This document shows positions 1-64,000 of a stretch of 64,000 nt of DNA, piece after piece (the first letter of the stretch is position 1; each line of letters starts with the position of its first letter). Under the pieces are notes generated by a model. The model had not been told where the DNA came from and searched no databases. It saw only the letters and a program-made list of their open reading frames with translations. The DNA comes from Fibrobacter succinogenes (GTDB lineage: Bacteria; Fibrobacterota; Fibrobacteria; Fibrobacterales; Fibrobacteraceae), in contig CADCDO010000024.1 of NCBI GenBank assembly GCA_902800345.1, positions 1 to 64,000 on the forward strand, given 5' to 3'. The position numbers and the translations under genes were made by a program.

Positions 1-2
1 AG

Positions 3-98
3 GAGGACATGTTATACCTCTTTGAGGAAGCTCTTTGGTTACGCTTGCAAATTGGCAGAGCTTGGCACAACTTGCAAGATTTGGAGTCCCAAATTTAG
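3..98 (+). CDS. 3' end of a truncated unknown CDS
   Basis: The third forward frame is open from the left edge to a TAG at 96-98. It encodes about 31 residues rich in Leu, Glu and Trp that look helical (LFEEALWLRLQIGRAWHNL). It would be the C-terminus of a gene that begins left of the window. It meets the stop of the endonuclease I gene on the other strand at 95-97, so the two would be convergent and overlap by two bases. The family cannot be recognised from this fragment, and chance openness of a 96-base stretch is possible. Confidence 0.35.
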   Translation, partial: EDMLYLFEEALWLRLQIGRAWHNLQDLESQI

Positions 99-871
99 TC
101 ATTTGCTTTTAGGCTGTCAACAGGTTCGACCGGCGTGGCGGGTTCCTGACACTTTTCGAAGACGAACGGGTTGTGGTCGCCCTGGACCTTGAAAATGCGG
201 CGGTCGCGCTCGCATTCGCGTTCCGTGACGGGGTAAGCCCTGTCCCAAGCTTCGAAAAGCCTGCGGTCCTGCTTGGAGAGGTTGATGCCGTAAGTCTTTT
301 CCATGTAGAAGTGCACGCGTGCGATGAGACCGCGGACTTCTTTGCGGGGTTGGACTTTCTTTTCTTCAAAATCGACGATGGTTTCGCATTCCCCGTACAT
401 CGGGGTCGGGCTGTTTGTCCACTGGTTGAACATGAAGTTGCTACGGTCTCCGTTCACTTCGCCGATGGCGGGGTAGAGGTTGTGGAGGTCGCCTTCCATA
501 ATCTTGAACGTGGAATCGTTCGCGCTGCAGTTCTTGCGTCCGCCGTCGCGCCAGCAGGGGAGGTGCTGGCCCATGTTATGGGCGGTGACGATGTGTTCCC
601 ATTCGATGCGTTGTGCTCGCTTGAAGCTCTTGCGTTTTTCGTTTTCGCGCGGCTTGTAGTTGCAGGAGCTGAAATCGACGGTCTTTTTGTCAATGTACCG
701 GCAGTCGCAATAGAGTGTTCGCTGGAGATCGCCGTAATAGATGCGTCTCATCTGCTTGCCCGCATCGCGGTAGTTGTAGTGCTTGGGAGCTGCTTCGGGA
801 TTCACCTTCGCGAACGAGAATGCAGCGAAAATGCAAAGAATCAAAGCGACAGCGCTTGCTGATACTTTCAT
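95..871 (-). CDS. endA: Secreted endonuclease I (EndA/NucM family)
   Basis: This 258-aa protein has an N-terminal signal peptide (hydrophobic residues about 5-21, ending SFAK) and then an endonuclease I domain. The family's signatures are visible: EWEHIVTAHNMG carries the catalytic His region and HNLYPAIGEVNGDRSN carries the Mg-binding His/Asn pattern. Members cut double- and single-stranded DNA non-specifically in the periplasm or outside the cell. Several Cys residues (CDCRY, CW, NC, ECE) suggest disulphides, which fits export. Length is normal for the family. It is a single gene, convergent with the fragment at the left edge and divergent from folC. Confidence 0.9.
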   Translation of the reverse strand: MKVSASAVALILCIFAAFSFAKVNPEAAPKHYNYRDAGKQMRRIYYGDLQRTLYCDCRYIDKKTVDFSSCNYKPRENEKRKSFKRAQRIEWEHIVTAHNMGQHLPCWRDGGRKNCSANDSTFKIMEGDLHNLYPAIGEVNGDRSNFMFNQWTNSPTPMYGECETIVDFEEKKVQPRKEVRGLIARVHFYMEKTYGINLSKQDRRLFEAWDRAYPVTERECERDRRIFKVQGDHNPFVFEKCQEPATPVEPVDSLKAND

Positions 872-940
872 ATAAATAACCCTTGATTTTAATGTTTGTG
901 TGCTAAAAATTAGTCTTTTTTTGAACGAATATTTTGTTTG

Positions 941-1152
941 TTACGTATTTGAGGTGTTTTTTAGAGGCGTTTAGTACGTAAAAAAGCCGTTTTTTGCATG
1001 TAAATTAACTGCTTGGCGGTCGGTTTTACGTACTGAATGCCATTTTTTTTTACCACTTAGTACGTAAATGCGGCAAAAAACACGGGCCTGTATAAATTAA
1101 TTTTCCTGAAATTACGTACTAACAGCTCGTTTAGAGCCCGAAAAGTACGTAA
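941..1152. repeat. Three-unit array of TTACGTACT...AGTACGTAA inverted repeats
   Basis: Within the 397-base gap between endA and folC lie three copies of an inverted repeat: TTACGTACT, about 23 variable bases, AGTACGTAA. The units are 941-981 (left arm degenerate, TTACGTATT), 1026-1067 and 1112-1152. They repeat with a period of 85-86 bases, separated by 44-base AT-rich spacers, two of which contain TAAATTAA. Loop and spacer sequences differ, so only the arms and the spacing are kept. This could be a cluster of binding sites for a dimeric regulator or a set of small hairpins. No gene is seen in the gap. Confidence 0.75.
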
Positions 1153-1268
1153 AAATCACAAAAAAGGCCCTAAAAGTCCCCGAAAACCAATCAATACCAG
1201 TTAAAGCGTGCTTTGGGAATCTGTTTGGAGTTAGGTCGCCTGCGCTAAAACTTTCTATATTAGGAACC

Positions 1269-2594
1269 ATGATTCAGGACGGATTGGAATATTTGAACTC
1301 TCGACTTATATTCGGGATGATGCCGGGGCTCGCCTCTACGCGTAAACTTTGCGAGGTGCTCGGAAACCCACAAAAAAAGTTCAAGAAAATCCATGTGGTT
1401 GGCACGAACGGCAAGGGTTCTACGAGCTATTATCTGTCCGGGATTTTGCAGGCGCATGGACTTAAGACTGGGCTTTATACGAGCCCGCATTTGGTGAGCT
1501 TGCGCGAACGCATCCGTGTGAACGATTTGCCGATAGACGATGAAACTCTTGATAGCTTGATTATGAGAGTCAAGGCGGCGGCCGAAGAGACGGGGGTCGA
1601 GCCCACGTTCTTTGAAGTTCTCACGATTGTTGCGTTTCTCTATTACGCCGAACAGGGGGTCGATGTCGCAGTCCTTGAAGCGGGGCTGGGTGGCCGTCTG
1701 GACAGTACGGCGGTCGCGGATGGCGAACTGATTGTGCTGACGAGCATCGGACTCGAGCATACCGAAGTGCTTGGTCAAACCGAGAGTGCCATCCTCAAGG
1801 AAAAAATGGGGGTAGCGGGTTCTGCACAAAGTATTCTTTCGAACGGTCATGGCAAGACTTTTGTGCTTGGTGGACTTGACGAGAAGTTGCTTGAAGAAGC
1901 CCGTATGTTCGCTTCGACACGTGGCTGTACATGCGTTGTTCCTGAAATCCGCAAAGATATCGAATTGCTGAATTTAGGACAACATTATGTCGAAAACGCA
2001 AGTCTTTCGTTGAAGGCGGCTGAGTTGTTCCTTCAAAAACAGAAAGACGAAAATGTAGATAGTGAATTTGTTTGTTACGACGATGGGCTTGCGCTCAGGG
2101 TCCTTTCGACGCGTTCGTGGGCGGGCCGCATGCAAAAGCTGGTGGACCGCAATGGCGTTACCCGTTTTATATTGGACGGGGCGCACAATTCCCATGCCGT
2201 TCGCCGCCTGGTCGAAACTCTTGATGAATATTTCCCGGGACAAAAGTTCCATTGCATTTTCGGAGCGCTCCGCGACAAGGACGTGGGCGAAATGCTCAAA
2301 CTCATGGCTCCGCACGTGAGCCACTGGCATATCACGCGGACGCCGTACCCGCGTTTCCGCGAACTTTCGGACTTGCAGGAAGAACTTGAAAAGCTGGGGT
2401 GTTCCGTTTCGAGTGCGGGCGAATTTACTCATGCCTATTTGGACGAAGTCTGCGCTGGAGTCACGGATTCGTCGCCGATTCTCATTACGGGGAGCCTCTA
2501 CATGATCGGGGCTACAGTCCAGGCGCTCAAGGACGACTTTGACGGATTGAATTTTTTCCGCGGGATGGAACCGACAACGAACGAACACCGTTGA
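1269..2594 (+). CDS. folC: Folylpolyglutamate synthase / dihydrofolate synthase
   Basis: FolC joins glutamate to dihydropteroate and to folates in the cytoplasm, using ATP. The 441-aa sequence has the Mur-ligase-type P-loop GTNGKGST at about residues 46-53, the TSPH-LVSLRERI element that follows it, the GLGGRLDSTA motif, and the C-terminal DGAHN motif that binds the substrate. Length is normal. The ATG at 1269 is preceded by AGGAA with short spacing. It appears monocistronic and ends in a strong bidirectional terminator shared with the convergent lipoprotein gene. Confidence 0.93.
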   Translation: MIQDGLEYLNSRLIFGMMPGLASTRKLCEVLGNPQKKFKKIHVVGTNGKGSTSYYLSGILQAHGLKTGLYTSPHLVSLRERIRVNDLPIDDETLDSLIMRVKAAAEETGVEPTFFEVLTIVAFLYYAEQGVDVAVLEAGLGGRLDSTAVADGELIVLTSIGLEHTEVLGQTESAILKEKMGVAGSAQSILSNGHGKTFVLGGLDEKLLEEARMFASTRGCTCVVPEIRKDIELLNLGQHYVENASLSLKAAELFLQKQKDENVDSEFVCYDDGLALRVLSTRSWAGRMQKLVDRNGVTRFILDGAHNSHAVRRLVETLDEYFPGQKFHCIFGALRDKDVGEMLKLMAPHVSHWHITRTPYPRFRELSDLQEELEKLGCSVSSAGEFTHAYLDEVCAGVTDSSPILITGSLYMIGATVQALKDDFDGLNFFRGMEPTTNEHR

Positions 2595-2623
2595 TATCGC
2601 GTTTCGTTTTGTAATTGTTAAAA

Positions 2624-2660
2624 ACAAAAAAACATTGGAGAAAGTCCAATGTTTTTTTTG
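2624..2660. terminator. Bidirectional terminator between folC and the LPP20-like gene
   Basis: ACATTGGA-GAAAG-TCCAATGT forms a perfect 8-bp stem (2632-2652) with an A-run on the left and eight Ts on the right. It can serve both convergent genes. Confidence 0.85.
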
Positions 2661-2678
2661 ACAGAAATTCGAACTGGA

Positions 2679-3221
2679 TTAGAAATCGATTTCGTCGAGT
2701 TCGGCGTAAGCCTTTTCAGCAGCGGCGCGAACCTTTTCGGCTTCTTCCTTCTTTTCCTGCTGTTCGAGCATCTTGACGTATTCGGAGACGAGGTCCGAGT
2801 CGAGAGTCATGATGCCATAAACCTTGAACTTGCCGTCGGCGGTCGTTTCGACCTTGACGTCCTGAAGCGTAGCGCCGTTAAGACGGGCATCCACGGCAGT
2901 CTTGGACGTGCTCTGGAAGTGTTCGGAGATTTCTTCGCTCACGTCTTCCTTGAAGTTCTTGACAAGAGCCTTTGTCTGGGCGTCAATGGACTTGGCGAGA
3001 TCGACACGGGCGTTCTGGTCAGCCTTTTCCAATGCGATTTGTTCATCGGCAGATTCGCCGATACCGATGCCAGCCGGGATGTGCTGCTTGATGTAGTTTT
3101 TCTTCTGCATCTGCATTTCAACGAGGAGGCTTGCAGACTTTTCTTGCGGGGTCTGCGGAGGATTGCTTGAACAACCAGCAAAGAGTGCTGCAATTGCGAG
3201 GCATGCGAACAGTTTTTTCAT
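2679..3221 (-). CDS. LPP20-family lipoprotein
   Basis: The 180-aa protein starts with a lipoprotein signal peptide and lipobox (LFAGC, Cys at about residue 16). The mature part has the layout of the LPP20 family: an IGIGES.ADEQIAL.KADQNARVDLAKSID segment (helix after a strand), a second alpha/beta half (VKVETTADGKFKVYGIMTLD), and a charged helical tail rich in Glu and Lys. Members sit in the cell envelope; their exact role is not established. The neighbouring tolQ is divergently transcribed. Family assignment rests on pattern recognition only. Confidence 0.7.
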   Translation of the reverse strand: MKKLFACLAIAALFAGCSSNPPQTPQEKSASLLVEMQMQKKNYIKQHIPAGIGIGESADEQIALEKADQNARVDLAKSIDAQTKALVKNFKEDVSEEISEHFQSTSKTAVDARLNGATLQDVKVETTADGKFKVYGIMTLDSDLVSEYVKMLEQQEKKEEAEKVRAAAEKAYAELDEIDF

Positions 3222-3417
3222 TGTATTCTCCTTGGATGTTAATCCGTTGGTTTAATGAGATTAATATACAAAAAACTTTCATTGAAAACGGAAAGCATAA
3301 AAACATTTATTAAAAAAAGTGTTGATAATCTTATTTTGCCTTTTTTGTGTATTTCTTTTTTGTATACTTACGTATATAAATGGAACTCTGTAAAAAAATA
3401 AAATTTTGGAGGTCGTC

Positions 3418-4119
3418 TTGAACAATACAGTCCCTGTTTTGCAGATGGTGATGCAGTCCGATATTGTTACAATGATAATTCTTGGCGTGCTCGCCTTTAT
3501 GTCGCTTGGCTCGTGGGGAATCATTATTGTTAAGTTCTTTAAACATAAGTCGAACTTGCGCGCGAATTCTCGCTTTTTCAAGGAATTTGGCAAATTGAAA
3601 AGTTTTTCCGACCTCCAGCGACTTTGCAGCGTTTCAGGCGATAGCGCGCTCCGCTTTTTAAGTATCGAAGTCCTGAACGAGGCTTCCAAGTTCAAGGGAA
3701 AAGTGAATTACGAATCCATTCAGCACAGGGCGTCCCTGCTTGAAGATGCCATCCAGCGCTCGATAGAAGGCATCCGCATGGGCGAGGACCGCTATTTGAC
3801 GTTCCTTGCCACGAGTTCTAACCTGGCTCCGTTCTTTGGATTGCTGGGCACGGTCTGGGGAATCATGATTGCGTTTTTCCAGATCGGTCATCACGGGTCC
3901 GCGGACTTGACCGTTGTCGCTCCGGGTATCGCCATGGCGCTTATCACGACGGTTGCGGGTCTCGTGGTCGCAATCCCGGCTTCTGCCGGGTACAACTATT
4001 TTACTTCGAAAAACGGATGTAACGAAACTTCGTATTACAATTTCGGCTCGCAAGTCTTGAGCTTGTTCAAAAGAGGCGACTTGCAGACTGTTGAAGGCAT
4101 TCCGGAGGAGGACGCTTGA
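3418..4119 (+). CDS. tolQ: TolQ/ExbB/MotA-type proton channel subunit
   Basis: First gene of the Tol-Pal locus. TolQ and TolR form a proton-driven motor in the inner membrane that energises TolA. An N-terminal membrane segment (about residues 18-37) is followed by a cytoplasmic region and two C-terminal membrane segments, including the conserved LAPFFGLLGTVWGIM and IAMALITTVAGLVVAIPA motifs. I place the start at TTG 3418 because GGAGG lies five bases upstream (3408-3412); an upstream in-frame TTG at 3406 overlaps that site. The gene overlaps tolR by four bases. Confidence 0.88.
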   Translation: MNNTVPVLQMVMQSDIVTMIILGVLAFMSLGSWGIIIVKFFKHKSNLRANSRFFKEFGKLKSFSDLQRLCSVSGDSALRFLSIEVLNEASKFKGKVNYESIQHRASLLEDAIQRSIEGIRMGEDRYLTFLATSSNLAPFFGLLGTVWGIMIAFFQIGHHGSADLTVVAPGIAMALITTVAGLVVAIPASAGYNYFTSKNGCNETSYYNFGSQVLSLFKRGDLQTVEGIPEEDA

Positions 4120-4532
4120 AACGCAGCCGCCGTAAGGATTTAAAGCAGGAGCTGAACCTCACGAACATGATCGATATTGTGTTCGCTATATTAATTGTGT
4201 TCATTTTGTGCGCTCCGTTGATGAGCCAGGGAGTAAAGGTCAATCTCCCGCAGGTAAAGGCTCCGACGATGGAACAGCAGAAACTCCTTAAAGTTTCTAT
4301 CACCAAGAACCTTGAAATATTCATTGCCGATATGCAGGTGGATATGGAGAGTTTCGAAAGCATTTTCAAGTCGCTTTGGAATGGCGAAATGGCGGTGGTC
4401 ATCAACTCGGACGAGGCCGTAAGCTATGGCTTTGTGATGAAAGTTGTGACTCAAGTGCAAAAACTTGGTGTGACGAAACTCGGTTTTTTGACGATGACCC
4501 CCAAAGACGAACTGGTAAATGAAAAGAAATAG
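4116..4532 (+). CDS. tolR: TolR/ExbD-type motor subunit
   Basis: This 138-aa protein has the ExbD/TolR form: a basic N-terminus, one membrane helix with the essential Asp (NMIDIVFAILIVF, Asp at residue 20), and a small periplasmic domain. It starts at a TTG that overlaps the tolQ stop, behind GGAGGAGG, and its end overlaps the next gene by 14 bases. The arrangement implies translational coupling in a tolQ-tolR-tolA operon. Confidence 0.87.
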   Translation: MKRSRRKDLKQELNLTNMIDIVFAILIVFILCAPLMSQGVKVNLPQVKAPTMEQQKLLKVSITKNLEIFIADMQVDMESFESIFKSLWNGEMAVVINSDEAVSYGFVMKVVTQVQKLGVTKLGFLTMTPKDELVNEKK

Positions 4533-5457
4533 GGAACAAATCCAATATTTCGAGACGGAAGACGATGGAACGTTGATGAAAATCATCGTGTCTGCCGTTG
4601 TGTTTCATTTGGCCGTTGTCGGGACGTTGATTGGACTTCATCAAATTGACCTGAGCAAGCCGTCGGAAGAGATTCCCGTGTTCGAGATGGTGCAAGTTGA
4701 AGAAGTCGTAAAGCAGCCTTCGGCGCCCGCGCCCGTGCCGGAACCTGAACCGCAACAGGCGCCGAAAGAGGAAACTCCGCCGGAAGCGCCGCCGGAGCCC
4801 GTGCCTGAAACAGTCCAGACGCCCGAACCCGTGCAGGAGCCGACACCCGAAAAGACGCTTGAGCCGGAGGCTCCGCAAGTTCCGGAGGAACCTGCTCCCG
4901 AAATGAAGCCGGATACGCCGGAACCTGTGCCCGTGCCGAAGGAAACGCCCCAGCCCGAAGAGCCCGAAAAGGTGGAACCCGAAAAGCCGAAACCGGTCGA
5001 AAAACCGGTCGAAAAGCCGCTTGAAAGGGTGGCGAAGAAGACCGTCGAAAAGAAAAAGACCGAGCCGAAGCCCGTAAAGAAGCCAAAGAAGGAAGACGAT
5101 TTCGATATCGACGATTTGAACTTGCAAAAGTCGTTCGAGATGCCGAGCCTCAAGGCGGTGAACCCGATTGACATGGATCCGTTGATGCAGGTGTTCCTGG
5201 AACGTGCAAAGCAGAAAATCATGAGCAATTTCAATCCGCCGAACGGTCTTTCGATTCCTCGTGACGCGAAGACGACTGTACAGTTCTCCGTGGAACGCTC
5301 AGGGCAAATTACGGGCGTGTTGCTCAAACGGTCTTCGTCGAACAGCGCTTGGGACCACTTGTCGATGCGAGCCGTGAAAATTTCGAAGTTGCCGGAACTT
5401 CCGCCGACGTACAAAGGTTCAAGTCTCGTGTTGCAGTTTAACTTTACGCCGAACTAG
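4519..5457 (+). CDS. tolA: TolA/TonB-like energy-transducing protein
   Basis: The 312-aa product has a short cytoplasmic N-terminus, one membrane helix (about residues 22-41), a long Pro/Glu-rich and then Lys-rich stretch (about 50-190) that could span the periplasm, and a C-terminal TonB/TolA-like domain (about 220-312) with QFSVERSGQITGVLLKRSS. By position it is the TolA of this locus, linking the TolQR motor to Pal and TolB. The linker is PEP-rich, as in TonB, rather than the long Ala/Lys helix of enteric TolA, so a TonB role cannot be excluded. Confidence 0.8.
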   Translation: MKRNREQIQYFETEDDGTLMKIIVSAVVFHLAVVGTLIGLHQIDLSKPSEEIPVFEMVQVEEVVKQPSAPAPVPEPEPQQAPKEETPPEAPPEPVPETVQTPEPVQEPTPEKTLEPEAPQVPEEPAPEMKPDTPEPVPVPKETPQPEEPEKVEPEKPKPVEKPVEKPLERVAKKTVEKKKTEPKPVKKPKKEDDFDIDDLNLQKSFEMPSLKAVNPIDMDPLMQVFLERAKQKIMSNFNPPNGLSIPRDAKTTVQFSVERSGQITGVLLKRSSSNSAWDHLSMRAVKISKLPELPPTYKGSSLVLQFNFTPN

Positions 5458-5476
5458 AAAAGGAGATGCACGACAT

Positions 5477-5760
5477 ATAGTTGGTAGAGCTTAGAATTTA
5501 GAGCCTAGTAGGAAGTAGGCGGTAGGAAGTAGGCGGTGAATGTCATCCTGGAGCTGAAGGCGATAGGATCCAGTAATCCTTAGACATGATATGACTGGAT
5601 ACTTCGTTCTTCGAACTCAGTATGACGAATGAAGTAAACGGTTTACTGGAGGCTCTTCCTCTAATTGTCACTCTTCGAAGAGAATCCGAATTTGTCTAGT
5701 AACCAATGACCAACGACTAATGACTAATGACCAACAACTATACCGTCGTGCAAATTGAGG
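5477..5760. repeat. Cluster of dispersed short repeats between tolA and tolB
   Basis: The 308-base gap holds several dispersed repeat types and no gene. TAGTTGGTAGAGCTTAG-type and GTAGGAAGTAGGCG tandem bits lie at 5477-5536. A GTCATCCTGGAGC...GGATCCAGT unit lies at 5542-5574, followed by its inverted partner ACTGGATACTTCG...CAGTATGAC at 5593-5626. Runs of ACCAATGACCAACGACTAATGACTAATGACC lie near 5701-5740. The inverted pair could fold into a long hairpin in mRNA between tolA and tolB. Confidence 0.75.
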
Positions 5761-5765
5761 TTATG

Positions 5766-7040
5766 ATGAATAAAATTAAATTGCTTTTTGTGTTTATGGC
5801 GATGGCGCTTGTGGCGCCTGCGTTTGCGGCGATAGATACGATTGCCGTGGATGTCGGTATATCGGTGTTCCAGACGATGCCGATAGGCGTTGTGCCTTTT
5901 GAAGAAGAAGGCAAAATCAAGTGGACGACCGAAGCTCCGCACCAGATTTTGACGCGGGACGCGAACCTCTCCGGGCGTTTCGAGGCGGTTCCGTCGGAAC
6001 AGTTCGACTTGGTGCTTTTTAGCAAGAAACGTGCTCGTCAGTACGTAACCGGGACTGCGACCAAGCTCCCGAACGGGAAAATCAAGCTTGATTGCTATCT
6101 GTACGCTGCGGAAACGAAAGATTTGTTGCTTGGCGAAAGCTATACCGTGAAGCCTTATGACGTGCGCCAGGCGGTCCATTCGTTCTTTGACAAGGTCGTA
6201 TATCGGTTGTTCGGCGAACGGGGTGTTGCGTCGACGAAACTTGCTTACGTCTCGAAAATCGATGGTATCAAGCAGGTGATGATTTCGGATTATGATGGTT
6301 TTTCCCGCCGGCAGATTACGCGCGATTCCTCTATCAGCATGATGCCTGTCTGGCAGAAGGGCAACAAGGGGCTTGTGTATGTGAGTTTCCGCAAGCAGCG
6401 CCCGAACCTTTATTCTATCACGTTTGGAGGCAAGGAAACGCCGCTCTTTACGCAGTACAAGCAGACCTTCAGCCCGGCGGTGAACCCGAAAACGGGTGAA
6501 CTCCTTTTCTCGGTGACGGAAGGGGCGAAAACCGAAATCTATCGCGGCGACCTGAAAACCGGTACATCCCAAAAGTTCCTGCATCTGAAATCGAACCAGG
6601 TGAGCCCTTCGTGGAGTCCGTTTGCAAGCGAAGTGCTGTTTACAAGCGATCGTGGTGGCTCTCCGCAAGTTTATGCCGTGGGCAAAGACGGCACGGACGT
6701 AAGACGCATTACGTTCATGGGGCATTACAACGAACGTGCGAGTTGGTCCCCGGAAGGCGACCGCATCGTCTATACGTCGATGGATGACGGCAAGATGAAC
6801 ATTTACACGTGCGCACTTGACGGTACGGATATCGTGCAGTTGACCTCCAATGCCGGAAACAACGAACACCCGTCCTGGTCGCCGGATGGCAAGCTGATTG
6901 CGTTTGCCAGTGACCGCGGCGGCAATTATCAAATTTATATTATGCGTAAGGACGGGAGCGGCGTGACTCGGATTACGAACGGTTCCGAGAATACTTCGCC
7001 GACGTGGTCCTGGTTCTTTGACGAGAAAAAAGCTAAATAG
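5766..7040 (+). CDS. tolB: TolB beta-propeller protein
   Basis: TolB is the periplasmic partner of Pal in outer-membrane constriction and stability. After a signal peptide (about residues 1-21, ending APAFA) comes a TolB N-terminal domain (about 25-150) and a six-bladed propeller with WD40-like PD40 repeats: SWSPFASEVLFTSDRGGSPQVY, SWSPEGDRIVYTS and SWSPDGKLIAFASDRGGNYQIY are typical blades. I choose the second of two adjacent ATGs (5766) because GAGG lies five bases upstream; ATG 5763 would be too close. Pal follows after 14 bases. Confidence 0.93.
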   Translation: MNKIKLLFVFMAMALVAPAFAAIDTIAVDVGISVFQTMPIGVVPFEEEGKIKWTTEAPHQILTRDANLSGRFEAVPSEQFDLVLFSKKRARQYVTGTATKLPNGKIKLDCYLYAAETKDLLLGESYTVKPYDVRQAVHSFFDKVVYRLFGERGVASTKLAYVSKIDGIKQVMISDYDGFSRRQITRDSSISMMPVWQKGNKGLVYVSFRKQRPNLYSITFGGKETPLFTQYKQTFSPAVNPKTGELLFSVTEGAKTEIYRGDLKTGTSQKFLHLKSNQVSPSWSPFASEVLFTSDRGGSPQVYAVGKDGTDVRRITFMGHYNERASWSPEGDRIVYTSMDDGKMNIYTCALDGTDIVQLTSNAGNNEHPSWSPDGKLIAFASDRGGNYQIYIMRKDGSGVTRITNGSENTSPTWSWFFDEKKAK

Positions 7041-7054
7041 AGGAGTGGTGAAAA

Positions 7055-7639
7055 GTGAAAACGTTGCTTAGATGGACTTTGATGGCTGCTGCCGTTGCGC
7101 TTTTGGCTTGGGGCTGCAGCAAGGAAAAACCGGAAACGGATCCATCCCCGAAAACGGCGGAACAGCCGGCTGATTCGACGCTCAATCTTGATGCGCTCAT
7201 TGCGGATACGCTGAGTGCCGATTCCTTGGCGAGGCTGGAGGCGGAACGCCTCGAAGCGGAGCGCGCACGCCTGGAAGAGATGATCAACCGCATCATGCTT
7301 GAAGATGTGTATTTTGACTATGACCGTTCCGACTTGACCGAAAACGCCAAGCGTTTGCTTGCGCAAGTTGCCGAAATCCTGGTCAACGAGAACCGTTTCA
7401 TGGTGACGGTCGAGGGGCATACGGATGCCCGCGGGACCGAAGATTACAACATTTCCCTGGGGGCCCGCCGTTCGACTGTCGTGAGGGATTTCCTGATTGC
7501 GTACGGTGTGGATGGCAACAGGCTTGCGTCGGTGAGCTACGGAAAAGAACGTCCGAAAGTTCAGGGCGCCGATGAAGCCGCTTATTCCAAAAACCGCAGG
7601 GCCCATTTCCGTGTCTCTATTGTAGGAGTTGAACCGTGA
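7055..7639 (+). CDS. pal: Peptidoglycan-associated lipoprotein
   Basis: The 194-aa protein has a lipoprotein signal with Cys at residue 21 (LLAWGC), a linker with a short coiled coil (about 55-85), and an OmpA-like peptidoglycan-binding domain (about 88-190). FDYDRSDLTENAK, VEGHTDARGTEDYN and LGARRSTVVRDFL match the family's ligand-binding signature. It starts at GTG 7055 behind AGGAG. The stop overlaps the start of the next gene (GTGA), as expected for a coupled operon. Confidence 0.93.
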   Translation: MKTLLRWTLMAAAVALLAWGCSKEKPETDPSPKTAEQPADSTLNLDALIADTLSADSLARLEAERLEAERARLEEMINRIMLEDVYFDYDRSDLTENAKRLLAQVAEILVNENRFMVTVEGHTDARGTEDYNISLGARRSTVVRDFLIAYGVDGNRLASVSYGKERPKVQGADEAAYSKNRRAHFRVSIVGVEP

Positions 7640-8496
7640 ATTTGAAATCGATTTCTTTAAGTGTTCTTTTGGCTTCGTTCGTGCTTACAGGGTGCAGCAG
7701 CATTACCGTGTTGCGCACAAAAGAGATGAAAGCCGTGGGCGACGAAATCATGGTCAAGAATGATTCGGCGTACAAGGCTCTTTCGGCTGAAAACAAGTCT
7801 TTACGCACGGAACTCGATAGCGTGAAGGCGCAACTTGAAGCGGCTGCGGTGGCGCAGAAACGTTTGCAGGCGGAGGTGACAGTCCTTTCGAACCGTATGA
7901 GCGAAGAAACCGTGCGGCGTGATACCCGCCAGGAAGAAATCATCTACCGCCTGGATTTGCTGTTGGGCAAGTCCGACAAGATTTTGGCAAAGAAGGTCGT
8001 TGTGAACAATGGTGCTGCAAGTGCCGTGATGGAGTCCGACGCCAATGCCGAAAAGATGGTCGAAGCGGAAACGATGTTCAATGCGGCGCATTCCGATTAC
8101 CACCGTGGCGAGTACAAACTTGCGTATAACGGCTTTAAACAGGTCTATGAACTTGTGAAATCGGGCGAAATGGCGGAGGGTGCGCTTTACTGGATGTCTC
8201 TTTGCTTGATCGAGGCGAACCAGTCAGCAAAGGCGAAAACGCTCCTCACGAACCTTGTGGATTCGAACCCGAACGGCTTGAAGGCCTGCTCAGGAATGTT
8301 CAAGCTGGCAACGCTTTACGGCAAGGAATGCAACCTGGAGCGCCAAAAGCAGTACTTGCAAAAGATTCTTTCTAACAATACCTGCATTTCGACTCCGGAA
8401 CTGGAGCAGGCCGCCTCCGTGTTGCAGGGTATGCTGAACTTCCAATCGACAGATGGGCGCTCCGCTGAGGAAGTCTGTAGAGACCAGATGAGGTAA
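7636..8496 (+). CDS. cpoB: CpoB/YbgF-like TPR lipoprotein of the Tol locus
   Basis: It starts at GTG 7636 overlapping the pal stop, behind TAGGAG. The 286-aa product has a lipobox (VLTGC), a coiled coil (about residues 45-110) and a C-terminal region with TPR-like repeats (about 140-270; AETMFNAAHSDYHRGEYKLAYNGF, ALYWMSLCLIEANQSAKAKTLL). This is the layout and position of CpoB (YbgF), which coordinates peptidoglycan synthesis with Tol-driven constriction. Enteric CpoB is soluble; a lipidated form is unusual but not unique. Confidence 0.8.
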   Translation: MNLKSISLSVLLASFVLTGCSSITVLRTKEMKAVGDEIMVKNDSAYKALSAENKSLRTELDSVKAQLEAAAVAQKRLQAEVTVLSNRMSEETVRRDTRQEEIIYRLDLLLGKSDKILAKKVVVNNGAASAVMESDANAEKMVEAETMFNAAHSDYHRGEYKLAYNGFKQVYELVKSGEMAEGALYWMSLCLIEANQSAKAKTLLTNLVDSNPNGLKACSGMFKLATLYGKECNLERQKQYLQKILSNNTCISTPELEQAASVLQGMLNFQSTDGRSAEEVCRDQMR

Positions 8497-8572
8497 TCCC
8501 AAATAATCCTTAAACGTAATACTGGCGTAACCCGAACGGATTATTGTAATTTTCATATGTTTTTTTTACTAT

Positions 8573-8603
8573 AACGCTGTTATTTTCAGCGTTTTTCTTT
8601 TTT
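8573..8603 (+). terminator. Tol-Pal operon terminator
   Basis: AACGCTG-TTATTTT-CAGCGTT followed by a T-rich run. A second weaker inverted repeat (AATAATCC...GGATTATT) lies just upstream, about 8503-8544. Confidence 0.75.
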
Positions 8604-8627
8604 TATAAAAAGGAGGAATTTAAAAAT

Positions 8628-11600
8628 ATGACAAAGAATCATGTCCTTCATCCATTCCGTTCGCTCCGTTTGGGGCTTGTGCTCATCTTTACCCTGCTTA
8701 TGGCGGCAAATTCGTGGGGATATATCTTTTATATTAACGAAAACGGAGAAAGGGAGCCCGTATCTCTTTTTAATTATCTCTCAAAAGACATTGACCATAT
8801 GACGCTTATGCAGAATAACGGTATTTATGTGGTATATGACACCGTAGATCTGGGTGATAAGAATATCGGGTTCGAGGGTAGTATCAAGATTATTTTAATG
8901 GATGGAGCTTATTTAAACTGCAACAAATTATATTATAAAAAAGATTTAGGACTTTCAGATGTTCCTTCTATATCCATTTTCGTAGGATCAACTAGCTACA
9001 ATAAACCCATTTTAGGTACGGGTGTATTAAATGTCAAAAATGGTATTGACCCTACTACAGCATCTAATGTCTCTATAGCTATTTATGGCGGTCACGTCAC
9101 AACGGATTATAATAATCCTAAAAACGATAGTCATAAAGATAATGTACGCATAGATGTTCAAAATTTTGAATTTCATGGTGGTAATGTCGATGTAGAAGAA
9201 CTTGACGCAACATCGATTACGCTTGGTTGGAAAAATCCCACAGATTCTTTTAGAGTGCGCAATGTAATTCATGCAAACACCTTCACCATAAAGAATGATT
9301 TATACGTCAAGGATGAAAACGGCAAATTTTACAGCGGCCAATTATCTGTTGACAATATTTATAGCATCCTAGACAAAACACTTGTGCCCGCAAAGACTCC
9401 TTTCTTCTACATGGACGAAAACGGAGTCGAGCGAAGTGTTGAGGATTATGTCATCCTCGATACACTTTTACCGAAAGTTCAGAAGGATCCTTATTCCAAT
9501 GATCGTTTCGTGTATTTGCCGAGTGGCTGGTATGTAGTGCGCGATCGTGTAACTTTTGAGGGTCAAATTTACTTTAGGGAAGACGAAGGCGATGCTAACC
9601 TTATCATTGCGGATAATGCCGAATTTAACGTTGTGGAGTATGAAAAGGATATTCTCTTCGGTATAAAAAGCCAAGGAAACTTGAATATTTATGGTCAGAA
9701 GAATGGCTCTGGAAAATTGAATGTTTATAGTCAGAAGGGTAGCTATGAATACGTACAAGGTGATATAGGTGCAGGAAGGAATAAAGATCTTATTATAAAC
9801 GGAATTTCCGTGAAAGTAGGTGGTCAATTGTTTGCTAGTAATGGTCGTGTTATATTTAACGGTGGTTCTTACGATGTTGGTAGAGTTGAGTCTGGTTCAA
9901 TCACTTTGGATTGGCGTAAAAAAACTGATTCCATCAAAGTTGGAATGTTTATCGTGGCTGGTGGTCATCAACCGGGGAGTTTTGTTCAAATAGCCGAAGG
10001 CAAAGCCTTTGGAGATGAAGACGGCAAAGCCTATACCGGTAAAGTCTATTCGACGGAAACCGTATATGATGAGAATTGGAAAAAGGATGAATATTTAAGC
10101 TCGCTTAACGGCAAGACACTTAAGCCGTGCTATGCGGTTACATTCCAAGCGCTGAACGGCACGGAACCTGTGGTTGCTGCAGCGACCTTCAACGAACAAG
10201 GCTATGCCAACATTGCTGAGCCGCCGGCTCCAACCCGCAACGGATCCAAGTTTTATCGCTGGTCCACCACTGAAGATGGCACAAGGGGATATTTTTTCAA
10301 TATCCCTGTCACTGAAAATATGACCCTCTTTGCCCAATGGAACAAAGACAGGCTTGAATATATTGACGAAAATGGTCAATCTCAATCTCTAAATAGTTAT
10401 ACCGTGCTCACAAGCGACCTTATCAAAGCCAACGAAGAAGATGGCGTCGTCAACCTCCCGGGCGCTTGGTATGTGGTGCATAATACTTTCTACGATAGCG
10501 TAGACGTTTATGTTGAGGATTACACGCTCTCGTTTGATGGTGATGCGCATATCATCCTTGCGGATGGTGCAGAAATGAAACTAGAAACAGTTGAAAAAAC
10601 AGTAATCCAGACTGCAGGCAACTTGTCGATTTACGGACAGGCGCTTGGTACGGGTACGCTGACTGTTTATAATTCGTCTAATACAATTTGTCCCGTTGTT
10701 GTCAATGGGAATTTGAGCATTAACGGAGGGAATATCTCCATAAGAAATGGTGGTCTCGATGGATACAGTGCTGTAGATGCATCTGGATACGTCTACATCA
10801 ACAGCGGTATTGTGGAAATCTCCTCTAACATCGACAAAAATTCTTTGAAAAAAACAATCAATACTGGTAAGGGTATTTTATTTGATTGGCACAGTGCAAA
10901 AGACCGTTATACGTTAGGTCGGGGAACCAGCGCTTCTATTGCTATGGATAAGTGGTTTAAAGATGAATATGGCAATGTTTATAAACTCTATGATTTGTAC
11001 AACTTATTTTATACTGATAAAAATTTGTTCGATCAACTTATTCTTGATAAAACCATATTGCCATGCTATGTCGTGTCCGTCAATTTCCAGGATGGTAGCA
11101 TGCCAAAGAAAGTTGCTACATCCTTTGACGAAAATGGCGTGGCGCACGTTACAAAGCCCGAAGATCCGACCCGCGTAGGAACAACATTTGTCGGATGGGC
11201 TGCTACGAAAGAAGGCACCAAGGTATTTGACTGGTCCGCTCCTATTTCTGGCAATACAACAGCCTATGCAATATGGGATGATATGAAGCCTGTTGAATAT
11301 GTCGATGAAAATGGCAAAATACAGGAAGTGACTGAATATTTCTTGCTTACAAGCGATATCGGCGAACCACATGAAGATAATGATCTAAAATTAACCGGAG
11401 GATGGTATGTTGTGCAAGGTGAAGTGACCTTCTCAAATGAGGCTTTAGAATCACTCTCATTCAGTGATGATGTTCACCTTATCCTTGCTGACGGCGCCAA
11501 ACTCAATGTTGAAGCGCAAAATATGCATTTCGGTGATGGTCTCTATATTCACACGCAATCGCGTGGCACGGGTTCGTTCAAAGCCAAAGAACTTGGGATT

Positions 11601-13082
11601 TATGAGAATTTGTGTATTTATGGTGGTAATTTCACTTTTGATATTATTTCAGTATATGGAACTACGATCATCAATGGCGGTAATATAAACGTAGATCAAT
11701 TCTATGCTAATGATTTAGTGATAAATGGAGGCTCCGTAGATGCATCAATGATGGAAGGATGGTCAGTCACTTTAGGTTGGAGTTCCACCGATGATCATAT
11801 TACCGCGGAGGAACTCCGTATAGCACAATCTAGCACCTCCACGGCCATTAATATTGCCGAAGGTAAAGCATTTAGGGATGAAGATGGCAAAATTTATGAT
11901 GAGTCTATACCCGTTAGTTTTTATGGATCTGCACTCAGTGGCAAGATGCTTACCCCTCTAAAGTGGATTACAAGTGAGGATATCGTTGTCGACGACATTG
12001 CTGTTCAGGCATACACGGGCTATTCCATTTGCCCCGAGGTGGTTGTGAAGGACGGCAAAAAGACGCTTGAAGTCAAGAAGGACTACACCGTGGAATGTTT
12101 TGAAAATGTGGAAAAATCTTCGACCGCTCCTTATGCAAAAATTACAGGCATGGGTATATATGGTGGCGAAATTGAAAAGCATTTTGCTATTCTCGATAAG
12201 TCCGCCGATTACGCCGCTGTCGGAATCTTCAAGGACGAAGACGGTCATTCGATTGCTTCCATCGATGGAAATTACGGTGAAGACGGATCCGTGAATATCG
12301 ACGAAGAAATTACGGTCGATTCTGTTATATTTGAACGCAGCTTCTTGAAAAACACGCGCTCTACTATCGTCTTGCCGTTCAGCGTAAGCACGAGCCAAAT
12401 CAAGGGACTGAAAGAAGTCCTTGCATTCGGCAAAATCGTGGTGGAAAACGGCCAAAAGGCTGTCGGCATGAATACCGTCTGGGACAACACTTCGTCTGAA
12501 CATGTAACATTGAACGCCTACACTCCGTATATCGTGCTGATGGATGGCGAAAAGCTGGATATCAGCGGTGCCGTGACGCTCGAAGTCACGAGGGACGCTG
12601 TTGACGCCGGTATCGAAGAAAACTCGGAATGGGAATTCCGTGGAAGCTTAGGTTACAAGAAATGGGCAGATGGCGATCCGGAACTGGGTAGCATTTACGG
12701 ATTTGCCGCATCTTCTGACGAAGATCTGCACATAGAAGTGGGCGATTTCGTCAGGGCCGCCGCCGGCGCATGGATTGTCCCGATGCGTGCTTACCTTGTC
12801 AAGAAGCCTTCCGCTTCGACAGTCCGTGCTAGCGGCGCCTATGCTGCAAGAACGGCTGCAAGTCCTGTCGAGGATTTGCCGGAACGCATGTCCATCGTGA
12901 TTATCAAGAACGACGAAAATGTGGAGAACGGCGAACATACGACCGTTATCGGACAGTTCAATACCCGTACAGCTCCGTTCCATGTGAACTTTATGCCGCG
13001 TACCTACGACCTCAAGGGACGTTTTGTAGGGAATGGTCGCAAGGCTAAGGGCGTGTACTACGGAAAGAAGGTGATGAAGTAG
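8628..13082 (+). CDS. Large secreted protein with four repeated modules and InlB-type repeats
   Basis: This 1484-aa protein has a signal peptide (hydrophobic about 13-29) and AAGGAGG upstream. It contains four copies of a roughly 250-300-residue module. Each opens with Y.(D/N)ENG (near residues 33, 258, 575 and 888), runs through GGWYVV and LILADGA and then a beta-rich NLSIYGQ..GTGTL stretch. Modules 2 and 3 are followed by Listeria-Bacteroides (InlB B-type) repeats ending GWAATKEGT-type. The C-terminus reads YDLKGRFVGNGRKAKGVYYGKKV, a tail shared by many exported Fibrobacter proteins and reminiscent of type IX secretion tails. It probably lies outside the cell or on the surface. The beta-helix-like modules suggest adhesion or structure, but no enzyme motif is visible. 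Confidence 0.8.
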   Translation: MTKNHVLHPFRSLRLGLVLIFTLLMAANSWGYIFYINENGEREPVSLFNYLSKDIDHMTLMQNNGIYVVYDTVDLGDKNIGFEGSIKIILMDGAYLNCNKLYYKKDLGLSDVPSISIFVGSTSYNKPILGTGVLNVKNGIDPTTASNVSIAIYGGHVTTDYNNPKNDSHKDNVRIDVQNFEFHGGNVDVEELDATSITLGWKNPTDSFRVRNVIHANTFTIKNDLYVKDENGKFYSGQLSVDNIYSILDKTLVPAKTPFFYMDENGVERSVEDYVILDTLLPKVQKDPYSNDRFVYLPSGWYVVRDRVTFEGQIYFREDEGDANLIIADNAEFNVVEYEKDILFGIKSQGNLNIYGQKNGSGKLNVYSQKGSYEYVQGDIGAGRNKDLIINGISVKVGGQLFASNGRVIFNGGSYDVGRVESGSITLDWRKKTDSIKVGMFIVAGGHQPGSFVQIAEGKAFGDEDGKAYTGKVYSTETVYDENWKKDEYLSSLNGKTLKPCYAVTFQALNGTEPVVAAATFNEQGYANIAEPPAPTRNGSKFYRWSTTEDGTRGYFFNIPVTENMTLFAQWNKDRLEYIDENGQSQSLNSYTVLTSDLIKANEEDGVVNLPGAWYVVHNTFYDSVDVYVEDYTLSFDGDAHIILADGAEMKLETVEKTVIQTAGNLSIYGQALGTGTLTVYNSSNTICPVVVNGNLSINGGNISIRNGGLDGYSAVDASGYVYINSGIVEISSNIDKNSLKKTINTGKGILFDWHSAKDRYTLGRGTSASIAMDKWFKDEYGNVYKLYDLYNLFYTDKNLFDQLILDKTILPCYVVSVNFQDGSMPKKVATSFDENGVAHVTKPEDPTRVGTTFVGWAATKEGTKVFDWSAPISGNTTAYAIWDDMKPVEYVDENGKIQEVTEYFLLTSDIGEPHEDNDLKLTGGWYVVQGEVTFSNEALESLSFSDDVHLILADGAKLNVEAQNMHFGDGLYIHTQSRGTGSFKAKELGIYENLCIYGGNFTFDIISVYGTTIINGGNINVDQFYANDLVINGGSVDASMMEGWSVTLGWSSTDDHITAEELRIAQSSTSTAINIAEGKAFRDEDGKIYDESIPVSFYGSALSGKMLTPLKWITSEDIVVDDIAVQAYTGYSICPEVVVKDGKKTLEVKKDYTVECFENVEKSSTAPYAKITGMGIYGGEIEKHFAILDKSADYAAVGIFKDEDGHSIASIDGNYGEDGSVNIDEEITVDSVIFERSFLKNTRSTIVLPFSVSTSQIKGLKEVLAFGKIVVENGQKAVGMNTVWDNTSSEHVTLNAYTPYIVLMDGEKLDISGAVTLEVTRDAVDAGIEENSEWEFRGSLGYKKWADGDPELGSIYGFAASSDEDLHIEVGDFVRAAAGAWIVPMRAYLVKKPSASTVRASGAYAARTAASPVEDLPERMSIVIIKNDENVENGEHTTVIGQFNTRTAPFHVNFMPRTYDLKGRFVGNGRKAKGVYYGKKVMK

Positions 13083-13160
13083 GGCCAAAAGCAACTAGAA
13101 TGAGTCATCTCTCCGCAAGGGGAGGTGACAAACAATCGGATTAATTATATTTTATCACAA

Positions 13161-13271
13161 GTGAAAAAGAAAAAGTATATACGACCTAAAATGAAGGTGT
13201 TTGTCGTCCATGTGCAGGGGGCACTCCTTTACGACAGCAACCCGGACAGGATGAAAATAATCATCTTGTAA
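13161..13271 (+). CDS. 36-aa peptide of the KKKYIxPxM type
   Basis: A GTG-started reading frame encodes 36 residues beginning MKKKKYIRPKMKV. Short peptides opening with Lys-rich KY(I/V)xPxM are frequent orphan genes in Bacteroidetes-related genomes. A good intrinsic terminator begins 16 bases after its stop, which supports a transcribed gene. The ribosome site is weak (AT-rich upstream). Function is unknown; some such peptides have been proposed as precursors of modified products, but no modification enzyme is adjacent. Confidence 0.45.
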   Translation: MKKKKYIRPKMKVFVVHVQGALLYDSNPDRMKIIIL

Positions 13272-13287
13272 CCGGATGAATAAAAAT

Positions 13288-13311
13288 AATCCCCCCTGTG
13301 GGGATTTTTCT
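13288..13311. terminator. Terminator between the secreted repeat protein region and lysE
   Basis: AATCCCC-CCTGT-GGGGATT followed by TTTC on the + strand, with an A-run on the other side. It can act for both convergent units. A separate GUCA...UGAC hairpin with a GCAA loop lies at about 13103-13128. Confidence 0.7.
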
Positions 13312-13314
13312 CCA

Positions 13315-13911
13315 CTACCGCACAATTCCAATGGCACAGTACAGTAGCGAGAGTCCCATAAGCGTGTAGAATATTCTGTGGTGCTTTTGGAATAGTCCTT
13401 GCAGTAGAAAGCCTGCGAAAAGCCATGCTAAATTGCAGATGGGACCTGTAAGCGGCAAAAACAAGCCGAGAAGGAATAAATGCGGAAAATCTTGGTGGTA
13501 GGGGAGCATGTAGGTCGTGATTGCCGAGAGGCAGAACACCATGATTTTGACGTTCGTGAGTTGCACGAAAAGCCCGGTGCGGAAGCTACCGGTTGTGCTG
13601 TTATTGCGGAGTTCTCCGAGTGGCTTGAACGCCTGAATTAAAAGGCTTGTGGCGAGGTATGCGATGTAAATTGCGCCAACGAATGAAAATATTTCAATGA
13701 AATTTTCAAACGCACTGCTGATAAAATAAACAATAAAAACCGATACTAGCGAGACAATCGTGTATCCGGTGAAAAGACCGTACCATTGCCTTATCGCTAT
13801 ACTTTTCCCGCTGCCCATCGCTACCGATAGCGAACAGAGATTAGCGGGGCCCGGGGTGATTCCCGAGACAAGCGCATAAAGTAAAAAAGAAAGTGCAATT
13901 TCTAATGTCAT
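13315..13911 (-). CDS. LysE/RhtB-family amino-acid exporter
   Basis: The 198-aa protein has the six membrane segments of LysE-type exporters and the family motif near the N-terminus (SGITPGPANLCSLSVAMGSG; G-x-x-P-G-P). LysE, RhtB and RhtC members pump out basic amino acids, homoserine, threonine or cysteine derivatives. It is the last gene of a four-gene minus-strand operon (metY, methyltransferase, cupin, this gene; 18-base gap to the cupin). The context suggests the cargo is a homoserine- or methionine-related compound made by those enzymes; this is inference. Confidence 0.82.
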   Translation of the reverse strand: MTLEIALSFLLYALVSGITPGPANLCSLSVAMGSGKSIAIRQWYGLFTGYTIVSLVSVFIVYFISSAFENFIEIFSFVGAIYIAYLATSLLIQAFKPLGELRNNSTTGSFRTGLFVQLTNVKIMVFCLSAITTYMLPYHQDFPHLFLLGLFLPLTGPICNLAWLFAGFLLQGLFQKHHRIFYTLMGLSLLYCAIGIVR

Positions 13912-13929
13912 TTAACCTTTTGTAGCTCC

Positions 13930-14532
13930 TTACACATATTTCGAAAGCGTTTTGACATCTTTCCCGCTCCACGTGTAAAGCGCTAGCATCGGTTCGTGTT
14001 CGGTCTGCATGGAGTGTACGTGATTGGATGGATGCAGCACAAATTCACCAGGACCGCGGACTTTTGAGATTCCGTCTAGTGTCCAGATGGCGTGTCCGGA
14101 CAGAATGACGTACAGTTCTGTGGCGGGGTGCAAGTGAGAAGGGTAAAAAGTGTTTTTGCCGAGGAGCGTAAAGCCGAAACAGAAATGCTCGTCGTGGTAG
14201 GGAGCTTCAGGGCCGAGGATTTCTCCCCATCCCATTTGATTTGCCAAATCGGGCATGTCGGGGCGCGGATCGTAATTGTATTTCCACGGCAAATAGGGGA
14301 GGGCGGGCTTGAGTGCTTTCAGCAATTCTTCTGTTTCGGGCGATCCGTGCTTGATGGCATCTTCGATGTAGCGGATTAACGGCGAGTCGCTTTTTTCGAA
14401 TGTGCCAACAGGTTTAGGAATGTCTCGAACGGCGAAATTGGCGGCTTCGAGCCCGATTTTATCGTCGATTTTGGCTCTCTTGAAAAGGAACTTTTGGGAT
14501 TCTTCAATTAGATTGTAGATAACGTTTTTCAC
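13930..14532 (-). CDS. DMSP-lyase-like (DddL/DddQ-type) cupin
   Basis: This 200-aa protein resembles the DddL/DddQ lyases that split dimethylsulfoniopropionate into dimethylsulfide and acrylate. An N-terminal helical part leads into LPWKYNY (about 81-87), then a C-terminal cupin with probable metal ligands His133 and His135 (SHLHPATELY), Glu139, Tyr141 and a His in the HPSNHVH stretch (about 171-173). The ligand pattern is complete. It starts at GTG 14532, seven bases after the methyltransferase. Substrate is unproven; the operon points to a methionine-derived sulfonium compound such as S-methylmethionine as an alternative to DMSP. Confidence 0.65.
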   Translation of the reverse strand: MKNVIYNLIEESQKFLFKRAKIDDKIGLEAANFAVRDIPKPVGTFEKSDSPLIRYIEDAIKHGSPETEELLKALKPALPYLPWKYNYDPRPDMPDLANQMGWGEILGPEAPYHDEHFCFGFTLLGKNTFYPSHLHPATELYVILSGHAIWTLDGISKVRGPGEFVLHPSNHVHSMQTEHEPMLALYTWSGKDVKTLSKYV

Positions 14533-14539
14533 GGAGCCT

Positions 14540-15496
14540 CTATTTTAAACTTGATTTTAGCACGGCAACGGTATGGCCGATGACTTCGCCTTTTTTGAAT
14601 GCTTCGTATGCGGCGGTTGCAGAAAGTTTTGCGGAGTCGAGCGATTCTTCAATTTCAAAAGCGCGGCTGCCAGAATCCTTGACGGAAACGTTTGCGAATG
14701 CTTTTTGCAAATCATCAGCGCGGTAGAATCTAAACGGGCCGAGGCCTGCTTTTTCTTGTGCGGCGTATCCCGAAATCACATCTTCAGGCTCAGCTTGGAC
14801 TTTCCAGGAATACGTGAAAATTTCGGAATGGAGCCCAGCCAATTCTCCGAGCTTGATGAATGCGCTGAGCGGAACGCGTCCACCGAGCGTTGAATAGACG
14901 GCTCCGTTTTGTGACAAGTAATCGCGCGCTTGCTTGAGCGCGAGGTAATGCAAGTCGAGCATTTGCTCGTGAACGAATTCGGGAATCAGCTCTATGCGTT
15001 TTTCCAAGTAATGGCCACTGTTGCGTTTGTCTTCAATCTTTGTGTTATTTGCGAGCGGCACGTTGGGGAGGTTTTCGTAAATGACATCGTAATTTCGTTT
15101 GCCGTTTTGGAGCGGTTGCAAAAGGTCGCCATCGCCAAATTCAAATTCGATGTTGTTGATTTTTAAGTTGTTCCTAACGTTCTGTGCAGCGGCGGCGACA
15201 ACGCTTCTTTGCAAATCTGTGAAACCTACGCGCTTTGCCCCTAAAAGCTCAATGCCGGTCAATACGTCAATGCCAGAACCTGTGCCGATGGAAACGAATG
15301 AATCAACATCGTGACCCAGTTTTTCACGAATCAGCTTGAATGCGGGGGCTGCAATGTAGGCAACCCAGTCGCTTTTAATGTCTTCGGTTTTGGGCAAGTA
15401 GGCGTGATCGGCGACTTCAATAGAAAGATAATCTTTGATGTGCTTTGTCGCGTCGTTCAATGCAAGGTATTTATTGACATCTACAATTATACTCAT
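14540..15496 (-). CDS. SAM-dependent methyltransferase resembling methionine S-methyltransferase
   Basis: The 318-aa protein has a class I methyltransferase core: motif I VSIGTGSGIDVLTG (about 87-100), an acidic motif II (RVGFTDLQ), and an NLPNVP element in the position of the NPP(Y/F) active-site loop. A later LGGRVPLS...WKVQAEPEDVIS stretch resembles the N-terminal methyltransferase domain of plant methionine S-methyltransferase, whose bacterial counterpart (MmtN) has similar length. HemK-like or N-methyltransferase activity is the alternative. Its ATG overlaps the metY stop (TAATG), so the two are translationally coupled. Confidence 0.6.
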   Translation of the reverse strand: MSIIVDVNKYLALNDATKHIKDYLSIEVADHAYLPKTEDIKSDWVAYIAAPAFKLIREKLGHDVDSFVSIGTGSGIDVLTGIELLGAKRVGFTDLQRSVVAAAAQNVRNNLKINNIEFEFGDGDLLQPLQNGKRNYDVIYENLPNVPLANNTKIEDKRNSGHYLEKRIELIPEFVHEQMLDLHYLALKQARDYLSQNGAVYSTLGGRVPLSAFIKLGELAGLHSEIFTYSWKVQAEPEDVISGYAAQEKAGLGPFRFYRADDLQKAFANVSVKDSGSRAFEIEESLDSAKLSATAAYEAFKKGEVIGHTVAVLKSSLK

Positions 15497-16851
15497 TACT
15501 TACCGCCTTTGGTGCTTGCTGCAATAGCTTGTTCAAAGTCTGCGATGATGTCGCGCGGGTCTTCGATGCCCACGGATACGCGGATCATATCGTCAGGGAT
15601 GCCAGCGGCGAGTCTGTCTTTTGGCGAAAGCTGAGAATGCGTGCTTGTAGCCGGATGCAAAACGCTTGTGCGGGCATCGCCCACGTGAACGACTAAGGCG
15701 GCGACTTTCAATGCTTTGACAAACGAACGGATGGCCGCTTTGCCGCCCTTGAGGCCGAAGGTAAGCACGCCGCTACCGCCTTGATAATCAAAGTATTTGC
15801 GGATGCGCTTGAAATACGGGCTAGATTTGAGTCCCGGATAGCTGACCCAATTTACGGCCGGATGCTTGGACAAGAATTCTGCCAATGCGAGGGCGTTGTT
15901 GCTGTGTTGCGGCATTCGCAAGTGGAGCGTTTCAAGGCCCAAATTTAAAAGGAATGCGTTGAACGGGCTTAGTGCGGCTCCGAAATCGCGCAAAAATTGA
16001 GCGCGAGCTTTCGCGATAAATGCGGCACGTCCAAATTTTTGAGTATAGGAAGTGTTTGCGTATTGAGCGTCCGGTTCCACGAGGTCCGGGAATTTTCCGT
16101 TTTCCCAGTTGTAATTACCGCCGTCAATGACGACACCGCCGAGCGCAACGGCATGACCGTCAATGTACTTTGTTGCAGAATGGATGACGACGTTTGCGCC
16201 GAGTTTCAAAGGCTTCACGAGGAATGGCGTTGCGAGCGTGTTGTCGACGAGAAACGGAACGTCAAATTCCTTGGCGAGCTTGGAGAACTTTTCAAAGTCC
16301 AAAACGCCCAAGGCGGGGTTGCCAATCGTTTCGCCGAAAATGAGTTTGGTGCTCGGACGGAATGCTTTGCGGAGTTCCGCAATGGAATCTTCCGGGTCGA
16401 TGAACGTCGTTTCAATGCCGAGCTTGGAAAGTCTCACGCTGAGCAATGTGTAGCTGCCGCCGTAAATGTTCTTGCTTGCAACGATGTGGTCGCCTGCTTT
16501 CACGAGGTTCGAAATCGCGAGGAGGACTGCGGCTTGCCCCGATGCGGTGGCGACGGCGCCCGCGCCGCCTTCGAGTTCCGTAATCTTGCTTTCGAAAGCG
16601 GCTACGGTCGGGTTCCCTGTGCGGGTGTATTTATTGCCCGATTGTTTGAGTGCAAAGAGTCGTTCCACTTCGTCAACGTCTTCGTACTTGTAAGTCGTGG
16701 ATTGGAAAATCGGGAGCACGCGCGGCTCGCCAATCTTGGGCTTCCAGCCAGCCTGTAAACACTTTGTTGCAAAATTCCATGTGCTCGGATCGGTAACGTT
16801 TGCGGTATTCTTTGCGGATTCGGTTTTCTTTTTGGATGAAGTCTTTGTCAT
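15496..16851 (-). CDS. metY: O-acetylhomoserine aminocarboxypropyltransferase (sulfhydrylase)
   Basis: A PLP enzyme of the Cys/Met metabolism family, making homocysteine (or methionine from methanethiol) from O-acetylhomoserine. It has the glycine-rich and PLP-phosphate region ATASGQAAVLLAI, the Tyr/Arg NKYTRTGNPTV motif and the PLP lysine in HSATKYIDGHA. I start at ATG 16851, behind AGAGGAG, giving 451 residues with a short Lys/Ser/Thr-rich extension before the domain; an upstream in-frame start would add 29 unsupported residues. It leads the metY-methyltransferase-cupin-lysE operon. No SAM riboswitch was recognised upstream. Confidence 0.9.
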   Translation of the reverse strand: MTKTSSKKKTESAKNTANVTDPSTWNFATKCLQAGWKPKIGEPRVLPIFQSTTYKYEDVDEVERLFALKQSGNKYTRTGNPTVAAFESKITELEGGAGAVATASGQAAVLLAISNLVKAGDHIVASKNIYGGSYTLLSVRLSKLGIETTFIDPEDSIAELRKAFRPSTKLIFGETIGNPALGVLDFEKFSKLAKEFDVPFLVDNTLATPFLVKPLKLGANVVIHSATKYIDGHAVALGGVVIDGGNYNWENGKFPDLVEPDAQYANTSYTQKFGRAAFIAKARAQFLRDFGAALSPFNAFLLNLGLETLHLRMPQHSNNALALAEFLSKHPAVNWVSYPGLKSSPYFKRIRKYFDYQGGSGVLTFGLKGGKAAIRSFVKALKVAALVVHVGDARTSVLHPATSTHSQLSPKDRLAAGIPDDMIRVSVGIEDPRDIIADFEQAIAASTKGGK

Positions 16852-16989
16852 TTTTATACTCCTCTTTAGCAAATAATTGCTCTTGAATAATTCTATTTGT
16901 ACGGCGAAAATATAGAACGGAACTATTACCTTGTCCAATACTAAATAAATATGGTGAGTTATAGAATTAATTTATTGGTAATACTTGGG

Positions 16990-17400
16990 ACGAGAATTGA
17001 CTGGATCCTTCCTCCTTTCAGTCGTCAGGATGACGATAATCGGCTTCTACGTCATCGTTGATCGGCTCCTCGTCATTGCGCAAGCACATGACTCGGCGGG
17101 CATCAAATGCGAGTCCACAAGTGGCCTCTCGCTTGATTCCCTTGCATGTAAGAATGAGTTCACTCATTCTTGCTACACTCGCTTTGCACGTCATTCCTCT
17201 TCGAGGCTTGACTGCTGCGGCTCGGTAATAAGAATGAGTTCACTCATTCTTGCTACTCTCGCTTTGCACGTCATTCCCCTACGGGGCTTGACTTGTTCGC
17301 CTCGGATATAGAAACATGCAAGCATGTTTCTGCATCTCTCGGCTTCTACGTCATTCCGAACGTAGTGAGGAATCCAGTGATTTCTTGTCTATCGAAATAA
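16990..17400. repeat. Dense mosaic of short repeats with three perfect-type palindromes
   Basis: The roughly 660-base gap upstream of metY holds no gene but is packed with repeats. ACTGGATCC...CAGGATGAC lies at 17000-17034. GTCATTGCGCAAGCACATGAC lies at 17080-17100. A direct duplication of about 80 bases lies at 17150-17228 and 17230-17305, each copy opening with the palindrome AAGAATGAGT-TC-ACTCATTCTT and containing GCTTTGCACGTCATTCC. A third palindrome, GAAACATGC-AA-GCATGTTTC, lies at 17311-17330, and GTCATTCCGAACGTAGTGAGGAATCCAGT at 17350-17379. The same words recur inside coding genes elsewhere in the window. Confidence 0.85.
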
Positions 17401-17513
17401 GCAATCGTTAGCAATTAGAATTATTTATAGGTCTCCGAGTGCTGCGTTTTGAAGTGCAAAAATACAGGGCAAATGTCAGCAATCGTCTCCATAAAATTCT
17501 TATATTTCGGGTC

Positions 17514-18077
17514 ATGGCATTATCAGCAAATATTACACGTGAAGGAGCGCTTGAACTCCTCAAAAAATACAACAAGGATCCGTTCCACCTTGAACATGGC
17601 GAAATCGTAGAGAAAACGTTGCGTTACTTTGCTCGTGAACTGGGCTACGGCGAAGACGAAGAATTCTGGGGAATTGTCGGTCTCTTGCACGATCTCGATT
17701 TTGAATTGTGGCCGGAACAGCATTGCATCAAGGAACGCGATTTGATGCAAGAGGCGGGGCTTTCGGAAGAGTTGATTCATGCGACAACGAGCCACGGTTG
17801 GTCCATCACGGTGGATGTCAAGCCTGAACACGAAATGGAAAAAGTGCTTTATGCCGTTGACGAACTCACAGGCTTGATTGGCGCGGTCGTTTTGATGCGT
17901 CCGTCCAAGAGCGTGCAGGATTTGGAGATGAAATCCGTCTTGAAAAAGTACAAGTCCCCGAAATTTGCGGCGGGCTGCTCTCGCGAAGTCATTGAACGCG
18001 GCGCGAACCTCCTCGGTTGGGAACTGAACGACCTCATTTCCCGAACCATCGCTGCTTTGAAAACCTTCAGACCGTAA
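17514..18077 (+). CDS. HD-domain protein
   Basis: From ATG 17514 this 187-aa protein shows an HD-type metal-dependent phosphohydrolase fold: His in LEHGEIVEKTLRYFARELG, the doublet in GLLHDLDFE, His residues in HATTSHGW, and a final Asp in AVDELTGLIGAVVLMRPSK. This subfamily (about 185 aa, often annotated hydrolase) has no assigned substrate; related HD enzymes hydrolyse nucleotides or phosphoesters. An earlier in-frame ATG at 17439 would add 25 residues with no similarity to the domain. It stands alone. Confidence 0.75.
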   Translation: MALSANITREGALELLKKYNKDPFHLEHGEIVEKTLRYFARELGYGEDEEFWGIVGLLHDLDFELWPEQHCIKERDLMQEAGLSEELIHATTSHGWSITVDVKPEHEMEKVLYAVDELTGLIGAVVLMRPSKSVQDLEMKSVLKKYKSPKFAAGCSREVIERGANLLGWELNDLISRTIAALKTFRP

Positions 18078-18202
18078 AAAGATTCCTTATACGGGGATTG
18101 ATTTTTTACGATTCTATGTGTAAAATGTTATTTTCATGAAAATATGTCAAACTAAAGGGAATATTTTATTATATTCTAGACACAAGATTTTGGAGATTTA
18201 AT

Positions 18203-18610
18203 ATGAATAAAAAAATTTTGATGGCAGTTTCTTTTGCGGCTTTGATGTTCGCAGGTTGCTCAAACTACTCTCATAAGGATTATACCGAAGTTCCGCTGAG
18301 TGAGGGTGAAGAATTTGTGCCTCCTACTGAATTCTGTGCATTTGAAGATTTCCCGCAAGGTGTTCCGTTTAAGGTTCTTGGCGTGGTCAAGGCTGCTAAG
18401 GGCACTTATGGCGGCGCTGATTATTTGAGACCGATTATTCAGGAAAAGGTCCAGAAAAAAGGTGGAAACGCAGTGGCGAACTACCATGAAAACCAGCGCT
18501 TTGGTTTCTGGCCATGGCGTATGGTTCGTCCGGTTGCTAGCGGTGATGCTATCACGATCTTGAATACTCGTGGTAAATCTTGCGCTGAAATGGGTGGAAA
18601 GACCCTTTAA
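18203..18610 (+). CDS. Small lipoprotein of unknown function
   Basis: A 135-aa lipoprotein with a clear signal and lipobox (LMFAGC) behind TTTGGAG. The mature part has a DYLRPIIQEKVQKKGGNAVANYH segment that recalls heavy-metal-binding/YbjQ-like or DUF4156-type lipoproteins in which a helix precedes GGNAV. That resemblance is weak and no function is claimed. It is monocistronic and followed by two terminators. Confidence 0.7.
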   Translation: MNKKILMAVSFAALMFAGCSNYSHKDYTEVPLSEGEEFVPPTEFCAFEDFPQGVPFKVLGVVKAAKGTYGGADYLRPIIQEKVQKKGGNAVANYHENQRFGFWPWRMVRPVASGDAITILNTRGKSCAEMGGKTL

Positions 18611-18633
18611 ATCAGTTTGCTAATTTATAGCAA

Positions 18634-18706
18634 AAACTCTCGGGCCATGAACTGTCCGAGAGTTTTTTTGTATAAAAAACGCTCCGAGAATTCGGAGCGT
18701 TTTTGC
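18634..18706 (+). terminator. Tandem intrinsic terminators
   Basis: Two hairpins follow the lipoprotein gene: AAACTCTCGG...CCGAGAGTTT with a T-run (18634-18668), and AACGCTCCGA-GAA-TTCGGAGCGTT with Ts (about 18678-18704). The second also has an A-run on its left and could serve the convergent trp operon. Confidence 0.85.
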
Positions 18707-18710
18707 GTTA

Positions 18711-18785
18711 TGTCATCCTGGAGCCTGTCAGGGCGAAGGTTCCAGGCCTGGATTCTTCGTCCCCCTGCAGGGTCCTCAGAATGAC
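18711..18785. repeat. GTCATCCTG...CAGAATGAC dispersed inverted repeat
   Basis: A full-length unit of the main dispersed family: GTCATCCTGGAGC...GAAGGTTCCAGG joined to its inverted half CCTGGATTCTTCG...CAGAATGAC. It fills the space between the terminators and the trpGD stop. Confidence 0.75.
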
Positions 18786-18786
18786 G

Positions 18787-20382
18787 TTAGGAATTCGTCG
18801 CGACCTTCACTTCTTCGATCTTCTTGAGGACGGAGCCATCTTCCATCGCCTTCATGGCCATTTCGAAGCCTTCCTTGACGCTTGCGGCTTTCTTGCTGAT
18901 GTAGAGGGCGGCACCGGCGTTCAGGGCGCAGGCATACTTGATGCCAGGGCGGCCCTTGCCGTTCAGCACGTCGAGAGCGAGGTTGAAGTTGTCCACGCCC
19001 GTACCGCCAGCGAGGTCTTCGGGGTCCACAGCCGGGACGCCGAATTCCTTCGGGTCGATGCGGTATTCGCGATATTCACCATCTTCCAAGATTTCGGCAA
19101 TGGTCGTCGGAACGCACGGAGAGATTTCATCGTAGCCGTCATCGGAAATGGCGACCATCACGCGCTTGGCGCCGAGGGCCTTTGCAGCCTTGGTGAACGG
19201 TTCCAGAATCGACTTGCTGTAAACGCCGAGCATGAGGTACTTGGCTTCGGCCGGGTTCGTGAGGGGGCCGAGCAGGTTCATGATGGTCTTCACGCCGAGG
19301 GCACCACGAACCGGGCCGGCAAAGCGCATGGCGCTGTGGTAGACCGGAGCCATGAGGAACACGAAGTTCGTCTTGTCGATGACGCTGGCGGCTTTTTCCG
19401 GAGTCATGTCGAGCTTGAAGCCGGCTGCGGTGTAGAAGTCGGCGGCGCCGGACTTGCTCGAAACAGCGCGGTTGCCGTGCTTGGCAATCTTGGCGCCACA
19501 GCTTGCAGCGATAAGACCGGAGAGAGAGCTCACGTTGAAGCTGCCCTTGCCGTCGCCACCGGTACCCACGATGTCGGTGAGTTCGTCACCGCTGTAGGGG
19601 AACTTGCGCTTCTTGCTGCTGAGCACCTTGGCGCAGCCCGCGATTTCTTCGGTCACGGGCCCCTTGCTGGAAAGTGCGGTAAGGATAGCGGCCATCTGGC
19701 GTTCGTCCATGATGCCGTCGGTCAGGTCTTCCATGAACATTTCGGCGGTTTCGCGGGTCAAGTCCTTGCCCGCGGTAAGCGTGTTCAGGATTCCGCGAAT
19801 GTCGAGCGGTTCGCGACGGTAGTTGAGGAAAGCCTTGAAGAATTCGTCGGCGCGGCCACTGGCAATCGATTCCGGGTGGAACTGCACGCCTTCAATCGGG
19901 AGAGTCTTGTGGCGAATGCCCATGATGTCACCGTCGGTAGCGCGGGCGGTCACTTCGAAATCGCTCGGAAGCGTTGATTCGTCGATGACCAAGCTGTGGT
20001 AACGCGTAAAGATATTCTTCTTGCCGATGGTGCGGAAGAGGCCCTTGCCGTCGAGGTCGATTTCTTCGGCAATGCCGTGCTTGATAAACTTAGCCTGCAC
20101 AATCTTGGCACCGAAGGCATAACCGATAGCCTGATGGCCGAGGCACACGCCGAGAATCGGGAGCTTGCCCGCAAAGTGCTTGATGGCTTCCACGGAGATG
20201 CCGGCGTCTTCGGGGCGGCCCGGGCCCGGGCTCACGATGAGGCGGCTCGGGTTCAGCTTTTCAATGTCGGCGACGGTGCATTCGCGGCTACGGAGCACGC
20301 GGATTTCTTCAGTGGTAATCTTGGCCAACGCTTGGTAAACGTTGTAAGTAAAAGAGTCGTAGTTATCGATAATGACGATCAT
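18787..20382 (-). CDS. trpGD: Anthranilate synthase glutaminase fused to anthranilate phosphoribosyltransferase
   Basis: A 531-aa fusion in tryptophan synthesis. Residues 1 to about 190 are a class I glutamine amidotransferase with catalytic Cys (GVCLGHQ) and the His-Glu pair (VQFHPES); it feeds ammonia to TrpE. Residues about 200-531 are TrpD with GTGGDGKGSFNVSS and KHGNRAVSS, which bind PRPP and anthranilate. I start at ATG 20382 (IVIIDNYDSFTYNV), behind AAGGAG; a longer open frame upstream only reads through the damaged trpE. TrpE stop and this start are separated by one base. Confidence 0.93.
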   Translation of the reverse strand: MIVIIDNYDSFTYNVYQALAKITTEEIRVLRSRECTVADIEKLNPSRLIVSPGPGRPEDAGISVEAIKHFAGKLPILGVCLGHQAIGYAFGAKIVQAKFIKHGIAEEIDLDGKGLFRTIGKKNIFTRYHSLVIDESTLPSDFEVTARATDGDIMGIRHKTLPIEGVQFHPESIASGRADEFFKAFLNYRREPLDIRGILNTLTAGKDLTRETAEMFMEDLTDGIMDERQMAAILTALSSKGPVTEEIAGCAKVLSSKKRKFPYSGDELTDIVGTGGDGKGSFNVSSLSGLIAASCGAKIAKHGNRAVSSKSGAADFYTAAGFKLDMTPEKAASVIDKTNFVFLMAPVYHSAMRFAGPVRGALGVKTIMNLLGPLTNPAEAKYLMLGVYSKSILEPFTKAAKALGAKRVMVAISDDGYDEISPCVPTTIAEILEDGEYREYRIDPKEFGVPAVDPEDLAGGTGVDNFNLALDVLNGKGRPGIKYACALNAGAALYISKKAASVKEGFEMAMKAMEDGSVLKKIEEVKVATNS

Positions 20383-20383
20383 C

Positions 20384-21826
20384 TTAGTTTTCTCCTTCGA
20401 GCACGGCGCGGATGGCACCCAGTTTCTCATTCGTTTCTTCAAATTCGCGGTCGGCATTCGAGGCCGCGACAATGCCACCACCGGCCTGCAGGCTGATGGT
20501 CTTGCCCTGCTTGAGGCAGCAACGGCCGCACCGGCGTAGAAGCGGCGCTTGACCTTTTCGAGGCCAGAAAGAATTTCAATCGCGCTGATTTTCGGGGCGC
20601 CACTCACCGTACCAGCCGGGAAGCTGGAGCGCAGCACTTCAATCGCCTTCTTGTTCTTCGCCACACGGCCCTGCACGTCAGAGACCAGGTGAATCACGTG
20701 GCTGAACTTTTCGCATTCCATGTACTTGGTGGTTTCCACCGTACCGGCTTCGCAGACGCATGTACTTGGTGGTTTCCACCGTACCGGCTTCGCAGACGCG
20801 GCCGAGGTCGTTACGGGCCAGGTCCACGAGCATCAAGTGTTCGGCGCGTTCCTTCGGGTCGCCCTTCAGGTTCTTCATCAAGGCTTCGTCTTCCACGTCA
20901 TCCTTACCGCGGCGGCGAGTGCCTGCAATCGGGTGAATCGTAGCGATACCGTCACGCACACGCACCAAGCTCTCCGGCGATGCACCGATAAACTGATGCG
21001 TGCCGTAATCGAGGAAGAACATGTACGGGGACGGGTTCACCGTGCGGAGGCGGCGGTAAATGTCGAGCGCTTCGATATCGCTTGCAAACTGGATGCGGCG
21101 AGAAGGCACGGCCTGCACGATGTTGCCGGCGATGATATGCTTCTGCAAGGCTTCGACCTTTTCGGTGTATTCCTTGCGGGACTGTTCCAGGTCGGTCATG
21201 GTGATGCCCTTGCCGTACTGCGGTTCGGGGGCGAGGTAGCTGAAGTCGAGGTCAGCAAGGCGAGCCTTCACCTTTTCAATGGCGGCCTTCAAGTCAATCT
21301 GGTGTTCTTCGTAGTTCAGTGCGAACAAATGAAGTTTTTCGGTGAAGTGGTCAAACACAATGTAAATGTGACCCACCAGGAATTCAGCTTCGGGAATGTT
21401 GAGTTCGTCCACCTGCGGGGCAAGGCGAATCGTATCGCAGCGGGCACAGAATTCATAGCCGAGGTAGCCCACGCCCGAAGAGGGAATAGGAATCTGGTTA
21501 GGCGGCACCGTGTTTTCGGCAGAAATCAGCGTGAGCGCATCGAGAATATCGCCCTCGCCTTCCTTGAGGAACGTGCTTTCCTTGCCGTCGATAATGATGC
21601 TCACGTCCTTCTCGTTCTGGCGCAGACGGAAGCCTTCGTCTACCATCAAGGTAGAGTAGCGGCTACGGCCGTGCGAGAAGCTTGCCGATTCGAAGATAGC
21701 CTTCGCGCCGAGCTTCTTGCCGAGCGAAAACGGGGTGTAACGTTCACCGGGCAGCGCCACGTAGATGCTGTCGGTACGGGGTTCGAAATTCGGGCTTTCG
21801 GTGATGTGCCTTATGTTCGTTGTCAT
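20384..21826 (-). pseudogene. trpE: Anthranilate synthase component I, disrupted by two out-of-frame lesions
   Basis: The first 355 or so codons are a normal TrpE (chorismate-using synthase): GNIVQAVPSRRIQF, GASPESLVRVRDG, IAGTRRRGKD, HLMLVDLARNDLGRV. At 20720-20799 a 40-base segment is duplicated in perfect tandem, which shifts the frame and ends translation early. Beyond it the sequence resumes in another frame (YMECEKFSHVIHLVSDVQG, FPAGTVSGAPK). A second lesion near 20515 fuses FYAGA to CLKQGKTISLQAGGGIV, dropping the usual GY...C.xIRT segment (about 17 residues) and shifting frame again. The tail then reads normally to TAA at 20384. Either the gene is dead or both are assembly errors. Confidence 0.85.
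20720..20799. repeat. Perfect 40-bp tandem duplication inside trpE
   Basis: The 40 bases beginning ATGTACTTGGTGGTTTCC occur at 20720-20759 and again at 20760-20799. Forty is not a multiple of three, so the second copy shifts the trpE frame. Confidence 0.95.
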
Positions 21827-21902
21827 TTTTAATCCTCTAGTTTAAAAACTCGTTTGCGTTTGCAAAGGCTTTAAGTCCCGGAGGATTTCGTCAATTTTCG
21901 GT

Positions 21903-21977
21903 AAAAAGGAAGGCCTCCGTGAGTCCGGAAGCCTTTGCTTAAAAATCTTGGGTGATTTGTAACAAATACCGGGCTCT
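21903..21977 (-). promoter_or_regulatory. trp attenuator (antiterminator and terminator)
   Basis: Downstream of the leader peptide are mutually exclusive helices on the minus strand. Segment 1 (21983-21989, GGACTCT) pairs with segment 2 (21971-21977, AGAGCCC). Segment 2 (21969-21976) can instead pair with segment 3 (21921-21928, CCGGACTC; 7 of 8). The terminator is AAGGCTTCCG-GACTCA-CGGAGGCCTT (21910-21935), ten pairs with one GU, followed by CCTTTTT. Ribosome stalling at the Trp codons would cover segment 1 and favour 2:3, allowing trpE to be read. Confidence 0.85.
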
Positions 21978-21980
21978 ATG

Positions 21981-22037
21981 TTAGAGTCCGCGCCACCAAC
22001 GACGATTGAAAGTTGCACTTGTTACGAAATTCATCAT
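21981..22037 (-). CDS. trpL: trp leader peptide
   Basis: An 18-residue frame, MMNFVTSATFNRRWWRGL, ends at TAA 21981-21983. Two tandem Trp codons (21993-21998) sit three codons before the stop, just ahead of the attenuator helices, as in classical transcription attenuation. The ribosome site is weak; either of two adjacent ATGs (22037 or 22034) may be used. Confidence 0.85.
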   Translation of the reverse strand: MMNFVTSATFNRRWWRGL

Positions 22038-22128
22038 GTCACAAAAATATCAATCATTTTTTCACATGGCAAGGGGTCGGCCTAAAAATTCTTGAAAAAT
22101 CCTATAAAATTACTCTGCAAATCTATTT

Positions 22129-23076
22129 TTAGGGCATATCTTCATCCAAGATGCACCATATAGAACGGTATTTTGTTTTATCGGGGCGGCATAAACTCAC
22201 CAGAATGCCATTGGGGGCGCCCATGTTACGCCGGACGCAATCGAACGATTCGTTATAACGCTCCGCACGGGCGTCGCAGTTTTCAGATGATGTTTTTGAA
22301 GGATCGTTTTTATAGCCCCATGCTTTGCAGGTTTCGTTTTCGAAAATCCATGTGTATCCATCATCTGTTATTTTCACATTGTACTTTTCAACGATAATTG
22401 TATCGACGTAGTAAGAATTGTTTTTGTTTTTGATTATAGTCAACATGGAGTCGCCTTCGAATGTATCTGTTGACCATGAAGAAGGGGTTTCGTAAATCGA
22501 ATCCATGTCTACTTCTGTTGATGGAATGCACAATCTGCCGTCTGCGTACCAGACGGTAATCGTGGAATCGTTCAGCTGAATCAAGCTCTTTTCGGATTCG
22601 TTGTAATAGAAATCGTTATTCCCGACAGTAATCTTTCCCGTGTAGAATGCAGTGCTATCGCATGCGCCCCAAGAGAGCGATTGACGACAGCGCATTGCCG
22701 GACCAAACATGAGCGAATCTTCTCGAACGTAAAAAACGCTGGGCTGAACGTAATTATCTTTACTCGGCTTCATCTTCGTTTTCCAGCCTTTGTCAATACC
22801 AGAACCAACACCAACGCAATATTCTTTGGTCGCCCATTCCAAATGAATGAAATTCTCCCAAAATTCGCCGTATTATTCCTTGTGCTGGCGCAATCCTTCG
22901 GCTGTGAAAACTTCTTCTGGCTTTTTATAGCTGAAAACCTGAGACTTTATTCCAGTCGTATCGAAGGGGAGTGTGTCCATGACGGTATTTTGTGAAGTCC
23001 CTTCTTGGTTTGATGAAGATGGGTCGGACTAGGAATTATCGCAAGCAACAAACAAAAGAGTTGTTGCCGCAATCAT
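22129..23076 (-). pseudogene. Lipoprotein gene with two in-frame stop codons
   Basis: One continuous frame runs from ATG 23076 to 22129. It starts MIAATTLLFVACDNS, a lipoprotein signal with lipobox FVAC, then meets TAG at 23029-23031, continues with a Ser/Gln-rich linker (SDPSSSNQEGT), meets TAA at 22873-22875, and then runs open for 237 residues. No indel is needed to join the parts, so two point mutations would restore a roughly 315-aa lipoprotein. The distal part is rich in Tyr, Trp and Cys (several probable disulphides) and matches no family I recognise. Translation of the distal part from an internal start would lack a signal peptide. Confidence 0.75.
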
Positions 23077-23243
23077 CGATGAAATTTTTAGAATAAATGC
23101 CCCAAACGTTTGAAATAACGTAAATGATATATAAAAAAGATTGGATGGAAACCAAACTGAATATGAAAAAATCCCCGCGAGCGGTCGCGGGAATTCTCGT
23201 ATAACATACTAATAACTAATGACTATTGACCAATGACCATTAA

Positions 23244-24563
23244 TCAATCGTCCAAGCAGTCGTTCATCACCTGGATAATCTTCTTCTTGTCCATGTGCTG
23301 GCCGATGAACACCAAACGGATGATGCGGTCGCCGTACTTTTCGTCCCAGATTTTCTGGAGCTGCGGATTTTCGGCGAGGATGCGCTTCTGCTCGGCTTCG
23401 CTTTCGGCGGCGAACCAGCGTCCAAAATTTTGGGCGGAGGCCTGCTTGCCGGCCTGTTCGAACAAGTAGCTTTCGCTGCGCTCGTCGCTGAACCAGATGA
23501 GACCCTTCGTGCGGATGATGCTCGTCGGATAATCGTCGAGGAACGCTTCAAACTTTTCGCGGTTCAACGGACGGTGGTCTTCATAGACAAACGTGCTGAT
23601 GCCATATTCGTCGCCATGCGGATGATCCTTGTCGTGGTGGTGGCCGCAGTGGCAAATGCCATGTTCATGGTCGCATTCGCTATGGTCTTCATCGTCGTGG
23701 TCATGATGATGTTCGTGTTCGTCATGGTCGTGATGATGGTGTTCGTGCTCGTCGTGGTCGTCGTCGTGATGGTGGTGATGCTCGTGCTCGTCATGATCGT
23801 CATCTTCATCGTCGTCGTGGTTGTCGTGACCTTCTTCGTTGAGCTTGATTGCCCAAGTGCTCGATTCGGCGACCTTGTTGAAGTCAAACTGCTTCGTGTC
23901 GAGAATGTCCTTCATTTCGACCTTGCCGTAGTTCGTCTCGATCATCTTGGCGGTCGGCTGCAAGGCTTTCACGACGGCCTTTACGTGTTCCAAGTCGTGT
24001 TTGCTCAGCGCATCGACCTTGTTCAGGATAATCGTGTTGCAGAATTCAATCTGCTGGATGAGCAAGTTTGCGATATCTTCTTCTTCGAGGTCTTCGTCGA
24101 GGAGCTTTTCGCCACCGGCAAATTCATCGGCGAGGCGCAACACGTCAACGACCGCGACAATGTTGTCCAAATGGCAGGGGAGGGGTCTGCCGTCCTTGCT
24201 GCGGAGCTGGCTACCGGCAAAACTGATGGTCTGTGCGATAGGAATCGGTTCGCAGATGCCGCTCGCTTCGATGAGGATGTAGTCGAACTTGCCCATTTCC
24301 AAAAGTTCGGCAATTTGTTCGATCAAGTCGGTCTTGAGAGAGCAGCAAATGCAGCCGTTCGAAAGCGGGACTACCTTGCCCGAGTCTTCCTTGGTGATGT
24401 TTCCGCCCTTTTCAATTAAAGTCTGGTCGATGTTCACTTCGCCAATGTCGTTCACGATGACGGCGACGTGATAACCTTGTTGGTTATTGAGAACGTAATT
24501 GAGGAGAGTTGTTTTGCCGGCTCCCAGGTAACCGGTCAGGAGCGTTATAGGTACTGATTTCAT
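23244..24563 (-). CDS. COG0523 metallochaperone GTPase with His-rich loop
   Basis: A 439-aa G3E-family GTPase. It has Walker A GYLGAGKTT (residues 11-19), the metal-binding GCICC motif (Cys71, Cys73, Cys74), the guanine-binding NKVD and a CobW C-terminal domain (about 330-425). Between the domains (about 250-320) is a run rich in His, Asp and Glu with more than 30 histidines, typical of zinc-handling members (ZNG1/YeiR/YjiA-like). It probably hands zinc to a target enzyme under metal shortage. It stands alone; a TGAGT-AA-ACTCA palindrome lies 38 bases upstream. Confidence 0.85.
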   Translation of the reverse strand: MKSVPITLLTGYLGAGKTTLLNYVLNNQQGYHVAVIVNDIGEVNIDQTLIEKGGNITKEDSGKVVPLSNGCICCSLKTDLIEQIAELLEMGKFDYILIEASGICEPIPIAQTISFAGSQLRSKDGRPLPCHLDNIVAVVDVLRLADEFAGGEKLLDEDLEEEDIANLLIQQIEFCNTIILNKVDALSKHDLEHVKAVVKALQPTAKMIETNYGKVEMKDILDTKQFDFNKVAESSTWAIKLNEEGHDNHDDDEDDDHDEHEHHHHHDDDHDEHEHHHHDHDEHEHHHDHDDEDHSECDHEHGICHCGHHHDKDHPHGDEYGISTFVYEDHRPLNREKFEAFLDDYPTSIIRTKGLIWFSDERSESYLFEQAGKQASAQNFGRWFAAESEAEQKRILAENPQLQKIWDEKYGDRIIRLVFIGQHMDKKKIIQVMNDCLDD

Positions 24564-24600
24564 GTGCTAAAATTTACTAAAAAAAGAAAAAATATGCAAT

Positions 24601-24612
24601 TGAGTAAACTCA
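24601..24612. promoter_or_regulatory. Palindrome upstream of the COG0523 gene, possible operator
   Basis: TGAGT-AA-ACTCA, extended to AATTGAGTAAACTCATT, lies 38-49 bases before the start codon. COG0523 genes are often under Zur or Fur-type control, so this is a candidate site. It shares the TGAGT-NN-ACTCA core with the palindromes at 17150 and 17230, so it may equally be a repeat fragment. Confidence 0.35.
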
Positions 24613-24699
24613 TTGATTGAGAAACTAGGACTTTGGAGTGATAAAATAACTTTTTTGAAAAATTTTAATAACATTATAGAAATATTTAGTTTTTCTTAA

Positions 24700-24886
24700 A
24701 TTTTTGTGTAAATTTGTTATTGGAGTCATGATGAGGGCTTAGGGCTAAAGAGATTCCAAACAAAGAACTGGTTTGATAATCATCTTCATAGGGGGGTGAT
24801 GGACCGTAGCTTTGCTGTGCTAGATCTTCAATTCAAAGTAAACAGTTCTTGGCGTTCCTTAGGTGTTTCCTAAGGAACGTTTTTGT
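24700..24886 (+). ncRNA. Candidate small structured RNA with intrinsic terminator
   Basis: The 351-base gap between the COG0523 gene and ligA has no plausible gene but ends in a strong plus-strand terminator, CGTTCCTTAGG-TGTTT-CCTAAGGAACG plus TTTTTG (24853-24885). No plus-strand gene precedes it. Upstream, AAGAACTG (24763-24770) pairs with CAGTTCTT (24843-24850), enclosing an ATCATC...GGTGAT hairpin and a TAGC...GCTA hairpin. This is consistent with a roughly 150-nt RNA starting near 24720. It matches no RNA family I can name; the 5' end is a guess. Confidence 0.45.
24853..24885 (+). terminator. Strong plus-strand terminator
   Basis: An 11-bp perfect stem (CGTTCCTTAGG/CCTAAGGAACG) with a 5-base loop and a TTTTTG tail. 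The minus strand has no T-run after the stem, so it does not serve ligA. Confidence 0.85.
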
Positions 24887-24914
24887 AGAATGAGCCGCTA
24901 TTTATATATAGTGG

Positions 24915-27170
<2,256 letters not shown>

Positions 27171-27734
27171 TTACATAATCATCTTCACGCCAATGGCTAT
27201 GAGGATAATCCCTGCGATGATTTCGGGAATCTTCGTCTTGAAGCGCTTGGCGGCGTGCCGGCCCATTTCGTAGCCGATAACGCCCATGGCAAAACTCGCA
27301 AAAGCGATAGCCGAGGTGGCAAATACCATGTTCGCGTTCACGAACGCAAACGAAATCCCGACCGCGAAGGCGTCGATGCTTGTCGCGACCGATAAAAGCA
27401 AGATGTTCACGATGGTGAGGTTCTTTGCCGCAATCTCTTCGCCTTCCTTTTCTCCGGCGTCCCCGTGAATCGCGCCCCATATCATGCGGAGTCCAAGAAT
27501 GCAGAGAATCGCGCAGGCAATCGGGGTGCCTACCGCATTGAACCAGCGTTCCGCAAAGCTCCCGAGGAAAAATCCGAGGAGCGTCATGACACCTTGAAAT
27601 ACGCCGAAACTCACCGCCTGGAGCATGGCACGGCTGTACTTGATTCCCGACTTCGAAAGTCCCGTGGCGATGGCGACCGCAAAGCAGTCCATCGCCTCTA
27701 CAATCGCGATAATGATGATTTCAATAATACCCAT
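27171..27734 (-). CDS. mntP: MntP-type manganese efflux pump
   Basis: The 187-aa protein has six membrane segments and the two acidic repeats of MntP: IVEAMDCFAVAIATG (Asp16) in the first half and SVATSIDAFAVGISF in the second. It exports Mn2+ across the inner membrane. Its start is two bases from the stop of the upstream gene on the same strand, so the two are co-transcribed. No yybP-ykoY riboswitch was recognised in that short junction. Confidence 0.87.
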   Translation of the reverse strand: MGIIEIIIIAIVEAMDCFAVAIATGLSKSGIKYSRAMLQAVSFGVFQGVMTLLGFFLGSFAERWFNAVGTPIACAILCILGLRMIWGAIHGDAGEKEGEEIAAKNLTIVNILLLSVATSIDAFAVGISFAFVNANMVFATSAIAFASFAMGVIGYEMGRHAAKRFKTKIPEIIAGIILIAIGVKMIM

Positions 27735-27736
27735 AA

Positions 27737-28537
27737 TTACTTCGTAAACTTGTAACGACCCAACAAGTCAAAATACCTAGCTTTCGGCGAAATTTTTACT
27801 GCCGGACGATGTTTACGGATGGCGGTGTATGCGATGGAGTTAACAAAGAAGAATTCTCGTAAATAATAACCAGCAGAAGATTCTTCTAGATATTTAATCT
27901 TAAATCCGTTGTCTGTCTTGACGTATTCTATAGTTTCGTTAAGATTTGCTTTCCCGTCACGTATCTCGTATTCATAACACTTAAAGTCGTTTGTCGAATC
28001 GCCAATGGTAAAACGAATCTCTGGTCTAGGATTATCTGTTCCATAGTCATTTATATGTTTCTCGAATAAAGTGTCGTTTGAGAAATAAAGTTCAGTAAAG
28101 GAATTATACTGGGAATTCAATGTGGATATGTATGAGCCCGTTATCTTTGCCGTATAGGAGCCTTCAAATTCTCCGTTGGAATAGGCTTTTTCATTAAGTA
28201 TGATTGTATCGCCTGATGTTTTTTGAAAAATGACCATCTCCGAACCTTTGCCAGAGATTTTTTCGTCGGAATTCCAATAGTAATGAGTAATTCTGAGGGG
28301 TTCTCCATCTTCCATCGGGTCCATAGCTAAACTGTCAATTTTCCCGTTAGTGTAATATATTTTGTGGGACCATTCGTTTTTATGGGTGTAGTTCTCTACA
28401 AAATACGAGGAGTCGTGATAGGCTTCGTCTTGGGTAATGTCCAAGCTTCCTTTAGAGAATAAAAAAACAGCTTCGGTACACGTATTCGCAGCCGCATAAT
28501 ACGCCAAAATCGCAAGACATAATAGGATTTTTTTCAT
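27737..28537 (-). CDS. Secreted protein with Fibrobacter C-terminal tail
   Basis: A 266-aa protein with a signal peptide (residues about 1-17) behind AGGAG. The middle is beta-rich with toxin_YwqK-like 'text' repeats (KIYYTNGKIDSLAMD, KAYSNGEFEGSYTAKI), and the end reads SPKARYFDLLGRYKFTK. The FDLLGR ending resembles the C-terminal export tails of Fibrobacter proteins but is shorter than usual. Probably periplasmic or surface. It shares a transcript with mntP; a functional link is not evident. Confidence 0.65.
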   Translation of the reverse strand: MKKILLCLAILAYYAAANTCTEAVFLFSKGSLDITQDEAYHDSSYFVENYTHKNEWSHKIYYTNGKIDSLAMDPMEDGEPLRITHYYWNSDEKISGKGSEMVIFQKTSGDTIILNEKAYSNGEFEGSYTAKITGSYISTLNSQYNSFTELYFSNDTLFEKHINDYGTDNPRPEIRFTIGDSTNDFKCYEYEIRDGKANLNETIEYVKTDNGFKIKYLEESSAGYYLREFFFVNSIAYTAIRKHRPAVKISPKARYFDLLGRYKFTK

Positions 28538-28579
28538 TAAACACTCCTGTCCCCCAAAAATAAAAAATATATTGTAGAT

Positions 28580-28640
28580 GTTAGATTGTAGAACTTAGAA
28601 CTTAGAGCTTAGTGTTGCCAACTAAGTTCTAAGAACGGAG
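28580..28640. repeat. TTAGAACTTAGAGCTTAG-type dispersed repeat
   Basis: TTAGATTGTAGAACTTAGAACTTAGAGCTTAG is followed by its partial inverse AACTAAGTTCTAAG, which could form a hairpin. Related words occur at 5477-5510 and 33480-33510. Confidence 0.6.
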
Positions 28641-28678
28641 CGGGATAAGTTCTACAAACTGCGCCGGAGGCGCGAAAA

Positions 28679-29923
28679 TTGAACAACAAAGTCGTTACTA
28701 TAGTTTTTATCGGGTTGTGCTTGTTGCTCCTGCTTTCGGTGGGGGGCTCGTTCTGGGATGGTTCCTTCGATCATTTTTTACATGGCGCCAGCTGGAATTT
28801 TCCAAGGATCATGTTCGTTTTTTGGCTGGGGCTGTCTTTGGCTGGGGTTCTCCTTTCGGCATTCCTGCTCGTCATGAAAGTGAAAATTTATCGGCGGACA
28901 TCGCTTTTGCTTGAACTGAGTTCTCTGTGCAGTCTAGTCGTATCGGGGGCGTATGCCTTGTTGTTTTCAAGTTCCATTGAAGTGCAGGGAGGCGTTTTCA
29001 GTATCGGGATTGTCGGTTTTATTTCGCTTTTGTTTTTCGTGACGCACCTTGTCGCGGCCGACAGTGCTGAGGACTTGGCGCTTTGCAAGGAACTTGCGAA
29101 AATCAGGCGTCCGTTGGCGTGGATCATTCTTCCGACTATTTTCTGGGTGGTGTCCGCTTTCGGTCTGGAATATGCGAAGAATGAAAACTTGTTTTGGCAA
29201 GGAGCCTTTTTCCCCTTGTACTTGGTCGCTTGCGTATTTTATTTGGGACTTGCGATTTCGATTGCTCTCCTTTCGTTTGAAAACTACTACAACCGCCTTA
29301 TTGCCCGTTTCCTCATGCTTTGCAGTTGGTTCATGGCGCTCCTGTTCCTTTGGACGATCCTTTTGAAAGGCCATGCCAGCATGATGTCGTTTGTACTTTC
29401 GTGTGCGGTGCCGCAGTTGTTGTTCTTTGAAGTTGTTCGCGAAAACCTCTGGGGGCGCTTGTTTGTCGTGCTTTGTATTCTGTTTGGCGGGCTTCTCAAG
29501 TGCAATTTCTGGGTGAACCTCGACGATTTTCACTTTTTTACGAATATGACCTTTGCCTCTGCGAGCATTGTGCTTGCAGGGGGTATCTTGTTTGTCGTGC
29601 TCTTTTTGGGGGTCCGATTCCTGCTCTCGCGATTCTTTGAAAATGACGAAATTCTGATGGGCGAGGAAAGCGGTAATTCGGACGGCGAAGTGCCCGATGG
29701 CGAAGAAAAAAAGTATTATCCCTCGTTCTCGGCTCCAGAATTCAAGGTGGTGCGTCTGCCAGTGCTTTGTGGCGTGCTTGCCGCCGTGGCGTACGGCTAT
29801 TTTACATCGGACTGGGTTAATCTTGCGGGGCCGTTTGGCGCTTACGTGAGTTGTTTGTTAGTCTGCGTGCAGCCGTTCATGCATCTTGTTTTTTCAAAAA
29901 GACGCAAGGAGGATCGTAAATGA
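28679..29923 (+). CDS. Polytopic membrane protein of unknown function
   Basis: A 414-aa protein beginning at TTG 28679 behind GGAGG. It has about ten hydrophobic segments and one acidic hydrophilic stretch (about 325-350, ENDEILMGEESGNSDGEVPDGEEKK) likely on one side of the membrane. No transporter or enzyme motif is recognised. Its end overlaps the next membrane-protein gene by four bases (ATGA), so the two are probably partners in one complex. Confidence 0.7.
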   Translation: MNNKVVTIVFIGLCLLLLLSVGGSFWDGSFDHFLHGASWNFPRIMFVFWLGLSLAGVLLSAFLLVMKVKIYRRTSLLLELSSLCSLVVSGAYALLFSSSIEVQGGVFSIGIVGFISLLFFVTHLVAADSAEDLALCKELAKIRRPLAWIILPTIFWVVSAFGLEYAKNENLFWQGAFFPLYLVACVFYLGLAISIALLSFENYYNRLIARFLMLCSWFMALLFLWTILLKGHASMMSFVLSCAVPQLLFFEVVRENLWGRLFVVLCILFGGLLKCNFWVNLDDFHFFTNMTFASASIVLAGGILFVVLFLGVRFLLSRFFENDEILMGEESGNSDGEVPDGEEKKYYPSFSAPEFKVVRLPVLCGVLAAVAYGYFTSDWVNLAGPFGAYVSCLLVCVQPFMHLVFSKRRKEDRK

Positions 29924-30363
29924 GCTTGTTTGCAAATGCGGTCGCGTGCCTCTTGTGTTTGCTCTTTGCGTTTAACTTGTGCCGAGTCCGGGGCATTTTT
30001 CATATTGCGTTGATGATTTTCATCGTTGTCATGATGAGCGGAGTCTATACATTGTTTGCAGGCAATTTTTCGAATCCTGCACTAGAATATTACCCGATTC
30101 GCATGGTGGCGCTTACGTTTTGCGTTTTTACAACGGAACTCCGTGAAAACCGCAGGCGTTTCATGGTGCTTGCGCAGGCGTTTTGGTTATGGATTGAACT
30201 GGTAGGCGCTGTTTCTTTGTATCAAATGGGTCTGGAGGCGCCTTGGTTGCGTCTAGCGGCAATAGCCGAAATCGGGCTAGGATGTTGTTTTATGGTCCAT
30301 ATTTCGAAGGAAATCGAATTTGGACTGATTGTTCTGTGGATGGCCGTCTGGATGTTCTTCTAG
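29920..30363 (+). CDS. Small membrane protein paired with the preceding gene
   Basis: A 147-aa protein with about five hydrophobic segments, behind AAGGAGG and overlapping the upstream stop by four bases. It is not recognised as any family. It ends four bases into the convergent GGDEF/EAL gene. Confidence 0.65.
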   Translation: MSLFANAVACLLCLLFAFNLCRVRGIFHIALMIFIVVMMSGVYTLFAGNFSNPALEYYPIRMVALTFCVFTTELRENRRRFMVLAQAFWLWIELVGAVSLYQMGLEAPWLRLAAIAEIGLGCCFMVHISKEIEFGLIVLWMAVWMFF

Positions 30364-32054
30364 AGCGTGCCTCTGTAGGTCGTCCTGTTGCAAAGTCTAT
30401 GCTCAAAATCCTCTTTGGTGAGGGGCTTGTCGTAAATGAATCCTTGGACGGTCGAACAATTGGCGCTTTGTAGAAAATCCAGTTGCTTATAGTTTTCGAC
30501 CCCTTCTGCAACGACTTCGAGATGGAGCTCGTTGATCATGTTCACCATATTCTTTACGACAACTTCGTCGTGGTATTCCTTGTCGCCAATGTGGTCCAGC
30601 AAAGACTTGTCGAGCTTGATGACGTTGACGTTCAAATCCTTGAGGGCGTTGAAAGTCGAGTAACCTGTACCGAAATCGTCAATAGAAACCGTAATCCCGT
30701 TCTTGCGAAGAATATCGACGAACTTTTGCATGGCAACTTTGTCTTCGTAGTCCGAAGCTTCGGTGAGCTCGATTTCGATGTACTTGCTGTCGATTCTGTT
30801 CTCGGACATGATACTCAGGATATCTTCGGTGAGATTCGGGTTGCTCAGGTGGAGCTTCGAAAAGTTGGAGGACACGCGGACGGGGTTGAATCCTGCGTCT
30901 AGCCAGGAACGGATGTCTTCGCAGACTTTGCGGAAAACGTAAAAATCGAGTTGGCAGACGGATGCTTCCTTTTCGAGAATCGGCAGAAAATCGCTCGGGG
31001 CAACGATTCGTCCGTTGCGGTTCCAGCGCACAAGAGCTTCGCAGCCGCAAAGTTTTTTGTCGTTCAACGAAACTTTTGGCTGGTAATAGACGATAAATTC
31101 TTCCCGTTTGAGCGCATCGTGGAACATCGCCGAGATTTCCTTTTCGTGCGAAACGGTGTCGAGCATGTGCTTGGTGAATGGGACGATGTCGTTTCCTGGG
31201 TGTATTCTCGAATCGTTCATCGCAATGGAGGCGCAGTGCATGACCTCGTTCATCGTGTCAGTCGGCTGCACGTCATAGACGCCAATACGGCAGTGGATGG
31301 CGAGCGAAACTGCGGGGCCCTGCATCACAGGAATTGTTATCTGCAGCGGGGATATGAGCTTGATGAGTTCATCCCTGTTCTCCCTGCGGACGAGAATAAA
31401 AAAGTTGTCACCGCCCAGTCTTGCGATCATTTCGTCTTCGTGGCACATATTCATGACCGAGCGTGCGAACATGATGATGCCCTTGTCGCCGATGGCGGGA
31501 CTTTTGGACTGGTTGATATACTTGTAATTCTTGAGGTTGATGAATAACCCGGAGAAATTTTGCAGCTTTTGTGCGGCCTTGAGTCCGATGCCGTGCTGGA
31601 TTAGCCGCGCCATGTTCGGGATACCGGTCATGGTGTCCGTCTGGCTTGCGTAATGCACCGTGCTCATCAGGCGTGTCCTGCCCAAGATGATGAAAAGATC
31701 GTCGCAAATGAGCTTGGCGGCTTGAATTTCGGAACTGATGAATTTGTGGTTTTTCTTGGCGCGGACTTCGATGGTAGCGATGCCGTTTTCACCGGTCCGG
31801 TAAGTCTGCAGAAGCGGGGCGTATTCGAAACCGTTCGGGTCTTCGTAAACTATTCTTTCGTCGTTGAGACCTTGTTTGGCGATAATGGAAGACGGTGCGA
31901 TTAGTTTGGCTTTTATGTAGCCGATATTGAGAATATTACAAATTGGAGGTATCGCGGAACTGATTCTCTTCATCATTCCGGATATATCGGGAATATTGTC
32001 TAAAATAGCATCCCGGAATGCTTTATATTCGCTGCTGAAAAGAATGTACTCCAT
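30360..32054 (-). CDS. Degenerate GGDEF plus intact-looking EAL domain protein
   Basis: A 564-aa cytoplasmic protein. The N-terminal 125 residues look like a sensory (GAF-like) domain. A GGDEF domain (about 130-285) has RLGGDNFFIL where GGDEF should be, so cyclase activity is doubtful. The C-terminal EAL domain (about 310-555) keeps CEALVRWN, IELTE, IDDFGTGYS, KLDKS and VAEGVE, which include the metal and catalytic residues, so it probably hydrolyses cyclic di-GMP. The degenerate GGDEF may bind GTP and regulate it. It stands alone. Confidence 0.88.
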   Translation of the reverse strand: MEYILFSSEYKAFRDAILDNIPDISGMMKRISSAIPPICNILNIGYIKAKLIAPSSIIAKQGLNDERIVYEDPNGFEYAPLLQTYRTGENGIATIEVRAKKNHKFISSEIQAAKLICDDLFIILGRTRLMSTVHYASQTDTMTGIPNMARLIQHGIGLKAAQKLQNFSGLFINLKNYKYINQSKSPAIGDKGIIMFARSVMNMCHEDEMIARLGGDNFFILVRRENRDELIKLISPLQITIPVMQGPAVSLAIHCRIGVYDVQPTDTMNEVMHCASIAMNDSRIHPGNDIVPFTKHMLDTVSHEKEISAMFHDALKREEFIVYYQPKVSLNDKKLCGCEALVRWNRNGRIVAPSDFLPILEKEASVCQLDFYVFRKVCEDIRSWLDAGFNPVRVSSNFSKLHLSNPNLTEDILSIMSENRIDSKYIEIELTEASDYEDKVAMQKFVDILRKNGITVSIDDFGTGYSTFNALKDLNVNVIKLDKSLLDHIGDKEYHDEVVVKNMVNMINELHLEVVAEGVENYKQLDFLQSANCSTVQGFIYDKPLTKEDFEHRLCNRTTYRGTL

Positions 32055-32212
32055 TCATGCCTCACGTTCGTAAACACAAGAAACACCAAATTTTTTTTTA
32101 AATGTAAATAAAAATTTTAGAAGTAGGTGAAAAAAAATTAGATGTACATTTTTCTTATTATTTTAGAACAGAGTAAGTGAGCGATTTCACAAAAGGGCCG
32201 CTTTTGCTTTAC

Positions 32213-33460
32213 CTAGTGTATGGGTGGAAAAAATATGTAGGCGATGACGATGGCGGCGATGACACCGACCGCATCCGCAATGAGGGCGCAGGTGACGGCG
32301 TGTCGTGTCTTTTTGACGCCAACGGAACCGAAATAGACGGCGATGATATAGAACGTTGTGTCGGCGGCTCCCTGGAACATGCAACTGAGGCGACCGGCAA
32401 AGCTGTCCGGGCCCAAGTTCTTCATGGCGTCGATCATCATGCCGCGGGCACCGCTGCCGCTGAGGGGTTTCATGAGGGCGGTGGGGAGTGCGGGGACGAC
32501 GTCGTTTCCGATTCCGATGAGACCGAGCAGAGCCGAAATGCCGTTCATGACGAGATCCATCGCGCCGCTCGCGCGGAACACTGCGACGCCCACGAGAATC
32601 GCGACGAGGTTCGGGATGATCATCACGGCGGTGTTGAATCCTTCCTTGGCGCCTTCGACGAACGCTTCGTAGGCTTGAACCTTGCGGTAGCAGGCGAGGG
32701 CGAGGAATGCGACAATGATGCCGAACAGTACGATGCCGCTCACGAAGAGGCTTGTGGTGCCGATGGCCTCTGCGGTGAGGTGGCTAAAATAGAACATCAG
32801 GGCGATGACGCAGGCGCTGATGCCGCCGAGCCAGGCGACCGTTACGGGATCCTTGAGCTTGATTTTCTGGAAAAAGCTGAGGGCGAAGATACCCGCGATG
32901 GTGCTGAAAAATGTGGATAAGAGAAGAGGAAGGAATACGTCGCTCGGGTTTGCGGCGCCGAGCTGTGCGCGGTAAGTCATTATGCTAACAGGAATTAGCG
33001 TAAGTCCGCTTGCATTGAGGACGAGGAACATGATTTGCGAATCGCTCGCGACGGTTTTGTCTTCGTTCGGGTTGAGTTCCTGCAGCTGCTTCATCGCCTG
33101 GAGGCCCATCGGGGTAGCCGCGTTGTCGAGGCCGAGCATGTTCGCGCTGATGTTCATGAGCATGGTGCCCACGACGGGGTGGCCTTTCGGAATTTCTGGG
33201 AAGAGTCTCGAAAAGAGCGGTTGGACGATTCTTGCCAGAATTTGGACTGCTCCTGCCTTTTCGCCGATTTTCAGGATGCCGAGCCAGAGACTAAGAATGC
33301 CCGTGAGGCCGAGCGCGATTTCGAATGCCGTCTTGGACATGTCGAATGCTCCGAGGATTGCTTTGTTGAAAATGCCGGTATCGCCGAATGCGAGCCACTG
33401 GACGATGCACGCGATAAAAGCACCAAAGAAAAATACGAGCCAGATAACGTTTAAGACCAT
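32213..33460 (-). CDS. Fused SpmA-SpmB nucleoside-recognition (Gate) membrane protein
   Basis: This 415-aa membrane protein joins the two halves that are separate SpmA and SpmB in Bacillus. The first half has MLMNISANMLGLDNAATPMGLQAM and the second PNLVAILVGVAVFRASGAMD and KPLSGSGARGMM, the hallmark gate-domain motifs. Despite the name, such fusions are common in non-spore-forming Gram-negatives; the transported substrate is unknown. It stands alone. Confidence 0.85.
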   Translation of the reverse strand: MVLNVIWLVFFFGAFIACIVQWLAFGDTGIFNKAILGAFDMSKTAFEIALGLTGILSLWLGILKIGEKAGAVQILARIVQPLFSRLFPEIPKGHPVVGTMLMNISANMLGLDNAATPMGLQAMKQLQELNPNEDKTVASDSQIMFLVLNASGLTLIPVSIMTYRAQLGAANPSDVFLPLLLSTFFSTIAGIFALSFFQKIKLKDPVTVAWLGGISACVIALMFYFSHLTAEAIGTTSLFVSGIVLFGIIVAFLALACYRKVQAYEAFVEGAKEGFNTAVMIIPNLVAILVGVAVFRASGAMDLVMNGISALLGLIGIGNDVVPALPTALMKPLSGSGARGMMIDAMKNLGPDSFAGRLSCMFQGAADTTFYIIAVYFGSVGVKKTRHAVTCALIADAVGVIAAIVIAYIFFPPIH

Positions 33461-33479
33461 GGTGTAAATGTAAGAAAAA

Positions 33480-33689
33480 TAGTTGGTAGAGCTTAGTTGG
33501 TAGAGCTTAGGGACGTCATCCTGAACGTAGTGAAGGTATGGGGGATGGGCACGGTCGCCTACGGCTCCCTGTGGGGAATGAGGTTATTGTAATTAGAACA
33601 TCTTGGAGCTTAGCGACTTCACAGGAGCTTTAGCTCCATGCCCATAGCCCAAGCGAAGCGAGTTGAGAGGGCAACGCCCGACCTCATAC
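33480..33689. repeat. Repeat-rich spacer upstream of the SpmAB gene
   Basis: Two TAGTTGGTAGAGCTTAG copies (33481-33510) are followed by GTCATCCTGAACGTAGTGAAGG (33514-33535). GC-rich words resembling GGTCGCCTACGGCTCCCTGTGGGG and GGGCAACGCCCGACCTCATACC come after. The CCCATACCCCAAAGC-like vocabulary recurs inside cobA-hemD and cbiX-cysG. No gene is seen. Confidence 0.65.
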
Positions 33690-34346
33690 CTACATATTCA
33701 CTGCCGCAATTTCCGTGCCGTCTTCCTGCGTGTGGATGCTGAACTTGGCGTGTGCGGGTTCGTTTGCTGTGGCAGGGGTGCTTTCGTAGAATCCAAATGT
33801 CGGTGGGTTGCCGCCTTTCGGCAGACTCGTGGAACCGGGATTTACGAGGAGTACGTCGCGGAAGTTTTTTTCGAGTTTCCAGATGTGCGTGTGGCCGTAA
33901 AGATAAACGTCAATTGCTGGCTTCGCCGGCTTGGGTTCGCTCTGGCCGGAACCGTGCTTGGTTGTTGCAAATCCGGTAGATTCGATACTTTCCAGTGCAT
34001 TGCGAGGAAAACATTCCGGCGTAAAAATGTGGCCATGGCTCAGGAACAAGTGGAAACCGCAATCTTCGATAACTTTGTATTCGTTTTCGATGGGCATATC
34101 GAGCATCATTAAGTCGACATCGGCATCGCAGTTTCCGCGGACGGCGACAATTCGGTCTTTGTACGGGGCGAGCGCTTCGACAACACCCATCGGGCCATGC
34201 CCTGCCGGGAGTGGATTTCTCGGACCGTGATAAAGCGTATCGCCGAGCAAGAAAATTTTGTCGCAGTTGAACTTTTCGAAAAACGAAAGCGCCTGCCTAG
34301 CCGCAATGGCCGAACCATGAATATCAGAAAGAATTAAAGCACGCAT
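33690..34346 (-). CDS. yfcE: YfcE/MJ0936-type phosphodiesterase
   Basis: The 218-aa calcineurin-like phosphoesterase shows all metal motifs: LILSDIHGS (Asp8, His10), LLGDTLYHGPRN, GNCD, LSHGH and YLYGHTH. YfcE-type enzymes hydrolyse small phosphodiesters in vitro. It is slightly longer than E. coli YfcE (184 aa), with an extra loop before GHTH and a C-terminal extension. The long GNCDADVD...MPIENEYK region is family-like. It stands alone between repeat clusters. Confidence 0.87.
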   Translation of the reverse strand: MRALILSDIHGSAIAARQALSFFEKFNCDKIFLLGDTLYHGPRNPLPAGHGPMGVVEALAPYKDRIVAVRGNCDADVDLMMLDMPIENEYKVIEDCGFHLFLSHGHIFTPECFPRNALESIESTGFATTKHGSGQSEPKPAKPAIDVYLYGHTHIWKLEKNFRDVLLVNPGSTSLPKGGNPPTFGFYESTPATANEPAHAKFSIHTQEDGTEIAAVNM

Positions 34347-34574
34347 AGTTGTTGGTCAATAGTTGTTGGTCAATGGTTCTATTAGACGAGAGATCGCTTC
34401 GCTGGTAGACGAAAGACGAGAGAGGCGAATGCAGCGAATACGCTTGCGTATACATTGCTGAGCCGACCAGTCTTGGCTTGAAGAGCAAAGACGAGAGAGG
34501 AAAAGTCGCAGCTTCGCTGCCAAACTATAATCTTTCGTCTCTCGTCTGTAGCCGCGTAGCGGCGTTCTTTCGTC
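34347..34574. repeat. Repeat cluster with AGACGAAAGA-type units
   Basis: TAGTTGTTGGTCAATAGTTGTTGGTCAATGG (34348-34376) is followed by AGACGAGAGATCGCTTCGCTGGTAGACGAAAGACGAGAG (about 34384-34422). A further AAGACGAGAGAGG lies near 34488, and inverted copies (CTTTCGTCTCTCGTCTGTAGCCGCG...CTTTCGTCTT) fill 34530-34575. The same unit is inserted in frame in cobA-hemD and cbiX-cysG. Confidence 0.8.
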
Positions 34575-37500
34575 TTACCTCACCGTAATCATCGGGCTGG
34601 TTTCGCTTAAGAGGTAGTTCCATTCTTCGCGAATCTTTTCGTATTCGGTCGGGTCGGCGTAAAGTGCGAACGTGGTCCACTTGATGCCGCTGGAGGTCTT
34701 GGATTTCGGTTGCTTTTCGAAGCTCACGTAATCTGGGGCGTGGTTGAGCGGCTTTGCTTCGGTAAGCGTTGCCGAGTGACCGTTTGCCGTCTTGATGTTC
34801 AGCTTGAAGCTGAACTGCGTCTCGTGCGGCATGCGGATGGGATGGTGGCGCTTCGCAACTTTCGGGAGCTTGAAGAGGCTCCTTTCCCAAACGTTCGGGA
34901 AACGTCCCTTGAGTTCGGAACCGCCCTGCCCGAAGTAGCCCTTCGAGGCGTACGTGTTCACGATGATGAGCGGCTTGTTGAACTGGTCGAGGTTCTCGAT
35001 GCGGATGTTGCCGATGCTCACGTCAGGCACGCCAGAAGCGAGGAACTGTTCCAGGAGCTTTTCCTGTTCCTTGACTTCGCGGCCAAAGAACTTGTTGCGG
35101 ATGGCGCTTGCAAACTTGCCCTGGAGCTGCACGGAGTCGCGGAATTCGCATTTGCCGTTTTCGCCGATGAACAAGTCGTGCTGGATGGCGATTTGATGTT
35201 CCTGGTTGTCTTCGAGAATCGGGGTCGTTACGACGTGGCTTTGGTCTCCGTCAATGACGAGCGCGACCTTGCCTTCCATGTCGAGCGGTACGGGGCGGTC
35301 GTTGCCTGTCTTGTCGGTGGCATCGACCCAGCGTTCGCTAATCTTCCCTTGCTTCGGGATGTAGAGGATCATGTGGTTGAACTGCTGGATGGTCGGCAAG
35401 TGCGAGAAGCCCTCTTCGGTGAGATGTATTGCCGTGAGGTAGCTTTTCACGCCGATGGCTTCGAGCATGTCCTTAAGCAAAAGCGCCATGTCCTTGCAGT
35501 CGCCGCGGTGTTCCTTGAGGGTGACTTCTGCGGTCTGCGGAATCAGGCTGTGGCCTCCGAATCGCACGTCGCGGTAACGGATGTCGTGACGGACAAAGTT
35601 GACAATCGCCTTGACGGCTTCGTCGCCAATCTTGTTGCCGCGCACTTCGAACGCCTGTTCGCGAACTTTGACGGCCTTTTTGAATTGGTGGCTGATGAGG
35701 TTTTGGTAGTCGTCGCCCACATCGCGCCATTCCTGCTTGCCCGTGAGCATAAGGCCTGCACCGAAGTCGCGGTACACCGGCATGTAGAGTTCCTTGCGGA
35801 CGATGACCGGGTTTTCAATCTTCCATTCGATGCCGCCTTTGATGGTCTTTTTCTCGAGCGGGCCGTATTCTTCGGTGACAAAGCGTGTCGTGTCGGCGTA
35901 AATGCGGAATACGGATTCTCCGACGGGCACTTCGCGGCTGCTTTCGTAATTCGTATAGGGAATCATGCCTTTGTTTTCGATGTTCGTGCGGCTGAACTGC
36001 ATGTAGATAAAGTCACCCGGAGCAATTTCAGAGAGCGGGAAGTGAGCCGTCTGACTTTCGTTTCCGCCGCCGATTTCAGTAGCGTATGTAATATAGGCTC
36101 CGTTGAGCGAGGCCTTTTGCTTGAGTTTCCAGTTGCTGTCATAGACTTCGAGGGCGTTCAGATAAATGCGGTCAAAGCCTGGCAAAAAGTCGAAAGTGAA
36201 TTCTCGGTAGATGGCGGCTCCGCGCTGGTCCAAAACTTCGAGGAGCATTTCTTCGCTGCGCACCCAGTTGGCGCCTTTCTCTGCCTTGAGCGCTTCCTTC
36301 TGGTAGTGAATGACGGCCGGGAAGTCGCCTTCGGTGGCTGCTTTCTTTGCTTGTGGGCGGAGAAGCGATTTCAGGTCGGCGGTGCGTTCTTCGACAGGGG
36401 TGATCGGCTTCTGGAGTGTGCGGTTGTCTGCCTTGCCGAGGTATGCCTTTGTTGCGGAGAGGAAACTCTTGGCGTCTTCGTTGTCCGGCTTGAGGGCGAG
36501 TGCCTTGGTGAGCGCCTTTTCGGCATCGCGATAATTGCGGCTGTAGAAGAGAATCTTGCCGTGCATCGTCCAAATCTTGTAGTCGTTCTTTGCCTTGTCG
36601 AGCGTTTCTTCGCTGATGGCGCGGGCTTCTTCGTAACGGCCGAGGAACATGAGGGCGTCCATGAGCGTTTCGCCGAGTTCCTTGCTCATGCCAAAGCGAC
36701 CGCGGATGCCGTACAAGATATCGACAGCTTCGGCGTACTGGTCAAGACCCATGTACGTCTTTGCAAGATAGACGCCAAGGCGGGAACTCGGTTGCGTGTC
36801 GAAAAGCCTCTGCACGACGATGAGAGACTGGTGGCGTTGGCCAAGCCCCCAGAGTGCATCGCTCAAGTTGATGACGTATTCCGGATTGTTGGGCGTATAG
36901 CGCAGTGCTGCTTCGGCACATTCGCGGGCGTGTCCATAGTCGAACAGCGCTTCGTACATTTCACCGAGAATCGAGAGCAACTTGCCGTTCTTGCGTACAA
37001 GGTCCATCTGGCTTGTAAAGTAGCTGATGCCTGGGCCGTAAAGTTCCTTCATCTGATACACAAAACCGCAGTTAATCAAGTAGAGCGGTTCTTCCGGATC
37101 CATCTTGTTGGCGCGTTCGAAGTAACTGAGGGCGACAAACGGCTGGTCTTCGAGCAAGCGGAGAATGCCCACTTGGCTCATGACGGCTGCATTGAACTTG
37201 TTCTGTTTTTTGCGGGCTTCTTCGTCGGTTGCCTGTTTGGGCATGGCGCCGACTTTAAGGCCTTCGATGGCGTTCTTCATCACGGAGGCGTATTTCTTCT
37301 TGTTGATGCCTTGTGTCCAGGTGGCAATGAGGATGCCGCGTCCGTTGTCGTAGAAGAAACGTCCTGTATAATAGAAGTCAAATTTGTTGATGACATGCGT
37401 GAGTGTAAATTCCTGGACGTAACGGTCGCCGACTTTCACGCGCTGAACTTCCATGTTCGGTTCGTTGAGCGAAAGCCCGAGACGGCTGAGGAGTACCTTG

Positions 37501-38387
37501 AACATATCTTGTTGGCCGACTTCGTCGCTCGGAACGATTGCACCATAGACGAACAGCGAAATGTCCTCTTTCGTGTTGGAAAGCACCAAGTCCGGGTCTT
37601 CGTTCTGGCGAGCGACTCCCGTCCAGTTGTGCCAAAGCGTATCGCTCGTGCTCCAGGAATAGCCGAGGTCTGCACTCTTGTGCTGCGTGACGCGTTCGGC
37701 GGAAAGTTCCGAGACTTCTTCCTTCACGACATCCTTGAGTTTGAAAGACGCAAAGAAATCCTTCCATTCCTGCTTGAGGGCGCCTGCGGGGAGCTGTGTG
37801 TCCGTAGCGGCGAGCGTGAGCGTAAAGATTCGGTTTCCGGCGCCGGTGACAAAACCGACAGCCTCGTAAGGCGTGTCGTAGCGCTTGCCTGCAATATCGA
37901 AGAATGCGCCCGTCGTGCCGAACGCTTCTTCGGGGTACGTCTCGGAGAGTGTCGCCTTCTTGCCGCTCGATTCGAACGACTGCATTTCTATTTGGGCGCG
38001 ATCCATAAGGCGTTGTGGTTCGCCTTCGGGGAGCGTTACCTCGACGAGAACGGCGCGGCGTCCGGTTTGCGGATTGTAGAATTCGTATGGGGCGTTGTCT
38101 TCGCCGCCGATAATTGTCCAACCGTTGTCTGGAGCGGTAAACGTGTATCCACTCGTTTCGATTGTGCCGCCGGTCGCTTTGGGTGCTGGCGTTTCTTCGG
38201 ACGTGTAATCTATATCGGAGGATTCGTCTTCGTAATAAGAAGGAGTCTCGGTCGATTCAGAAACGTTCTGCGAGGGGTTGGTGTTCACCTCGGGGGTGTT
38301 GCTGGCGCAAGAAATGAGGAAAAAGAGCCCGAACGCAACTGTCAGGCGGGCTAGCAAATTCTCTTTTTTTACGAACGAATAACGCAT
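34575..38387 (-). CDS. Large lipoprotein with TPRs and a transglutaminase-like domain
   Basis: This 1270-aa protein has a lipoprotein signal (FFLISC, Cys at about 27) and an acidic linker. An N-terminal beta-rich part (about 70-380) is followed by TPR-type repeats (about 395-660; MHGKILFYSRNYRDAEKALTKALALKPDNEDA). A DUF3857-like domain (about 730-900) and a transglutaminase-like domain (about 950-1060) come next. The latter keeps EHRGDCKDMALLLKDMLEAIGVKSY, with the catalytic Cys in GDCKDM. DUF3857-transglutaminase proteins occur in cell envelopes of Bacteroidetes and Fibrobacteres; the role is unknown, perhaps peptide cross-linking or cleavage. Single gene with a possible promoter in 38388-38500. 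Confidence 0.8.
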   Translation of the reverse strand: MRYSFVKKENLLARLTVAFGLFFLISCASNTPEVNTNPSQNVSESTETPSYYEDESSDIDYTSEETPAPKATGGTIETSGYTFTAPDNGWTIIGGEDNAPYEFYNPQTGRRAVLVEVTLPEGEPQRLMDRAQIEMQSFESSGKKATLSETYPEEAFGTTGAFFDIAGKRYDTPYEAVGFVTGAGNRIFTLTLAATDTQLPAGALKQEWKDFFASFKLKDVVKEEVSELSAERVTQHKSADLGYSWSTSDTLWHNWTGVARQNEDPDLVLSNTKEDISLFVYGAIVPSDEVGQQDMFKVLLSRLGLSLNEPNMEVQRVKVGDRYVQEFTLTHVINKFDFYYTGRFFYDNGRGILIATWTQGINKKKYASVMKNAIEGLKVGAMPKQATDEEARKKQNKFNAAVMSQVGILRLLEDQPFVALSYFERANKMDPEEPLYLINCGFVYQMKELYGPGISYFTSQMDLVRKNGKLLSILGEMYEALFDYGHARECAEAALRYTPNNPEYVINLSDALWGLGQRHQSLIVVQRLFDTQPSSRLGVYLAKTYMGLDQYAEAVDILYGIRGRFGMSKELGETLMDALMFLGRYEEARAISEETLDKAKNDYKIWTMHGKILFYSRNYRDAEKALTKALALKPDNEDAKSFLSATKAYLGKADNRTLQKPITPVEERTADLKSLLRPQAKKAATEGDFPAVIHYQKEALKAEKGANWVRSEEMLLEVLDQRGAAIYREFTFDFLPGFDRIYLNALEVYDSNWKLKQKASLNGAYITYATEIGGGNESQTAHFPLSEIAPGDFIYMQFSRTNIENKGMIPYTNYESSREVPVGESVFRIYADTTRFVTEEYGPLEKKTIKGGIEWKIENPVIVRKELYMPVYRDFGAGLMLTGKQEWRDVGDDYQNLISHQFKKAVKVREQAFEVRGNKIGDEAVKAIVNFVRHDIRYRDVRFGGHSLIPQTAEVTLKEHRGDCKDMALLLKDMLEAIGVKSYLTAIHLTEEGFSHLPTIQQFNHMILYIPKQGKISERWVDATDKTGNDRPVPLDMEGKVALVIDGDQSHVVTTPILEDNQEHQIAIQHDLFIGENGKCEFRDSVQLQGKFASAIRNKFFGREVKEQEKLLEQFLASGVPDVSIGNIRIENLDQFNKPLIIVNTYASKGYFGQGGSELKGRFPNVWERSLFKLPKVAKRHHPIRMPHETQFSFKLNIKTANGHSATLTEAKPLNHAPDYVSFEKQPKSKTSSGIKWTTFALYADPTEYEKIREEWNYLLSETSPMITVR

Positions 38388-38516
38388 AATAATCTCGGGA
38401 TAAATTGTTTAACACCCTAATTTTAGAAAATTAGGATGCAGCTAAAGTAGCGCTTTGCGATACAAATAAGAATAATCTGGTTATCCTTTCTTTATGTTTA
38501 CAAAAGAGATGCGCTG

Positions 38517-39065
38517 ATGAAAAAAAATATTTTCAAAGTTTTTTTAATTGGGTCCTTTGTCCGCAAAGACGACTTTGGCGATGATGCGGTAAAGTGAGTT
38601 CTGAAAATATGTTCCAATGGAAAATGGGACTATGCGGATTATCGTATTAATTTACCAAAAGAAACTTATATGAACCCTGATATAGACTACGGCACCCTTA
38701 CGGACGAGCGCGACGGCAAGACCTACAAGACGGTGACCATCGGGAAGCAGACCTGGATGGCCGAAAACCTCAATTACAAGACGAGATACAGTTTCTGCTA
38801 CAATAACAAGGCAGAAAATTGCGACAAATACGGCCGCCTCTACATATGGGATTTTGCAATGGAAGCGTGCCCTGAGGGCTGGGGACTCCCTTCGCTGGAG
38901 GAATTCCAGGTGCTGGTCGCGACGATAGGTGGGCTCTCGACTGCAGGGAAGGTCCTCAAGTCCACCGAAGGCTGGAAAGATGGCGGAAACGGCACGGACG
39001 ATTACGGTTTCTCTGCGCTCCCTGCAAGACGGACAGCGCGGATGCCTGCGAATACGGCTCGGTAA
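38517..39065 (+). pseudogene. Broken F. succinogenes major paralogous domain protein, first copy
   Basis: The frame starts at ATG 38517 (MKKNIFKVFLIGSF), meets TGA at 38595-38597, and continues in the same frame into a Fib_succ_major domain: LTDERDGKTYKTVTIGKQTWMAENLNY, YGRLYIWDFAMEACPEGWGLPS, GTDDYGFSALP. At about 39020 it runs out of frame into the linker of the next copy (CKTDSADACEYGSV), losing its own C-terminus. A deletion between tandem paralogs plus a nonsense mutation explains this. The domain's function is unknown; intact members are exported lipoproteins. Confidence 0.75.
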
Positions 39066-39697
39066 CGGATGATCGTGACGGGCAGACGTACAAGACGGTG
39101 AAAATCGGGAATCAGTGGTGGATGGCCCAGAACCTCAACTACGAGACGGAAAACAGTTTTTGCGCTGACGATTCTGTGTGCGCCAAGTCTGGTCGGTTCT
39201 ACACCTGGTCGGCCGCCATGGACAGCGCCGCCAAGTGGTCCGAAAGCGGCAAGGGGTGCGGCTTAGGCTCAAGTTGCACGCCGAGTTACCCGGTGCGCGG
39301 CGTCTGCCCCTCCGGTTGGCACTTGCCTAGTCGGGATGAGTGGACATACTTGCGCGTGGCCGTCCAAGACGCTGGCCCCATCGCGAGAATGCTCAAGTCC
39401 ACTGAAGGCTGGATTGGCGGTTACGTCAATATGGGGGGAGGCCAGGCAGTTTACGATAGCCTGGCTGATAACGGCAAGGGTACCGACGCTTTCGGATTTT
39501 CGGGTTTGCCTGCCGGCTACTGGGACGTCAGGGGTTTGCGGGATGACGGCCTTATGACGTATTTCTGGAGCTCTTCTGAATACGCATACAACAGCAGTGT
39601 GCATAGCTTCCTTTTGCATATTTGCATGGAAAACGCGATGATAACCAGCCGATCCAAGACATACGGCCAATCGGTCCGCTGCGTGAAGGATCACTAG
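39023..39697 (+). pseudogene. F. succinogenes major paralogous domain, second copy lacking its N-terminus
   Basis: Open from the fusion point (CKTDSADACEYGSVTDDRDGQTYKTVKIG) to the stop at 39697. The domain itself is complete: NQWWMAQNLNYET, SGRFYTWSAAMDSAAKW, VRGVCPSGWHLPSRDEW, GTDAFGFSGLPAGYWD, FWSSSEY, QSVRCVKD. What is missing is a start codon with ribosome site and the lipoprotein signal and Ser-rich linker seen in the third copy. A GTG at 39098 could start translation, but the product would stay in the cytoplasm. Confidence 0.7.
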
Positions 39698-39793
39698 GTT
39701 ATACAAACCCGATTAGGGCACCAAAACGAGCTTGACAAATTTATTTGTACAATTTTTTCTTATATTATGACTATAAACGTATAAGGAGGGATT

Positions 39794-40834
39794 ATGAAGC
39801 TTTTAAGGCTTTGGGTGCTTGTTTTTTCCGCTTTTATTGTTTTCGCATGTTGCGACGACGATTGTTCCTGTACGTCTTCGCAGCCGGTAGGGGACGTCTC
39901 TTCGTCTATAGAGACGTCATCTTCTTACAGTTCTGCAGATGAAAAATCGTCTTCTTCGGTCAATTCTAGCAGCGTGAAGGAGAAATCTTCGAGTTCCCGT
40001 AAGGATGGTTCTTCGAGCTCGCTTGAAGAAAAATCTTCGAGTTCGAAGGACGTCTCTTCGTCAGGTACGGCGAAATCCTCGGAATCGTCCGGCAAAAGTT
40101 CTTCTTCTTCTGGGAAATCTTCAAGTTCTATAGTTTTGGCTACTCCGTGCAAGACGGACAGCACGGACACCTGCGAATACGGCTCGGTGAAAGACGAGCG
40201 CGACGGGCAGACGTACAAGACTGTAAAAATCGGTAGCCAGTGGTGGATGGCCGAGAACCTGAATTACGCCTACCTGCAGCCGACAGCGGAAGAGGATTCC
40301 AGTAGTTTCTGTTTCGATAACCTGCCGGAGAATTGCGAGAAATACGGCCGTCTGTATTTGTGGAGTGCGATGATGGATAGTGCGGGTGTTTTCCCAGAGA
40401 ATACGAAGACAAAAGGCTGCGGTCGAGGTGTAGAGTGCGATGTATCGGAGACTGTCCGTGGCGTGTGCCCTAAAGGTTGGCATGTGCCGGATGAGTCGGA
40501 ATGGTGGACCCTGAGAGATGCTTTGGACGCATTCTCTATCGTGGAAAATGATTCTGTGGACGAAATCCATTACTGGGGTGACAAACTGAAGACGACGAGT
40601 GGCTGGAGCGACAAAAATGGTACAGATGAATACGGTTTTTCGGCGTTACCTGGTGGTTTTGCATGGGTCATAGATCCGATTTCTTACCAATCATCCCTGG
40701 GTACGTACGGGAGATTTTGGAGTACTTATGAATTGGGCGACTGCTGCGGTGTTTTTCTAAATCTTTTCACTGGTGCTATGCTTGACTATCTTCCCAAGTC
40801 TTTCGCAAACTCCATTCGCTGCTTGAAAGACTAG
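39794..40834 (+). CDS. Intact F. succinogenes major paralogous domain lipoprotein
   Basis: A 346-aa lipoprotein behind AAGGAGG, with lipobox IVFAC, a low-complexity linker of Ser, Glu and Lys (about 35-115), and a Fib_succ_major domain (TIGR02145-type, about 120-346): VKDERDGQTYKTVKIGSQWWMAENLNY, YGRLYLWSAMMDSAG, VRGVCPKGWHVPDESEW, GTDEYGFSALPGGF, FWSTYELG, NSIRCLKD. The domain resembles sulfatase-modifying/C-lectin-like folds in its WW.AENLNY and ending motifs; its role is not known. An ACAAAT-TT-ATTTGT palindrome lies about 50 bases upstream (39737-39750). Confidence 0.88.
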   Translation: MKLLRLWVLVFSAFIVFACCDDDCSCTSSQPVGDVSSSIETSSSYSSADEKSSSSVNSSSVKEKSSSSRKDGSSSSLEEKSSSSKDVSSSGTAKSSESSGKSSSSSGKSSSSIVLATPCKTDSTDTCEYGSVKDERDGQTYKTVKIGSQWWMAENLNYAYLQPTAEEDSSSFCFDNLPENCEKYGRLYLWSAMMDSAGVFPENTKTKGCGRGVECDVSETVRGVCPKGWHVPDESEWWTLRDALDAFSIVENDSVDEIHYWGDKLKTTSGWSDKNGTDEYGFSALPGGFAWVIDPISYQSSLGTYGRFWSTYELGDCCGVFLNLFTGAMLDYLPKSFANSIRCLKD

Positions 40835-41247
40835 CTTGGCCCCAACCGCCGATGCCGGTTTGCCCATTTTTTGTATCTTTACGCCCGTCAACGCACCATC
40901 CTGCCCCCGAAAAGCGGGATGAGACGAGAAATTTTAGCAGTTTTCAAATTCATACGATTCATACTGTATAATAAAGCAAATTGGATTTAAAGAAGACCAA
41001 CTCAACATCCGCAATTTAGATAAAATTATCTTTGCATATGGAGTACTCATTTCGTTTTTGCGTTGTTATGCGTGCGGGATGATGGCTAAAGCAGCGCTCT
41101 TTGATGCGCCCATTTTTCCGTAAAAACTCAAAAAACTGATTAATCACTGATTAATCGATTAATCACTTTTTCCCTATCATAAAAATTGCGTTTTTTTCGT
41201 TCGAAAAAGCCTTTTTTCGCTGGCATGAAAATTGCATAAAAAAAAGC
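40835..41247. other. Gap without a gene; possible terminator and triple GATTAATC motif
   Basis: About 410 bases. AACCG-CCGATGC-CGGTT followed by a T-rich stretch (40849-40880) may terminate the preceding gene. Three copies of the palindrome GATTAATC lie at 41138-41145, 41149-41156 and 41157-41164, about 85-110 bases before the next start codon. I see no reading frame or RNA signature in the rest. Confidence 0.5.
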
Positions 41248-42219
41248 ATGAAAAAGAGTAACAAAATAATTCGTAAGAAACCTATTCCCCAATCTTTTGC
41301 GGGACAAGTATATCTTGACCCTAGATATGAACCCGCTTTTAAGGAACTTTTTGACAGCGAGGATGCGTTGAAGGATTTTCTTGATGGCGTACTTGGTCTT
41401 GAAGGTGATGACAAGATTAGGACTATTAAATTTGTCTTTGACAAATCGATTCGTTTTCGTGTACCACAAAGTAAAAAGATTATTTTTGATGTCTTTATAA
41501 CGACTAATTCGGGGCGCTATCTTGATGTCGAAATGCAAAAATTGGATCATGATTTTTTAGTAGACCGTATTGTTTTATATAACGCATTCCTGGTAATCAA
41601 AGGAAAAAAAGAAATGGAGCGTTCTGAGGAATTCTTGGCTTTGTCCAAGGAAAAAAAAGAAAAGAAGCGTTATGAACTTCCTGAGACCATATCTATTTGG
41701 ATATGCGATTTTGAGTTGCCTTATGCAAAGGGGGAATACAAAGATGAATGGGCCGTTTACAGCCAGTGTTCCATCCGAAATGGAAGGGCTATACCCATCT
41801 TTCCTAAAAATAGATATATTTTCTTTAGTTTGCCCAATTTCAAGAAGACGCTAAAAGAGATCGATGGCTCTGTAGATGCGTGGTTGTATCTGTTGAGTCA
41901 TGCTGGTGACGGCGGCGAATTACCTGATTTCGGTAGTGATATTATCAGAGATGCTCTTGATCGTATTCGGGTGGATAATGCAGATGACAAACTTCTATTA
42001 GACCAGGAGAAATATATGTCGTTAAAAGATGATTACCGGATTGTTCTGGCTAGTGCTATAATTCGTGCTAAGGAAGAAGGCCGTGCAAGAGGTCTTGCAG
42101 AAGGTCGTGCAGAAGGTCGTGCAGAAGGTGCTCGGGAAAAAGGACGTAAAATTGCTGCATTTCTTCGTGCGAAGGGAGTATCGGAGAATCTGATTTTAGA
42201 CGCTCTTGCACAGAAATAA
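41248..42219 (+). CDS. Rpn-type PD-(D/E)XK nuclease family protein
   Basis: A 323-aa member of the PDDEXK_2 / 'putative transposase' (TIGR01784-like) group. The catalytic core is visible as IIFDVFITTNSGRYLDVEMQ (Asp...Glu-x-Gln), followed by DRIVLYNAFLV and the ILDFELP-like IWICDFELPY. The C-terminus has the group's typical short repeats (EGRARGLAEGRAEGRAEGAREKG), encoded by tandem GGTCGTGCAGAA units near 42090-42130, and a final helix. Related Rpn proteins are DNA nucleases that promote recombination. They are not true transposases; no terminal repeats are seen. Confidence 0.83.
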   Translation: MKKSNKIIRKKPIPQSFAGQVYLDPRYEPAFKELFDSEDALKDFLDGVLGLEGDDKIRTIKFVFDKSIRFRVPQSKKIIFDVFITTNSGRYLDVEMQKLDHDFLVDRIVLYNAFLVIKGKKEMERSEEFLALSKEKKEKKRYELPETISIWICDFELPYAKGEYKDEWAVYSQCSIRNGRAIPIFPKNRYIFFSLPNFKKTLKEIDGSVDAWLYLLSHAGDGGELPDFGSDIIRDALDRIRVDNADDKLLLDQEKYMSLKDDYRIVLASAIIRAKEEGRARGLAEGRAEGRAEGAREKGRKIAAFLRAKGVSENLILDALAQK

Positions 42220-42283
42220 AATAATCTGCATTTCAAAATTATATATATTTCCCACATCACCATCAAAAACATTAGGAGCTCCT

Positions 42284-42451
42284 ATGGCAATAAACCACAA
42301 TCTCTTAACGGGACAGTTCCGTCCTCTTGGCGAAAACAAAATTGAGCATTCCCTTTCTGCGACCCAGAAGGTTTTGCCTACGCATACGGGGAAAAAGGCC
42401 ATGCGTCACTTGACCCCGCGAAATCGTAAGCCGAAACTCGAAAAATCGTAA
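42284..42451 (+). CDS. 55-aa basic protein of unknown function
   Basis: A short frame starting at ATG 42284 with AGGAG six bases upstream (42274-42278). The product begins MAINHNLLTGQF and is rich in Lys, Arg, His and Pro, with no hydrophobic segment. The good ribosome site and position in a leader-free gap before tgt favour a real gene, but nothing else supports it. Function unknown. Confidence 0.5.
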   Translation: MAINHNLLTGQFRPLGENKIEHSLSATQKVLPTHTGKKAMRHLTPRNRKPKLEKS

Positions 42452-43762
<1,311 letters not shown>

Positions 43763-43923
43763 TATCATGTCGTAGCATATAAGACGGTTGCTGTAGCATA
43801 ATAATCGCGCTGTCGTTAATTTTGAAAGACATGTTAAAAAAACATGGATAAATCTAGTTCTAGGCTAAAATTATATGTATATTGGTCCTCGAGTGGATGG
43901 TTGTTTTATATTAGGGAGAAAAT

Positions 43924-46419
43924 ATGTCGAAGTTTTTTTATGCCCTTTTTGGTTTGCTTATCGTGGGAAATGCTTTCGCCGTAGTTGCAGTTAGGGATAC
44001 GATTTATATTGATTACGATTTGCAGGGCGGAAAGAATAATCCTGAAAACTTATCTTCTTATTTGTATAAATATAGCGATCGCTCGGACGCCCCTTCAATT
44101 AAATTTTTCCCGCCCACCAAGGATGGAGCCGAGTTTCTGGGCTGGTATTTTAATTCATCTCCTTACGAGAATAACGCAATTACCTATGCTGATGCTGTTA
44201 TTTCTGTCACCCGCACCCAAAATGGACGGTTGTCGCTTTATGCTCGTTGGGGAGTGAAGGCGAAAATCCCGCAACAGAACGAGTCGGGGTGTATGCTTGT
44301 CCACGATGCTGCAGAACTCTACGGTGCTGTAAAAGTTTCTGATAGCTTAATGCGCAAAAATAAACAAATTTGCGTTTCCATTGAAAATGATATCGTCGTT
44401 AACAAAAATCTCTTGGCTTCCGATGGAACCCCGAATGAGGGATCTCATTACTGGTGGAAACCTTTTGGGAATTTTATGGGTGTCATTGAAGGGAATGGTC
44501 ACACCATCTCGGGCTTATATGGAAATGTCGGACTTGTTAATCTTGCTGAAGGTGAACATAATGCTTTAATTCAAAATTTAGGAATCATTGATTCTTATTT
44601 TGCTGGCAATGGTTATGTCGGTTCTTTTATTGCTAATACGCTAGGCTTTGGAACTTCACTGAAGAATGTTTATAGTACGGCTACTTTGGATAGCAGGGGG
44701 AGCTATGTCGGTGGTCTTGTCGGTTATGCCCGTGTTCAACAAGACTATTGTATAGATGTTACTCTTGAAACTCCGATAAGCAAAGCCCCTCGTGCAGCCA
44801 ACACTTATGATAATAATCATAATGCGGTAACTGTAGAAAATGCTTATTTTGCAGGACATTTGATTGGTTATCGCGTAGGTGGCCTTGTGGGCGGGACTGA
44901 TTTCTCCGTTTTCAAAAATACCTTCTTTGTAGGAACCGCTGAGGCAAAGGAGAATTTTTCGGCAATTAGCCAAAAAGGTCTGACTCAGTGTCAAGATTTT
45001 CCAGACTGGAAAGTTGTGGCTGAAAATACCTTTTACCTTGATTCTTATACTAATGACGAATTTGAAGCGAGTGTATCAACTGCTACCGCTTTTTCCGATG
45101 GAAGTGTTCTTGAAAAACTCGTGAATGGTTCCAGTTACCCCATCTGGACGCAGGAGGTTGGGAAGGACGCTTATCCGAAATTGAACGGCGTGTATTACGA
45201 TATTGCGTATGATTTGGCCGGTGGCGTCAATGACTCTGTTAATCCGAGCTATTACAAGCCTGAGCAGGAAGTTCTGTTGAAGCCCGCATCAAAGAATGGC
45301 GATGTTTTTGAAGGGTGGTTTGCCGATTCGAATTTTACAACACCGGTAGAAAAAATCCTTGCTACGGATAAAGGAAATAAGAAGTTTTTTGCGAAGTGGA
45401 AAAAGGGATATTCCATCACTTATGTGAATGACGGCGCATATTCTTCTATTTTGAATCGGAATCCGGTTTATCGTTATGCGGATTCTGCAACATTTGTGTT
45501 GAAACAGCCCACGAAGAGCGGGAAAACTTTTGAGGGGTGGTACTCGGATTCGACATTCACTACCACGGTGACAGAACTGCCCACGGGAAACACCGAAGAT
45601 ATCGTTCTGTATGCCAAATGGAGTGCCCGTGAAATCAAAATTTCGTACAATCTGGTTGGTGGCACTATGGGCGATGCGAAGAACCCGGACAAAACTCTGA
45701 ACGGTGAAACGATTACGCTTAAAAGTCCGACCCGTGATGGATTCCTTTTCTTGGGCTGGTATGGCAGAGATGCTGTATTGAATGAACCTGGCGATTTTGA
45801 CCGAACTTATTTTGTTAATTCAAAAAATGATGAAATTGAATTTAAGGCAGATTGGACTTATGCTCCGCAAAAACCGGCAACGGATGCTGATGGCTGTTAT
45901 CTTGTAACAAATGTTCATGAATTGTTCTATTTTGACGAAATTGCAAATAGTGTGTTAAGCGAAAAACCGCCGATAAAAGCCTGCATCAAGATTATGAACG
46001 ATATTGTTGTGAATGAAGATATGAATAACGCCAATTATATTGATTGGAATCCAATGAACTACGAAAATGCTTTCGCTGGAATCATCTATGGAAACGGACA
46101 TACCATCAGTGGTATGTATATGAACTGCAAATATTTCTATAATGACAACTATAGAGTCTTTTATGGATTGATAGAAAATAAGGCCTATCAACAAGTTTAT
46201 CCTGAAGTGCAGAATTTATATCTCGCTAATTTCTATTTCGCTAATGAATATTATGATAAGGTCTTGCTCAATGTAAATGGTAGGGACGGTGCTGGTGGTG
46301 GAAGAAACGGAATCCGCAAGACAATCGCCCCTGCGCCGTTGAAGAAAAAAATTGCCCCCAAGTTCGATGCCAAAGGCCGCAATATGAACGCGCGTCCTAA
46401 TTATGGGGTGTATTTTTAA
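43924..46419 (+). CDS. Secreted InlB-repeat protein with Fibrobacter C-terminal tail
   Basis: An 831-aa exported protein (signal peptide about 1-19, AGGGAG upstream). It carries Listeria-Bacteroides InlB-type repeats near residues 28-105, 420-490, 500-560 and 565-635 (YDLQGGKNNP...GWYFNS; FEGWFADSNFTTPVEKI; FEGWYSDSTFTTTV; YNLVGGTMGD...FLGWYG). Two GLUG-like/peptidase-type stretches contain GVIEGNGHTISGLYGNVGLVN and GIIYGNGHTISGMY. The C-terminus is FDAKGRNMNARPNYGVYF, the shared export tail. It is probably a surface protein; no catalytic motif is visible. It is related in style to the 1484-aa protein at 8.6 kb. Confidence 0.8.
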   Translation: MSKFFYALFGLLIVGNAFAVVAVRDTIYIDYDLQGGKNNPENLSSYLYKYSDRSDAPSIKFFPPTKDGAEFLGWYFNSSPYENNAITYADAVISVTRTQNGRLSLYARWGVKAKIPQQNESGCMLVHDAAELYGAVKVSDSLMRKNKQICVSIENDIVVNKNLLASDGTPNEGSHYWWKPFGNFMGVIEGNGHTISGLYGNVGLVNLAEGEHNALIQNLGIIDSYFAGNGYVGSFIANTLGFGTSLKNVYSTATLDSRGSYVGGLVGYARVQQDYCIDVTLETPISKAPRAANTYDNNHNAVTVENAYFAGHLIGYRVGGLVGGTDFSVFKNTFFVGTAEAKENFSAISQKGLTQCQDFPDWKVVAENTFYLDSYTNDEFEASVSTATAFSDGSVLEKLVNGSSYPIWTQEVGKDAYPKLNGVYYDIAYDLAGGVNDSVNPSYYKPEQEVLLKPASKNGDVFEGWFADSNFTTPVEKILATDKGNKKFFAKWKKGYSITYVNDGAYSSILNRNPVYRYADSATFVLKQPTKSGKTFEGWYSDSTFTTTVTELPTGNTEDIVLYAKWSAREIKISYNLVGGTMGDAKNPDKTLNGETITLKSPTRDGFLFLGWYGRDAVLNEPGDFDRTYFVNSKNDEIEFKADWTYAPQKPATDADGCYLVTNVHELFYFDEIANSVLSEKPPIKACIKIMNDIVVNEDMNNANYIDWNPMNYENAFAGIIYGNGHTISGMYMNCKYFYNDNYRVFYGLIENKAYQQVYPEVQNLYLANFYFANEYYDKVLLNVNGRDGAGGGRNGIRKTIAPAPLKKKIAPKFDAKGRNMNARPNYGVYF

Positions 46420-46540
46420 AAAAAAGAAAGTTTTTGCAAACGGTTGATGTCAAAATTTGGTAAAAATGCATTTTTTCTGGTTTTATTTGGTAGATTTCAA
46501 AACACTTGATAAAAAAAATCGAAAAAGGTATATTTGAAAT

Positions 46541-46726
46541 ATGGCTCTACCGTATAATACAATTCCGATTTTAACGGGTGAAGTTGCCGAAGAATTTAAC
46601 CGTCAGGTGGAATACAATTCTAAGTATTTGGCAGGCTCCCAATATAGCGCCGAGAAAGAGGCGTGGTGTCGTAGTATTATCGAAAATTCTAGATTGGATC
46701 AGCTAAAGAGAACTTCATCAAAATGA
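46541..46726 (+). CDS. Probable antitoxin of a GNAT toxin-antitoxin pair
   Basis: A 61-aa protein (MALPYNTIPILTGEVAEEFN...) whose stop overlaps the start of the GNAT gene (ATGA). The position and size fit an antitoxin. The usual partner of such GNAT toxins is a ribbon-helix-helix DUF1778 protein, but this sequence has no obvious ribbon-helix-helix and looks mainly helical with a basic C-terminus. The upstream region has two TTTGGTA repeats (about 46458 and 46488) that could be operator half-sites. Confidence 0.6.
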   Translation: MALPYNTIPILTGEVAEEFNRQVEYNSKYLAGSQYSAEKEAWCRSIIENSRLDQLKRTSSK

Positions 46727-47325
46727 AATTGTCGGATTTTTCTTTTTGTACTCTCGGAGCGCCCATCCGAGACTTGTCCTCGTTTGATTGTGGACGTAAA
46801 TCTATTAACGATTTCTTTAGAAATGAGGCTTTAGATTATCAAAGTGAATTGTTTGGAAAAACATATTTGCTTACACCTCGTAATGATTTAAGTAAAGTTG
46901 CTGCGGCTTTTACTGTGGCGAATGCGAGCTTGTTCACTCGGTTGCTTCCAAATTCTAGAAAAAAGAAGGTAGGTTACGAAGTTCGACATTCGAAAGGGGA
47001 TATAAACCATCCTGCCGTCTTGTTGGGGCAACTAGGTGTTGACCTTCAGTTTGCAGGTCATGGGCTAGGATCGCAAATTATAGAATTTGTTGCACAGTGG
47101 TTTGCTGGGGAGAAAAATAAGTCGGGGTGTCGGCATATGATTGTAGATGCCTTCAATGAAAGTGAACTTTTATCGTTCTACGCTAATTGCGGTTTAATGC
47201 CTGTTTTTGGAAATATTGAGCAAGAGCGTAAATACAGGCAACTTGAAGATGATGGCAGGCCTTTGAATACTCGGCTGTTGTATCGTGACTTGGTATTGTT
47301 GCGGAGAGAATCTATTCGAGGATAG
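46723..47325 (+). CDS. GNAT acetyltransferase, probable TacT/AtaT-like toxin
   Basis: A 200-aa GCN5-type acetyltransferase of the toxin group that acetylates aminoacyl-tRNA. The N-terminus has SSFDCGRKSINDFFRNEALDYQ, typical of this group. The acetyl-CoA site is QLGVDLQFAGHGLGSQI, and the C-terminal catalytic Tyr lies in LSFYANCGLMPV. It overlaps the small upstream gene by four bases, the usual toxin-antitoxin layout. A housekeeping acetyltransferase is less likely given the pairing. Confidence 0.75.
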   Translation: MKLSDFSFCTLGAPIRDLSSFDCGRKSINDFFRNEALDYQSELFGKTYLLTPRNDLSKVAAAFTVANASLFTRLLPNSRKKKVGYEVRHSKGDINHPAVLLGQLGVDLQFAGHGLGSQIIEFVAQWFAGEKNKSGCRHMIVDAFNESELLSFYANCGLMPVFGNIEQERKYRQLEDDGRPLNTRLLYRDLVLLRRESIRG

Positions 47326-47409
47326 TTTGCCATCGCATAACAATAATTTCAGCTTAAAAACAGATGTATGGCTTTAAGGCGCAACGAGGAAATTTTCTAC
47401 CTTTGGCGC

Positions 47410-48582
47410 ATGATTAGTATTACCAAGCTTTTGATGGATGCCCCGAATTTTGGGGATTCTCTCCGTTACGAACCTCATGCTCATGCTGCGAAAAATGGCG
47501 TGGGGGCGGGGCGCGGTCCCGTGGTTGTTTGGAACTGCACGAAGACTTGCAACTTGAAGTGCGTCCACTGCTATGCGCGTTCCGAGGCGATTAAGTACCA
47601 GAATGAACTTTCTCACGAAGAGGGAATCAAGCTTATTGATCAACTGGCGGAATTCAATGTGCCGGTGCTGTTGTTCAGCGGTGGCGAACCGCTTTTGCGC
47701 CCGGATTTTTTTGAACTTGCAAACTACGCGGCAAGCAAGGGTATCCGTCCGACGATTTCGACGAACGGCACCTGCATTACGCCTGATGTAGCACAGAAGT
47801 TGAAGGCGATGGGCGTGGGCTATGTGGGCATCAGCTTGGACGGTTGTGAAGAAACTCATGACAAGTTCCGCGGTAAGCCGGGCGCGTATCAGTTGGCTTT
47901 GCGCGGTATCCGCAACTGCGTGGCGACGGGCCAGAAGGTCGGGCTGCGCTTCACGATTACACGTTACAACGTGCAGGACTTGAATGCGATTTTCGATTTG
48001 CTCGAAGCCGAGAACATTGACCGCGTGTGCTTCTATCACTTGGTGTATAGCGGTCGCGGTTCTGCGATGGTTGCAAATGATTTGAATCACGAAGAAAGCC
48101 GCAAAGCGATGGACTTGATTATCGATCGTACTTTGGACTTCAAGAAGCGTGGCGTGAACAAGGAAATTTTGACGGTCGATAACCATGCGGATGCCGTTTA
48201 TCTGTACCAGCGCATGAAACGCGAAGACCCGGCGCTTGCAGAAAAGGTTTTGGAGCTGATTCAGCGCAATGGCGGAAACCGCAGCGGTATGGCTTTTGGC
48301 AATATCGATAGCGTCGGCAACGTGCACCCGGACCAGTTTACGCAATACATCACGCTCGGGAATGTGCGCGAACGTAGCTTTGGCGAAATTTGGACGGACT
48401 TGTCGAACCCGATTATGGCGGGGCTCAAGGACCGTAAGCCGCTTTTGAAGGGACGTTGTCCAAAGTGTGCTTTCTTGAATTTGTGCAATGGCAACTTCCG
48501 TACGCGTGCAGAGGCTGTGACTGGCGACTTCTGGGCCGAAGATCCGGCCTGCTATTTGACGGATGAAGAAATTGGGCTGTGA
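47410..48582 (+). CDS. ahbC: Radical SAM Fe-coproporphyrin III synthase-like protein (AhbC/NirJ)
   Basis: From ATG 47410 the 390-aa protein has the radical SAM motif CNLKCVHC (Cys47, 51, 54), GGEPLLRPD, and a SPASM-type C-terminal cluster (GRCPKCAFLNLCNG...DPACYL). The N-terminus ISITKLLMDAPNFGDSLRY and the neighbouring siroheme decarboxylase place it with AhbC/NirJ, which remove acetate side chains from didecarboxysiroheme to give Fe-coproporphyrin III. Start at 47368 would add 14 residues not seen in the family. It is the first gene of the heme region. Confidence 0.82.
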   Translation: MISITKLLMDAPNFGDSLRYEPHAHAAKNGVGAGRGPVVVWNCTKTCNLKCVHCYARSEAIKYQNELSHEEGIKLIDQLAEFNVPVLLFSGGEPLLRPDFFELANYAASKGIRPTISTNGTCITPDVAQKLKAMGVGYVGISLDGCEETHDKFRGKPGAYQLALRGIRNCVATGQKVGLRFTITRYNVQDLNAIFDLLEAENIDRVCFYHLVYSGRGSAMVANDLNHEESRKAMDLIIDRTLDFKKRGVNKEILTVDNHADAVYLYQRMKREDPALAEKVLELIQRNGGNRSGMAFGNIDSVGNVHPDQFTQYITLGNVRERSFGEIWTDLSNPIMAGLKDRKPLLKGRCPKCAFLNLCNGNFRTRAEAVTGDFWAEDPACYLTDEEIGL

Positions 48583-48636
48583 GGTTTGAGGTGTGAGGTC
48601 GGTCGCTGCGCTCCCTTTGAGGAGTGAGGATCGTGT

Positions 48637-48700
48637 GTCATTCTGATTGCGTTGCGTTCGCGTCATTCTGAGGACCGCAGGGACGAAGAATCCAGTTACT
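48637..48700. repeat. Dispersed repeat between ahbC and ahbAB
   Basis: GTCATTCTGATTGCGTTGCGTTCGCGTCATTCTGAGGACCGCAGGGACGAAGAATCCAGT, two overlapping units of the main family, preceded by GTGAGG words (48582-48630). Confidence 0.8.
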
Positions 48701-48704
48701 TATA

Positions 48705-49802
48705 ATGAATGAATTAGATCAAAAACTTCTCGCGATTATTCAAGACGGCTTTCCGTTGGTGGAACGCCCGTATAAGGCGCTCGCGGAAACGTTGAATGTT
48801 TCGGAACAAGAAGTTTTTGATGCTGTTGAAATGCTGCGCGCTTCGGGCGTGATTCGTCGTATCGGTGGGGTTTACGATTCAAAAAAATTGGGCTTCATTT
48901 CGAGACTTTGCGCAGGGATGGTGCCGACATCGTCGCAAGATTTTTCGACTGAATCGCACGATGAAACTCCTATGGAAAAGTTTGCCGCAGTCGTGATGGG
49001 CGAACCTGCGATTACGCACAATTACATCCGCTGTCACGAATACAATGTATGGTTTACCGTCATTGCAGAAAATGAGGCGGCCATAGAGACTGTTGTGGAA
49101 CGTGTTTGTGCGAAAACGGAATTGCATGACGTTCATGTACTCTCCGCTACCAAGAAATATAAAATCGATACGGTGATGGGGGCTGCTGGCGCACCAGTGG
49201 TTAGTAGGCTGTGGTTAGTAAACAGGGTTGGAGACGAGAGCGTTGTGACGGAACGTCATTCTGAGCGTAGCGAAGAATCCAGTAATTTTCGAGGAAATCT
49301 CTCCGAATCAGACAAGTCTCGCATTCGCACGGCATGCGGTGATATTCCGCATACGCATACGCCGTTCAAGGATTGGGGCGTATCTTGCGACGAACTCCGT
49401 GAAGACCTTGCCGCAAAACGCATGCGTCGCTTTGGGGCGATTCTCCGCCACCAGAATGCGGGCTTTGCATTCAATGCGATGGTCTGCTTTAGATTAAATG
49501 AGGAACCGTTCGCGGACTCTCGTCATTCAGACAATCCTGCCTTACGTCATTCTGACAACCGAAGGTTGGAAGAATCCAGTAAAGTTCTTGTTCTTGCGAA
49601 AAAGAATTATGTGTCGCATTGCTACGAACGTCCGTCTTTTGAAAAATTTCCGTACAACTTGTATGCAATGATGCACGCTCCGTCAGCGGAATTGCTGTCA
49701 CGCTATATCGAAGATGCCGCAAAATCCATTGATAATAGCAATTATGTTGTTTTAAATTCCTTGCGGGAACTCAAGAAAACAAGTTATAGATTTTTTCTTT
49801 GA
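48705..49802 (+). CDS. ahbAB: Fused siroheme decarboxylase (AhbA-AhbB/NirDL type)
   Basis: A 365-aa protein joining two AsnC/Lrp-like siroheme decarboxylase modules. Module 1 (about 1-165) has ERPYKALAETLNVSEQEVFDAVEMLRASGVIRRIGGVYDSKKLGF. Module 2 (about 200-365) has TPFKDWGVSCDELREDLAAKRMRRFGAILRHQNAGF. The pair converts siroheme to 12,18-didecarboxysiroheme. Two repeat-encoded inserts are present: about residues 165-193 between modules (VSRLWLVNRVGDESVVTERHSERSEESSN region) and about 272-293 inside module 2 (RHSDNPALRHSDNRRLEESSK). Confidence 0.83.
   Translation: MNELDQKLLAIIQDGFPLVERPYKALAETLNVSEQEVFDAVEMLRASGVIRRIGGVYDSKKLGFISRLCAGMVPTSSQDFSTESHDETPMEKFAAVVMGEPAITHNYIRCHEYNVWFTVIAENEAAIETVVERVCAKTELHDVHVLSATKKYKIDTVMGAAGAPVVSRLWLVNRVGDESVVTERHSERSEESSNFRGNLSESDKSRIRTACGDIPHTHTPFKDWGVSCDELREDLAAKRMRRFGAILRHQNAGFAFNAMVCFRLNEEPFADSRHSDNPALRHSDNRRLEESSKVLVLAKKNYVSHCYERPSFEKFPYNLYAMMHAPSAELLSRYIEDAAKSIDNSNYVVLNSLRELKKTSYRFFL
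49200..49282. repeat. Repeat-derived insert in ahbAB, between modules
   Basis: GGTTAGTAGGCTGTGGTTAGTAAAC, then GAGACGAGAGCG, then CGTCATTCTGAGCGTAGCGAAGAATCCAGT (49254-49282). Three different dispersed words are joined in frame. Confidence 0.8.
49520..49581. repeat. Repeat-derived insert in the second module of ahbAB
   Basis: CGTCATTCAGACAATCCTGCCTTACGTCATTCTGACAACCGAAGGTTGGAAGAATCCAGT, two overlapping family units, in frame. Confidence 0.8.
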
Positions 49803-49820
49803 GTAAAACTATCTCAAATT

Positions 49821-50441
49821 CTAGAATCGGTAACCTACGCCGAGATATGTTAAACCTCGTTGTCCCCAAAGCAAAAAGGGTATTTGGAATCGTAGGGATA
49901 CAGGATGACCGATTTCAAAACCAAATAAGGATATATGCCCCATGGGAGCGATTTCGTCGCCGTTGGTTATTATACCTAAGTCTATTTCAAAAAATAGATT
50001 AACGAAACTTCCTGGTTCACTTCCGTTAAACTTGAGTTTTCCCATTAGGGAATATAAAGGATTTTTTGTAAGGGATATGTTTGCGACAAGCCCTGTTTCT
50101 ATGTTGTTAGAAAATATATAACCATAGTTGATGGATATTGCTCCATAAGAACATTCAAAGATGTCTTCGCATTTATCATCAAAAAGGTGACTCAATGAAG
50201 TTCCAAAGTCTGTTAACGTTAAAAAGTTATACTCGATTCCTATGCTATGGTGCCTAAAATCGTCTTTCTGATTGTTGTCGGCTTTGGTTGCTGAAGTTGT
50301 GTCTTGGTTTGTTCTAGAATTTGTATCTACATGACTTTCGGTGATAGGCGTGTTTTCAACATAGGCATCCATCTCCCACGCGTTTGCGTACGAAACAAAA
50401 AATAACGAAATAATCGTTGCGGTAAGAACTTTTTTATACAT
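49821..50441 (-). CDS. Outer-membrane beta-barrel-like protein of unknown function
   Basis: A 206-aa exported protein (signal peptide about 1-21, ending ANA). After a polar Asn/Asp/Thr-rich stretch (about 30-60) come alternating hydrophobic strands (IGIEYNFLTLTDFG, ISINYGYIFSN, TGLVANISLT, LGVGYRF), and it ends in Phe, a usual outer-membrane barrel ending. It lies on the opposite strand between ahbAB and hemA. It resembles in layout the protein at 52931-53728. Confidence 0.65.
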   Translation of the reverse strand: MYKKVLTATIISLFFVSYANAWEMDAYVENTPITESHVDTNSRTNQDTTSATKADNNQKDDFRHHSIGIEYNFLTLTDFGTSLSHLFDDKCEDIFECSYGAISINYGYIFSNNIETGLVANISLTKNPLYSLMGKLKFNGSEPGSFVNLFFEIDLGIITNGDEIAPMGHISLFGFEIGHPVSLRFQIPFLLWGQRGLTYLGVGYRF

Positions 50442-50599
50442 TTTAGAATTATCCTAGCAAGACGAATAGGTGTAAATAAATTATATAAAAAAACGATTTA
50501 TTGTACAAAGAGAAAGTTTCTCCGTTGTAAAAAGGTTTGCTATGATGTGAATAATCCGTTATTTTGCGAGAATGCACGTAATTTTTCTATCTTTGGGTT

Positions 50600-51853
50600 A
50601 TGCGCAAGATTTACATGGCAGGAATGAGCCACAAGGTGGCCGAAATCGCAATTCGCGAAAAGTTTTATATCCCGATGGACGTCAAGACGGAGGCGTTGAG
50701 TCATTCTCCGTTTGACGAACTTTTGATTCTTGCCACTTGCAACCGTACCGAGGTTTATGTTGCAAGCGACCGAGATTTGGATACTGCCGAGTTGGTTCGC
50801 TATGTTTGCGGACTTGCCCATCAAAATTATGATGATTTTGCAAAGTTCTTCTATACGAAAGTGGGCGAGGATGTTGTGCATCACGTGATGAACGTGTGTG
50901 CGGGGCTTGATTCCGTGGCCATGGGCGAAGACCAAATTTTGCACCAGATAGACCGTGCTTATGAAACGGCGCACCAGCTCAAGGCGACTGGTAACAGTTT
51001 GAACAAGCTTTTCCAGAGCGCAATCCACACGACAAAGCGTATCAAGACCGAGACGAACTTGAGCAAACTCAGTTGCAACATTCCGTTTTTGGCAATGAAG
51101 CAGGTACAGAAAACTTTTGACGATTTGGAAAACCGAACGGTTTACATTGTGGGGCTTGGCGAAATGGGCTCGCTCATGCTCAAGTATGTACAAGAAAATA
51201 CAACGAAAATTTTTGCGAGCAGCAGGACGTTTACGAATGCGGAAAAATTTGGCGATGTCTTGACGCCAGTCCGCTTTGAAGACCGCTACAGCGTTGTAGG
51301 CAAGAGCGATGTGCTTATTCTTTGCAGCGCAAGCCAAGAACCGATTATCACGAAGAAAGAATTTGAAAAATCGATTCAGGTCGCCGAACCTTTTGGTGGG
51401 GCTATTTTGTCAAAGCGTCTCGTTGTAGACCTTGCGAACCCGCGCAATGCGGATGCTTCTATCGGAGATTTGCCCGGCGTACAATACGTCTGTGTCGATG
51501 ATTTGGAACAAATTGTATCTGAAAACCGTCGCTTGCGAATGATTGAACTCGAAGCGGCGCAAAAGATTTTGCAAGAAGGCATCGAAGAATTCATGCAGTG
51601 GTACCGCATGGACGATATTGCAAAAAATATTCACGTCTTTGCCGAAAAAATGATCGCTACTGCAAATGATGAATCCGAAAAGCTGATGCGTTCGCTTCCG
51701 GAAGTGTCTGATGCGGACAAAAAACGTATCCAGTTGATGTATGAACGTTTTGCGAAAAAGATGGCAAATGACTATTTGTACAAAGTCAAGACGGAGAATT
51801 CTCTTGAGGATGTGCAAGTCTTTTTGAAATGTTTGGGGGCGTGCAGTGATTGA
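50600..51853 (+). CDS. hemA: Glutamyl-tRNA reductase
   Basis: HemA makes glutamate-1-semialdehyde from glutamyl-tRNA, the first step of tetrapyrrole synthesis in the C5 pathway. The 417-aa protein has the catalytic Cys47 in ILATCNRTEVY, GLDSVAMGEDQILHQ, the NADPH fold VYIVGLGEMGSLML and the C-terminal dimerisation helix. Its stop overlaps the start of hemC by 8 bases. The deduced protein has no repeat-derived insert, unlike its neighbours. Confidence 0.93.
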   Translation: MRKIYMAGMSHKVAEIAIREKFYIPMDVKTEALSHSPFDELLILATCNRTEVYVASDRDLDTAELVRYVCGLAHQNYDDFAKFFYTKVGEDVVHHVMNVCAGLDSVAMGEDQILHQIDRAYETAHQLKATGNSLNKLFQSAIHTTKRIKTETNLSKLSCNIPFLAMKQVQKTFDDLENRTVYIVGLGEMGSLMLKYVQENTTKIFASSRTFTNAEKFGDVLTPVRFEDRYSVVGKSDVLILCSASQEPIITKKEFEKSIQVAEPFGGAILSKRLVVDLANPRNADASIGDLPGVQYVCVDDLEQIVSENRRLRMIELEAAQKILQEGIEEFMQWYRMDDIAKNIHVFAEKMIATANDESEKLMRSLPEVSDADKKRIQLMYERFAKKMANDYLYKVKTENSLEDVQVFLKCLGACSD

Positions 51854-52886
51854 GACTTGTGCTTTTTTTTCGAAGGATCGTCCGCTTCGCATAGCGACTC
51901 GTAAAAGTGCATTGGCATTGGCGCAAACGACAATGGCCGCCGATGCAATTGTTGCTGCGAATTCTGCGCAGAATGCTGAGTTGTCTTATGAACTTGTCTC
52001 CATGACGACGGAAGGTGACCGCCGTTTGGACAAATTGCTTTCGAGTTTCGGTGGTAAGGGCGTGTTTATCAAGGAGCTGGAAGTAGCTCTTCTCGAGCAT
52101 CGTGCCGACATTGCCATCCATAGCCTTAAGGATATGCCTGCCGAAGTGCTGCCACAGTTCAAGCTTGCCGCTGTCTTGAAACGTGAAGACCCGCGCGATG
52201 CGTTCCTTTCGCGTGGTGGTGCCGTGGGCGTTCGCTTTATGGATTTGCCTGCAGGTGCTCGCATCGGGACAGGAAGTATTCGCCGTATTGTTCAACTGAA
52301 AGCGCTCCGCCCGGATTTGGAATACGTGCCGATTCGCGGAAACATCCAGACTCGCATTGGTAAACTTGCGGAACTTGATGGAGTCGTGCTTGCGGCGGCC
52401 GGCCTCAAACGCATGGGCCTTGCAGACCAAGTGACGGAATACTTTAGCACGGACCAGGTGCTCCCCGCCAGCGGTCAGGGAATTTTAGCGATTGAAACTT
52501 TGTCGGATAACGGGGCTCGTCATTCTGAGCAACGCGAAGAATCCAGTGAAATCCATGATTCTATTGTGCAAATTCTCGCTCGTGCGAACGATGTCGCGAC
52601 TTATTGCATTGCTTCCGCGGAAATGTCTTACTTGAAGGCGCTCAATGCGGGCTGTCAATTCCCGGTGGCAAGTTTTGCAGAAATTGTTTGCAATGAGGAC
52701 GAATTCCGTCTCGATTCTGAAACTGCTCCGACTTTAAAAATTCGTGGCATTTACTGGGACGAAAAATCTGAAAAGTTGCTCCGTGCAGAAGTAGTCGGAA
52801 ACCTTGATTTGAATACTGTGGATTTTGTGCTGCAATCAAAAAATTTGGGCATTGCGCTAGCAAAAAAAATTCAAGAACAGTTGTAA
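51846..52886 (+). CDS. hemC: Hydroxymethylbilane synthase
   Basis: HemC polymerises four porphobilinogens. The 346-aa protein begins at a GTG inside the end of hemC's neighbour hemA and has IATRKSALALAQT, HSLKDMP, RGNIQTRIGKL, LPASGQGILAIE and the dipyrromethane-binding Cys in LNAGCQFPVASFAE. A repeat-derived insert (GARHSEQREESSEIHDS, about residues 224-240) follows the GQGILAIE strand, making it longer than usual (about 310). Confidence 0.92.
   Translation: MIETCAFFSKDRPLRIATRKSALALAQTTMAADAIVAANSAQNAELSYELVSMTTEGDRRLDKLLSSFGGKGVFIKELEVALLEHRADIAIHSLKDMPAEVLPQFKLAAVLKREDPRDAFLSRGGAVGVRFMDLPAGARIGTGSIRRIVQLKALRPDLEYVPIRGNIQTRIGKLAELDGVVLAAAGLKRMGLADQVTEYFSTDQVLPASGQGILAIETLSDNGARHSEQREESSEIHDSIVQILARANDVATYCIASAEMSYLKALNAGCQFPVASFAEIVCNEDEFRLDSETAPTLKIRGIYWDEKSEKLLRAEVVGNLDLNTVDFVLQSKNLGIALAKKIQEQL
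52518..52548. repeat. Dispersed repeat inserted in frame in hemC
   Basis: CTCGTCATTCTGAGCAACGCGAAGAATCCAGT, a single complete family unit, encoding RHSEQREESS. Confidence 0.85.
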
Positions 52887-52930
52887 ATAGTTTATGACTA
52901 AATTGGGGATGTAAATTCTTTTATTGACGG

Positions 52931-53728
52931 TTACATGGCGTAGATGCTTATTCCGCCCGTAAATCCATAGTACCACTGTGGTGTGTTTATATAAGTTATT
53001 GATGCACCTGCGCTTAATTCAATCCATCTGTTGATTCTAATTCCCGCTGTGATATACTGTGTTGTGATGGCTGCTAGGTCTAGGCTATGCTCTTCAATTT
53101 TAACGCGGGGTGAATATAAACTTGCACTATAACTAATAAAGAATTTATCTATATATATACTTGCAAATGCACCAATGAATGGACTTGTGAAATAGTCTTG
53201 TTGATTATCTTTGTATGCTTCGCATTCTTCAGTTTTTTGGATGAACAAGTCGTATTCGTAGTCACATTTTGTAGCGTTGTAATCCATTTCAATATATTGG
53301 TGGTATAGACCAAAAAATAGGCCGAATTCAACGTGTTGCAGGTTTGCTCCTAAAGTGAAGTGATGGTATATTCCATCTCTGTATCCCAAACCGGATCCAA
53401 AAAAGAAACCATCAACCTTGTAGAGAAAATCTGCTTTGCCGCTGAAATCTATACCGCCTGTTTTATAAGTAATATAGGTGTTTTCGGAATGCTCGTTGTT
53501 TCTTTTTGTAGTTTCTTTGATTTCTTTTTCTTGAACGGAATTTATTTTGCCTGTAATGCGCCATGAAGCAGAATGTGAATCTTGGTTTGTATTTGCACCG
53601 TGAACTTCTGGAGCTTCGGCTACGGTCATGTCCAGTGTATGGATCTTTGTATGATAACCTTCACACCCTAAAAAGAATAGGGTGCTTAGAATACTGATAA
53701 ATATTTTTACTTTTTGCTTGATCTTCAT
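52931..53728 (-). CDS. Lipoprotein with barrel-like strands, unknown function
   Basis: A 265-aa lipoprotein (start ATG 53728, lipobox FFLGC). A polar linker with NTNQDSHSAS is followed by alternating strands (GFFFGSGLGYRDGIYHHFTLGANLQHVEFGLFFGLYHQYIEMDY, SYSASLYSPRV) and a C-terminal YGFTGGISIYAM. It may be an outer-membrane-associated barrel. Its linker and strands recall the protein at 49821-50441, and both sit antisense within the heme gene cluster. Confidence 0.6.
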   Translation of the reverse strand: MKIKQKVKIFISILSTLFFLGCEGYHTKIHTLDMTVAEAPEVHGANTNQDSHSASWRITGKINSVQEKEIKETTKRNNEHSENTYITYKTGGIDFSGKADFLYKVDGFFFGSGLGYRDGIYHHFTLGANLQHVEFGLFFGLYHQYIEMDYNATKCDYEYDLFIQKTEECEAYKDNQQDYFTSPFIGAFASIYIDKFFISYSASLYSPRVKIEEHSLDLAAITTQYITAGIRINRWIELSAGASITYINTPQWYYGFTGGISIYAM

Positions 53729-53781
53729 GATCCACAAAATAATAATTACTTCGGAAAAAGAACAGCAAAAAGGCTATTAAA

Positions 53782-54336
53782 TTATTTTTTGGGCTTGGAA
53801 ACGACGGGACGAATGCGTTTGCCGCAAAGTGTCACGATAATCCCAGCTTGTGCGAACATGTAATAGGCCGTGTCGCGGCTGTTGTTCAACGTGGATTTCG
53901 GGTCGTAATCATCCTTGGTCACGAAAACTTCTGCAACGCCGGAGAGGCTAATGTCGAGGGAGCATCGTTCGCATGGAAATCCGATGACGTAAAGCTTGGA
54001 TCCGGCAGGGACTTTTCCGCGGGCGTAGTGGAGCGCATTGATTTCGGCGTGTACCATGAATGGGTACTTGTTCGCTTCAAATTCGTGATGGCTGATGAGG
54101 TTGCCCGTGTCTGCGTCTAAAAGGTCGTAGGCGAGAAGTTGCTTTTCGCGGGTGTATGGAACGGTTTCGTCGTCAAATCCGGCGGGTGCACCATTGTATC
54201 CGGTGCTGATAACGCGTCCGTCAGCGCTGACAAGAACGGCGCCCATTTGCGTGTTTTGGTCTTTGGAAAGGCGTGCCTGGGCACACATCATCTGCGTATA
54301 GACTTCGTCACGAAGCTTTGCTCTAGAACTATTCAT
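53782..54336 (-). CDS. Deoxycytidylate (dCMP) deaminase-like protein
   Basis: A 184-aa zinc deaminase, from ATG 54336 (MNSSRAKLRDEVY). The zinc motif is HAEINALHYA with PCERC (Cys ligands), and the N-terminus has DQNTQMGAVLVSADGRVISTGYNGAPAG. dCMP deaminase feeds dUMP to thymidylate synthesis; ComEB-type proteins share the family. The middle loop (ISHHEFEANKYPFMVHAE) is normal. Single gene on the minus strand between heme genes. Confidence 0.85.
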   Translation of the reverse strand: MNSSRAKLRDEVYTQMMCAQARLSKDQNTQMGAVLVSADGRVISTGYNGAPAGFDDETVPYTREKQLLAYDLLDADTGNLISHHEFEANKYPFMVHAEINALHYARGKVPAGSKLYVIGFPCERCSLDISLSGVAEVFVTKDDYDPKSTLNNSRDTAYYMFAQAGIIVTLCGKRIRPVVSKPKK

Positions 54337-54651
54337 GCTAAAAAATATAGGCAAATTTCAAACAGGTTTTTTGGATTATTGGATAAAATCCGTGGATTTT
54401 CATGTTTGATACAGCTTGGTTATGTATAGGTCCAAACGATGCGAGAAAAAAACTCAAATAATCTGAGGATAATGGTTGTTCGTTGTAAGAATGGAGGCGT
54501 CGGCCAAGGAATACCTTCGCAAAAGTCTGCAAGGTGAGTGTCGCGACGGGCTGCATGCAGACCGGCATGACCGAACCGTAGCGACGCGTACTATTGACTT
54601 TAAAAAATGCACTTTTGGCGGTGAGCCGAACTTTTTCTAAATTTGATTTTG
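54337..54651. other. Gap with a repeat unit; no gene
   Basis: About 315 bases between the deaminase and cobA-hemD starts. An inverted copy of a word also found in cobA-hemD lies at 54536-54590 (on the minus strand GGTTCGGTCATGCCGGTCTG then CATGCAGCCCGTCGCG). The rest is AT-rich and presumably holds divergent promoters. Confidence 0.6.
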
Positions 54652-56457
54652 ATGGAAAAAACAAATAATTTTGGCAAAGTTTATTTGATTGGCGCGGGGC
54701 CCGGTGATCCTGGGCTTTTGACCGTGCGCGGAAAGTCGATTCTTGAAAAAGCCGATGTCGTGGTTTATGATCGCTTGGTTTCACCGGGCGTACTCTCGTT
54801 ATGTAATCCGAAAGCAAAGATGGTGGATGTGGGCAAAATGCCAACGCACCATAAAGTGAAACAATCCGAAATCAATAAACTCTTGGTGAAATTTGCGGTT
54901 GAAATGCCGGGTGCGACCGTTGCGCGTTTGAAGGGCGGCGACCCGTTTGTGTTCGGTCGTGGCGGTGAAGAGGCGTTGGAACTTGTTGCTGCCGGAGTCG
55001 AATTTGAAATTGTGCCGGGCGTGACTTCTGCCATTGCGGTGCCTGCCTATGCGGGAATTCCCGTGAGCCATCGCGGCATCGCGACCAGTTTCCATATCAT
55101 TACGGGGCACGAAAAGTTAGACGAGAGAACGCTCGCAAGCTCGCTACAGACGAAAGACGAGAGGGATGTCAATCTCTCCCTTGATTTCGAGACTCTCGCG
55201 AAGTGCCCCGGCACGCTCATCTTCTTGATGGGTATCGCCAACATGGACTTTATTGCGCGTCGCTTGATAGAATGTGGCAAAGACCCGAAAACTCCGCTTG
55301 CCTTTATTGAAAAAGGAACGACACCGAACCAGCGTACCGTTATGGCGACGCTTGAAACAGCGGGGGAGACCATCGTCCGTGAAAACGTGACTGCACCCGC
55401 AATTACGATTATGGGTGGCGTCGTAGAACTGGGCAAGACGCTTGCTTGGAAAAAGAACTTGCCTTTGTCGGGAAAACGCCTTGTGGTGACTCGCGCTGCA
55501 AAGCAATCCAGCGGGATTACTGCCCGCCTCACGGCCCTCGGCGCCGAAGTCATCGAAACCCCGATGATCGAAACCCGTACGCTCGATTGCCCTCTGGTTA
55601 TGCGTCATCCTGAGCCAGTCGCAGCACTCGCTTCGCACGTCATTGCGAGCCCCGAAGGGGCGTGGCAATCCAGATCTGCAGATTTCAACTCCCTCGCAAA
55701 TTTCGACATTCTTGCCTTCACAAGCACGAACGGCGTGGAAAGTTTCTTCAAGCAGTTGTTCGATGCGGGTTATGATGTTCGTGTGCTTGCTGGCAAGAAA
55801 ATTGCGAGTGTGGGAAAGATTACCGAAAAGAAGTTGCTTGAATACGGCATCCGCTGCGATTACGTTCCCGAAGACCATACCGGCGAAGGCCTCGGGAAAC
55901 TTCTTCGAAGCATTTTAGACGAAAGAACGCTCGTAAACTCGCTACAGACGAAAGACGAAAGAGATGTCATGGCGCAAGCGCATGACAGCATCGGCTCGGC
56001 AATGCCTGTCTGTGAACAGCCAGTCACTGCACTCGCCTCGCATGTCATTGCGAGCGAGCAAAGCGAGCGCGGCAATCTCCTAGAAGAATCCCGAATTTTG
56101 TTGCTTCAGGGTAATCTCGCCGACGACACTTTGCTCAAACTGCTCCCGCAGGCGACCCGTTGGGTGGTCTACGAGACACTCCCGGTTGCGGAACTCCCCG
56201 AATGGAAACGTGAAGCCGTCGCCAGCGCCGATGCCGTCGTATTCGCCAGCACCAGCGCCGTCGAAAACTTCGTTAAACTCATACCCCAAAGCACCGAAGG
56301 TGCGACCTCATACCCCATACCCCATGCCTCTTTCTGCATCGGCCGCATGACGGAATCTGCAGCCCGCAAGCACGGCTTTGATACCGTCACTTCCGATGAA
56401 ACGACGATGGATTCTCTCGTAAAAAAAATTGTGGAATACTACGCAAATACCCCCTAA
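54652..56457 (+). CDS. cobA-hemD: Uroporphyrinogen-III methyltransferase / synthase fusion
   Basis: A 601-aa fusion. CobA (about 8-260): VYLIGAGPGDPGLLTVRG, VYDRLVSPG, RLKGGDPFVFGRGGEE, AGIPVSHRG, LIFLMG. It methylates uroporphyrinogen III to precorrin-2. HemD (about 275-600): LVVTRAAKQSSGITARLTALGAEVIETP, ILAFTSTNGVESFF, VGKITEKKL. Three groups of repeat-derived inserts lie at about residues 156-171 in CobA, and 317-341 and 422-482 in HemD. A further PQSTEGATSYPIPHAS insert lies near 545-560. The protein is about 100 residues longer than usual as a result. Confidence 0.9.
   Translation: MEKTNNFGKVYLIGAGPGDPGLLTVRGKSILEKADVVVYDRLVSPGVLSLCNPKAKMVDVGKMPTHHKVKQSEINKLLVKFAVEMPGATVARLKGGDPFVFGRGGEEALELVAAGVEFEIVPGVTSAIAVPAYAGIPVSHRGIATSFHIITGHEKLDERTLASSLQTKDERDVNLSLDFETLAKCPGTLIFLMGIANMDFIARRLIECGKDPKTPLAFIEKGTTPNQRTVMATLETAGETIVRENVTAPAITIMGGVVELGKTLAWKKNLPLSGKRLVVTRAAKQSSGITARLTALGAEVIETPMIETRTLDCPLVMRHPEPVAALASHVIASPEGAWQSRSADFNSLANFDILAFTSTNGVESFFKQLFDAGYDVRVLAGKKIASVGKITEKKLLEYGIRCDYVPEDHTGEGLGKLLRSILDERTLVNSLQTKDERDVMAQAHDSIGSAMPVCEQPVTALASHVIASEQSERGNLLEESRILLLQGNLADDTLLKLLPQATRWVVYETLPVAELPEWKREAVASADAVVFASTSAVENFVKLIPQSTEGATSYPIPHASFCIGRMTESAARKHGFDTVTSDETTMDSLVKKIVEYYANTP
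55118..55165. repeat. AGACGAAAGA-type repeat in frame in the CobA domain
   Basis: AGACGAGAGAACGCTCGCAAGCTCGCTACAGACGAAAGACGAGAG encodes DERTLASSLQTKDER between ITGHEK and the FETLAKCPGTLIF strand. Confidence 0.85.
55602..55673. repeat. Dispersed repeat in frame in the HemD domain
   Basis: CGTCATCCTGAGCCAGTCGCAGCACTCGCTTCGCACGTCATTGCGAGCCCCGAAGGGGCGTGGCAATCCAG, two units of the GTCAT...ATCCAG type, encoding RHPEPVAALASHVIASPEGA. Confidence 0.85.
55917..56095. repeat. 180-base mosaic of repeats in frame in the HemD domain
   Basis: At least four words are joined: AGACGAAAGAACGCTCG...CTACAGACGAAAGACGAAAG (55917-55960), GTCATGGCGCAAGCGCATGAC (55966-55986), CGGCTCGGCAATGCCTGTCTG...CAGCCAGTCACTGCACTCG (about 55991-56037), and GTCATTGCGAGCGAGCAAAGCGAGCGCGGCAATC (56044-56077). 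Confidence 0.85.
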
Positions 56458-56481
56458 CCACCAACCACTAACCACTATTTC

Positions 56482-57459
56482 ATGAAAGCCATTCTTATTA
56501 TCGCTCATCATTGCATTTTGCCGGGTGCGTACAAAGGATTTGAAGAAATTCTCGATCGATTGCACCATGATTTGCCGGGTACACGTGTGGCGAGCACGAG
56601 TCTTTTGGATTTGGAAAATGACTTGCGGACCATTTTGCGTGAAGATGTGGAATCGGTGACGCTTTTGCCGTTCCTGCTCTTGAACGGCCAGCATACAAAA
56701 AACGACGTTCCACGCGTGGTGGCGAAATTGCAGGCTGAATTTCCACAGATTCCCATTACACTGTTGCCTTGCCTCGGCGACTGGAAAGAATTCGCCGACA
56801 TGGTTGTCTGTGGCATCCGCAACGCTCAGATTGAAAATTCTCAAAGCTCCGCAGGCGCGACCCCATACCCCAAAGCTCCGCAGGAGCGCGCCCATCGCTC
56901 AAACCTTTTCTCCATCGAAGTGAATCTTGAAGGGCGTAATGTCCTCGTTGTGGGCGGTGGCCGCATTGCGCTGCGCAAGGTCAAGACGCTCATCCCGACT
57001 GGTGCACGTATTACTGTGGTAGCCCCGCAATTCGACCCGGAATTCGAAAATCTTAGACGAAAGAACGAGGCTTCGCCTCTACAGACGAAAGACGAAAGTT
57101 CTTTTCAAGGAATTGATTCATCTATAGTCTATAGTCTATCGTCTATCGTCTTAAAAAGCCGTCCTTACGAGCCGCTTGACCTCCGTGGCATCTTCATGGT
57201 CTTTATCTGCACCGACCAGCCCGCCGTCAACGCGCAAGTTTCAAACGATGCCCGTGCCCGTCGGATTCTCGTGAATAACGCCTGCGACTACCTCGACGGT
57301 GACTTTATCGTGCCTGCCCGCATGGACTTTGGCGAAAACATTGCCGTGACCGTCTCTACGCAGGGCCGCGCCCCTTCGCTTGCGAAAAAGCTCAAACAGA
57401 AGATCCAAACGGAATGGGCCGAAGGCCTCGAACAAATTGAACGTGAATTTGATAAATGA
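56482..57459 (+). CDS. CbiX-like chelatase fused to precorrin-2 dehydrogenase
   Basis: A 325-aa fusion finishing siroheme. The N-terminal domain (about 1-115) is a sirohydrochlorin chelatase of CbiX type (ILIIAHHCILPGAYKGFEEI, LLPFLLLNGQHTKNDVP with metal-binding His). The C-terminal domain (about 145-325) is a Met8/CysG-N dehydrogenase (NVLVVGGGRIALRKVKTLIPTGARITVVAP, DLDGDFIVPAR-type LDGDFIVPARMDFG, QGRAPSLAKKL). Repeat-derived inserts lie between the domains (SAGATPYPKAPQERAHRSN, about 123-143) and in the second (KNEASPLQTKDESS...VYSLSSIVL, about 192-223). It lies 24 bases after cobA-hemD, in the same operon. Confidence 0.85.
   Translation: MKAILIIAHHCILPGAYKGFEEILDRLHHDLPGTRVASTSLLDLENDLRTILREDVESVTLLPFLLLNGQHTKNDVPRVVAKLQAEFPQIPITLLPCLGDWKEFADMVVCGIRNAQIENSQSSAGATPYPKAPQERAHRSNLFSIEVNLEGRNVLVVGGGRIALRKVKTLIPTGARITVVAPQFDPEFENLRRKNEASPLQTKDESSFQGIDSSIVYSLSSIVLKSRPYEPLDLRGIFMVFICTDQPAVNAQVSNDARARRILVNNACDYLDGDFIVPARMDFGENIAVTVSTQGRAPSLAKKLKQKIQTEWAEGLEQIEREFDK
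57053..57152. repeat. Repeat-derived insert in the precorrin-2 dehydrogenase domain
   Basis: TTAGACGAAAGAACGAGGCTTCGCCTCTACAGACGAAAGACGAAAG (57053-57098), then TCTATAGTCTATAGTCTATCGTCTATCGTCTTA (57121-57152), all in frame. The second contains tandem TCTATAGTC/TCTATCGTC units. Confidence 0.8.
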
Positions 57460-57528
57460 AACCTAGTTTGTCATAATCGATATATATTAAAGTCTTATCG
57501 GATAAAACCCGCATAAACAATGTATTGA

Positions 57529-57557
57529 AAATGCTCCAATTGGGGCATTTTTTTTCG
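57529..57557 (+). terminator. Terminator of the cobA-hemD/cbiX operon
   Basis: AATGCTCC-AATT-GGGGCATT with one GU pair, followed by eight Ts. Confidence 0.75.
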
Positions 57558-57634
57558 AATGTTAAAATATTCTTATTTTTTTTGAAGGATTTTTGTTTTA
57601 TATTTTATTATCATCAATAAACAAGGAGAAAATT

Positions 57635-57946
57635 ATGAAAAAATTTGCGATTATTGCGATTGCCAGTTCTGCAGTCTTGCTCTCTGCTTGTGCTGCTGCT
57701 TCATCTGCGGCTTCAACAGCAAAATCGACTGTTGCAGAAGCCAGCGATTGCCAAGTATCCAGTACGGATAATTCTGCAACAGCTACAACGAAGGGCGGGT
57801 CCGTTACCTTCACGCAGACCGAAAACGGTTACAGCATGACCTATGGTGGTGCGCTAAGCTCTCTTGAACCAAAAGAATTCGATGTAAAGGTAGGCAAGGA
57901 CCAATTGCTGGATATGGCCAACAAATATTGCGCCGACAATAAGTAA
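57635..57946 (+). CDS. Small lipoprotein
   Basis: A 103-aa lipoprotein starting at ATG 57635 behind AAGGAG, with lipobox LLSAC. The mature part is Ala/Ser/Thr-rich, then a short beta-rich segment (GGSVTFTQTENGYSMTYGGALSSLEPKEFDVKVG) ending in YCADNK. Two Cys residues could pair. It matches no family I know and is followed by a clear terminator. Confidence 0.75.
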   Translation: MKKFAIIAIASSAVLLSACAAASSAASTAKSTVAEASDCQVSSTDNSATATTKGGSVTFTQTENGYSMTYGGALSSLEPKEFDVKVGKDQLLDMANKYCADNK

Positions 57947-57960
57947 TCTTTTTTAATCAG

Positions 57961-57996
57961 AAAAGTCCGGCTTCGTCATGAAGTCGGACTTTTTTC
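57961..57996 (+). terminator. Terminator after the small lipoprotein
   Basis: AAAAGTCCGGCTTC-GTCAT-GAAGTCGGACTTTTTT, a long stem with one mismatch, loop of five and a T-run. Confidence 0.85.
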
Positions 57997-58032
57997 AGGT
58001 CGGCTGATTGCCGCCAGAATTTTTTTTATTCG

Positions 58033-59781
58033 TTATTTTTCAGTATTTCCGGCAACGCTTTCTGCTGCGTTCGCATTCTCGGTATGAGTCGAATTTCCCA
58101 CTTCTGAGTTTGCTGCACCTGTCGAGGCATCCTTGTCACGAATAGTCGCACGGCGGATTTTCCCGCTGATGGTCTTTGGCAGTTCCGTCACGAAGTCAAT
58201 GATGCGAGGGCTCTTGTAGCTTGCGGCGATGTTCTTTGCAAACAACTGAATTTCTTTTGCAAGGTCTTTCGACGCTTCGTAGCCCTTTTGCAACACGACT
58301 GTTGCTTTGACTGCTTGACCGCGGGACTTGTCTTCGACGCCTGTGACGGCGACTTCCAGGACGGCGGGGTGCTTGTGCAGTACTTCTTCCACTTCGAAGG
58401 GGCTGATGCGGTAACCGGAACTCTTGATGAGGTCGTCGGTACGGCCCACGAACCAGAAGAATCCGTCCTTGTCGCGGGTGGCCGTATCGCCCGTGTGATA
58501 CACGCCGCCTTCGAAAACTTTTTCGGTGCGTTCTTCATCGCGGTAGTAACCGCCGAACATGCCAAAGGGTTTACCTTGGTCAATTTTGATGATCAGTTCA
58601 CCGATTTCATCGTCAGCGCAGGGCTTGCCTTCGGCATTCACGATTTCCATGCGGTAGCCGGGGGAGGGCTTGCCCATGGAGCCGGGGTGCGGTTCGCTGA
58701 ATCCGAAATTGCCTGTGGTGAGCGTGAGTTCTGTCTGTCCGTAGCCTTCCTGCATCCGGATGCCGGTTTGCTCGTAGAACTTGTTGTAAATGTCCAGGTT
58801 CAGCGCTTCGCCAGCGGTGGTGCAATATTGCAGACTCGAAAGATCGTATTTTTTGATGCCGTGCTGCAATATGTAACGATAGACGGTCGGCGGCGCACAG
58901 AATGTGGTGACCTTGTATTCCGCCATTTTTTCGAGAAGTTTGCCAGGAATGAACGTGGTCATGTCGTAAGTGAATACGGCACTTCCGGCAATCCATTGCC
59001 CGTAAATTTTTCCCCAAAGCGCTTTGGCCCAGCCGGTTTCTGCGACGGTCAGATGACGGCCTCCGTCAACAACGTGCTGCCAATATTTTGCGGTCACGAT
59101 GTGCCCGAGCGGGTATGTATAAGTGTGCGCGACCATCTTCGGGTTCGAACTTGTGCCACTCGTAAAATAGACAATCATGATGTCGTCGTTGTGCGTGGCA
59201 CCGTCACCAACAGGGCGTTCAAACTTTGCCGAGAATATTTCGTAGTCGTCGTAAAAGCTGATCCAGTTTTGACGGGCGGTCTGGCCTACGGTTACGAGCT
59301 TTTCAACCGATTCACACTTGGATTTCGCCTTATCGACCTCTTTTTGCAAGGCCGGGTCGTCGTATGTCACGACCATCTTGACTTCTGCCGCATTGAATCG
59401 GTATTCTAGGTCTTCGGCGGCAAGCATGTTCGTTGCCGGGATTGCTATTGCTCCAATGCGGTGCAGCGCAAGCAAAAAGAACCAGAATTCGTAACGGCGA
59501 CGGAGAATCAGCATCACGCGGTCGCCTTTTTGGATTCCCTGTTCTACAAGAAAGTTCGCTGTACGCTGTGATGCAAGCGATAAGTCCTTGAATGTGAAAA
59601 TATGGCTTTCGTCGTTGTCGTCGCACCACACAAGGGCTTCGCGCTTGGGCTCTGTCTTTGCATATTCGTCAACGACATCGTATGCAAAATTGAAGTTATC
59701 CGGAATGGATATCTTAAAATTGTTGTAAAGGTCTTCGTAAGACTCGTAATCGGTTTTTGATATAAATTTATTTAAAATCAT
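58033..59781 (-). CDS. AMP-forming acyl-CoA synthetase
   Basis: A 582-aa adenylate-forming enzyme that activates a carboxylic acid with ATP and CoA. It has the P-loop-like YFTSGTSSNPKMVAH, the A5 motif MQEGYGQTEL, YHTGDTATRD, GRTDDLIKSSGYRIS and the catalytic lysine in PKTISGKIRR. Overall it resembles acetyl-CoA or medium-chain acyl-CoA synthetases; the acid is not determinable. The last 35 residues are a low-complexity Asn/Ala/Glu tail, like the tail of LigA here. The next gene on the strand starts upstream at 60570. Confidence 0.88.
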   Translation of the reverse strand: MILNKFISKTDYESYEDLYNNFKISIPDNFNFAYDVVDEYAKTEPKREALVWCDDNDESHIFTFKDLSLASQRTANFLVEQGIQKGDRVMLILRRRYEFWFFLLALHRIGAIAIPATNMLAAEDLEYRFNAAEVKMVVTYDDPALQKEVDKAKSKCESVEKLVTVGQTARQNWISFYDDYEIFSAKFERPVGDGATHNDDIMIVYFTSGTSSNPKMVAHTYTYPLGHIVTAKYWQHVVDGGRHLTVAETGWAKALWGKIYGQWIAGSAVFTYDMTTFIPGKLLEKMAEYKVTTFCAPPTVYRYILQHGIKKYDLSSLQYCTTAGEALNLDIYNKFYEQTGIRMQEGYGQTELTLTTGNFGFSEPHPGSMGKPSPGYRMEIVNAEGKPCADDEIGELIIKIDQGKPFGMFGGYYRDEERTEKVFEGGVYHTGDTATRDKDGFFWFVGRTDDLIKSSGYRISPFEVEEVLHKHPAVLEVAVTGVEDKSRGQAVKATVVLQKGYEASKDLAKEIQLFAKNIAASYKSPRIIDFVTELPKTISGKIRRATIRDKDASTGAANSEVGNSTHTENANAAESVAGNTEK

Positions 59782-59799
59782 TTGTGCGAAGTCCTGGAA

Positions 59800-60570
59800 T
59801 TACAAGTCTTTGTACATGATTTTTTCGCGCATGGTCGATGCGTAACGTACCATATTCAATATGCGTTTTTCACCAATGGTTCTGAAGTCCTTGTCATGGA
59901 ACACGAGACGGTGTACGCCTCCCGGCAAGAGCATCCTGAGGCAGGCATATGTCTGCGTAATTCCCAAAAGCGGCGAGGGAATGATGGAAAAACTGAGAGT
60001 GCTCGAACGAGTTTTCTTGATGTTCCCTTTCACTTTCTGGTAAATACCGTGGAAGTCTTCGTAGTAGTCAAAGATGGAAAGAGCCTGTTCCTTGAGGTAC
60101 TTGTTGCCAAACCAAATCGGCGGGATAAAACCGGATGGCTTGCCCGTTCCATGAGCCTTCCAAAGGGCGAGGCTACGCTTGAGGAGAGCCTGCGTAAAGC
60201 GTTCGTCGATACCGGCAAATTCCGCTTCGTTGTTCGAAATCAGGAGCGCGAGTTTTCCCGTGATGCTGCGTTTGAGCGAAAGATCTGCACGGTGGCGCGC
60301 TCCATGGAGCATGATTTCGTAGCCTTCTTTCACGAACTTTTCGAGTTCTTCGCGGAATTGTTCTGCTTCGGATTCCGGGGCTGCTCCGAATGCCGGGATA
60401 ACGGCGATACTGATGGGGGAGCCTGCTGCTTCTGCAAGCTTTCTAATCTGGACGGACGCCTTCTTGAAGTTGTTCACGCTAAAGCTGTGGTAGCAGAGAA
60501 TGAACTTTTTCTTTTTCTGGAAGGTCGCTTCGGCTGCCTGGATGTCGGCGATATCTTTATTTTGTTCCAT
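59800..60570 (-). CDS. DUF2334-type polysaccharide deacetylase-like protein
   Basis: A 256-aa cytoplasmic-looking protein with a carbohydrate-esterase-4-like layout: FILCYHSFSVNN at the first strand, ISIAVIPAFG, GYEIMLHGARHRADLS with His residues at the metal site, and GFIPPIWFGNKYL, typical of DUF2334. No signal peptide. Substrate unknown. It lies 18 bases from the acyl-CoA synthetase and four from the 43-aa peptide gene, suggesting one operon. Confidence 0.72.
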   Translation of the reverse strand: MEQNKDIADIQAAEATFQKKKKFILCYHSFSVNNFKKASVQIRKLAEAAGSPISIAVIPAFGAAPESEAEQFREELEKFVKEGYEIMLHGARHRADLSLKRSITGKLALLISNNEAEFAGIDERFTQALLKRSLALWKAHGTGKPSGFIPPIWFGNKYLKEQALSIFDYYEDFHGIYQKVKGNIKKTRSSTLSFSIIPSPLLGITQTYACLRMLLPGGVHRLVFHDKDFRTIGEKRILNMVRYASTMREKIMYKDL

Positions 60571-60573
60571 ATG

Positions 60574-60705
60574 CTACTCGTTTTCCTTAGTTTTAGTCTC
60601 GATTTCCTCTTCTAGTTTTTGCGAGATGAAGAGGTGGTAAAGGAAAAACAGCACTGCGCTGCAGATGGTTGCTTTTATCCAAGATTTGAAAAGCCAATCA
60701 GACAT
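60574..60705 (-). CDS. 43-aa single-pass membrane peptide
   Basis: From ATG 60705, behind AAGGAG, the peptide MSDWLFKSWIK... has one hydrophobic helix (about residues 11-27) and a charged Glu/Lys tail. It stops three bases before the DUF2334 gene, so it heads that operon. A longer frame starting at 60795 would have an unlikely N-terminus. Confidence 0.6.
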   Translation of the reverse strand: MSDWLFKSWIKATICSAVLFFLYHLFISQKLEEEIETKTKENE

Positions 60706-60864
60706 ACGACGCTCCTTTGCAGTATAGCCCGCTTCGGCTCGATTGCCGGAAGTTGCGGGGAGATGAGTAACTGAAAGATATAAATTTTTTTGCACTAAAG
60801 AAGGCCAAAACCGCTTTTTCTATTAATATGGAGGGGGGAGGACTCCCTAAAACCTCCAATAGAA

Positions 60865-61521
60865 TCAGGCATGATGTTCTTTATCCCAATTGTCAAACCG
60901 CAAGAATCTTGGTTCAAAGGGCAAATCGCAAAAGACATCTTTGGGCATCGATCCGTAAACGACTACAATTTGCGGATTAAGCACCTTAAGCATTTCGATG
61001 ACGCCCAAATGCATCAACCGCCTCTCGTCTTGAGTCTGGCAACATCCGTAAGTTCCTATGGAGACAATCGAATTGTGCGGAATGCCTACGAATGCGACTG
61101 CTTCAGGCAGTTCTATTGCTGTGAACGTTCGCTCGTCACCCCATCGTACATTCGGGATTTGATAGACTCCGCTGTGTTGCAAGAAACTGGCGTTGCGTCT
61201 GGATATAAACAGGTTTGCAATTTGAGCACAAAGCGGCGCTTCTACTAGGATGGAATTATCAGGCGAGATAATCCCCGGGTGTTCCAAGAGATCCTGAATG
61301 TATTTCTCAGGATGGTTGGTGAAATCCTGGTAATGCGCCTCATGCTCATAAAAGTGTGCGAATCGGTCCCTGGCTTTTTGCCGTTTGGAAAAGGGAACGA
61401 GGCCTGAGGGTTCAACAATCCTGTCCAAAGGCTCTAATCGTGGAATTTCAAAGATTCCGTCGTAAAAGGAACGTTCCAACAGTTCGGAACGCAAACCGTC
61501 GTCAAAGGCGTTTATACGCAT
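60865..61521 (-). CDS. DUF4417-domain protein
   Basis: A 218-aa protein of the DUF4417 type: LVPFSKRQKARD, the ISPDNSILVEAPLCAQIANLFISRRNASFLQHSGVYQIPNVRWG block and SIGTYGCCQTQDERR are characteristic. Members are found mostly in phage, plasmid and integrative-element genomes; function unknown. It is preceded on the same strand by the EndoU toxin and immunity genes. Confidence 0.75.
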   Translation of the reverse strand: MRINAFDDGLRSELLERSFYDGIFEIPRLEPLDRIVEPSGLVPFSKRQKARDRFAHFYEHEAHYQDFTNHPEKYIQDLLEHPGIISPDNSILVEAPLCAQIANLFISRRNASFLQHSGVYQIPNVRWGDERTFTAIELPEAVAFVGIPHNSIVSIGTYGCCQTQDERRLMHLGVIEMLKVLNPQIVVVYGSMPKDVFCDLPFEPRFLRFDNWDKEHHA

Positions 61522-61580
61522 ATTTATTCCTCATTTTAAATTTTTACTTGTTTTTGTGGAATAGATATGCTAAATTAATA

Positions 61581-61672
61581 CCTACGTTAGTTGTTAACTA
61601 GGATTTGCTTTAGCACATCTGGGAATGGACTTGAACAAGATTGTTCGCTGCAACTTGTTCGAGTCCTTTCTT
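61581..61672. repeat. Flanking repeat A, downstream of the immunity gene
   Basis: CGTTAGTTGTTAAC-TAGGATTTGC... at 61585 onward, followed by GGACTTGAACAAG...CTTGTTCGAGTCC (13-bp stem with one GU, 61627-61666). A diverged copy (repeat B, 62586-62687) sits after the ImmA gene. The hairpin may terminate the immunity gene. Confidence 0.65.
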
Positions 61673-61673
61673 T

Positions 61674-62006
61674 TTAAACCATCGCTTGCTCGGCAGATTC
61701 AATGTCGATCTCGATAGATTTTTTGACATCTTCCGGCATTTTGTCGTGGATTCTGTGGATCGCCACGATGAATTCCTTGGATTGAGTTTTGGCTGCTATT
61801 TCGTCAAACATCTCGCTAACCCAGTAGATGTCATCTGGACTACACTCATTTTCAAGAAAAGAGATTCCTTCTTGCAAATTTTCTGTAATCATAGCAAGTA
61901 TTTTTTTGTGGCATTGTTCAATGCCGTAATCCCAGTTATCCATTGTTTCATCCGCAATCCTTTTGCGCTCGACAATAATTTTGTTGAATTCGTTCTTGTC
62001 TATCAT
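61674..62006 (-). CDS. Probable immunity protein for the EndoU toxin
   Basis: A 110-aa acidic, wholly helical-looking protein directly downstream of the EndoU gene (11-base gap), the usual place for a cognate immunity protein. It has no signal peptide and no family I recognise; the sequence is rich in Glu, Asp and Ile (MIDKNEFNKIIVERKRIADE). The assignment rests on position and size. Confidence 0.6.
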   Translation of the reverse strand: MIDKNEFNKIIVERKRIADETMDNWDYGIEQCHKKILAMITENLQEGISFLENECSPDDIYWVSEMFDEIAAKTQSKEFIVAIHRIHDKMPEDVKKSIEIDIESAEQAMV

Positions 62007-62017
62007 TTTTTTGACTC

Positions 62018-62485
62018 CTATGGTTGAATTTTGTCAGGGAAAACAGTCCCGATTTGTCCATTTGTCTTGATTACGCCTACTCGGACACCCTTGAAGGTTC
62101 CAAACATGGTCTTACCATCAGGAACATTACGGTTTCTATGCAGTTGTGCCACATGTTCTCCGGCTCGTTTGATGGTCTTTTCGCTCCATGACGCAGGAAA
62201 CCATGATTGGTTTGTTCCTGTACGTTTCGCTCTTGCCGAGTGCGAAGGAACATTTCCGACACGAACACCATTAGGATAGACTTTCACAATATTATATGCA
62301 ATACCGTATTTATCTAGAAGATTCATTCCCTTTTGTCCATGTCCGCCACTCATCAGTTTTAATGGGTCGGTTGGTCTTTGTGGCCTTGTGAATTTTCCTT
62401 CGGATGCATGAACCAGCGAAAACTGGCTCATGGTTCTGGCGCTACCTTTAGTGTTCATGTAGCGACCCGGTTTACTGGTTCCCAT
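62018..62485 (-). CDS. Orphan EndoU-type nuclease toxin
   Basis: A 155-aa protein made almost entirely of a bacterial EndoU domain (about 45-155): GGHGQKGMNLLDKYGI, VYPNGVRVGNVPSHSARAKRTGTNQSWFP, WSEKTIKRAGEHV, GVRVGVIKTNGQIGTVFPD. EndoU toxins are RNases normally found at the C-terminus of large contact-dependent or LXG-type effectors. Here only a short, polar N-terminus (MGTSKPGRYMNTKGS) precedes it, with no secretion domain, so it is an orphan toxin module or a displaced tip. Confidence 0.8.
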   Translation of the reverse strand: MGTSKPGRYMNTKGSARTMSQFSLVHASEGKFTRPQRPTDPLKLMSGGHGQKGMNLLDKYGIAYNIVKVYPNGVRVGNVPSHSARAKRTGTNQSWFPASWSEKTIKRAGEHVAQLHRNRNVPDGKTMFGTFKGVRVGVIKTNGQIGTVFPDKIQP

Positions 62486-62585
62486 ATTGCTCCCCCTTTA
62501 CAGAAAATACAATACAGGTTGAAATATGCAAGAATTGTCTTGTCATAAAACCTCGTGCCGTTTTACGGCGGATAATGTTATGCAT

Positions 62586-62687
62586 CAAGACAAATCCGTT
62601 AGTTGTTAACAAGAACTTGCTGATGCGGTTTACTTGGATGGCTGATGTTCGCTGTACAGCCGTTTGTTCGGAGTCTGGGTAGCTGTT
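62586..62687. repeat. Flanking repeat B, downstream of the ImmA gene
   Basis: CCGTTAGTTGTTAACAAGAACTTGCTGATGC... TGTTCGCTGTACAGCCGTTTGTTCGGAGTC; a diverged direct copy of repeat A, 1005 bases away. The EndoU and immunity genes lie exactly between the two copies. Confidence 0.65.
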
Positions 62688-63218
62688 TTACATAATCCAC
62701 CTCCCTTGTAATTTGCCGATTCTGGTTTTTGCAGCCCCGTAGGTTACGCCGCATTCTTCCGAAATTTGAATGTAGTTCATGCCCTGAATCAGGTCATAAT
62801 CCATGAGAAATTCTGCGGCAAAAGTATCTGCTTGCCATTCGGGATCTTCAAAGGAGCGTAGACTTTCTCCTGGAGCCAAACGGCAAAGTGCAACACGGCT
62901 CGGCCCATGCAGAAGAAAATGCCCAATTTCGTGCATAATTGTAAAGCGAGCTCGGCCATCTCCATGACAGGCCGCAACATAGACATCTTGACGAATGTTG
63001 ATTTTGTTTGCTCCCGAAAAAGTTACGCCTTCTTCTGACATCGTATAGTCGGGAACAACTTCCCATTCGAAATTAGGAAATAATTTATCCATAATCCATT
63101 CGAAGAATGAGCATACAGGAACTCTATGCGTACCTTCTAGACCGCATTTTAGGCGTATAGCTTTAGCCATTTTGCGAATATCCTGTCTAGACATAGGCTT
63201 TGCTTTAAAACTTGCCAT
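62688..63218 (-). CDS. ImmA/IrrE-family metallopeptidase
   Basis: A 176-aa zinc peptidase with the HExxH motif (IMHEIGHFLLHGP) and a downstream EWQADTFAAEFLMD, as in ImmA/IrrE, which cleave repressors to release mobile-element or stress genes. The C-terminus (QISEECGVTYGAAKTRIGKL) looks like a helix-turn-helix. It follows an XRE-type repressor gene with one shared base, the usual pairing. Confidence 0.87.
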   Translation of the reverse strand: MASFKAKPMSRQDIRKMAKAIRLKCGLEGTHRVPVCSFFEWIMDKLFPNFEWEVVPDYTMSEEGVTFSGANKINIRQDVYVAACHGDGRARFTIMHEIGHFLLHGPSRVALCRLAPGESLRSFEDPEWQADTFAAEFLMDYDLIQGMNYIQISEECGVTYGAAKTRIGKLQGRWIM

Positions 63219-63577
63219 TACTTTTTCTCCTTGTTTAAAATATTCATGATTTTGCTTATATCGCTTTCTGGGATGGAGTCTAATTTTCTAGCGAAAGCGA
63301 TGGCTAGGTCTCTTTGATTGGCTTCTAAGTTGTGCAGTCCAATCTCTATTTCGTTGTTTGAATCGTAATAGGCTTCTTTCATTTTTTCGTTTTGTTCTTC
63401 AGATAACCCATAGAGGTCGGCTATCTTAGTAAGCCAACCTTCGGGAATTTTTCGTTTCCCGTTTTCGACACCAGAAAGGAATGCAGGGGATACATGCAAC
63501 TTTTCAGCCATATCAAGCAAAAGTTCACCTATATCCATCCTTAAGTTCCTTAAAAATTTTCCGAACGATGTAACCAT
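63218..63577 (-). CDS. XRE-family transcriptional regulator
   Basis: From ATG 63577, behind AAGGAGACACAA, this 119-aa protein has an N-terminal helix-turn-helix (about residues 5-60; MDIGELLLDMAEKLHVSPAFLSGVENGKRKIP) and a helical C-terminal part. It overlaps the ImmA gene by one base and is probably the repressor cleaved by it, likely controlling this region. Confidence 0.88.
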   Translation of the reverse strand: MVTSFGKFLRNLRMDIGELLLDMAEKLHVSPAFLSGVENGKRKIPEGWLTKIADLYGLSEEQNEKMKEAYYDSNNEIEIGLHNLEANQRDLAIAFARKLDSIPESDISKIMNILNKEKK

Positions 63578-63759
63578 TTGTGTCTCCTTGAGTGGGGTTA
63601 CTGACAATATAGCCTAATCCGTTTAAAAAGTCAATATATTTGATTAAAGAAATTAACTTTTTTAGTTAATGTTTAACAAAAGAGAATTCGTGTATTTTTT
63701 GAAATATAGCCTTTTTTTGTGAAAAAGCGTGCTTTTGTTATCAAATAATCTATATTCAA

Positions 63760-64000
63760 CTTGAAAAATAGAGAGTTTCTCTTATTCTCAGCATGAAATC
63801 TCGACAATTTCAACCCAAGAGAATAAGACGGACGCTCACGTCTGTCGGCATGCAAGTGCCGGCAACGGTTCGCTATGCAGGCCGCCCTTGTGCGGTCCGT
63901 TTGTGCGTATCGGCCTTTATGGGGCGTGGGTTGTTTGTCCTTATTTGGGTAGGCTGTCGAGAGCCTCATGCTGTAAGGACATTCAACTCCACGCCTTTTT
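63760..64000 (+). ncRNA. Heavily structured RNA-like segment at the right edge
   Basis: The last 420 bases have no convincing gene. From 63780 a chain of hairpins appears: TCTTATTCTC/GAGAATAAGA (63780-63828), GACGGACG/CGTCTGTC (63827-63846), GGCCGC/GCGGTCC (about 63873-63890), then a long composite stem GGCGTGGGTTG..TGTCCTTA..AGGCT-GTCGAG-AGCCT..TAAGGACA..CAACTCCACGCC (63923-63995), followed by TTTTT at the very edge. This looks like a roughly 230-nt RNA with a terminator-like end. Retron-type or another structured RNA is possible; no family is confirmed. Confidence 0.5.

Follow-up and report, generated by a model that had tools for sequence, protein, structure and literature searches.

A co-inherited metY, methyltransferase and DMSP-lyase-like cupin unit in some rumen Fibrobacter as a candidate module for making and cleaving a methylsulfonium compound

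Outside the DMSP pathway, sulfur and methyl groups can be turned into dimethyl sulfide by the MddA route, in which sulfide and methanethiol are methylated directly as free thiols. The relatives of MMT and MmtN studied so far methylate methionine, and in marine bacteria MmtN makes S-methylmethionine en route to DMSP (PMC9135737). In cupins of the DddQ type, a tyrosine abstracts the alpha-proton and the C-beta–S bond is cleaved (PMC10686828). In this work, we describe a locus in a 64,000-nucleotide stretch of DNA from Fibrobacter succinogenes (the window; contig CADCDO010000024.1 of assembly GCA_902800345.1), in which genes resembling both kinds of enzyme lie beside an additional metY (Table 1). 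No comparable gene unit turned up in the literature searched.

Table 1. Features of the locus, with positions numbered from the first letter of the window.
Feature	Position	Strand	Description
metY-II	15496-16851	minus	O-acetylhomoserine sulfhydrylase paralog, 451 aa
MT (methyltransferase)	14540-15496	minus	MMT/MmtN-fold SAM-dependent methyltransferase, divergent, 318 aa
cupin	13930-14532	minus	DddQ/DMSP-lyase-like metallo-cupin, 200 aa, GTG start
LysE-family exporter	13315-13911	minus	PF01810; nearest named family EamB (cysteine/O-acetylserine); accessory
Promoter-like site TGGACA-17-TATATT, upstream of metY-II	16937-16909	minus	10/12 consensus matches
Terminator-like hairpin, directly 3' of lysE	13306-13288	minus	Found by consensus scan; placing suits an operon end

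The genes are tightly packed, with one base shared by metY-II and MT (TAATG, at 15496) and gaps of 7 bp between MT and the cupin gene and 18 bp between the cupin gene and lysE. Re-location of the open reading frames, all on the minus strand, confirmed the positions, overlap and spacings given in the first-pass annotation. The promoter-like and terminator-like sites come from consensus scans of the region in which the numbers of sites were not above those of shuffles or chance, and no riboswitch was found.

The cupin is, by its sequence, a DddQ-type, DMSP-lyase-like protein in which all known DddQ catalytic residues are present. It scores 90.6 bits against Pfam DMSP_lyase PF16867 (cut-off 27) and matches DddQ 4LA2 with an E value of 2.7e-16. 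Its Tyr130, His133, His135, Glu139, Tyr141, His173 and Trp188, the counterparts of Tyr120, His123, His125, Glu129, Tyr131, His163 and Trp178 in DddQ (PMC4437653), are invariant in 20/20 orthologs, so that the metal set of His133, His135, Glu139 and Tyr141 had been read correctly at the outset. The likeness to DddQ (4LA2/5JSO) includes the N-terminal extension ahead of the barrel and the length of ~200 aa, although Trp122 of DddQ is replaced by Ser or Ala. In contrast to DddQ and other PF16867 proteins, this cupin occurs in gut bacteria, its gene always adjoins an MMT-like gene, and DMSP metabolism genes are not linked to it.

The modelled fold, with its cap and Rossmann-like domain, and the C-terminal sequence support placing MT with MMT and MmtN, as had been proposed from its sequence; its divergence from them is very large. 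In a Foldseek search of the PDB with an AlphaFold model of MT, the best 9 of 1949 matches were nine chains of MmtN from Roseovarius indicus (7VVV/7VVW/7VVX; E 4e-12 to 4e-10, prob 1.00, TM 0.48–0.59), with an identity of only ~20–25%. The model is of moderate confidence (pLDDT 69, pTM 0.74), is weak at residues 1–48 and 146–177, substrate loops included, and was built on an alignment containing one bacterial MMT row; prediction from 12 close orthologs alone gave a pLDDT of 42. With hhalign, MT matched MMT/MmtN at E 6e-7 across 218 columns, and the C-terminal part of MT alone scored 25.2 against MMT, compared with a mean of 11.5 (sd 2.1, maximum 19.4) for 200 shuffles. An Arabidopsis MMT sequence, which matched MmtN 7VVV at 5e-7, was the bait and supplied one row of the profile; the key Foldseek result is independent of it. 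Nothing specific came from searching PDB sequences with MT, whether singly or as a profile, and family profile searches matched MT to no specific family.

At the level of residues, MT shares with MMT and MmtN the order of motifs from GxGxG to a C-terminal (L)SA..A...(G)..I.HEV/HTV block, as well as GxR(V/P) and Q...E elements. Its GTGSG (71–75) and Asp94, which corresponds to the SAM-ribose Asp69 of MmtN, are both invariant. At the site of Arg132 (methionine sulfur) of MmtN, MT has Lys153, invariant across the 12 orthologs. Four ligand positions differ: Cys121 (SAM carboxylate) is Asn142 in MT, Glu127 (methionine) is Leu148, and Pro169 and Arg183 of the trimer phosphate pocket align with Val175 and Lys188. 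Glu250 (methionine, from the adjacent monomer) aligns to a gap. Since several MmtN ligand residues are missing, MT is not an MmtN ortholog, and with Cys121, Glu127, Pro169 and Arg183 replaced, methionine as its substrate is unproven. In its surroundings, too, MT is distinct, as it adjoins a lyase-like cupin and metY, whereas MMT and MmtN adjoin DMSP-synthesis, NRPS or HMT genes.

MetY-II belongs to the Cys/Met PLP enzyme family (TIGR01326, 559 bits; cut-off 495), and its family score and canonical motifs (the PLP lysine in SATK, and YTRTGNPT) resemble those of the O-acetylhomoserine sulfhydrylase MetY (8SF5, its best solved relative, and 7KB0). Unlike ordinary MetY, it is an extra paralog confined to genomes with the MT–cupin pair, while a housekeeping MetY, 52–54% identical to it, is present in every genome tested.

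The metY-II, MT and cupin genes are a co-inherited unit in some rumen fibre-degrading Fibrobacter. MT and the cupin gene occur adjacent and on the same strand in 32 of 168 Fibrobacterota genomes, within Fibrobacteraceae, and neither was found alone in that set, a linkage far beyond chance. MetY-II is encoded in 16 of the 17 pair-carrying genomes tested, compared with 0/12 of those lacking the pair, and its orthologs are 89–98% identical across the tested MT carriers except for one genome (G159), which has no MetY-II and in which MT is broken by an IS element and the cupin gene is intact. Another genome (G030) has kept MetY-II ~40 kb away from the pair. On a tree of the housekeeping MetY, the presence of the unit is patchy, with about six presence/absence switches, and in other lineages the neighbours of the pair include metK, cysE, a cys-type PLP enzyme, cysK and an NMT1-type transporter. 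A scan of genome contigs with two peptides, narrow enough to miss distant relatives elsewhere, gave matches in Fibrobacter only. In plasmids and viral contigs either MT or the pair was missing, PHROGs gave no match, and no cupin adjoins the plant-like bacterial MMT of another genome (G195). Of the four genes first read as one operon, three are thus supported as a co-inherited unit, the pair being adjacent in 32/32 carriers. This is not so for the LysE exporter, the fourth supposed operon member, which scores 35.4 bits against PF01810, above the cut-off, and 97.8 bits against NCBIfam PRK10323, under the cut-off of 193. Its orthologs (85–100% identical) occur in 7/17 pair-positive and 0/12 pair-negative genomes, and it is therefore rejected as a core member and regarded as an optional neighbour.

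Gene order, fold class, residues and co-inheritance are consistent with metY-II, MT and the cupin gene forming one methionine-metabolism module that makes a methylsulfonium and cleaves it, a tentative reading to which we assign somewhat less than even chances. In such a module, MT would transfer a methyl group from SAM to the sulfur of a thioether amino acid, with methionine the likeliest, and so produce S-methylmethionine. The cupin, by means of a divalent metal and the catalytic Tyr, would then cleave the sulfonium, setting free a volatile thioether (dimethyl sulfide being the most probable) and leaving a four-carbon compound, for instance homoserine (lactone) or 1-aminocyclopropane-1-carboxylate. 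MetY-II, converting O-acetylhomoserine to homocysteine and hence providing methionine, could reclaim the carbon skeleton. As a net result, sulfide or surplus methionine sulfur would leave the cell together with methyl groups as dimethyl sulfide. MddA methylates a free thiol, whereas the proposed module would methylate an amino acid and then cleave it. The more specific proposal, that the cupin is an S-methylmethionine lyase in a new rumen pathway from methionine or a related thioether via a sulfonium to dimethyl sulfide, avoiding both DMSP and MddA and with a homoserine skeleton recyclable via the dedicated MetY, appears somewhat unlikely. Cleavage of S-methylmethionine as first written suits the cupin poorly and is chemically doubtful, because the sulfonium is on C-gamma and DddQ-type cupins break the C-beta–S bond; such cleavage would have to proceed through a lactone, a cyclopropane or hydrolysis, unless the substrate is a different one. 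Further points against the module are the replaced MmtN residues, the intact cupin gene in the genome that has a broken MT and no MetY-II, the finding that PrmC-type enzymes equal or outscore MMT against MT on the Rossmann core, and a four-row MMT profile (A2) which, at E 0.001, recovered other methyltransferases of the genome but not MT itself.

Since beta-elimination of the DddQ type alone cannot split S-methylmethionine, a different thioether is a serious rival, even if on balance an unlikely one. Here, a thioether with its sulfur beta to a carboxylate, built by MetY-II or accepted by MT, would be methylated by MT to a sulfonium and beta-eliminated by the cupin. Candidates are 3-methylthiopropionate, S-methylcysteine and S-(2-carboxyethyl)homocysteine, from which either dimethyl sulfide or methionine would be released alongside acrylate or dehydroalanine, in the service of sulfur salvage or detoxification. 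Such a substrate would retain the established cupin mechanism (PMC10686828) and would account both for the replaced methionine-binding residues of MT and for the special MetY paralog, but the MMT/MmtN relatives studied methylate methionine (PMC9135737), and the gene neighbours are those of ordinary methionine and cysteine metabolism. Quite unlikely is a function unrelated to sulfonium compounds, in which MT would be an N- or O-methyltransferase of a small molecule or protein, the cupin would not be a sulfonium lyase, and metY-II would be linked through another amino-acid product exported by LysE. Motif IV of MT reads NLPN, which resembles PrmC's N(L/P)PY more closely than it does the CLPQ of MmtN, and the DMSP-lyase-like family includes enzymes of unknown function according to Lei et al. 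2018, as cited in PMC6302742. However, the fourth position of this motif is an amide in MT (Asn), as in MmtN (Gln), and not aromatic as in N-methyltransferases; MT resembles MMT right up to the C-terminus, while its similarity to PrmC in the C-terminal part ends after 28 columns; and MmtN outranks all N-/O-methyltransferases in Foldseek.

A DMSP route, in which MT would make S-methylmethionine for DMSP synthesis encoded elsewhere and the cupin would be a true lyase acting on the cell's own or feed DMSP, has a small chance. It draws on the role of MmtN in marine bacteria (PMC9135737) and on the complete set of DddQ catalytic residues in the cupin, but no decarboxylase, amine oxidase or aldehyde dehydrogenase was recognised beside the pair in 21 neighbourhoods, the habitat is the gut, and one operon both making and cutting DMSP would serve no clear use. 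A cycle of S-methylmethionine as in plants is likewise unlikely, because a stand-alone HMT or MmuM, the homocysteine methyltransferase that recycles S-methylmethionine, is absent from the genome, the sole PF02574 match lying inside a 1239-aa MetH-like frame. An azetidine-2-carboxylate synthase of the AzeJ/VioH kind, a methyltransferase fold that cyclises SAM with no methylation, would suit a place beside methionine genes and an amino-acid exporter but is rejected on motifs as highly improbable, given that its signatures PFNxxGN and RxxYYxxC are missing from MT (PMC11794875), that MT has GxGxG instead of GxxxG, and that none of the 50 top-ranked structural matches listed (of 1949) is an AzeJ entry.

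The genomes with and without the trio, plus one with an IS element in MT, offer natural test material. If the proposed module is real, it would equip bacteria important for ruminant fibre digestion, away from the sea, to make and cleave an amino-acid sulfonium, and would be a genetic source of rumen dimethyl sulfide. It would possibly give a DMSP-lyase-like cupin of unknown function its first substrate, and would place an MMT-type enzyme in the service of neither DMSP nor the plant S-methylmethionine cycle, with sulfide or methionine reaching dimethyl sulfide by a genetic route that bypasses DMSP and MddA. Fibrobacter carrying the trio may thus have a so far undescribed route for the formation and breakdown of methylated sulfur compounds.

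The first-pass annotation gave the order, overlap and gaps of the four genes correctly: in the ORF coordinates metY and the methyltransferase (MT) overlap by one base, and 7 and 18 bases separate MT from the cupin and the cupin from lysE, respectively. The run comes from a Fibrobacter genome (G000; 4.27 Mb, 103 contigs), the close relatives of which are Fibrobacter MAGs, several with sheep rumen compartment labels. A promoter-like site 5' of metY and a terminator-like hairpin 3' of lysE are compatible with one transcription unit, although the number of such sites in the region does not exceed that in shuffles. No known riboswitch was present.

Locations of the operon, its surroundings and related features elsewhere
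Feature	Location	Strand	Remarks
Four-ORF run: metY, MT (318 aa), cupin (200 aa), LysE-type exporter	window 16851 to 13315	minus	
1484-aa ORF	window 8628-13082	plus	Convergent to and downstream of operon; signal-peptide-like start, several similar repeats including InlB-like segments; resembles a surface or secreted protein
HD-domain hydrolase-like gene	window 17439-18077	plus	Upstream of metY, divergent; stays beside metY-II within the window's lineage
Long ORF	window 18787-20739	minus	Reads as TrpG-TrpD fusion (anthranilate synthase glutaminase part and anthranilate phosphoribosyltransferase)
RBBP9/YdeN-type serine hydrolase	L073:5100-5639 (genome G159)		Near the MT-cupin pair
ISL3-family transposase	L073:7948-10384 (G159:C1); L125		In MT gene; ~10 MT bases repeated at junction
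Long plant-like MMT	L124:4993-8154, L101 (G195:C43)		Open frame >1000 aa; 9-Mb genome, another phylum

A survey of 168 Fibrobacterota genomes for MT and the DMSP_lyase cupin found the two in an identical set of 32 (30 of the window's genus, the remaining two from another genus of the same family), and by coordinates their link is kept in every carrier, adjacent and on the same strand. No genome of the family in this survey has one without the other; in other families, five genomes gave cupin matches, only weak and partial. Extension to 392 genomes (~220 added from other phyla) brought up no MT beyond these at E 1e-7; additional cupin matches were weak and cupin-only. A scan of all genome contigs matched Fibrobacter only, but it used just two narrow peptides, so absence elsewhere is not proven.

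The operon metY (MetY-II) is not the housekeeping copy, which is 52–54% identical to it and present in all 29 genomes tested. Orthologs of MetY-II (89–98% to the window copy) occur in 16 of 17 pair carriers, window included, and are absent from all 12 pair-lacking genomes; in G030 the gene persists ~40 kb from MT. The sole exception, G159 (one contig), lacks MetY-II and has an intact cupin and an MT split by an ISL3-type transposase gene. On a tree of housekeeping MetY, a single gene and hence indicative only, carriers are scattered among non-carriers, and both the pair and MetY-II show about six changes. Given these distributions, gain and loss affect metY-II, MT and cupin together. The proposed four-gene unit thus holds for these three; the LysE exporter is accessory, with orthologs (85–100%) in 7 of the 17 carriers and in no non-carrier. 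In some carriers (L075, L089, L090, L091) two genes separate it from the cupin, one for a BioB-like radical SAM protein (biotin synthase) and one for a small membrane protein whose tail is His-rich; neither lies there in the window lineage.

The genomic setting of the pair is mostly sulfur amino-acid metabolism. Neighbours elsewhere include cysE and a cysK/CGS-type pair and, in one lineage (L083-L088, L092), an ABC transporter, an NMT1-type binding protein, divergent metK, a ThiF-like protein and PdxR/PdxS/PdxT; the metK, cysE, ThiF and Pdx names come from sequence reading without family search. In another lineage (L076-L079, L081, L082), an RBBP9/YdeN-type serine hydrolase adjoins metY-II, MT and cupin.

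Family libraries place MT in the class I SAM fold and no further; a PDB sequence search gave nothing specific, and a thin MMT profile missed it. Against an MMT/MmtN profile (R. indicus, R. lusitanum, Rhodovulum, the G195 bacterial MMT and an Arabidopsis sequence), MT aligned over 218 columns through the C-terminal end (E 6e-7). Its Rossmann core is equally close to PrmC. The C-terminal part alone scored 25.2 against MMT/MmtN (200 column shuffles: mean 11.5, sd 2.1, maximum 19.4), while PrmC aligned there over just 28 columns; the final block aligned as LSATAAYEAFKKGEVIGHTVAVLK versus LRAATALGWLQAGNPIWHEVAVWE. An AlphaFold model (input rows 20 MT, 1 MMT and 5 PrmC; pLDDT 69, pTM 0.74; start and residues 146-177 poor) retrieved all nine MmtN chains at ranks 1–9 of 1949 structural matches (E 4e-12 to 4e-10), with a carbamoyl N-methyltransferase next (3e-9). 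The resemblance noted in the first-pass annotation is thus borne out, and on these comparisons MT is of the MMT/MmtN type. It is not an MmtN ortholog: other residues stand at the positions of Cys121, Glu127, Pro169 and Arg183, and Lys at that of Arg132. The cupin scores 90.6 bits with PF16867 and E 2.7e-16 with DddQ; it carries the metal set named in the first-pass annotation and with it the full DddQ-type catalytic set, all residues established experimentally as essential in DddQ (PMC4437653), and Trp178, being present and invariant across 20 orthologs.

The simplest reading is that MT would methylate methionine to S-methylmethionine, the cupin would cleave this to dimethyl sulfide, and MetY-II would feed or recycle the carbon skeleton. 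Work on DddK shows the mode of action of such cupins: the carboxylate binds the metal, Tyr abstracts the alpha proton and the C-beta-S bond is cleaved (PMC10686828). Ordinary DddQ beta-elimination cannot release the sulfur of S-methylmethionine, since it sits on C-gamma; lactone formation, ACC formation or hydrolysis would be required. Alternatively, the MT product may be another sulfonium with sulfur beta to a carboxylate. A plant-type S-methylmethionine cycle is unlikely, since G000 encodes MetH but lacks a stand-alone homocysteine methyltransferase, and AzeJ-type cyclisation by MT was ruled out on motifs.

MmtN has been reported alongside DMSP, NRPS or HMT genes (PMC9135737), and cupin lyase substrates in the papers searched are DMSP or DMSOP. 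No lyase-like cupin lies near the plant-like MMT of G195, and no MMT-type enzyme linked to a DMSP-lyase-like cupin was found in the open-access papers searched, which does not prove absence. Individually the parts belong, as distant members, to known families; their co-inherited combination, an MMT-type enzyme, a DMSP-lyase-like cupin and metY-II, appears to be new.
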